Origin: Clostridiaceae bacterium
GTDB lineage: Bacteria; Bacillota; Clostridia; Saccharofermentanales; DTU023
Length of the DNA stretch: 35,207 bases
Assembly: GCA_012838355.1 (NCBI GenBank)
Contig: DUPJ01000061.1
Span: forward strand, 1-35,207
Reading direction: 5' to 3'
Part shown: piece by piece, positions 1 to 35,207 of the stretch
Layout of the letters: each line of letters opens with the position of its first letter
Position numbering within the stretch: position 1 is the first letter of the stretch
The notes under the pieces: generated by a model
Told to the model about the DNA's origin: nothing
The model's input: only the letters and a program-made list of their open reading frames with translations
Database searches by the model: none
Program-made: the position numbers and the translations under genes

Positions 1-93
1 CACCGGCTGGCGAAATACCGCGAAGTCATCCTCCCGGATCAGGCAAAGCTGCAATTCGGCAATCTCGTCTATTTTTTCACCCGCGAGATCTGA
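1..93 (+). CDS. C-terminal fragment of an unidentified protein (…HRLAKYREVILPDQAKLQFGNLVYFFTREI*)
   Basis: Open frame from base 1 to TGA at 91-93, truncated by the window edge; family not recognised. Confidence 0.5.
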   Translation, partial: HRLAKYREVILPDQAKLQFGNLVYFFTREI

Positions 94-123
94 GCGGTAT
101 AAAAATAAGAATCCTTGCGTTAC

Positions 124-152
124 TTACTTACCATGATGGGGTTTGCTATGAT
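124..152 (+). promoter_or_regulatory. Sigma-A-type promoter (TTACTT-17-TATGAT with TGc extended -10) upstream of the first full CDS
   Basis: -35 TTACTT at 124-129, 17-nt spacer, TGcTATGAT at 144-152. Confidence 0.5.
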
Positions 153-196
153 AAAAACACTATTTTAGGGCTGTTTTGCCCGGAAAGTGTACTGTC

Positions 197-1522
197 ATGC
201 ATCTACGCCAGACTATCCGCCGATCTCGTTTATTTCTCTTTTTGCTGGGTCTGACTCTCGCACTTAACGCGTTCACTGTCACTGGCCTGACCGACGAGGG
301 GCCTCTGCCCGGTTCAAGCCAGACTGCCTCAGTCAGCGACCGACGGATCTGGGAACAGGTCGCCGAACCGCTCGTGCCTGTGACTGATGATTGGACTATC
401 TCGGCTTACGAACTGCATGTGCCGCGCATCGAACTGCCGGGCGACGCGGCTTTCGACTTCAATGCCGGCATGGATGTGCTAGAAACCGATCTTTTGAGCG
501 AGTTTCAGGCATCGGTCACGGAAAATCGGCCATACGCACCGTATGCAGAATACACGGTCTACGATGACGGCGAGATTCTGTCGGTACTGGTCCGCGTCAT
601 TTGGAACGCGGAATGGATCGAGTATTATCCGGTCACGCTGGATAATAAGACGGGAACGGCCCTTGATACTGCACTGCTGGCAGAGCGTTTCGGGATCACG
701 GACGATTTATTTGCAATCTTGGAAGATACGGTGCGCGCCGCCTCGCTTGACATGGGCGCACCTGCCCCCATTGAAGCCGCCATGATGGAAGACCTCTGGC
801 AATACGTGGAAAACGACGAGGTAAAGCTCTTTGTCGATGAAGTCGGCCGCCTGTCTTTGCTGCTCATCAGCTACGATCCGGCTGCAGGTGCCTTTGAGAC
901 CCCATACCCGCTGGCCATGCCGCGCGGGGATCGGGCGTTGAATCCTGTGTTCCTGCGCGTTGCCAATCAACTGGGACTGAACGCGGAAGAAATCGACGAC
1001 GCCGGTTTTGCCGCCTATCTTGGCAGCGGCTTCAGCGACGCCACGCTTGACCTGGTCATGAAGCGGCTGTGGGCATTTGCCGCTGATTACAGCGAATATC
1101 GCCTGCCCGCCCTGCTGGACAACTCGGTCGCAACGGAGTCTGGCAGCTATTTGGCCGGAAACGAGTTTTACCTCTTCATTCCGAAATATGAAAATACGGT
1201 CATCCGACTCACCCAAATGATGCTGACCGATGCCGGTGAACTGGTCCCGGTCGATCCCGCTGCCGGCGAGGCGGCAGTCGGTTTTGCCTTTACGGCCGGC
1301 AACATAAGCGAGATTTACTCCAATATGGAGATCACGTATGCCTTCCGGGATGAAACGGTGGCGTTCAGGCCGTATATCAGCATGAAAGACGGCAACGCGC
1401 AGTTCGGTGATTCGGTTGCGGATGTCACCCATCTCCTCCTGGAATCACCGGGAGACGCGGACCAGATGCCTTATGAACTGCGCAATTTCATCCGCGAGCG
1501 ACTGTTCGTGTTCGAACCGTGA
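197..1522 (+). CDS. Secreted/membrane-anchored hypothetical protein (RsiV/DUF3298-like C-terminal flavour)
   Basis: ORF with N-terminal hydrophobic signal segment (RRSRLFLFLLGLTLALNAF); TTG at 176 or ATG at 197 as start. Confidence 0.6.
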   Translation: MHLRQTIRRSRLFLFLLGLTLALNAFTVTGLTDEGPLPGSSQTASVSDRRIWEQVAEPLVPVTDDWTISAYELHVPRIELPGDAAFDFNAGMDVLETDLLSEFQASVTENRPYAPYAEYTVYDDGEILSVLVRVIWNAEWIEYYPVTLDNKTGTALDTALLAERFGITDDLFAILEDTVRAASLDMGAPAPIEAAMMEDLWQYVENDEVKLFVDEVGRLSLLLISYDPAAGAFETPYPLAMPRGDRALNPVFLRVANQLGLNAEEIDDAGFAAYLGSGFSDATLDLVMKRLWAFAADYSEYRLPALLDNSVATESGSYLAGNEFYLFIPKYENTVIRLTQMMLTDAGELVPVDPAAGEAAVGFAFTAGNISEIYSNMEITYAFRDETVAFRPYISMKDGNAQFGDSVADVTHLLLESPGDADQMPYELRNFIRERLFVFEP

Positions 1523-1546
1523 ACCGTTCTTCATGACTGACAATAT

Positions 1547-1577
1547 GCCTCTGCCCCGGCAGGGGCTTTCTTATTTT
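1547..1577 (+). terminator. Rho-independent terminator overlapping the 3' end of the convergent upp
   Basis: GCCTCTG…CAGGGGC hairpin followed by TTTCTTATTTT. Confidence 0.7.
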
Positions 1578-2200
1578 GTGCCGAAAAGGCGGTCGCCGGC
1601 ATCACCGAGGCCGGGCACGATGTAGGCATGGTCATTCAGGGTTTCGTCGAGGGCGGCAGCAAAAATCGGGACATCCGGGTGCTCGCGGTTCAGAAGGTCA
1701 ATGCCGGCCTGCGCCGCGATCAGGCACACGAACTTTATATGGTGAATATTGCGTTCCTTCAGCAGTGTTATCGCGGCAGCAGCGGATCCTCCGGTGGCCA
1801 GCATCGGATCGAGCAGGATGACGTCACGTTCCGCAATATCAGGCGGCAGCTTGAGATAGTAATCCACGGGCAGCAGCGTTTCGGGATCGCGGTACAAGCC
1901 GATATGTCCAACTCGCGCCATCGGCACAAGGTTCAGCATACCGTCCACCATGCCGAGACCGGCACGCAGGATCGGCACCAGCGCCAGCTTCTTCCCGAGA
2001 ATGCGGTATCCTGTCGCAGGGCAAATCGGTGTTTCGATTTCGTACGCCTCAAGCGGCAGATCGCGCGTCACCTCAAATGCCATCAGCATGGAGACTTCAC
2101 TCACCAGTTCACGGAACACTTTGGACGGAGTTTCCTTGTCCCGCATGAGTGATATTTTGTGCTGAATCATGGGGTGATCAAATATCATGACATTGCTCAT
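1571..2200 (-). CDS. upp: Uracil phosphoribosyltransferase (copy 1)
   Basis: [35 protein letters not shown]…[10 protein letters not shown]…[16 protein letters not shown]; classic Upp motifs. Confidence 0.95.
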
Positions 2201-2201
2201 G

Positions 2202-2642
2202 CTACACCTCCAGTGAGCACAGTTCACCGACGCGCGCCGCATGACGTTCGCCTTCGAACTTTCCGTTCAGAAATGCATCCGCAATGGCCACCGCAAACTG
2301 CGGTGCCACAACGCGCGCACCAAGCGCAAGCATGTTTGCATCGTTATGACGTCTGGCCAGGTCGGCCATGAATTCGTTCGTGCACAGTGCACAGCGGACG
2401 CCCCTGATTTTATTGGCCGCCAGTGAGATACCGATTCCGGTACCGCAGATGACAATGCCGAGATCAGCGTCGCGCCTTGCCACCATGCGAGCAGCTTCGG
2501 CTCCAAAGTTCACATAGCTGGCTGGCACCGTGGCGCTGTCGGTACCGACATCGACCACTTCGAATCCCTGTTTTTCCAAATGCTTCCGGATTTCGCTCTT
2601 GAGCAAAAAGCCGGCATGGTCACTACCCAAGACAATTTTCAT
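2202..2642 (-). CDS. rpiB: Ribose 5-phosphate isomerase B
   Basis: [18 protein letters not shown]…[22 protein letters not shown]; RpiB/LacAB family; SD GGAGG upstream. Confidence 0.95.
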
Positions 2643-2663
2643 ACATGCCTCCATTCCCGACTC

Positions 2664-2698
2664 ATTGTACAAAAGCCGTTTCCGCGCGACAACCAAAA
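2664..2698 (-). promoter_or_regulatory. Promoter for rpiB-upp (TTGTCG-17-TACAAT)
   Basis: Minus-strand TTGTCG cgcggaaacggcttttg TACAAT just upstream of the rpiB SD. Confidence 0.65.
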
Positions 2699-3044
2699 AC
2701 GATTGTTCGGGAATATCCCGTTTTAAATTGTTGATAATGTTAACAATTCTGTGCAAAACTGACACGACAACGCTTCGCGCCTTCCGCACTGCCGAAACGC
2801 CTGATTTGTCGCGAATTGACGAATCATGTCCAGCTTGTGACAAAACACGTCAGAAAGATGTCAGTACGAAGGATCCCTTATTTTCAGGGTTTAGACGCCT
2901 GTAAGTTCACATCATCAGACCACGAATGTGCGTCTGTGACGGACATCTGAGTGCGTCGTCATGACAACAAGAACTGTAATCAAGCACCCGATTTTACCTT
3001 TTGATTTGCGATTGTTTTTCCTTTTTGGGGTGAATGTCCTGTGA

Positions 3045-4256
3045 TCAGCGAAAATAATGATAGAGCGTGCAGCGAATCATGCCGTTGTATAGTTTCCGGC
3101 GCTTGTCCGCTTTCGCACCGAAAAGCATCTCAAACCGCTCGTGCGGACTCAGCACGGATACGCGCAGCCCGTCATACTCGCGGCCGCCCCGGCGGCCGGC
3201 CAGACGTCCCAGTGCCTCCACCAGACGCCCGGCATGTTCGGGCGTCGTGAGACGTTCGCCGTAGGGCGGGTTCGCAACCAGAAGGAGACGGCTGAGACCG
3301 GTAATTTCCTTCATGCGCTCCACCGTAAGATCCGTCATGTCTCCTCTGTGAAAGGTAATCAGATCGGCCACCCCGGCTCGTTTTGCGTTATCTTTTGCCT
3401 GACGGATAGCGTCCCCCGAAATATCCGAACCAAAAAGGAATCCCGCAGGCGCCTCAACAATCGCCGATTTGGCAAATTCGCGCGCCCGGTCAAAGCGGGA
3501 TACACCGAAGAACTGCATGCGTTCCGCCGCAAAATGCCGGTGCAAGCCGGGCGCTTCATTCTTCAGCATCAGCGCAGCTTCGATCGGGAAGGTACCCGAT
3601 CCGCACATCGGATCAAAAAGGCCCTCTCCCTTCGCCTGATTGCGCAGAAAAAAACTGTAATGCAAAATGGCAGCCGCCAGTGTTTCCCGCAGCGGAGCCT
3701 CGTGGCGCAGCGGCCGATAGCCGCGCTTATGCAATCCCTCGCCCGAAGTGTCGAGGAGCAAGGTTGCGCGGTTATTGACCAGTGCGAAGCGCACCTCGAT
3801 CTGGCCGGTCCGGCGATCCTCGCGTACGCGGCCGTTCTTATTGCCGCGTGCGGTTAAAAGCCGGTTGACAATCGCCTTTTTCAGTGTGCGCTGGATGGAC
3901 GGCACGCCGAACAGGGCCGACTGCCGGGAATACCCGTTCACGAGTATCTCATAGCCGAAATCCAGCCAGCGCTCCCAGGGCAGTGCCTCCGCCTGAAAAA
4001 AAAGATCATCGAATGTCGTCGCGTCAAAGGATGCCACTTCATAAAGCACGCGTTCTGCCGTTCGAAGACGAAAGTTCAGGGTGGCAACGGCATCCTTGGC
4101 CAGATCCTCGGATGCGAGCCGAAGCATGACAAGACCATCCGAGACAGTCACTTGCCCCGACTCAAATCCGAGGGCATACAATTCATCCCTCGTGCAGGCT
4201 TCAAGTCCGAAGAGCACGGGCAGGTGAATTACCGCCGATTGTTCATTTAAACTCAT
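3045..4256 (-). CDS. THUMP-domain class I SAM-dependent RNA methyltransferase (RlmL/YpsC family)
   Basis: FGLEACTRDELYALG…, FDPMCGSGTFPIEAALM, VANPPYGERL motifs. Confidence 0.9.
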   Translation of the reverse strand: MSLNEQSAVIHLPVLFGLEACTRDELYALGFESGQVTVSDGLVMLRLASEDLAKDAVATLNFRLRTAERVLYEVASFDATTFDDLFFQAEALPWERWLDFGYEILVNGYSRQSALFGVPSIQRTLKKAIVNRLLTARGNKNGRVREDRRTGQIEVRFALVNNRATLLLDTSGEGLHKRGYRPLRHEAPLRETLAAAILHYSFFLRNQAKGEGLFDPMCGSGTFPIEAALMLKNEAPGLHRHFAAERMQFFGVSRFDRAREFAKSAIVEAPAGFLFGSDISGDAIRQAKDNAKRAGVADLITFHRGDMTDLTVERMKEITGLSRLLLVANPPYGERLTTPEHAGRLVEALGRLAGRRGGREYDGLRVSVLSPHERFEMLFGAKADKRRKLYNGMIRCTLYHYFR

Positions 4257-4798
4257 GTGTCAGACGCATGTCTCGGCATATAAAAACCTGACATGTCAAC
4301 TCCTTCCAATGCCAAAAGCGACACTTTGTGATGCAAGCCGCCGCCGTATCCCGTCAGATTGCCGTTTGCGCCGACCACCCGGTGACACGGGATTATTATG
4401 CCAATCGGATTCCGGCCGACCGCTCCGCCGACAGCCTGGCTTGCCATACGCGGGATATTGCGTCTGACGGCAATCTCTTGAGCCAGCTCTCCGTATGTAC
4501 GCGTCGTGCCGTACGGAATTTTGCACAGCATGGCCCATACTTCCTGCTGAAACGGCGTGCCTGCCGGTGCGAGCGGCAAGTCTGCAGCAGACGGATTCTT
4601 CCTGTCGAAGTAGGCGGCAAGCCAGGCCCGCACCGCCGCAAATACCGGCTGGTCTTCGTCAAGCGGGCCGGTCCGGGCAGATGATGGATCTCCGTCAATG
4701 ATAAGCCCGGTCAAACTGTCATTTTGTGCGATCAGCCGCAGTGTGCCAAGAGGCGAATCGCAGGTACCGCTGTATGTCATAAGCATCGCTCCCGTCAT
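4253..4798 (-). CDS. ogt: Methylated-DNA--[protein]-cysteine S-methyltransferase
   Basis: GTPFQQEVWAMLCKIPYGTTRTYGELA…IIIPCHRVVGANGNLTGYGGG; PCHR active site. Confidence 0.95.
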   Translation of the reverse strand: MTGAMLMTYSGTCDSPLGTLRLIAQNDSLTGLIIDGDPSSARTGPLDEDQPVFAAVRAWLAAYFDRKNPSAADLPLAPAGTPFQQEVWAMLCKIPYGTTRTYGELAQEIAVRRNIPRMASQAVGGAVGRNPIGIIIPCHRVVGANGNLTGYGGGLHHKVSLLALEGVDMSGFYMPRHASDT

Positions 4799-4888
4799 TC
4801 CTTTGCCTCAGCATGGCAAATGCGGCTGTCCGGCGTCACCGTTCCAGTTCGTCACGGCCATGCACTGACCGTCAATCTGTGCTCGTTA

Positions 4889-4916
4889 AAAGACCCAACC
4901 CCGGAGGGTTGAGTCC
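4889..4916 (-). terminator. Rho-independent terminator after tRNA-Arg
   Basis: Minus-strand CAACCC TCCG GGGTTG followed by GGTCTTTT. Confidence 0.6.
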
Positions 4917-4920
4917 GAAT

Positions 4921-4997
4921 TGGTGATCCCGAAAGGATTCGAACCTTCGACCTGCGGTTTAGGAAACCGACGCTCTATCCTGCTGAGCTACGGGACC
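4921..4997 (-). tRNA. tRNA-Arg (anticodon CCU), CCA encoded
   Basis: GGTCCCGTAGCTCAGCAGGATAGAGCGTCGGTTTCCTAAACCGCAGGTCGAAGGTTCGAATCCTTTCGGGATCACCA; 7-bp acceptor stem, GGTTCGAAT T-loop, CCT anticodon. Confidence 0.95.
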
Positions 4998-5026
4998 ATG
5001 GATCCATCATATCACGGTCGTCCGAA

Positions 5027-6250
5027 TCAGGGCAGACAGCCAGCGCAGAAAGGATCGTCCGCGAACTCCGTGAACACTTTGCCGATAATCTCTGCTGCTT
5101 CATCCAGCTGTTCATTCGTGTGGGTCGCCGTAAAGCTGGTGCGCAGCAGACAGTCTTCTTCGGCCACCGCTGGCGGCAGCACGGAATTGACGTACACACC
5201 GGCCGCGAACAGCTCGTTTGCAATTTTCAGCGTACACATGACAGTTCCCGTTTTTATCGGGATGATCGGTACGAGCGTGTTGCCGCTGTCATGCAGCCGG
5301 ATGTGCGGCAGCGCGGACAATTTTTCCCGCATATAGGCGGCGATTTCATGCAGGCGGGCGACTCGCCATGGTTCTTCAATTAATATTTCAAGTGAACGCC
5401 TCGCCGCCGCAACCTGAGCCGGCGGTATGCTGGCCGAGAAAATGAACGGGCGTGCAGTATGTCTAATATATTCAATGACTTTGGTTTCGCCGACGACGCA
5501 ACCGCCCAGCGAGGCCAGTGTTTTCGAGAATGTATTCATTATTAAATCAACATCCTCTGTCAAACCGAAATGTTCGGCCGTGCCGCGGCCATGGTCACCC
5601 AACACGCCAATGGCATGGGCATCATCGATAAGCAGGCGGGCATTGTACTTTTTCTTCAAACGGACTATTTCCGGCAAATTGCAGATTTCGCCTTCCATCG
5701 AAAACACACCGTCCGTAATAACCAGGATACCGCCGCGCGTTTCCTCGGCATGTTTCTTCAGGAGCCGTTCCAGATCTTCCATATCGTTGTGACGGTATTT
5801 GATCGTCCGGGCAAAAGAGAGGCGTGTACCGTCGACAATGCTGGCGTGATTCATCGAATCGGTCAGTATCACGTCGTTGCGATCGGTTATCGCCGAAATT
5901 ATGGAAAGATTCGACTGGAATCCTGTGGAAAAAATAATGCAGTCGTCTTTTTGCAAAAAGTCAGCCAGTGCACGTTCCAGTTCAAGATGGATCGTCAGCG
6001 TACCGTTGAGAAAACGAGAACCGGAACAACCGGTACCGTACTGTTCAACTGCGGCAATGGCGGCATCCTTTGTCCGGCGATCTGTGGTCAGTCCCAGATA
6101 GTTATTGGAGCCGAGCATGATTTTGCGTCCGCCCTCCATCGTCACGACATTATCGGGTGCCGACGACAGCGCTCGAAAGTACGGATAGATCCCCATCGCT
6201 TTCGCTTCTTCCACGCGCTTATATTCATAACACCGTTTAAAAAGGTCCAT
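5027..6250 (-). CDS. Alpha-oxoamine synthase family PLP enzyme (AONS/KBL/serine palmitoyltransferase-like; specificity unresolved)
   Basis: MLGSNNYLGLTTD, GTGCSGSRFLNGT, DDAHAIGVLGDHGRGTAEHF, NTFSKTLASLGG Lys motif. Confidence 0.9.
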   Translation of the reverse strand: MDLFKRCYEYKRVEEAKAMGIYPYFRALSSAPDNVVTMEGGRKIMLGSNNYLGLTTDRRTKDAAIAAVEQYGTGCSGSRFLNGTLTIHLELERALADFLQKDDCIIFSTGFQSNLSIISAITDRNDVILTDSMNHASIVDGTRLSFARTIKYRHNDMEDLERLLKKHAEETRGGILVITDGVFSMEGEICNLPEIVRLKKKYNARLLIDDAHAIGVLGDHGRGTAEHFGLTEDVDLIMNTFSKTLASLGGCVVGETKVIEYIRHTARPFIFSASIPPAQVAAARRSLEILIEEPWRVARLHEIAAYMREKLSALPHIRLHDSGNTLVPIIPIKTGTVMCTLKIANELFAAGVYVNSVLPPAVAEEDCLLRTSFTATHTNEQLDEAAEIIGKVFTEFADDPFCAGCLP

Positions 6251-6446
6251 TGCACTGCCTCGTCTTCTCTCATTTCTGCACCTGATATTAAACCATATGA
6301 AATCGGATTAAAAGCAAACGAACGGCTTTCCGCCTTAGTGAGCAATCACTTGAAAGGCCGTATTGTTCGGTATGTTGCGACTTCATTTCAGAGCACCTCC
6401 CAATTTGTTATGCTTGGATCAACGCGATTGGATAACGGAGGCAAAC

Positions 6447-8141
6447 ATGACATTTCAGAATCTCGAATACAAACGGCCGGATCAGGACACCGTTCTGAAG
6501 CACATTGCCGAACTGAAGACACAGTTGGAGTCAGCAGCTGACGAAGCGGCATTTCTTGCCGCATTGAAAGCCGTCAACGAGCTTCACCGCGATATTGAGT
6601 CGATGGCTTCACTCTGCTATATCCGTCATTCCATCGATACGACGGATTCGTTCTATAAAACGGAAATGGACCATCTTGATGAAATCCTGCCTTCCATCAT
6701 GGAAGCCAATCAGAAACTGCAGATTACGCTGCTGCAGTCTCCGCACCGGCCTTACCTCGAAGCGGTACTCGGCAAAACGGCACTCGATCGCCTCGAATTG
6801 TCGACACGCACAATTTCGGCTGCCGTGCTGGACGACTTGGTCAGCGAGAATAAGCTGGTCAGCGAATACAGTCGCCTCCTGGCGTCCGCCAGCCTTGAAT
6901 TCGACGGCAAACAATTGAATCTGCAGCAAATGGGGCCGTATCTTGAAGCATCGTCGCGCGATACGAGACGTGCCGCCGTCGATACCATGTTTGGCTTCTA
7001 TCACGAGCATGACACTGTCCTCGATGACATCTATGACCGGCTGGTCAAAATACGTCACAAGATTGCGCGGACGCTTGGCTTTGAGAACTTCGTCGCGCTC
7101 GGATATGCCCGTATGGGACGCACCGATTATGACAGCGACATGGTGGCGACTTACCGCAAACAGGTTTTGCAGACGATTGTACCGATTGCCCGCTCACTCA
7201 GGCAAAAGCAGAAGGTACGCCTCGGTCTCAGCCGCCTCTTCTATTATGACGAACCGCTGTCGGATCCGAAGGGCAATCCGAAACCGCTCGGTGACGCTGA
7301 TGAACTGATGAACAAGGCCTCCGTCATGTTTGCCGAGCTGTCTCCCGGTACAGATGCTTTCTTCACCTTCATGAAACAGGCCGGCGCGATGGACCTTATC
7401 GCAAAACCGGGCAAGGAGACGGGCGGATACTGCACCTTCCTGCCGAACTGGCAGATGCCGTTTATTTTCGCCAATTTCAACGGCACGAAAGATGATGTGG
7501 AAGTGTTTACTCATGAGGGCGGACACGCTTATCAGGCGTACGTCACGCGCGATGATGAATGGCTTTCGCATCATGAACCGGGCATGGAAACGGCCGAGAT
7601 TCATTCCATGAGCATGGAATTTCTGACCTGGCCGTGGATGGATTTGTTTTTCGGCAAGGATGCCGATCGGTTCCGTTACAATCACCTGGCGGACGCGCTC
7701 ATGTTCATACCGTACGGCGTCGCCGTCGACCATTATCAGCACCTGGTTTACGAAAACCCGGCTGCAACGCCTGAAGAACGCAGGCAGTTCTGGCTGGACG
7801 TTGAGTCAACCTACCTGCCCTGGCGGGATTATGATGAAAACACGTATCTGAAAGGCGGCAACGTTTGGAAGCGCCAGACGCACATATTCTCCGCCCCCTT
7901 CTATTACATCGATTACACCCTGGCTCAGGTGCTGGCATTCTGGTTCTGGCAGGCAGCGAGGAACGATGCCGCCAAGGCCTGGCAGCAGTACGACCGGCTT
8001 TGCCGCGACGGCGGAAAGCTGGGCTTTCGCCTGCTGCTTGAAGCACACAATCTGCCGAACGTGTTTGAAGCGGGCAGTCTGGATCACTTCATCCCGGCAG
8101 TCAGCGCTTATCTTGAGTCAGTCGACCCCCTGACTTTGTGA
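6447..8141 (+). CDS. M3 family oligoendopeptidase
   Basis: HEGGHAYQAY zinc-binding HExxH-type motif in a PepF-like protein; SD GGAGG before ATG 6447. Confidence 0.93.
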   Translation: MTFQNLEYKRPDQDTVLKHIAELKTQLESAADEAAFLAALKAVNELHRDIESMASLCYIRHSIDTTDSFYKTEMDHLDEILPSIMEANQKLQITLLQSPHRPYLEAVLGKTALDRLELSTRTISAAVLDDLVSENKLVSEYSRLLASASLEFDGKQLNLQQMGPYLEASSRDTRRAAVDTMFGFYHEHDTVLDDIYDRLVKIRHKIARTLGFENFVALGYARMGRTDYDSDMVATYRKQVLQTIVPIARSLRQKQKVRLGLSRLFYYDEPLSDPKGNPKPLGDADELMNKASVMFAELSPGTDAFFTFMKQAGAMDLIAKPGKETGGYCTFLPNWQMPFIFANFNGTKDDVEVFTHEGGHAYQAYVTRDDEWLSHHEPGMETAEIHSMSMEFLTWPWMDLFFGKDADRFRYNHLADALMFIPYGVAVDHYQHLVYENPAATPEERRQFWLDVESTYLPWRDYDENTYLKGGNVWKRQTHIFSAPFYYIDYTLAQVLAFWFWQAARNDAAKAWQQYDRLCRDGGKLGFRLLLEAHNLPNVFEAGSLDHFIPAVSAYLESVDPLTL

Positions 8142-9842
8142 GCGGTGCAGCCATTCGAACAAGACCCGCCAGTCGCGTCCGAACGGGTCGGTGACGGACG
8201 AAAAATCACTCAGGTCACCGCCCCAAACGCCGCGATGAAGATTCAGGTAGGCATATGATGCGCTGTCCAGAGGCAAAACAACCGCACTGCGCTGCAGCGC
8301 GAGTGCAAGGTCGTGTTTGGCTTCGCGAACGGTTTCTGCATTTTCATAAAGCTTGCTGCTTGCTTCATGCAGGCTGACAATCGTGTCTTCTTCTCTGGTG
8401 TCAATCAGGCGGATCAGATCCCCGACTCTGGCTTCGATGGCGGCGGGGCGGTCGTCCGCCACTGAAACATCGAAGAGAAGATCAAAGTCGAGCGCCTGCC
8501 TGCGCCGCAGATATTCGTTTTCATCGACGGGAACCAGCTTCACAGGAAAACCGTTGGCGCCGACTTCAGATTGAAACTGTTCGAGCAGCGGCTTGTACAG
8601 TGAACGATTCGGGTAGACAAGCTCGAGGGCGGTTTTGCCCGCGTTCAGAATGTAATACCCCTGGCTGTCACTTTGCATGCCGGCCGCACGCATCGCCCGA
8701 GCTGCTTCGCTCGTCGCATAATGCGGTTCGGACTCACTGAACCGTGACTGGTCGAGCTCCGCTGCCGCCTGATTGGAGCCGAAATACTGATAACTGATAA
8801 AAGAATTCTTATTCGTCACTTCAAGCCGGGCTGCCACAACGACACGGCGATATGATCTTGCCAAAGACCAGCGAACGGCTGGCGTCTGAAGTGATTCCCG
8901 GCTGCTGTTCAGCCAGAGCGAGTACAGTGCTTCCTCGCCGGCTTCTGATGAGATCGTGTCCGCTTTGAAAAAGCGTCCGTACCAGATATCGGCCTGCCCT
9001 GTCTCCACAGCCCGGCGGCGCGATGCGTCGTCACCGTAGCGCGGGATCTCCACATGCGCAGGATACGGATCCGTTTCGCGGACGCGTGTGAGGTGCACGG
9101 AGAAGTCATCGCTGGCACTGAGACGGTAGGGACCGCTCCCGATCAGATTCAAGTCCGCAAGATTGTCTGTTTCGGCAGTGGCCGACTGCTGTTCCAGCGA
9201 GAAGAAGATATGCCGCGGCAGCATATAAAGACGGCTCATCGTATAAACAATCCGATCCGTCGGTGTCGTTTCGGGGAATGAGACAATCAGGTGCGATTCG
9301 TCCTCGACGGTCAGTGTCATGGTTTCGAGAAGCGGATCGACCTGAAGACGCTGCCAGCGTTCCAGGGAGTAAATGACATCAGCCAGCGTCACCGGTGTTC
9401 CGTCGTGCCACGTTTTTGTGTCGTCTGCCGTGATATGCAAGACGGAGCCGTCAAATCGAAGCGAACCGGCAAAAACGGGGATGTAACTTTGGCGATCCGG
9501 ATCAGCGGCCAGAAGCGGTTCATAGATGAGATTGAGCGGTGAGCTTTGACTGAAAATTCCATTGAGCGGTGAGATCCAGCCGTCAAACAGCCGGTCCGTC
9601 GCAATAATCAGTGTTTCATCACGGGGCGGCCTCGTGCCGATTACGTTCCACACTTCGGTCGGCTTTTCCGCCTTCGTCCACACCGGCAGATCCGGGCCGG
9701 GCGCCGCAGTATCCTCACTCAGTCCATCATGAGGGACACAGGACGCAAGCATGAGCAAAACGAGCAGCAGGCTCAGAAATGAATACGTCTTTTTGTGAGT
9801 TGCTTTTGCCAAAATCCGCTCCCTTGCAATCGCTGCTTTCAT
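8118..9842 (-). CDS. Extracellular solute-binding protein family 5 (peptide/oligopeptide-type), lipoprotein
   Basis: Lipobox LMLASC; LIYEPLLAADPD…TWHDGTPVTLADVIYSLERW typical of SBP_bac_5. Confidence 0.85.
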   Translation of the reverse strand: MKAAIARERILAKATHKKTYSFLSLLLVLLMLASCVPHDGLSEDTAAPGPDLPVWTKAEKPTEVWNVIGTRPPRDETLIIATDRLFDGWISPLNGIFSQSSPLNLIYEPLLAADPDRQSYIPVFAGSLRFDGSVLHITADDTKTWHDGTPVTLADVIYSLERWQRLQVDPLLETMTLTVEDESHLIVSFPETTPTDRIVYTMSRLYMLPRHIFFSLEQQSATAETDNLADLNLIGSGPYRLSASDDFSVHLTRVRETDPYPAHVEIPRYGDDASRRRAVETGQADIWYGRFFKADTISSEAGEEALYSLWLNSSRESLQTPAVRWSLARSYRRVVVAARLEVTNKNSFISYQYFGSNQAAAELDQSRFSESEPHYATSEAARAMRAAGMQSDSQGYYILNAGKTALELVYPNRSLYKPLLEQFQSEVGANGFPVKLVPVDENEYLRRRQALDFDLLFDVSVADDRPAAIEARVGDLIRLIDTREEDTIVSLHEASSKLYENAETVREAKHDLALALQRSAVVLPLDSASYAYLNLHRGVWGGDLSDFSSVTDPFGRDWRVLFEWLHRSQSQGVD

Positions 9843-9874
9843 TGTATCACTGCCTTTTTCTGAAACCGTTTGAT

Positions 9875-10504
9875 ATGATGAAAAAAATGAAACGGACGCA
9901 TCGCCGAAAGCCTATGTTTTATGTCATCATCATCTTTCTTGTCATTACGCTTGGTCTGGTCGCCCTCGACCGGTTGGTCGCCACTGTCGGACACCGGCGC
10001 ATCATCGAGCCGTTTCAGGCGGCAGAGGCCGATGCCATCATTGTCCCCGGTGCCAAAATCAATCCGGACGGATCGCCGACCGATATGCTGAAGGATCGTC
10101 TTGATGCTGCGATTGCCCTCTATGCGAGCAAACGGGCCCCGCTTATTCTTGTCTCCGGTGACGGGCGCGACAGTGCGCTGAATGAAACGGCCTCGATGGC
10201 CGCTTACCTGAAAACGGCAGGCATTCCGGCGGCCGCCATCGTCATTGATCCGGAAGGATACGATACGTTTCAGACGGTATTGCGATCGAAGGATGCGTAC
10301 GCGATCAGGTCATCGATCATCGTTACGCAGACATTCCACCTGGAACGCGCCCTGTTTATCGCCAATGCTCTGGATTCTGACATGATGGGCGTTGCTTCGG
10401 ATTTCAGAGACTACGCGTCGATGCCCCTGATGCGCCTGCGCGAGGTGGCTGCCAGAGTCAAGGCACTTTATGAGTGTGCCGTGTTCGGCTTGTCCCGTTC
10501 CTGA
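9875..10504 (+). CDS. YdcF/SanA-like DUF218 family membrane-anchored protein
   Basis: N-terminal TM; ADAIIVPGAKINPDG…LILVSGDGRD…VTQTFHLERALFIA; start could be 9875, 9878 or 9887. Confidence 0.85.
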   Translation: MMKKMKRTHRRKPMFYVIIIFLVITLGLVALDRLVATVGHRRIIEPFQAAEADAIIVPGAKINPDGSPTDMLKDRLDAAIALYASKRAPLILVSGDGRDSALNETASMAAYLKTAGIPAAAIVIDPEGYDTFQTVLRSKDAYAIRSSIIVTQTFHLERALFIANALDSDMMGVASDFRDYASMPLMRLREVAARVKALYECAVFGLSRS

Positions 10505-11538
10505 GACGAATGCGGTTTTTCGACGCGCAGCGCACGGACGTTCGTTGCCAAAACGTTGATTGCCGTGAATTGCTCCACCTTTTCCGCCACCTCCAGCTGA
10601 CACGCCATCAGCACTTCCTGGGCATTAAAACCGAGAAATATGGACAGATCAAGATCGAGCACGATGCCGTACTTTTCCATTTTGATGCCGTGCCGCAGCA
10701 GTTTGGCAACGCCCGGAACCGACTGAAGAATAATCTTGATCAGCTTGGCGAGTGCCTCGTCCGACATGGAGTAACTTCCCAGTGTGGAGAAGGTCGGCCG
10801 TACGATCGTACGGTCGGTATCGGCAGGATAGGGCGCGGTGGTTTCAAAGCGCCGCCTCAGTTTCTGCAGCGGTTCGGCAAAATAACCGGAAAACTCGTGC
10901 TTGATTTCCATACTGGGCACCGGAATGGCATGCCGGCCTTCGGTCAGACGCGTCTGCTTTGCCTCCGCCCGTTCTGCTTCAGATGTCACATCCTCAATGC
11001 GAATCAAAATGGTTGGCGGATTGAGCCAGAGCTGCCGGCAGATCCGTAGCAGCATTTCATGTGACGTTCCGACGATCATCAGTGCCGCCGGACGGTGCTC
11101 GATCAGTGCACGCCGCATCGAAGTCGCCCGGGACTCGTCGAGAAAGATGGCTTGCCGGACCGAATCCATTTTTGTTTTGGCGCGCTTGGCTGATGATCCG
11201 GCAATGATGCTGCTGCCATGAATGAGAAGGCCGTCATCGATCAGGTACTGGATGTTGTATTTTCGTGCCACACTGATCGCCCGGGTGCTCTTGCCGGTTC
11301 CGGAGGCACCGACAAACGCGATCACGGCAATCCGCGAGAGAACGTCACGGATTTCTGAGTGCGTGGCCTCGCCGATCGCGACACTGCGTTCCTGAACCTG
11401 TGTCTTCACGACCTCGGCAAATTTTCCGAACGGATTAAAGCCGCCTTCGTCCTGGTTCGGCCAGCGATTTACCGCTGGATGGTCACCGCCACGGCGAAAG
11501 CCCGATTTTCGTTTTCGTCTTCGGCCAAACAGCGGCAT
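10468..11538 (-). CDS. P-loop NTPase domain protein with C-terminal Asp23/Gls24-like domain
   Basis: Walker A GASGTGKST near residue 80; C-terminus IKIILQSVPGVAKLLRHGIKMEKYGIVLDLDLSIFLGFNAQEVLMACQLEVAEKVEQFTAINVLATNVRALRV resembles Asp23/Gls24 repeats. Confidence 0.7.
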   Translation of the reverse strand: MPLFGRRRKRKSGFRRGGDHPAVNRWPNQDEGGFNPFGKFAEVVKTQVQERSVAIGEATHSEIRDVLSRIAVIAFVGASGTGKSTRAISVARKYNIQYLIDDGLLIHGSSIIAGSSAKRAKTKMDSVRQAIFLDESRATSMRRALIEHRPAALMIVGTSHEMLLRICRQLWLNPPTILIRIEDVTSEAERAEAKQTRLTEGRHAIPVPSMEIKHEFSGYFAEPLQKLRRRFETTAPYPADTDRTIVRPTFSTLGSYSMSDEALAKLIKIILQSVPGVAKLLRHGIKMEKYGIVLDLDLSIFLGFNAQEVLMACQLEVAEKVEQFTAINVLATNVRALRVEKPHSSQERDKPNTAHS

Positions 11539-11543
11539 TGCGG

Positions 11544-12272
11544 CTATGCTTCTTCCCAGTTGTCAAAAACGTCCTGGACATCATCGTGCGCATTCAGGGC
11601 ATCGCGCAGCTTCTCCATATCCAGGCGCATCGTCTCGTCATCAAGACGTACTGTCGTGATGGGAACCGGTCCCAGGCTGGCGTCTGCGAAGCGGTAACCG
11701 CTTGATTCCAGCTGATCGCGGACCGTTTCATAATCATCCGGCGCCGTCGTTATCTCGATCATTTCCTCGTCACTCACGATATCGTCTGCACCGGCTTCGA
11801 GTGCAGCCATCATCACAGCCTCTTCGTCATCATATTCTTCCCTGTCAAGAATGAGGCTGCCCCTGGTTTCGAACTGAAAGGCAACGCTGCCTTTGGTGCC
11901 CAGATTGCCGCCGTATTTGTCGAAGTAATGACGGACGTCGCCGGCAGTGCGATTACGGTTATCGGTCAGTGCCCGAACCATAACGGCAACGCCGCCGGGC
12001 CCGTATCCTTCATAAACGGCTTCTTCAAAATTATCGCCCTCGCCCGCGCCGGCCGCCTTGGCGATGGAGCGCGAAATATTGTCATTCGGCATATTGCTTG
12101 CTTTTGCTCTGGCAATGACGTCACGCAGCGTCCGGTTCGACATCGGGTCGGCACCGCCGTGCCGGACGGCCAGCGCGATTTCTCTGCCGAGCTTCGTGAA
12201 AATCTGCGCTCTTTCTGCATCGACGGCGCCTTTGCGCCGCTTGATATTGCTCCATTTTGAATGACCTGACAT
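11544..12272 (-). CDS. yebC: YebC/PmpR family transcriptional/translational regulator
   Basis: MSGHSKWSNIKRRKGAVDAERAQIFTKLGREI… canonical YebC N-terminus. Confidence 0.95.
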   Translation of the reverse strand: MSGHSKWSNIKRRKGAVDAERAQIFTKLGREIALAVRHGGADPMSNRTLRDVIARAKASNMPNDNISRSIAKAAGAGEGDNFEEAVYEGYGPGGVAVMVRALTDNRNRTAGDVRHYFDKYGGNLGTKGSVAFQFETRGSLILDREEYDDEEAVMMAALEAGADDIVSDEEMIEITTAPDDYETVRDQLESSGYRFADASLGPVPITTVRLDDETMRLDMEKLRDALNAHDDVQDVFDNWEEA

Positions 12273-12296
12273 ATCATTTCCCCCTCAAACTGTCTA

Positions 12297-12956
12297 TCAC
12301 GCGGGATTCGTCCCCTTTATTGTAGCCTCTTTCGCCATCGGAAGGTAGCTGTCGTCAAGCTGCAAAACATCGGCCTGTCCGGCGGACAAATCTAGGATTT
12401 GACTCTCAAAGTTTTCTACTCTGGCCAGCGGAACCGCAACCTGAAATGACACCTGTGCAAGAAACTGCACCTGAGATATCACGAATCCGCTGCGCTGAAG
12501 TCCGTCCTGAACGCGCTCGCCCATGTCGTAACCGACCGTCACCTGATAACGGCGTACCCTCGTCTGGGTGCAGATACCGGCCGCCTCAAGCGCAAGTGAC
12601 GCACATTTTCCGTATGCGCGCACCAATCCGCCTGTGCCAAGTTTTGTACCGCCGAAATAGCGAACGACAAAGAGACCGGCGTGATACAGGCCGGCTCCTG
12701 TCAGCGCATCCATCAGCGGCGGACCGGCAGTTCCCTTCGGTTCTCCGTCGTCGGAAAAACGGCTGTATTGCTCTGGCAGCAGCATGCGATATGCGAACAC
12801 GACATGATTCGCATCGGCATACGTCTTGCGCAGACCGGCCAGGTGACTTTCGGCAGCCGCAGTCGACTGCAGGCGCACGGCAAATCCGAGAAAACGTGAT
12901 TTTTTTTCGATCAGCGCAGACTGACCGTCATTGGCCAGCGTATTATATTGCTCCAT
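12297..12956 (-). CDS. yigZ: YigZ/IMPACT family protein
   Basis: IEKKSRFLGFAV…FSDDGEPKGTAGPPLMDAL…VVRYFGGTKLGTGGLVRAY. Confidence 0.93.
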   Translation of the reverse strand: MEQYNTLANDGQSALIEKKSRFLGFAVRLQSTAAAESHLAGLRKTYADANHVVFAYRMLLPEQYSRFSDDGEPKGTAGPPLMDALTGAGLYHAGLFVVRYFGGTKLGTGGLVRAYGKCASLALEAAGICTQTRVRRYQVTVGYDMGERVQDGLQRSGFVISQVQFLAQVSFQVAVPLARVENFESQILDLSAGQADVLQLDDSYLPMAKEATIKGTNPA

Positions 12957-13012
12957 ACTGCCAGTGTATCCGAATTTCGCCAGAGATCTCAAATCACGCT
13001 ATAATGGACGCC

Positions 13013-14395
13013 ATGAATGGCGCATTCAAACGATCTGGAGGCTATCGCTCACCGTGGACCCGACGCCTTGTCCTGCTGATTGCCATGGTCCTCGTTCTCG
13101 TCCTCGTTGTGTATGCGATCGTGAGCCGGCCGCCCGCAGATATGCTGAGCGATGAAGACTTCACTGCGGTCGCCGTCAGCACCTATTCAGAAGGACCGGT
13201 TCCCACCGAGGCTTTGGTTCGCACCGGTGTTCTGAGTGAGAGTGACGCTGCCGAGATAGATAAGATCGAACGCTTCTTCGGGCCGCTCCCCGTGGTCGAT
13301 CAGCCGCTGAAGGCACCGCACAAGGCTGTTCGCGGCATCTACATACTCGACGGACAGAATATCGATCAGGCAATCAGCCTGGCCGAAGCGGGGCACATCA
13401 ATGCCGTCGTGATCGATTTCAAGGAAGATAACGGGCTGCGCTACCCAAGCAAACTGCCGCTCGCGCGTGAAATCGGTGCCAGCCAGAATCAGCCCCTGCA
13501 AGATCACATCGGACGCCTCAAGGAGGCGGGTATCTATGTCATCGGCCGCGTTGTCTGTTTCAAGGACAAACCGCTGGCAAACGCCCGTCCCGAATTGGCG
13601 ATTGCGGATCAATACGGCAACGTTCTTGGATTCTCCGGTGAAGGCGGCGTCGCCTTTCTGAATCCCTATGACACGCGAAACTGGGATTATTTTATCGATG
13701 TCGCGCTTGAAGCCATTGAAATGGGCGCAGACGAAATTCAGTTTGATTACGTGCGGTTCCCTACGGGGCGGACCACTTCCGGCGAAATGCCTTACTTCGG
13801 CGATCCCGAAGTCATACCGACCAGGTCTCAGGCCATCAACCGCTTCCTCGAAACGGCCCGGGTTCTGATCACAGAAAAGCACGGCGTGCCGGTCGCGGCC
13901 GATGTTTTCTCCATCGTCATCGCGAGCAGACTGGACGGTGACGTTTTAGGGCAGGACTGGAATACCATCGGCCAGACGGGCATCGACAGCATCAGCCCGA
14001 TGGTGTACCCCTCGCATTACGCAAATGATGCATCCGATCATTACACGGGAAACGGCCAGGGGACGTACTTGGGCGGCAAGCTCTTCACGAAGCCGGATCT
14101 GCACCCGTTCGAAGTCACAAAATTTGCGCTGCTGGAGGGACAGGTCGCCCGCATGTATGGCGACTATGCGACGGTTCGCCCGTTTCTTCAGGCATTCACG
14201 GCAACGTATCTGCCGGCCGGTTACTACATGGAATATGATGCGGCGGCCATTGCCGAAACAATTGCCGCCGTCTATGCCGCCGGATATGATGAGTGGCTGC
14301 TGTGGTCGCCTCAGGCGCTCTACGATGAAGCAATCTTTACGGTCGAATCCATTCAAGACCGCCCAGATACGGCTGCAGAACCGTCGGGATCCTGA
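13013..14395 (+). CDS. Putative glycoside hydrolase (DUF4015/COG1306-like TIM-barrel), membrane-anchored
   Basis: N-terminal TM RRLVLLIAMVLVLVLVVYAIV; VRGIYILDGQ…NAVVIDFKEDNG…EIQFDYVRFPTG…DSISPMVYPSHY. Confidence 0.85.
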   Translation: MNGAFKRSGGYRSPWTRRLVLLIAMVLVLVLVVYAIVSRPPADMLSDEDFTAVAVSTYSEGPVPTEALVRTGVLSESDAAEIDKIERFFGPLPVVDQPLKAPHKAVRGIYILDGQNIDQAISLAEAGHINAVVIDFKEDNGLRYPSKLPLAREIGASQNQPLQDHIGRLKEAGIYVIGRVVCFKDKPLANARPELAIADQYGNVLGFSGEGGVAFLNPYDTRNWDYFIDVALEAIEMGADEIQFDYVRFPTGRTTSGEMPYFGDPEVIPTRSQAINRFLETARVLITEKHGVPVAADVFSIVIASRLDGDVLGQDWNTIGQTGIDSISPMVYPSHYANDASDHYTGNGQGTYLGGKLFTKPDLHPFEVTKFALLEGQVARMYGDYATVRPFLQAFTATYLPAGYYMEYDAAAIAETIAAVYAAGYDEWLLWSPQALYDEAIFTVESIQDRPDTAAEPSGS

Positions 14396-15614
14396 CACTG
14401 CCGTCCGCTTCCTGAAACTGCTCCACGATCGCCGGGATCAGCCGGCTGGTTGCCAGACCGGATGCGTTCAGCGTGTGCAGAAACTCCGGTTTGCCCGTTT
14501 CGCTGCTGCGGTAGCGGATGTTGCCCCGCCGCGCCTGATAGGCGCCGGCACTCGAGGCTGAACTGACCTCTTTGTAGCCACCCATGCTCGGTATGTAAAC
14601 TTCCACATCAAGTGTCTTTTCCATGGAGGCACTGCAGTCTTCCGCCGCCAGTTTGCTGACACGGAAGTGCAGGCCGAGGCTGCGCACCAGATCCGCTGCT
14701 TTTTCCGTCAGTTCGTCGAGCGCCCGGTCCGTGTCAGCCGGAACGACGTATTGGAACATTTCGATTTTGTTGAACTGATGCCCCCGAATCATGCCGCGCT
14801 CGTCTGCGCGATAGCTGCCCGCTTCGCGTCGATAACAGGGCGTGTAGGCAAAGAGTTTTTTCGGCAGTTCTGCTTCCGGCAGAATTTCGTCGCGGTAGAG
14901 GCTTGCCAGAGCTGTCTCGGCGGTTGGCAGGAGAAAGCGGAATGTATCCGATCCGTCGCTGACACGAAAGATATCCTCTTCAAATTTGGGGAACTGACCG
15001 CTGGTGTAACCGCATTCGTAACTCACGATATGAGGCAGAAGCATCATCTCATAGCCGTCAGCCAGGTGCCGGTCGATGAAGAAAGAGAGCAATGCCCATT
15101 CCAGTCTTGCCCCCATTCCCTGGTAAATCCAGTACCCGCTGCCGGCCAGTTTGGCGCCGCGCTCATAGTCGATCATGCGAAGCTGGGTGACAAGCTCCAC
15201 GTGGTGCTTCGGCTCAAAGTCAAATTCGGGCTTCTCACCCCAGGTATAAATGACTTCATTGTTTTCTTTTCCTCCGGGCACGACGTCATCGGCCGGCAGG
15301 TTGGGCAGGCGGTCAAGAAAGTCCGACATGCGCGTATTGACGAGCAGCAATTCACCGTCAAGTTCCTTGATCTGGTCACCGACGTCACGCATGCGCGCAA
15401 GCTCCGCAGAAATATCATTTCCCGCCTTTTTCAAAAGCGGTATGGACGCTGAAACACGGTTGCGTTCCGCTTTCAGCGACTCTGTCTCGCCGATCAGGCG
15501 GCGACGTTCTGCATCGTCATTCAGAAACGGCTGAAAGTCGACGTCAAAGCCCCGTCTGGCCAGTTTTTCCCGAACGGCTTCGGGCTGTTTGCGAATATAC
15601 ATAGCGTCCAGCAT
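14337..15614 (-). CDS. serS: Seryl-tRNA synthetase
   Basis: MLDAMYIRKQPEAVREKLARRG…TAETALASLYRDEIL…RREAGSYRADERGMIRGHQFNKIE; SD GGAGG. Confidence 0.97.
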   Translation of the reverse strand: MLDAMYIRKQPEAVREKLARRGFDVDFQPFLNDDAERRRLIGETESLKAERNRVSASIPLLKKAGNDISAELARMRDVGDQIKELDGELLLVNTRMSDFLDRLPNLPADDVVPGGKENNEVIYTWGEKPEFDFEPKHHVELVTQLRMIDYERGAKLAGSGYWIYQGMGARLEWALLSFFIDRHLADGYEMMLLPHIVSYECGYTSGQFPKFEEDIFRVSDGSDTFRFLLPTAETALASLYRDEILPEAELPKKLFAYTPCYRREAGSYRADERGMIRGHQFNKIEMFQYVVPADTDRALDELTEKAADLVRSLGLHFRVSKLAAEDCSASMEKTLDVEVYIPSMGGYKEVSSASSAGAYQARRGNIRYRSSETGKPEFLHTLNASGLATSRLIPAIVEQFQEADGSVRIPTVLQPYLGGLEWIRP

Positions 15615-15691
15615 AAAAGCGCCTCCACGTGAATTACTGCAACCAGTATAACGCATTCATTGTGCGAGAAATAAAGGTGGCTCACTTTCGC

Positions 15692-15697
15692 TATAAT
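15692..15697 (+). promoter_or_regulatory. -10 element TATAAT for the downstream flavoprotein gene
   Basis: TTTCGCTATAATGGACGGATCAGGAGG then ATG at 15720. Confidence 0.5.
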
Positions 15698-15719
15698 GGA
15701 CGGATCAGGAGGACATTGC

Positions 15720-16622
15720 ATGGAATATGATTGCATAGTTATCGGGCGCGGACCTGCCGGCATACAGGCTGCGATTTATGCCGTGAGAGCCGGACTTTCC
15801 GTTGGTGTAGTCGGCAGGGATGCCGGAGCACTCGCAAAAACAGAGCTCATCGAGAACTATTTCGGGTTTGAGAATCCGATCTCCGGCGCTGCCTTGATGA
15901 AGGCCGGACAGGCTCAGGCAGCACGCCTCGGTGTCACGTTTTACGAAGAAGAAGTGACCAGTGCCGGCTGGGGCAGTGCCGGATTGTACGTCCGCTTTGC
16001 GGAAACGACACTCGATGCAAAAACGGTGATTGTTGCGACCGGCATGCCCAGAAAAAAACCGGCCATCGCCGGCATCGAGCAGTTTGAAGGCAACGGCGTC
16101 AGTTATTGTGCCGTTTGTGACGCGTTTTTCTACAAGCAAAAACAGGTGGCGGTCGTCGGTACCGGCAAGTATGCCGTTTCCGAAGCGGCCGAACTGGCAC
16201 CGTTTGCCGGCCAGATCACGATGCTGTCAAACGGCCGTCCGTTTACCGAACCACTGCCGGACTCGATCCCCCTGATCGAGGAAAAAATCGCCGGCATCAG
16301 CGGTGACGAGGATGGTCGGGTCAAAGCCGTCACCTTCGCAAGCGGCAGTCAGCTGATGCTGGACGGTCTCTTCATCGCTGAAGGCACTGCATCGGCACTC
16401 GATTTTGCGACCAAACTCGGACTTGACGTACAGGACAACGCCATTTCGATTGACAAGCAGTGCTGTACGAACTTGCCGGGCATTTTTGCCTGCGGCGACT
16501 GTACGGGCGGACTTCTGCAAATTGCGAAAGCCGTCGGTGAAGGCGCAGCAGCAGGCATGAGTGCCGCCGCCTACGTCAAGGAGCTGAAGGGCGAATCACT
16601 CCAGCAGACGCAGTGGCATTGA
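15720..16622 (+). CDS. Thioredoxin reductase-like FAD flavoprotein
   Basis: IGRGPAGIQAAIYAVRAGL FAD motif, SYCAVCDAFFY CxxC motif, IFACGDCTGG C-terminal FAD motif; SD AGGAGG. Confidence 0.88.
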   Translation: MEYDCIVIGRGPAGIQAAIYAVRAGLSVGVVGRDAGALAKTELIENYFGFENPISGAALMKAGQAQAARLGVTFYEEEVTSAGWGSAGLYVRFAETTLDAKTVIVATGMPRKKPAIAGIEQFEGNGVSYCAVCDAFFYKQKQVAVVGTGKYAVSEAAELAPFAGQITMLSNGRPFTEPLPDSIPLIEEKIAGISGDEDGRVKAVTFASGSQLMLDGLFIAEGTASALDFATKLGLDVQDNAISIDKQCCTNLPGIFACGDCTGGLLQIAKAVGEGAAAGMSAAAYVKELKGESLQQTQWH

Positions 16623-16652
16623 CCGCCCGACACCGGTGTCATAGGCGCACAT

Positions 16653-16686
16653 CAAAAAAGACCATCGCAAGATGGCCTTTTTTGAT
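16653..16686. terminator. Bidirectional Rho-independent terminator between flavoprotein gene and rplL
   Basis: AAAAAAGACCATCgcaaGATGGCCTTTTTT. Confidence 0.9.
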
Positions 16687-16719
16687 TGGGACATAATGTG
16701 TCCGCTATTTGCTGTTGGT

Positions 16720-17097
16720 TTACTTCACTTCAACTTCAGCGCCGGCTTCCTTCAGCTTCGCCGCAGCGGCTTCAGCCTCTTCCTTGCTGACATTTTCCTT
16801 GACGGCTTTCGGTGCTTCGTCGACAACTGCTTTGGCTTCTTTCAAGCCAAGACCGGTGAGCTCGCGCACAACTTTGATTACGGAGATCTTGTTCGGACCG
16901 GCCGCTTTCAAATTAACCGTAAATTCGGTCTGCTCTTCTTCAACCTGGGCGGCGGCGCCGTTGGCAGGTGCAGACGCGACCATAGCCGCGGCAGAAACGT
17001 CAAACGCTTCTTCGAGCGTCTTCACGAGTTCATTCAGTTCGAGCACCGTAAGGCCCTGAACATCTTCCAGAATTTTTGCGATTTTTTCACTCGCCAT
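16720..17097 (-). CDS. rplL: 50S ribosomal protein L7/L12
   Basis: [30 protein letters not shown]…[29 protein letters not shown]. Confidence 0.97.
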
Positions 17098-17114
17098 GTG
17101 TGGATCCTCCATCC

Positions 17115-17762
17115 TTATTCTTCGGTTTTTTCGCCTGAAGCCTCTGCAGCTTCAGCGGGTTTTGCAGCCGTTTCGGCAGCGGTTTCCGTCGCTTCACTAG
17201 CTTCTGCTGCTTCTGTGGCTTCTGTTGCTTCTGTTGCTTCAGTCGAAGCAGCAGCGGCAGGTTCGCCGGATTCCAGTTTCTCGGCAGCCAGATTCAGTGT
17301 GATGGCCAAACGGGTAATCGGGTACAAAAGCGTTGATACAAGCTGGGTATACAAGACATCCATGGGCGGTATCAGGGCCAGCTCCTGGACGGTTTCGGCC
17401 GGGACATATTCCCCCTGCATCACACCGCCCTTGACACTTGTCTTTTTGAACTTGTCGGCAAATTGCTTGACAAGCCGCGGTGCCGTGACGACGTCCTCCG
17501 CTGAATATGCGATGGCCGTCGGGCCCTTCAAGACATCTTCCAGCCCTTTGACACCAATCATTTCAAACGCTCGGCTTGAAATCGAATTTTTGACAACACG
17601 ATACGTCACGCCCGCTTTTCTGAATTCAGCGCGCATTTCCGTGTCTTCGGCGACAGTCAGTCCTTTGTAATCGGTAAAGACAAGAGACGATGCCGTTTTC
17701 AGTTCTTCACTGAGACTTGAAACAGCTTTCTTTTTGTTTTCCAGTATTTTTGGACTTGGCAT
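17115..17762 (-). CDS. rplJ: 50S ribosomal protein L10 with Thr/Glu/Ala-rich C-terminal extension
   Basis: [40 protein letters not shown]… followed by (TEA)n tail. Confidence 0.95.
17200..17241 (-). repeat. In-frame ~9-bp tandem repeat (GCTTCTGTT-like units) encoding TEA repeats in the L10 tail
   Basis: gcttctgct gcttctgtg gcttctgtt gcttctgtt gcttca. Confidence 0.85.
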
Positions 17763-17781
17763 GTTTTCTGGTTCCTCCTTC

Positions 17782-17831
17782 TTTCAAATTTAAACCCCTC
17801 ACGCGTGCAGACGGAGGGGTCTTCTTTGAAA
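17782..17831 (-). promoter_or_regulatory. Nested hairpin just upstream of the rplJ SD (candidate attenuator/translation-control structure)
   Basis: TTTCAAA…ACCCCTC…GAGGGGT…TTTGAAA nested inverted repeats. Confidence 0.55.
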
Positions 17832-17921
17832 AGACGTCTCCGCCTCGGTGGGACAGCCGGACTGTTTATGCAGTGCTCCCACTTTCTCTGGCGAAAAGGT
17901 TGGTTTTTACACTAGTCGCGC
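17832..17921 (-). ncRNA. Ribosomal protein L10 leader
   Basis: rplA-rplJ intergenic minus strand: AACCUUUUCGCCAGAGAAAGUGGGAGC…CCCACCGAGGCGG, matching the conserved L10-leader CCGAGG region. Confidence 0.65.
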
Positions 17922-18611
17922 TTAAGCCTGCTTTGTGCTCGTGCGGATGCCGGGGCCCATCGTGCTGGCCAGAACGCAGCGCTTGATGTACTGTCCTTTG
18001 GCGGACGCCGGCTTTGCCTTGATAACGGCGCTCAGAAGCGTGTTGAAGTTTTCCATCAGCTGGTCTGCTTCAAACGATGCTTTGCCGATCGGGCAGTGAA
18101 TGATGTTTTGCTTGTCGAGACGGTATTCGATCTTGCCGGCCTTGGAGTCCTGCACGGCGCGACCAACGTCCATCGTGACCGTTCCCGATTTCGGGTTCGG
18201 CATCAGGCCCTTGGGACCGAGCACGCGGCCAAGTCGGCCGACGACACCCATCATATCGGGCGTGGCGACGACAACGTCAAAATCAAACCAGTTCTCTTTC
18301 TGGATTTTCTCGACCATGTCTTCGGCACCGACATAATCGGCTCCGGCTTCTTTCGCCTCGTCGGCTTTCGGTCCTTTGGCGAAGACGAGCACACGAACCG
18401 TGCGGCCCGTTCCGTGCGGCAATACAACAGCGCCGCGGACCTGCTGGTCTGCGTGTCTCGAGTCGACGCCGAGACGAATGTGCATCTCGACGGATTCGTC
18501 AAACTTGGCTTTCGCCGTTTGTTTGACAAGCTCAATGGCTTCCCGCGGTTCGTACGTTTTTGCGCGATCGACCATGGCTGCCACTTCTTTATAGCGTTTA
18601 CCCTTTTTCAT
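17922..18611 (-). CDS. rplA: 50S ribosomal protein L1
   Basis: [50 protein letters not shown]. Confidence 0.97.
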
Positions 18612-18624
18612 GCCGCTCGCCTCC

Positions 18625-19056
18625 TTACGCCTTTCTGTTCACGACGATGCCCATGCTGCGGGCTGTGCCCGCGACCATCTCCGCGCATGCTTCAAGATCC
18701 GCCGCGTTCGTGTCAACGATCTTGATCTTGGCAATTTCCAGACAATCGTTCCATGTGACGGTCGCGACCTTGTTCTTCTGCGGTTCACCCGAACCCGATT
18801 CAATGTTTGCCGCTTTCTTCAACAAAACGGGCACCGGCGGAGTCTTCGTGATGAACGTGAAGGTACGATCGGCAAAAACCGTAATAACGACCGGGATAAT
18901 CAGCCCGCCGTCCTTTTGTGTGCGTTCATTAAACTCTTTGACAAACTGGGCGATATTCACCCCGTGCTGTCCCAGAGCTGGTCCGACCGGCGGCGCCGGC
19001 GTTGCTTTGCCTGCAGGGATCTGCAGTTTAATGTATGCTGTGACTTTCTTAGCCAT
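18625..19056 (-). CDS. rplK: 50S ribosomal protein L11
   Basis: [35 protein letters not shown]. Confidence 0.97.
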
Positions 19057-19108
19057 TAGCCACCTCCCAAATGTATTTATTTAAACCGCGCGAGCGGCGT
19101 AAACCTGA

Positions 19109-19654
19109 TTAAAGGCGCAGTATCTGCGTCCACTCCAGTTCGACGGGTGTCTCCCGGCCGAACATGCTGACCATGACGGTCACTTTCTTCTTGTCCAGGT
19201 TGATTTCGGTGACCGTGCCGATAAAGCTTTCGAGCGGTCCGTTGATCACCTTGACCGCATCACCGACTTCGTAATCGACGACCGGTTCCCAGTTTGACTC
19301 AAGCCCCATCAGCATCAGTTCTTCGTCCGTAAGCGGAACAGGATCTGTGCTGGACGACCCGACGAAGCCGGTCACACCGCGTGTATTTCTGACGATGTAC
19401 CAGATTTCATCGGTGAGCACCATCTTCAGCAAAACATATCCCGGAAATGATTTGCGCTGGACCGTCTTTCGCTTGCCGTCCTTAATCTCAATCACTTCTT
19501 CGGTCGGTACAAGGATTTCCTGGATCATGTCACCCAGGCCGCGGTTCTGCACGATCAGATCGAGCGTCGCCTTCACCTTGTTCTCATACCCGGAATACGT
19601 ATGAATGATATACCAGAGGGCTTCGTTTTGTTGTTCAGGCATGGTTTCAGCCAC
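19109..19654 (-). CDS. nusG: Transcription termination/antitermination protein NusG
   Basis: WYIIHTYSGYENKVKATL…PGYVLLKMVLTDEIWYIVRNTRGVTGFVG…GDAVKVINGPLESFIGTV. Confidence 0.97.
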   Translation of the reverse strand: MAETMPEQQNEALWYIIHTYSGYENKVKATLDLIVQNRGLGDMIQEILVPTEEVIEIKDGKRKTVQRKSFPGYVLLKMVLTDEIWYIVRNTRGVTGFVGSSSTDPVPLTDEELMLMGLESNWEPVVDYEVGDAVKVINGPLESFIGTVTEINLDKKKVTVMVSMFGRETPVELEWTQILRL

Positions 19655-19952
19655 CTGTCACGGTGGGAAGTATTTCGGTGACCGCCGGGGCCGCTTCATT
19701 CACGGCTGCCGGTGTGTAGAACCCGATATTCGTCAGGATCACGTTGATGATGCTGTCAAACGCCCAGAGGATAATGGACACGGCAATGATGATCATCAGA
19801 ACGGTCGCCGTACTGTGAATCAGTTTCTCACGATCCGGCCAGACCACTCTCTTGATTTCCGCACGAATATTTGTGAAGAATCGCTTAAAGCGCGCGCCCA
19901 GACCCGGCTTCGCGTTTTTTACCACACGTTTCTCCTGCTTCTTTTCTGCCAT
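19647..19952 (-). CDS. secE: Preprotein translocase subunit SecE
   Basis: Small protein with RAEIKRVVWPDREKLIHSTATVLMIIIAVSIILW; between rpmG and nusG. Confidence 0.93.
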   Translation of the reverse strand: MAEKKQEKRVVKNAKPGLGARFKRFFTNIRAEIKRVVWPDREKLIHSTATVLMIIIAVSIILWAFDSIINVILTNIGFYTPAAVNEAAPAVTEILPTVTGG

Positions 19953-19962
19953 ATCACATCAC

Positions 19963-20127
19963 CTATTTCGTTTCACGGTGATCCGTGTGCTTTTGGCAAA
20001 AACGGCAGTATTTCTTCATACCGAGCTTATCCGGCGTATTTTTCTTACTCTTTGCAGTGTTGTAGTTCCTTTGCTTGCACTCCGTGCATGCGAGGATGAT
20101 GTTCTCACGAACGCCAGGCTTAGCCAT
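19963..20127 (-). CDS. rpmG: 50S ribosomal protein L33 (zinc-ribbon, CxxC/CxxC form)
   Basis: [54 protein letters not shown]. Confidence 0.96.
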
Positions 20128-20205
20128 ATTGCGACCTCCATCTTTCCCTTCGCTAATCTTATTTTGGCCGACAAAAAAAATGACCTGTGGGCCAACAAGC
20201 AATGC

Positions 20206-20234
20206 ATTGTATCATGGAATACTGATATCAGCAA
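20206..20234 (-). promoter_or_regulatory. Promoter for rpmG-secE-nusG-rpl operon (TTGCTG-17-TGaTACAAT)
   Basis: Minus-strand TTGCTG atatcagtattccatga TACAAT. Confidence 0.65.
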
Positions 20235-20264
20235 GCCTTTCGCCAGAAATAATGGCGCTTTCGC

Positions 20265-20293
20265 TTGTCAGCGGATCCGGCCTTTGCTACGAT
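20265..20293 (+). promoter_or_regulatory. Promoter for upp copy 2 (TTGTCA-17-TGcTACGAT)
   Basis: TTGTCA 20265-20270, spacer 17, TACGAT 20288-20293; SD AAGGAGG before ATG 20318. Confidence 0.65.
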
Positions 20294-20317
20294 ACAGCTT
20301 AGCTTAAGGAGGCATTT

Positions 20318-20947
20318 ATGTCCAACGTTCATGTCTTTGACCATCCGCTGATTTTGCACAAGCTTGCCATCATGCGCGACAAGCGAACGGGCTCGAAAGA
20401 ATTCCGGGAACTGCTGAATGAAATCGCCATGCTCATGGTTTACGAAATTACGCGGGATTTGCCGACCGAAGAGGTTGACATCGAAACACCGCTCTGCAAG
20501 GCGAAAGCGCACATGCTGAGCGGAAAACCGATCGGGCTGGTGCCGATTCTGCGCGCCGGTCTCGGTATGCTGGAAGGCATTTTAAACCTGCTTCCCACGG
20601 CAAAAGTCGGACATATCGGACTTTATCGCGATCCGGAAACGCTGCAGCCGGTCGAATACTACTGCAAATTGCCGGATGATGCTCCCAGCCGCGAGCTGCT
20701 GGTTCTGGAACCGATGCTCGCCACAGGCGGCAGTGCCGGAGACGGCATTGCCTTCCTGAAGAATCGCGGCTGTCACTCCATCCGGCTGGTCAGCCTGATC
20801 GCCGCGCCGGAGGCCATTGCTTATCTGCAGAAACGGCATCCGGATGTCGATATTTTTGTAGCCGCCGTCGATGAAGGATTGAATGAACATGCGTACATTG
20901 TTCCCGGCCTGGGCGACGCGGGTGACCGTATTTTCGGCACGCGCTGA
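20318..20947 (+). CDS. upp: Uracil phosphoribosyltransferase (copy 2)
   Basis: [39 protein letters not shown]…[16 protein letters not shown]. Confidence 0.95.
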
Positions 20948-20977
20948 TATCCGGCTGCCCCGCATGCGAGGCTGTCC

Positions 20978-21799
20978 GTGATACTCGTCTATCAATCGCT
21001 TGCCATGCTGCTCGGCATCGGACTCGAGCTTGTGTTTGGTTCGCCGAATCGCACGATCGGGCTGTCGGCCGTCCTTGACCGGCTGATCCGGCTGATCGAG
21101 CATATTTTCTACCCTGAATTTCCCGGGCAGCAAGCGCTGAGGCGGCGCGGCCGCCTGATGGCAGCCGTCGCCAGCGGTACCCTGTTTGCCGTCAGCGCAG
21201 TCACGCTCTTCTATTTGTACCGGTTCCTTCCGGCCGCAGGTCTCGCATTCGAAGGCATCTTGTTCTGGCAAACGCTGGCCATCCGGCGTTCGTGGACGTC
21301 TGTTGCGCGCATCGCCGACGATCTGACCGCACATGATCTCTACGCGGCCAGACTGCATCTGTCCTTTTTGAGCAATGCCGATACACCGCGCATGACAGCA
21401 GCAGAGATCACGGAGCACACGAGAAAGGCTGCTCATGATGATCTCGCAAACGGCATGATCGGACCGCTCTTTTACTTCTTTTACCTGGGTGCACCCGGTG
21501 CCGTACTGTACCTCGTTATCCTGCGGCTGCGCTCAATCCACGCCGCACCGGATGATCGATATCGTTTTTTCGGCATCGCGAGCGTCCGTCTATACGACGT
21601 GATCCGTGTCATTCCGGAATTTCTTGCCCGCTCCCTCCGCACCGTATCCGGCCGGCTGCTGCCCCGCACACGGCGCAGCAAACCGTACGCAAATGAAGTG
21701 GCGCAAACCGTAAGCGAATCGCGTTTGTCACTTCTGCTTGCGGTGGCATTGAGTCTGCTCTGCAAGGTGCCGGCCATTCTCACCCTGCTGCTCCGGTAA
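20978..21799 (+). CDS. Divergent CobD/CbiB family protein (adenosylcobinamide-phosphate synthase-like)
   Basis: GTG start; membrane protein; DTPRMTAAEITEHTRKAAHDDLANGMIGPLFYFFYLGAPGAVLYLVI resembles the CobD core motif (ATVEtlAENtsDGviaPLFY). Confidence 0.7.
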   Translation: MILVYQSLAMLLGIGLELVFGSPNRTIGLSAVLDRLIRLIEHIFYPEFPGQQALRRRGRLMAAVASGTLFAVSAVTLFYLYRFLPAAGLAFEGILFWQTLAIRRSWTSVARIADDLTAHDLYAARLHLSFLSNADTPRMTAAEITEHTRKAAHDDLANGMIGPLFYFFYLGAPGAVLYLVILRLRSIHAAPDDRYRFFGIASVRLYDVIRVIPEFLARSLRTVSGRLLPRTRRSKPYANEVAQTVSESRLSLLLAVALSLLCKVPAILTLLLR

Positions 21800-21840
21800 C
21801 ATGATTATGCTTGTTTCTTGAGATTTTATGCGAAATTGAC

Positions 21841-21869
21841 TTGACGCCTTAAACGCTTCGTGCTAGTTT
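21841..21869 (+). promoter_or_regulatory. Orphan promoter (TTGACG-17-TGcTAGTTT) reading toward the 3' end of alr
   Basis: TTGACG 21841-21846, spacer 17, TAGTTT 21864-21869 with TG extended -10. Confidence 0.5.
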
Positions 21870-21913
21870 GTAGCAGAAGACATTACCTATCTTCTACCTC
21901 TCTTGAAGGAAAT

Positions 21914-21944
21914 GACAGCGATCGGCCCCCTCCCGGTCGCTGTC
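21914..21944. terminator. Strong hairpin downstream of alr; operon terminator and/or end of a plus-strand transcript
   Basis: GACAGCGA…TCGCTGTC 8-bp arms with additional internal CCGG/CCG pairing; weak U-tract on both sides. Confidence 0.55.
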
Positions 21945-21950
21945 GCCGTT

Positions 21951-23084
21951 TCAGGCAGATTCCCAGATTCTCGGCACCCGCGCCGAAATACGGCAGAAAA
22001 GCTCATATGATATGGTTCCGGCGCGCGCTGCCACATCATCCGCAGACAGAACCGCCCCGGATTTGTCCGTGCCGAAATAAAGTGCATAATCACCGGCTGA
22101 CACATCAAGTTCACTGATATTTATAACAAGGCGATCCATCGATACGCGCCCGGCAAGCGGTGCTTTCTGACCGCGCACGAGCATATAGCCGGTTTCCTCC
22201 CAGCGGCGGATCACGCCGTCAGCATAACCGATTTCAACTACAGCGACTCGTGCTCCGGCAGGCAGCCGGACCGTCCGAGAATAACCGACAGTCTCCGTTT
22301 GTGACAGCGTCTTGATCTGCACGATGCGCCCGAAGACAGACATCACCGGTTTCAGATCCAAATCGGGATGAAGCGGATCCGGCTGTCCGCCATACAGCGC
22401 GATTCCGCTGCGGCACATATTGAACGGTGATTCACACATGGCAAGCGCTCCGCTGTTTCCAATATGGCGAACGGCAAACGGCAAATCGCGGAGACGTTCA
22501 TAAACCGACAGATATCGGCGAATCTGCTCCTTAGAAAATGCTTCGTCCGATTCAGACGCGGCAAAATGGGAGAACAGCCCTTCCGCGATCAGGCCGGTAC
22601 CACTGAAAAGCCGCCGGATGCCCGTCACCGTATCCGTCAGATCGTCCGGGACCGTCGCATAGCCGAGACGGGTCATGCCGGTATCGAGCTTGACATGAGC
22701 GTGAACGGCTGTACCGGCACGGACGGCAGCGTCCTTCAATGCCTCCCCGTAAGCCTGCTCGTGCACGGAAAGTGATATCGCCAGTCTGCCGGCTGTTTCG
22801 GCAAAGTCAACCGGCACGACACCCAGAACCAGAATCGGTCCGTCAATGCCCGCCGAACGCAGCTCGAGCGCTTCTTTTGCCGTGGAAACGGCGAGCCAGG
22901 ACACGCCCTCCTCTTTCAGGATGCGCGCAGTTGGAACGGCTCCGTGGCCGTATGCATCGGCCTTCACGACACCGCAGAGCTGAACGTCTTTTTTCATTGT
23001 GCGTCTGATTTCCCGAACGTTGTGACGCAGTCCGTCGGCGGACAGCAGCGCCACCGCCCGATCAGACCATGCGTTTGTGCACAT
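21951..23084 (-). CDS. alr: Alanine racemase
   Basis: VVKADAYGHGAVPTARILKEEG…KLDTGMTRLGY…CRSGIALYGG…GYADGVIRRW…GRVSMDRLVIN. Confidence 0.93.
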   Translation of the reverse strand: MCTNAWSDRAVALLSADGLRHNVREIRRTMKKDVQLCGVVKADAYGHGAVPTARILKEEGVSWLAVSTAKEALELRSAGIDGPILVLGVVPVDFAETAGRLAISLSVHEQAYGEALKDAAVRAGTAVHAHVKLDTGMTRLGYATVPDDLTDTVTGIRRLFSGTGLIAEGLFSHFAASESDEAFSKEQIRRYLSVYERLRDLPFAVRHIGNSGALAMCESPFNMCRSGIALYGGQPDPLHPDLDLKPVMSVFGRIVQIKTLSQTETVGYSRTVRLPAGARVAVVEIGYADGVIRRWEETGYMLVRGQKAPLAGRVSMDRLVINISELDVSAGDYALYFGTDKSGAVLSADDVAARAGTISYELFCRISARVPRIWESA

Positions 23085-24123
23085 ATGAGGACAACATCGC
23101 CTGATACATCGTTCCGTAATTCACTTCAAACTCCATAATATCGCCGACCTCAATATCGGTGACCGCCTTTGTGATATCGAGCAGCATATGATCTGACGAA
23201 CTGCCGAGAATACGGATACCGCTGATTTTCGGCGTGATATTTCTGATATCGACATCGTGCCGGCCGAGGGCCACAATGGCGCGGCGGATGACGCCGTAAT
23301 CATCGAATGTCACGGTCTCGCCAAACGCATTCGGTCCGATTTCCCCGTACGGAACGGACGGCTTTCTGCGGCACTCAATCACCTCGGCCTTGAGCGTAAA
23401 AATATCGGTGTAAAGATCCGATATCCGCCTTCCGTATGACGTTTCGCGCCCGAACAGCAGCGCTTCGCCGATCCGTATATGATTGATGCCCTCGGGCAGC
23501 CGCTTTTCGTCCAGAAGATAGACAATGCCGGAATTGCCGCCCGACACAATCGGCAGATGGATGTCGTATTTTTCCTTCACCTGATTCACCAGATTGATCA
23601 GGGTATTCAGTTTTTCCTCGTCACCGATTACGCCGCCGTAGCAGTTGAAATTAGTGCCAAGCCCCGCCAGATAAAGACCGCGCAGCTTCAGTGTTTCACC
23701 CGCCATTTCGACGACTTCGTCGGGCATGAATCCTTCGCGCAAATCGCCAAGCTCCACCATCAGAATCACGCCGTGCCGCCGATTGGCAGCCAGGGCAGCA
23801 TCCGACAGCGCACAAAGCGTTTTGTATTCCGAATTCAGACTCAAATCACAGTAGCGCACAACGTCGGTTGCTTCCGTGATCATGGGGATTCGAAGCAGCA
23901 GATACGCCGAACCGTACCCCTCCAGCTTGACAAAATTGTCGAGCCGGGAATCGGCAAAGAAACGGGCACCGGCTTCAACCATTGCGTCAACCATAGGGCG
24001 GTAGGCACAAAAGCCTTTCGTCACAATATGGCAGTTCACATGGGCCTTGTCCGTCATTTCCAGAATGCGTTTCGTGTTATAGATCAGCTTCTGTCTGTCA
24101 ATCTGCAGCTGCGGGTACTTCAT
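23062..24123 (-). CDS. orr: Ornithine racemase (alanine racemase-fold, Orr family)
   Basis: MKYPQLQIDRQKLIYNTKRILEMTDKAHVNCHIVTKGFCAY… with locus context of the ornithine aminomutase cluster. Confidence 0.85.
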   Translation of the reverse strand: MKYPQLQIDRQKLIYNTKRILEMTDKAHVNCHIVTKGFCAYRPMVDAMVEAGARFFADSRLDNFVKLEGYGSAYLLLRIPMITEATDVVRYCDLSLNSEYKTLCALSDAALAANRRHGVILMVELGDLREGFMPDEVVEMAGETLKLRGLYLAGLGTNFNCYGGVIGDEEKLNTLINLVNQVKEKYDIHLPIVSGGNSGIVYLLDEKRLPEGINHIRIGEALLFGRETSYGRRISDLYTDIFTLKAEVIECRRKPSVPYGEIGPNAFGETVTFDDYGVIRRAIVALGRHDVDIRNITPKISGIRILGSSSDHMLLDITKAVTDIEVGDIMEFEVNYGTMYQAMLSSYVHKRMV

Positions 24124-24144
24124 CGTCGCCTCCGTTTCGCGTGC

Positions 24145-25485
24145 TCATGTTGCCAGTGCCTGTCTCAGCAGCAGCCGGGCCGCATCCGGGTATCGCTCGG
24201 CCAGTACACCGAGCGACGACATGATGTAGTCACGGTCTATCAGGACAGTGGCATCCGGCGGCGGGTACAGCAGACTGCCGCCCGGCTCACGCCTCAAATC
24301 TGCCAACAGTGTACCACTCAGCGGCAACCGGCTGAGCGCGCCGCCTGTCCCGATGATCGTTTTTATCGCAGTCAGGTCACGGCCTTCAGCTGCCAGGATA
24401 CGACCGCCTGGCATAAACCGCTCGACCAGCCGGCCGGCATGCCGCTCCAGCGCCAGATTCAGGCAGGAGCCCGTCAATAAGCCGGCGAGACGGATGTCTT
24501 CCGGAGACTTCGGAATGGGCGGCAGCGACTCGATCCGCGTGTCGGCATCCGGCACCGCCCGTTTCAGCTTATCCGGGTCCATGCCCGCCTTCACCTGCCG
24601 GCGGTTGACGTAAATGCCGAGATCGCCCTCAACTGTGCGCTTGGCAAAGGGTTCCGGCGCCGTGGCGATTCGATTCATGGCATCGCTTCCGGCCGTGACG
24701 GAGTGGACATCGGTCGTCGCCCCGCCAACGTCAAACACGATCGTGTCGCCAAACAGATCATATGCCAGTTCGGCTGCCGCCATGACAGCTCCCGGCGTCG
24801 GCAGAATCGGTCCGTCCACCAGATCCCGGATTGCGGTCATGCCCGGTGCATGCACAATATGGCGTTCAAAGACGGCCTGAATCGCGCGCCGCGCCGGCAC
24901 GACGTTCAGGCGATCGAGCGACGGATAGACATTTTCTGTAAATGTCACCTCTGCACCGGTTTCTGCGGCCAGTCGGGCAATTTCAGGCCGGTTCTCGCAG
25001 TTGCCTGCGTATATCAGGGGCAGTGAGCCGAGCAGGGGCAGCAGCCGCTTGAAATTGAACAGCGCCGTCTCGCGTTCACCATAATCGACACCGCCGGCCA
25101 GCAGGATCATTTTCGGGGCCTGGTTCTTGATCATGCTGAGGTCGTCGTCAGTCAGCCGGCCGGCTGTCACGCCCGCCAGAACGGCTCCCGATCCGAGCGC
25201 GGCTTCGCGCGCCGCGCGCACCGTCATATCGTAGACGAGTCCGTGGACCGTCATGCGCAGACCGCCCGCCGCCGATGATGAGGCAAACATTTCCCGCCAT
25301 TCGATGGTGTCGCCGGCACGAATGCTCCCGATCGCGGCCTTCAGCCCGATGTTCACATCGCCCTGATCGACCGACGTGGGCGCGACCCCCTGACCGACGT
25401 GCCTCGGCTTGTCTCTGATGTTGTCAAACGCATTGACGATCGTCGTGGTGCTGCCGATTTCCGCGACCAGAACGTCGATGATCAC
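24145..25485 (-). CDS. GlmL/MutL-like ATPase of the ornithine degradation cluster
   Basis: VLVAEIGSTTTIVNAFD…, FDVGGATTDVHSV, TPGAVMAAAE; positioned immediately after oraE. Confidence 0.88.
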   Translation of the reverse strand: MIIDVLVAEIGSTTTIVNAFDNIRDKPRHVGQGVAPTSVDQGDVNIGLKAAIGSIRAGDTIEWREMFASSSAAGGLRMTVHGLVYDMTVRAAREAALGSGAVLAGVTAGRLTDDDLSMIKNQAPKMILLAGGVDYGERETALFNFKRLLPLLGSLPLIYAGNCENRPEIARLAAETGAEVTFTENVYPSLDRLNVVPARRAIQAVFERHIVHAPGMTAIRDLVDGPILPTPGAVMAAAELAYDLFGDTIVFDVGGATTDVHSVTAGSDAMNRIATAPEPFAKRTVEGDLGIYVNRRQVKAGMDPDKLKRAVPDADTRIESLPPIPKSPEDIRLAGLLTGSCLNLALERHAGRLVERFMPGGRILAAEGRDLTAIKTIIGTGGALSRLPLSGTLLADLRREPGGSLLYPPPDATVLIDRDYIMSSLGVLAERYPDAARLLLRQALAT

Positions 25486-27704
25486 GAACGTTTTTCCATC
25501 CGTGTCTTGACGAGAAAAGACGCCACATCAATCCCCTTGCTGCCGCGTCCGAAACCGGCATCAACGCCGGCCTCGAGAGCCAGCTCGTTCGTTATCTGAG
25601 TGCCGCCGCCCACCAGGATCAGGCGGTCCCGCACCCCTTTTTCAATCGCCGCATCGGCCAGTTTCTGCAAGTTTTTCAGGTGAATGTCGTTGTGCGAAAT
25701 GATCGTCGAGCAGAGCACTGCCTCCGCATTCGTCTCGATCGCCGCATCGATCAGCTTGTCGACCGGAACCGACGTGCCCAGGTAATGATACGTGATGCCG
25801 AAACGTTCGATGCCGCCGTGCTTGATGTCCAGAATCTCCTTCAGGCCCACCGAGTGTTCATCCTCACCGACCGTACCGGCGACCACTACGAGCGGATGCG
25901 CCGCGATATCGTCCCGGATGTCCTTCTCGCTCAGGACGTCAATGACCGGCGGAATCACGAGTTCGCTGATATCAATATCGAACGTCACCTTGCCGCGCAG
26001 TTCGACGTAAGTGCCTTCGGCCGGGTGCATCACCTGCCGATGAATGACAACACAATCTTCAAGGCCCATCTTTTCACCGATCTTCAGCGCTGCAAACTCG
26101 GCCGTGCGCATGTCGGTCGGCAGCTGCATGGTCAGGACGACGACGCCGTCCGACATGAACTCCACTTCAGGCCGGATCCGGTTTGGGTTCTCATAGTAAG
26201 GCTTCAATGACTCCAGCCGCTGATGCACGTTGTCCTCCGGATCGAGTTCGTCAATGAAGACGATCTTGTCCGGATCCTCAAACGTATCACCGCCGATGAC
26301 ATCACTTGCCTTAGCCACACCGTCCGGCAGACAGTTGCGGCCGAAGTGGACACTGACCGGTGCGAAATAATCGTCGTCCCGCTTGTAAACAGTGTCGCTG
26401 CCGATGCCGCCGTCCGGATCACGGGCGATGCCATCCCCTTTTCGCTCCGGGTATTCTCCGCTGTCGACAAAAAATCCCTGCCTGACGGCTTCAAAATAGC
26501 CGCCGGCTTCGATGATTTCTTCCATGAAAAGTACGGCGCGTTCCTTGATTTCCCGCACCGTATCACCGAGGGGGCCGTCCCGGTCAATCTTGACCATCCC
26601 GGCCAGACCGTCCATGCCGATCAGCGCCTGACGCGCCGTGTTGCAGGCTGCAATGCCGTTATAGTGCCAGGGAATGTTGCGACCCTCATCAGGTGTGATC
26701 GTGGACTGCACGTCGGTTCCGACGAGGCGCGAGATCATCAGATTCAGCGTGTGCGTCACCGTCGCCTCGCGCAATTCGGACTCCATGTATTTTGTGTTCT
26801 GCTGAGCCCGAATGACATAATCCCTGAAAATGTCGCGCACAGCAACGGCATACGGCAGATCCAGCCGCATGCACGGAGCCGGTGCAGCCGTCGGTGGCAC
26901 CGATGAAAGCGCAATCAGTTTCGGATCGATCCCGCAGCGCCGCGAAAACCAGCTGTTGATCGCATGCTGCACGATCAGCTCGGGCATCACTTTCCAGGCT
27001 TCCATGGCCGTGGCGTTGGCATTGTGCGCGCCATCAATCTGCAGCATGCCGCCGTGGGCGATGATTGCCTTGCTTTCACACGCGTCGACAATCGAGCGCT
27101 GCATGTTCACGTTGCGGTACAGAATGTTATATTGCGGATCCTGATGAACACCGGAGAGCCCTTCTTCATAAAACATCACCGCGATATCGGGACCGGCGAC
27201 GCCCGAGACGTAGGAATGGAAGTTGATGGGGCGCCCCACCTCCTCTTCGATCAGATCGAGCGCTCGTCTGGTGGCGCGGCATTGCTTGCGCGTGACCGGA
27301 ATGCCGCCGATGCCCTGAGTCGTTCCCTCAAGCAGCGAATCGATATGCGACTGTCCCGTTGTGCGGATGACCATGATGTGGTCGGCGCCGTTCCAGGCCG
27401 CCATGCGCATGCGCCGGATGTCATCTTCGAATCGGCCGGACGCAATCTCCGTCGTGATCACGACATCCGGCTGCGGATCGATGTACCCCATGCCGCGGCT
27501 GGCCGGAAGCGGGACGGAGTTTTTCAGGGACTCGCTCGTCTCCAAATAGGTGAAATCGCCGATCTCGCGCGATTCACCGCGTCCTTTGCGCCAAGTCCAT
27601 GGACGCCTGGGGGAGCGATACGATTCGAGCCCGTCCAGAATGGCAAAAATATTCAGCTTCTCATTCGGCTGCAGCGGATCACCCGCAGATTTCCCGGTAC
27701 TCAT
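25482..27704 (-). CDS. oraE: D-ornithine 4,5-aminomutase, E (B12/PLP) subunit
   Basis: PHFR…-type KamE/OraE large protein; VGEDEHSVGLKEILDIKHGG contains the DxHxxG cobalamin motif; GGGTQITNELALEAGVDAGFGRGSKG. Confidence 0.95.
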   Translation of the reverse strand: MSTGKSAGDPLQPNEKLNIFAILDGLESYRSPRRPWTWRKGRGESREIGDFTYLETSESLKNSVPLPASRGMGYIDPQPDVVITTEIASGRFEDDIRRMRMAAWNGADHIMVIRTTGQSHIDSLLEGTTQGIGGIPVTRKQCRATRRALDLIEEEVGRPINFHSYVSGVAGPDIAVMFYEEGLSGVHQDPQYNILYRNVNMQRSIVDACESKAIIAHGGMLQIDGAHNANATAMEAWKVMPELIVQHAINSWFSRRCGIDPKLIALSSVPPTAAPAPCMRLDLPYAVAVRDIFRDYVIRAQQNTKYMESELREATVTHTLNLMISRLVGTDVQSTITPDEGRNIPWHYNGIAACNTARQALIGMDGLAGMVKIDRDGPLGDTVREIKERAVLFMEEIIEAGGYFEAVRQGFFVDSGEYPERKGDGIARDPDGGIGSDTVYKRDDDYFAPVSVHFGRNCLPDGVAKASDVIGGDTFEDPDKIVFIDELDPEDNVHQRLESLKPYYENPNRIRPEVEFMSDGVVVLTMQLPTDMRTAEFAALKIGEKMGLEDCVVIHRQVMHPAEGTYVELRGKVTFDIDISELVIPPVIDVLSEKDIRDDIAAHPLVVVAGTVGEDEHSVGLKEILDIKHGGIERFGITYHYLGTSVPVDKLIDAAIETNAEAVLCSTIISHNDIHLKNLQKLADAAIEKGVRDRLILVGGGTQITNELALEAGVDAGFGRGSKGIDVASFLVKTRMEKRS

Positions 27705-28072
27705 TTTGCACCTCCCGCAAACAGGCGTTCCGCCTCATCCCAGTGTTCTCCGCGCGCCAGCGCCGTACCGGCTTCGCGTATCGATACACCGAGTGCCTGA
27801 GACAGTTTCCAGACCACATGCCCGCATCCTTTGCCGATCAGACCGCGGCTCAGCGCACCATCCACGATCGGCGCGGCTTCGAGACTGGAAAAGCCCATCC
27901 GCAGCAAAACGGACCGTTCAATGGCCGGCGTTGTGAAGTCGCGGCCAAGCGCCAGCAGCGGATCGACCACTTTGGCCGTCAGTTCCCAGAAATAGTCATA
28001 GAGGGCATCATCTGACAGTGTGGCCAGATGCGCGCGCCGTTCTTCAAACGATTGACGATCTTTTTTGCTCAT
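27701..28072 (-). CDS. oraS: D-ornithine 4,5-aminomutase, S subunit
   Basis: IERSVLLRMGFSSLEAAPIVDGALSRGLIGKGCGHVVWKLSQ; ATGA overlap with oraE. Confidence 0.93.
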   Translation of the reverse strand: MSKKDRQSFEERRAHLATLSDDALYDYFWELTAKVVDPLLALGRDFTTPAIERSVLLRMGFSSLEAAPIVDGALSRGLIGKGCGHVVWKLSQALGVSIREAGTALARGEHWDEAERLFAGGAK

Positions 28073-29481
28073 CGCTTCAATTCCTTTCTCAGGCGCGGTA
28101 CGATCACCGCTTCATCGAGATGTGTTTCAGCCGCAAAATAGGCGGCGGTTTCAGCGCTCATATTTTCCAGCTGTCCGCCCCACTCTTCAAAGAGGCGGCG
28201 CAGTGCCGACTGGCGGATGCTGTCCAGGTCAGCACGCCTGACCGTGAGACGAGCCGGACTGTCGGGCAGAACGATCGACTGCCCCGGCACTTCATCCGCG
28301 GGATCACCGACCTCGATCGACACGCCCTGCGCGGCGGCAAACGCCAGCTGCGCCTGCGGGTGCTTGCCCGCCCCCGTATATTCTGTTTCCTGCACCACAA
28401 CATACTCACTCGCGGGCAGCGTACGCGCCAGTGCAAAGGCCGCTGCGAGAGATGTATTGCCCGCCGGACCGCGCTCAATGCCTTCAAGCGCAGCCAGCAT
28501 TTCAGTGGCATAGAATACCTCGCCCTGCTTGACCAGAAGATAGTCGTCCATGTAGCGAAGGGCCCGTGCGGCATTGCGCGGCACATCGGACCGATCCGGC
28601 TTGACGGCAAACGGAATGCCGAACCCGGTGTGGCCGGTCGTAAACGATTTTCGATTAAAGTCACGGTCGGATGCCATGTGCAGTCCGGTAAGGTCGACGC
28701 TGGCTGCCACAATCGACGTCTTGAGCCCCTCCGCCTTCAGGCCCCGGGCAGTGCCGGTCAGATTGCCGCCGCCGGCATGGGTGATCACAACGGCCGCGGG
28801 CGCGATGCCCATGTGTCTCGTTTGTGCAGCGATTTCCCAGCCGAGCGATTCAATGCCGGCGATGGCAGCCGGTACGTACAAGGAGGCATTGTAATAGCCG
28901 GTCTCCTCAAGCAGCTTCAGGTCCTCGTAGAAAAGTTCAGGTCCGACGGTCATGGAGATGACTTCAGCGCCGAGTGCTTCACAGTGACGCTGTTTTTCGA
29001 GAATTTCCGGCTGACCGACAAAGTGAGAATCGTAGCATTCCTGCAAAATGATGCATTTCAGACCAAGTTTGGCGGCCATCGCGGCGACGGCCGCACCGTA
29101 ATTGCCGCTCGTTGCGGCAATCACGCCCTGGTAGCCTTTCTCCCAGGCATCGAAGACGGAAAGGGCAGCGCGTCTCGCCTTGAAGCTTCCTGACGGATTT
29201 GCGGCTTCATCCTTTAAAAGGATGGTCGCACCAAGTCCCTCTTTCGACACCGACCTGACGAGTGCTGACACCCGATCAAGCCGGAGCAGCGGCGTATTCC
29301 CGACGCCGAGCTGCGACAGGACCGCTTCAACCCTGGCTCGTTTCGGTGCGGCGGCCATCAGTGCTTCGTAGGAGAAGCCCCTGCCCGGCTGTTCAAACTG
29401 ACTGTAGTCGATACCGGTGCTCTGCTTCATGATCTCGTTCTTGCGAGCCATGACGTCGGCATACGCCAAACTCTTGCTCAT
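28069..29481 (-). CDS. ortB: 2-amino-4-oxopentanoate thiolase, beta subunit (PLP)
   Basis: PLP fold II (threonine synthase-like) protein, SGSFKARRAALSVFDAWEKGYQGVIAATSGNYGAAVAAMAAK…; cluster context. Confidence 0.92.
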   Translation of the reverse strand: MSKSLAYADVMARKNEIMKQSTGIDYSQFEQPGRGFSYEALMAAAPKRARVEAVLSQLGVGNTPLLRLDRVSALVRSVSKEGLGATILLKDEAANPSGSFKARRAALSVFDAWEKGYQGVIAATSGNYGAAVAAMAAKLGLKCIILQECYDSHFVGQPEILEKQRHCEALGAEVISMTVGPELFYEDLKLLEETGYYNASLYVPAAIAGIESLGWEIAAQTRHMGIAPAAVVITHAGGGNLTGTARGLKAEGLKTSIVAASVDLTGLHMASDRDFNRKSFTTGHTGFGIPFAVKPDRSDVPRNAARALRYMDDYLLVKQGEVFYATEMLAALEGIERGPAGNTSLAAAFALARTLPASEYVVVQETEYTGAGKHPQAQLAFAAAQGVSIEVGDPADEVPGQSIVLPDSPARLTVRRADLDSIRQSALRRLFEEWGGQLENMSAETAAYFAAETHLDEAVIVPRLRKELKR

Positions 29482-29528
29482 GACAGTCCTCCTCAACAGG
29501 AAAAACGACGCCTTCCGGCGCCGTATTA

Positions 29529-30908
29529 TTAATCGGCCGGGTTATTGGCCAGACGCGATTTCACATCTTCACGCAGGGCGAACAGGGCCTCGACCGGTGG
29601 TCCGTAAGTGTGCGTGGCCGCCGTGGACTCTGCGGTCAGGCGCCCCTGCAAAAGGCGCCCGCTCAGTGTCCTGACGGTGACGATGTCGCCAACACGGCCA
29701 TCCTCCGCAAGATGACCTTTGACCCTTGCGAGCAGATCGACGTCAGCTGTTTCGTCCGGCAGGCCGGGGGCCCGCTCTTCACTTGTCAACACGGTAAACT
29801 CAATAACGACATAATCTCCCGCCTTTTTGCGAGCACCGTCGACGCGGGCGATGCCCCGATCGTTCAAAAGCGCGCGAAAATCGCCGATAACGGCCCGAGG
29901 CAGCGGCAAATCGAGCATGGTCAGGAGGCCGTCCCTCGCATTCAGCACAAGCGGAATCGAATTGACCACCATGGCTATGGTGCCCGTGCCGCCCGGGATT
30001 TCAGGAGAAATCTGCATGCGGACGGTATAATCGCCGGTATCGATCTCGATCGTATCGGCCGTAGCCACTCCCTCCAGATGCGGGCATATCTGCTGCGGGT
30101 GATCAAGATGAATGAACAGTTCGCCGTTTTCATCGAATGCCTTGACCTGCTGACGAATACCGGCAACATGGCCTTCTTTTGCCTCGCCGTAAGCCGATTT
30201 GCGATAGACAGAGGTTACAATCGGCTGCTTCGTCTGTTCCAGCCTGTCAATTTGTTTTCCCAATCCTTCAGCCAGCAGCCCGACCGATTCGGGGAAGCCG
30301 ACATGGCCTGCCAGTGAATCCTGCCTGACTCTCGCATGGAACTCATCCTTGCTGATCCCGACACCCTGTTCATGCATCACGGCTCTGCCGAACGGCGCGA
30401 GGTCGTTCACGCGTGACGCATAAATTGACTTCACGTCGGGGCAGGTCGCGCTCAACGCCAGAATGAGGCTGTCCAGCACAAAACCGGGATTGATGCCGGT
30501 ACCCAGCACGCTCGCCCGGCCCGCCCTGGCCAGCCGGTCAATTTCCTCCGCAAGCTGCGGGCTCTGTGCTGCCGGATACGCCATCTCCTCAGCCGTCGAT
30601 ATGACCGAAAGCCCCGCCTCGAGGCACATTCTGAGCCGGGGCATTGTCGCTTCGACGAATGAATCGGTGGCAAGAAGGACAATATCCGCTCCGCCGGGCC
30701 GGATTATGTTTGAAACCTGATCCGTGACGACGACGTCCGGATGGTCGCCTCGTTTTGCGCCGAGCAGTTCGAATATGCTTTTGCCGACAATAGTCGGATT
30801 AATATCGAGAACCGCCTTAATCTCGACGCCTTTTTTGGCAAGCAGCATGCCGGCCATGCCGGACCCCATCGCTCCAAACCCCCAGATGATTACTTCGACA
30901 GCGCGCAT
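29529..30908 (-). CDS. ord-ortA: 2,4-diaminopentanoate dehydrogenase (Ord) fused to 2-amino-4-oxopentanoate thiolase alpha subunit (OrtA)
   Basis: Residues 1-~358: VIIWGFGAMGSGMAGMLLAKKGVEI… (Ord). Residues ~359-459: KKAGDYVVIEFTVLTSEERAPGLPDETADVDLLARVKGHLAEDGRVGDIVTVRTLSGRLLQGRL… (OrtA-like). Confidence 0.85.
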   Translation of the reverse strand: MRAVEVIIWGFGAMGSGMAGMLLAKKGVEIKAVLDINPTIVGKSIFELLGAKRGDHPDVVVTDQVSNIIRPGGADIVLLATDSFVEATMPRLRMCLEAGLSVISTAEEMAYPAAQSPQLAEEIDRLARAGRASVLGTGINPGFVLDSLILALSATCPDVKSIYASRVNDLAPFGRAVMHEQGVGISKDEFHARVRQDSLAGHVGFPESVGLLAEGLGKQIDRLEQTKQPIVTSVYRKSAYGEAKEGHVAGIRQQVKAFDENGELFIHLDHPQQICPHLEGVATADTIEIDTGDYTVRMQISPEIPGGTGTIAMVVNSIPLVLNARDGLLTMLDLPLPRAVIGDFRALLNDRGIARVDGARKKAGDYVVIEFTVLTSEERAPGLPDETADVDLLARVKGHLAEDGRVGDIVTVRTLSGRLLQGRLTAESTAATHTYGPPVEALFALREDVKSRLANNPAD

Positions 30909-30917
30909 AGTCTCACC

Positions 30918-31916
30918 TCAGACATTGCCGATCGTGGCGACCATAACGGCCTTGATCGTGTGCAGACGATTCTCCGCTTCATCAAACACTTTGGAATGGC
31001 GGCTGCGGAACACCTCATCGGTCACTTCCATCTCGTCGAGACCAAACCGCTCCTTGATATCACGGGCGACCGACGTTTCGAGATCATGGAAGGCGGGCAG
31101 GCAATGCAGAAAAATAACATCGCCGTTGCCGGTTTTTTCGAGCAGGCGCATATCCACCTGAAAATCCTTCAGCAGCCCAATTCTTGATTCAAAGTGTGCT
31201 TCTTCGCCCATCGACACCCAAACATCCGTATAGATCACATCGGCACCGTCCAGAGCATCAAAATCACTCGTAAACTGTACGGATGCTCCTGATTCAATTG
31301 CGTGCTCTTTCGCCCAGGCCATCGTTTCCGGCGAGGGATGCAGTGAATCGGGACCCAAGCCGACAAATGTCATGCCGAGTTTGACGGCGCCGAACATCAG
31401 TCCGAGACACATGTTGTTTCTCGTGTCGCCGACGTAGACCAGCTTGACTTCATGCAGCGGTTTGTTCACATGCTCCCGTATTGTCAGAAAATCAGCCAGC
31501 ACCTGCGTCGGGTGATCATCATCGGTCAGGCCGTTCCAAACGGGCACACCCGCATAACGTGCCAGTATTTCGACCGTTTCCTGCTTGAAACCGCGAAATT
31601 CGATGCCGTCGTAAAAGCGTCCGAGTACTCTCGCCGTATCTTCAAGACTTTCCTTTTTTCCCATTTGTGAATCGGCAGACCCCAGGAATGTGACGCCCGC
31701 GCCTTCGTCCATGGCACCCACTTCAAAGGCACAGCGCGTTCGGGTCGAAGACTTTTCGAAAAGCAAGACGATATTTTTACCCTTCAGCAGATCGCCTGAA
31801 AGCCCCATTCTTTTCTTTTTCTTCAGGTCCTGAGCCAAATCGAGCAGGTACGTGATTTCCTCTTTGGCATAGTCCTTCAGTGTGAGAAAGCTTCTCCCCC
31901 GCAAATTCACCGGCAT
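30918..31916 (-). CDS. arcB: Ornithine carbamoyltransferase (catabolic-type context)
   Basis: [32 protein letters not shown]…[16 protein letters not shown]…[12 protein letters not shown]…[19 protein letters not shown] favours ATG 31916 over TTG 31922. Confidence 0.95.
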
Positions 31917-31958
31917 ACGCAATATCTCCTTTACTATCTGGCCCTCAGGCCGAATCCG

Positions 31959-33179
31959 CTATTGACCGATCGGATCGCGGCAAATCGGCATGGACATGCA
32001 GCGCGGCCCGCCGCGCCCCCGCGAAATTTCCGATGACGGAATTTTGATCAGGGTCACACCGGCATCTTCCAGCAGGCGGTTCGTCACGTGATTGCGGCCG
32101 TACACAACAGCCACGCCGGGAGCGATCGCCAGCGTATTTGATGCGTCATTCCACTGCTCCCGCTGTGCATCGATGGCTGAGCCGCCGCCGCAGCGCACAA
32201 GCGTGACCTTTTCGAGCTGGAGGTAGCGCTTCAAGACGTCTTCCAGACGGCCTTCCACCTGCCGAACCTGCAGCTCCTTGTCCCAGGTGATGTCGTAGAC
32301 GACGAGAACGCCTTCAACGTCCGGATGGATCGTGAAAGTGGCGCGATCGACCATGGTAAACACGGTATCAAGATGCATAAATGCCCGCTTCGACGGAATC
32401 TTGAACGCCAGAATATGCTTGAAGCCCGTGTCACTCGTGAACACATTGCGCGCCAGTGTCTCGATGGCCATGGTTTCGGTCCGTTCGGAAATGCCGATGG
32501 CAATGACCTCACTGTCCAGAATGAGCACATCACCGCCTTCGAGAAACGGACTGCTGCGGTGGCTGTAGAGTCGCTTCACGTGAGAATTGAATTGAGGATG
32601 GTACTCGAATATGTACTCGGCAAACAACGGTTCACGCCGTCTGGCCCGCGAAAACATTGAATTAATCGACACGGCATTCCCGATGACAGAGAACGGGTCA
32701 CGCGTGAAGTACATGTTCGGCAGCGGATCGATCACCATCGGATAGTCACTGTCGACGAATTCAAGCGGAAAGCGAAGTTCGGCAAAATCCTCTTTGCGCA
32801 ATCCCGAGATCAGTATGCGAACGAGCGATTTCGGATCTTCGACCTGCATAAAATAATCCTTGAAATAGTCGGCTTTGTCCATCAGGATGCGTCCCTCGGA
32901 TAAAAATTCGTCGAGAAACTGCGCTCTCACGTCCCGATCAACCAGGACCTCGGCCATGAGGTCTTCCAGGTAGATCACATCAACATCGTTCTGACGCAAA
33001 GCCTGCACGAACGCATCATGCTCGGCGGCGGCAATAGCCGGATCCGGCAAGTCGTCAAAAAGCAGCCGTTCCATACTCTCCGGTGTCATGTTGTTGAGTT
33101 CGGAGCCGGGACGGTGCACTAACACACGGCGAAGTTTGCCGATTTCCGAATAGACGGACAGGCAAGAAGAACCGCTCAT
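31959..33179 (-). CDS. arcA: Arginine deiminase
   Basis: SVYSEIGKLRRVLVHRPGSELNNMTPES…NMYFTRDPF…EGGDVLIL…SEISRGRGGPRCMSMPI; SD GGGAGG. Confidence 0.97.
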   Translation of the reverse strand: MSGSSCLSVYSEIGKLRRVLVHRPGSELNNMTPESMERLLFDDLPDPAIAAAEHDAFVQALRQNDVDVIYLEDLMAEVLVDRDVRAQFLDEFLSEGRILMDKADYFKDYFMQVEDPKSLVRILISGLRKEDFAELRFPLEFVDSDYPMVIDPLPNMYFTRDPFSVIGNAVSINSMFSRARRREPLFAEYIFEYHPQFNSHVKRLYSHRSSPFLEGGDVLILDSEVIAIGISERTETMAIETLARNVFTSDTGFKHILAFKIPSKRAFMHLDTVFTMVDRATFTIHPDVEGVLVVYDITWDKELQVRQVEGRLEDVLKRYLQLEKVTLVRCGGGSAIDAQREQWNDASNTLAIAPGVAVVYGRNHVTNRLLEDAGVTLIKIPSSEISRGRGGPRCMSMPICRDPIGQ

Positions 33180-33345
33180 GAAAACCTCCCTTGGCAGAAA
33201 ACACATTTGTGTTTCCCGTTGTCCGTGTCAGATTTATACCCCACAGTAACCATCCGCGGACACTTCAATTGATGACATGGTCACACATGTCCGGCGCAAA
33301 TTCAAGCGGCGAAAACGCAGAATACGCGATCGCTCGAAAAGTAAA

Positions 33346-34521
33346 TCAACTCGGTTCAGACTGCGCAAAACGCCGGATCGAGTCCTCGTAATGCGCGAGC
33401 AGGCGCACCACCTGTTTTTGTTCATCATGTTCGGCGGACCAGGCCTGGACGGCCTGACGGCGCGCCAGCCGTCTCTCGGCGGATTCGCTGAGCAGCGGTG
33501 CCACCGCCTCTGAAAGAGATTGTGCGTCCGCCCAGATTGTGCCCGTTACGCCGGATTCAACCTGCCGGTCATTGTGGGGGTCGTGCCGGATCAGACAATA
33601 CAGCCCGGCGGCCATGGCTTCCAGCATGGATATCGAATGCATTTCGGATACAGAAGCCGAGAGGAAACAGTCCATGGCAAACAGTGTCGCGGCCAGTTCG
33701 CGGTTGTCGATGTGACCGAGAAAAACAACACGGTCATCTGCCTTGCTGGCTTTGACCTGTCCCTTGACGTGCATTTCAGCCGGCCCTCCCCCTACAACAT
33801 AGAGGCGGGCCTGGTTTGCATCGAGTCCGAGCGAAAGAAATGAATCGATCAGCACATCGATGCTCTTCTCCGGCGCGATTCGCCCGACGTAAACAAACGC
33901 CAGAAGTCCATCCGGCATGCGAAGCGCCTGACGCCTGGCCTCGCGTTTGGCCGCCTGCTCCGAATCCTCGCTGAAACGGCTCACCCGGACCGCATTCGGC
34001 AAAAGGCTCACCTGTTTTTTGTATCTCGTCAGATCGACATAGGCCTGTGCTTTTGAAGACATGCTGAGAACACAGTCGGCATGCCTGACAAAATGACCGA
34101 GATAACGAATCAGCGGCCGTCGAAACAATTTCAATGCGCCCGGGAATTTCGACAGATAGGCGGCAAAATCCATATGAATCGAATACACCAGCGGCACCTT
34201 CAATCGGCGCGCAGCGTAGACACCGAACAACCCAAGCGTATATTCGTTATGGACATGGATGATGTCGGGCGCAAATGCTTCCAAAGCACGGAGGCGCGCA
34301 CGGCTGAAGGGATACGTTGCCCGATACCCGTACAGGCGTTCCACTTTAAGACTCGGACAGTGCAAGACGCCGTCTGCGCTGACATATTTTCGCTCAGATC
34401 CAACCGTAATGATGAGCACCTTGTGCCCCAGCGCTTCCAGTTCACCTTTCAGCATTTCAATGTGCGAGACCACACCGTTGACAAACGGCACGTATGTCTC
34501 CGTGCACATAGCAATTCGCAT
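33346..34521 (-). CDS. GT4-family glycosyltransferase (diacylglycerol glucosyltransferase-like)
   Basis: MRIAMCTETYVPFVNGVVSHIEMLKGELEALGHKV…HVHNEYTLG…VGRIAPEKSIDVLI…SVSEMHSISMLEAMA. Confidence 0.88.
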   Translation of the reverse strand: MRIAMCTETYVPFVNGVVSHIEMLKGELEALGHKVLIITVGSERKYVSADGVLHCPSLKVERLYGYRATYPFSRARLRALEAFAPDIIHVHNEYTLGLFGVYAARRLKVPLVYSIHMDFAAYLSKFPGALKLFRRPLIRYLGHFVRHADCVLSMSSKAQAYVDLTRYKKQVSLLPNAVRVSRFSEDSEQAAKREARRQALRMPDGLLAFVYVGRIAPEKSIDVLIDSFLSLGLDANQARLYVVGGGPAEMHVKGQVKASKADDRVVFLGHIDNRELAATLFAMDCFLSASVSEMHSISMLEAMAAGLYCLIRHDPHNDRQVESGVTGTIWADAQSLSEAVAPLLSESAERRLARRQAVQAWSAEHDEQKQVVRLLAHYEDSIRRFAQSEPS

Positions 34522-34603
34522 CGTTGCTCCACACCAGTCCGGCAGAATGGCCGCCGCATATAGTACTTCCAAAATACCACATCGATTGAGACGTCACGTG
34601 ACG

Positions 34604-34624
34604 TAAAAACCGGCCGGAGCCGGT
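34604..34624 (-). terminator. Rho-independent terminator downstream of V-type ATPase subunit D
   Basis: Minus-strand ACCGGC TCCG GCCGGT TTTTAC. Confidence 0.75.
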
Positions 34625-34647
34625 CTATATCATTATTTGCTTCGTCT

Positions 34648-35207
34648 TCAGCGCTCGATCCGCTGCCGTTTCTTCTCGATCGCCTGCTGCACGATCATAT
34701 CCTTGACCTTCATCAGACGCGTCAGGTTGCTGCGCTCCTGCTCATCCATCCGCATCGTGATGTCCTGAATCGATTCGGACAGTTCGGGGATGAGAACGTA
34801 TTCCAGTGAATTGACGCGTCGTCTCGTCCGTTCGATTTCGAGAGCCATGCGCTCGGCTTTCTTCTCGGCCGTGGCGAGGTCAATCAGAACCGGGAACACT
34901 TCTGCCAGACGGTCAACCGCCACATCCAGTTCAGCGCCGACTGATGTCAGGGCATACGGCAAAGATCCCTTTTTCAGCATGCTCGCTGTTTGCGGCAAAA
35001 ACACGGGGGTCAGGACACTCATCGTATTCTCTTCCTGTACCTTGACATCAAACTGACCGGATGAAACAGACAGCGCAGTTTCCACCACATCGGATCCCAT
35101 CAGGGCCCGGGCCAGAACCATCTCGCGGTTTGCCTCCTGCAGGAGCCGCTCAACCGTGAGACGAAGATCGGCGTTTGTCCTGACAAGATCCATGAACTGG
35201 CGCATTA
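34648..35207 (-). CDS. atpD: V-type ATP synthase subunit D (N-terminus beyond the window)
   Basis: ERTRRRVNSLEYVLIPELSESIQDITMRMDEQERSNLTRLMKVKDMI, conserved V-ATPase D signature; ORF truncated at right edge. Confidence 0.93.
   Translation of the reverse strand, partial: MRQFMDLVRTNADLRLTVERLLQEANREMVLARALMGSDVVETALSVSSGQFDVKVQEENTMSVLTPVFLPQTASMLKKGSLPYALTSVGAELDVAVDRLAEVFPVLIDLATAEKKAERMALEIERTRRRVNSLEYVLIPELSESIQDITMRMDEQERSNLTRLMKVKDMIVQQAIEKKRQRIER

Follow-up and report, generated by a model that had tools for sequence, protein, structure and literature searches.

Locus and reading frame

The stretch of DNA analysed here (the window, 35,207 nucleotides) encodes on its minus strand a protein of 356 amino acids, in which a P-loop domain is followed by an Asp23 domain. 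The first-pass annotation had located this gene at positions 10468-11538; the coordinates hold, and a check of ORF and translation assigns the gene to the minus strand, which is open, whereas the plus-strand translation of the same positions runs into stops. The spacing of 5 bp to yebC, likewise proposed there, is borne out, as the ORF begins at 11538 and yebC ends at 11544. At its 3' end, the gene overlaps by 37 bp with a convergent DUF218 (YdcF/SanA-like) gene at positions 9779-10504 of the plus strand; DUF218 is the convergent neighbour at 17 order-level loci. The features are as follows, 50/50 referring to the class-level set of sequences described below.

10468-11538, minus strand: gene of the P-loop/Asp23 two-domain protein; single ORF, ATG start, 356 amino acids
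11544-12272, minus strand: yebC (TACO1/YebC), co-directional upstream neighbour; PF01709, E 5e-55
11341-11538, minus strand: N-terminal extension, amino acids 1-66; found only in order-level members
10939-11340, minus strand: P-loop NTPase/kinase-like domain, amino acids 67-200; weak profile matches, model pLDDT mostly >90
11284-11310, minus strand: Walker A motif GASGTGKST, amino acids 77-85; G77, S79, G80, G82, K83 and S84 identical in 50/50
11230-11238, minus strand: DDG motif closing strand 2, amino acids 101-103; D101 and D102 identical in 50/50 and 35/35; candidate metal or substrate residues
11062-11070, minus strand: GTS motif after strand 3, amino acids 157-159; T158 and S159 identical in 50/50, G157 in 49/50
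10885-10950, minus strand: signature R197...G(K/R)HxIPVPxxEIKxxFSG, amino acids 197-218; R197, G201, H203, P206, P208, F216 and G218 identical in 50/50; candidate LID/active-site segment
10786-10803, minus strand: interdomain linker VRPTFS, amino acids 246-251; R247, P248 and S251 identical in 50/50
10519-10785, minus strand: Asp23 domain, approximately amino acids 252-340, alpha-beta-beta-alpha-beta; PF03780, hhalign, AlphaFold model

The P-loop half and the Asp23 half form one open frame in all family members, and homology extends along the length of the protein in both family alignments (A1 and A2). Some genomes contain open frames of 489-557 amino acids, the extra domains of which look like run-on frames around a core of normal length and were dismissed.

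The N-terminal extension of 60-70 amino acids is a feature of the window's order; members from outside that order comprise about 270-290 amino acids and start approximately 7 residues before the P-loop. In the model, the extension is of low confidence up to about residue 35 and helical at residues 36-57, and at the family level it carries the motif FNPFG(R/K)(F/I/L)AxAV. Its hydrophobic moments, calculated as a check for an amphipathic helix, are modest and rarely exceed those of shuffled sequences at p<0.01.

Domain identities and conservation

The reading of the protein as a P-loop domain joined to an Asp23/Gls24-like C-terminus proved correct, as did the C-terminal sequence quoted with it and the Walker A motif GASGTGKST, now placed at amino acids 77-85. 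Within the P-loop fold, the pattern GxSGxGKS is invariant in 50/50 sequences, and the succession of strand 1, loop and helix 1 is predicted with a pLDDT of about 90 or more; confidence in the model is high between strand 1 and the helix following strand 4. The segment from R197 to FSG has low pLDDT values in monomer models, and the interdomain segment is poorly modelled. After strand 3, the acidic Walker B residue is absent, the site reading hhhhGTS in nearly all members; the aspartates D101 and D102 of strand 2 may substitute for it.

The P-loop half gave weak matches to the generic profiles AAA, AAA_25, ABC and AAA_33, as well as to PRK12338 (2-phosphoglycerate-kinase-like) and to adenylate and gluconate kinases. 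The AAA score for the P-loop core is marginal (21.7 bits against a cut-off of 21.2), and all kinase profiles stay far below their curated cut-offs. Since marginal AAA is the sole P-loop family to reach a curated cut-off, the kinase class is not established, and the domain lacks a clear Pfam classification. A sequence search of the PDB with the P-loop half returned no clear relative of solved structure; the lists from the PDB structure search were filled by matches of the Asp23 half, and matches in the viral library were weak.

The Asp23 domain was identified by several routes. On the window protein, PF03780 covers amino acids 282-335 (E 7.6e-6, 26.8 bits), just below the cut-off of 28 bits, while a six-frame search of the genome, in which neighbouring in-frame sequence was included, scored the same domain at 31.3 bits, above the cut-off, and detected two further Asp23 matches. 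Most relatives score above the cut-off, up to 45.3 bits, and all 50 class-wide members match PF03780 at E<=1e-3 (best 3.7e-14). Comparison of the family's C-terminal profile with an alignment of stand-alone YqhY-like Asp23 proteins by hhalign yielded a probability of 98.8 and an E-value of 7.5e-17 over 83 columns, from which it follows that the domain is complete and begins near residue 252; the P-loop half, used as negative control, gave 0.3. Chance resemblance to Asp23 is ruled out by the profile matches in relatives, by hhalign and by the agreement of the 50 members. The AlphaFold model reaches pLDDT values of 91-97 over most of the domain, and its best match among solved structures is the C-terminal domain of the CDF protein MamM, a dimerising domain. 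The NCBIfam profile CDF_MamM is matched by 4/50 family members (best E 2.7e-5), and the AmaP model of the same collection by 28/50, the latter matches probably arising through an Asp23-like part of AmaP.

Conservation was assessed on 50 class-level sequences, 39 of which share only 33-43% identity with the window protein. In addition to the residues given above as 50/50, G114, S116, A117, K118, M162 and G254 are identical throughout; past the linker, no residue of the Asp23 half is identical across the 50 sequences. The P-loop half and the linker, with DDG, SAK, GTS, R...GKHxIPVP...FSG and RPTxS, are thus more highly conserved than the Asp23 half, as would be expected of an active enzyme. The pattern indicates what would be a working nucleotide-dependent protein, which is most likely kinase-like.

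Distribution and gene neighbourhood

The architecture is present in 38/39 relatives. In the class sample, the family profile was matched in 214/291 genomes; 53 of these 214 matches are weak and were counted out as probably ordinary Asp23 or P-loop proteins, and the full family is found in about 161/291 genomes (E < 1e-50, hand count). The phylum sample displays the same two-peaked pattern, with more than 140 full-length rows among the matches listed. The family, usually present in single copy per genome, is conserved in about half of the sampled Clostridia genomes, and the window member is an ordinary one. A rare or unique fusion is excluded by these samples, and the unusual status first attributed to the protein cannot be upheld: it is widespread across Clostridia, mostly in single copy, and RefSeq already carries an automatic Asp23/Gls24 name, WP_158648977.1 of Monoglobus pectinilyticus being designated 'Asp23/Gls24 family envelope stress response protein'. 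The family is therefore already in the databases under a generic Asp23 name and is not specific to the window. No description of the P-loop/Asp23 combination was found in the open-access literature, which does not prove its absence; to the question raised with the initial proposal, whether the architecture is a well-known characterised family, the literature searched offered none such.

In the window's order, yebC is adjacent upstream at 68/80 loci, whereas it is near the gene at 1/39 class-level loci from other orders; a partnership with YebC is nearly restricted to this order and was discarded as a general rule. DUF6062 lies within three genes at 59/80 order-level loci. Among the 39 class-level loci, ogg (19), rex (11), ytxC (11) and DUF6062 (8) occur within the same distance. 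DUF6062 recurs in both orientations and in several lineages, at eight loci noted individually as well as at the 59 order-level loci. It is not supported as an obligate partner; the genome of the window gave no match to it in a search whose controls also failed to match. In Monoglobus, rex, the P-loop/Asp23 gene and a DNA glycosylase gene are consecutive, one junction being a gap of 4 bp and the other an overlap. The genes rex and that of 8-oxoguanine glycosylase recur as neighbours in other clostridial families, at six loci noted individually and at others; this neighbourhood, with gene ends sometimes overlapping, suggests an operon there. Across the 80 order-level and 39 class-level loci, there is no universal gene-order partner, and neither the sequence nor the gene context connects the protein directly with envelope stress.

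Elsewhere in the same genome, a frame of 138 codons encodes a stand-alone Asp23 protein of the YqhY type, and an AmaP-like frame of 186 codons comes next (L001, 932-1893; G000:C108). This pair is flanked by efp-like and nusB-like genes, as named from reading the translations, and the locus is standard-looking; a sequence search of the PDB returned no clear relative of this Asp23. Both proteins of the locus are possible docking partners, and additional Asp23-domain proteins are present in all relatives searched.

Possible function and relation to known systems

The reading favoured here, to which we give about an even chance, is that of a nucleotide-dependent, kinase-like P-loop enzyme using its C-terminal Asp23 domain for oligomerisation or docking; activity, kinase chemistry, substrate, partner and location are all putative. 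What the analysis establishes are the domain identities, the conservation, the usual single copy and the phyletic spread. The protein would be soluble and would hold ATP by the Walker A loop, while the invariant residues DD of strand 2, SAK, GTS and R...H...PVP would form the catalytic and LID surface. As judged from Asp23 proteins elsewhere, the Asp23 domain would pair with itself or with stand-alone Asp23/YqhY and AmaP proteins, and through this pairing the enzyme may be recruited to the membrane's inner face or to the machinery of lipid synthesis. In S. aureus, Asp23 polymerises into filaments and is anchored to the membrane through AmaP, and an envelope-stress phenotype is known for it as well (PMC6954212). 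In B. subtilis, YqhY has been connected with acetyl-CoA carboxylase control (PMC5437119), and yqhY, a gene of the Asp23 family, is essential in C. difficile (PMC12548448). An ATP-dependent enzyme with a docking or oligomerising tail is favoured on account of these observations. Against it stand the lack of an established kinase class, of a Walker B acid and of a conserved gene-order partner, the poor model of the interdomain segment, and the position of the gene outside an asp23-amaP operon.

The regulated membrane-stress switch of the first-pass annotation can be made specific as a nucleotide-controlled assembly switch in place of a metabolic enzyme, where ATP binding or hydrolysis by the P-loop domain would govern Asp23 polymerisation at the membrane. 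The polymerisation of Asp23 and its location at the membrane with AmaP (PMC6954212), the weak AAA-type match and the further Asp23-domain proteins in the relatives are in line with it; yet a sensor/arginine-finger module of the AAA+ type was not identified, the signatures GKHxIPVP...FSG and DDG are more like a substrate site, and envelope-stress genes are absent from the gene context. The switch is unlikely. Of similarly low probability, roughly one chance in five, is a kinase of redox or carbon metabolism or of the DNA-damage response, the function of which would be reflected in the proximity of rex and ogg (11/39 and 19/39 class-level loci, some overlapping or near-abutting), with an Asp23 domain that only dimerises, as the MamM-like fold, a dimerisation fold, would allow. 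In the window's order, however, it is yebC and DUF6062 that recur and not rex or ogg, and the recurrence of these neighbours may stem from inherited gene order.

The absence of the acidic Walker B residue from strand 3 would also agree with a degenerate P-loop protein that binds nucleotide only, or not even that, and leaves the function to the Asp23 half. Such degeneration is very improbable in view of the Walker A lysine and serine, invariant in 50/50 sequences, and of the conservation of the P-loop half, which exceeds that of the Asp23 half. Also improbable, if less markedly so, is the far-reaching proposal of a new P-loop kinase family of about half of the Clostridia, the activity of which would be set by Asp23 assembly at the membrane and which would take as its phosphorylation substrate either a lipid precursor or a partner (Asp23 or ACCase). 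If true, a membrane-assembled Asp23 kinase would couple the Asp23/YqhY envelope system to nucleotide state by way of an enzyme. The permanent coupling of Asp23 to an ATP-binding, enzyme-like domain gives a concrete biochemical handle on what Asp23 proteins do, and the clostridial family exposes a P-loop family without clear Pfam class.

Compared with known systems, the window protein shares with P-loop kinases (adenylate and gluconate kinases, PRK12338) the Walker A motif, a strand 2 ending in acidic residues and, late in the domain, an arginine conserved in the LID region. The similarity is confined to some 30-80 residues on either side of and including the P-loop and scores far below the curated cut-offs, and DDGLLI, GTSxxM and GKHxIPVPxxEIK are signatures of the window's family. 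The superposition of the C-terminal domain of MamM on the Asp23 domain covers 83 columns at about 20% identity, with a TM-score of about 0.8 (by target length); the window protein is without the transporter part of a CDF transporter and has a P-loop domain as partner, and this is a resemblance of fold and not membership. Asp23 domains and the C-terminal domains of CDF proteins may be related by fold or by descent. WP_158648977.1 is a member of this two-domain family, with 43.7% identity to the query, which was another family member, but is devoid of the 60-70 amino acid N-terminal extension of the window's order, and its gene lies between rex and the DNA glycosylase gene and not after yebC. 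Asp23 proteins are abundant. On the evidence of both profile and profile-profile comparison, the C-terminal domain truly belongs to the Asp23/Gls24 family (PF03780; YqhY, YloU, Asp23). While classical members are small and stand-alone, the domain here forms the tail of a P-loop protein encoded outside the asp23-amaP operon, and the P-loop/Asp23 protein is a variant of the Asp23 kind.
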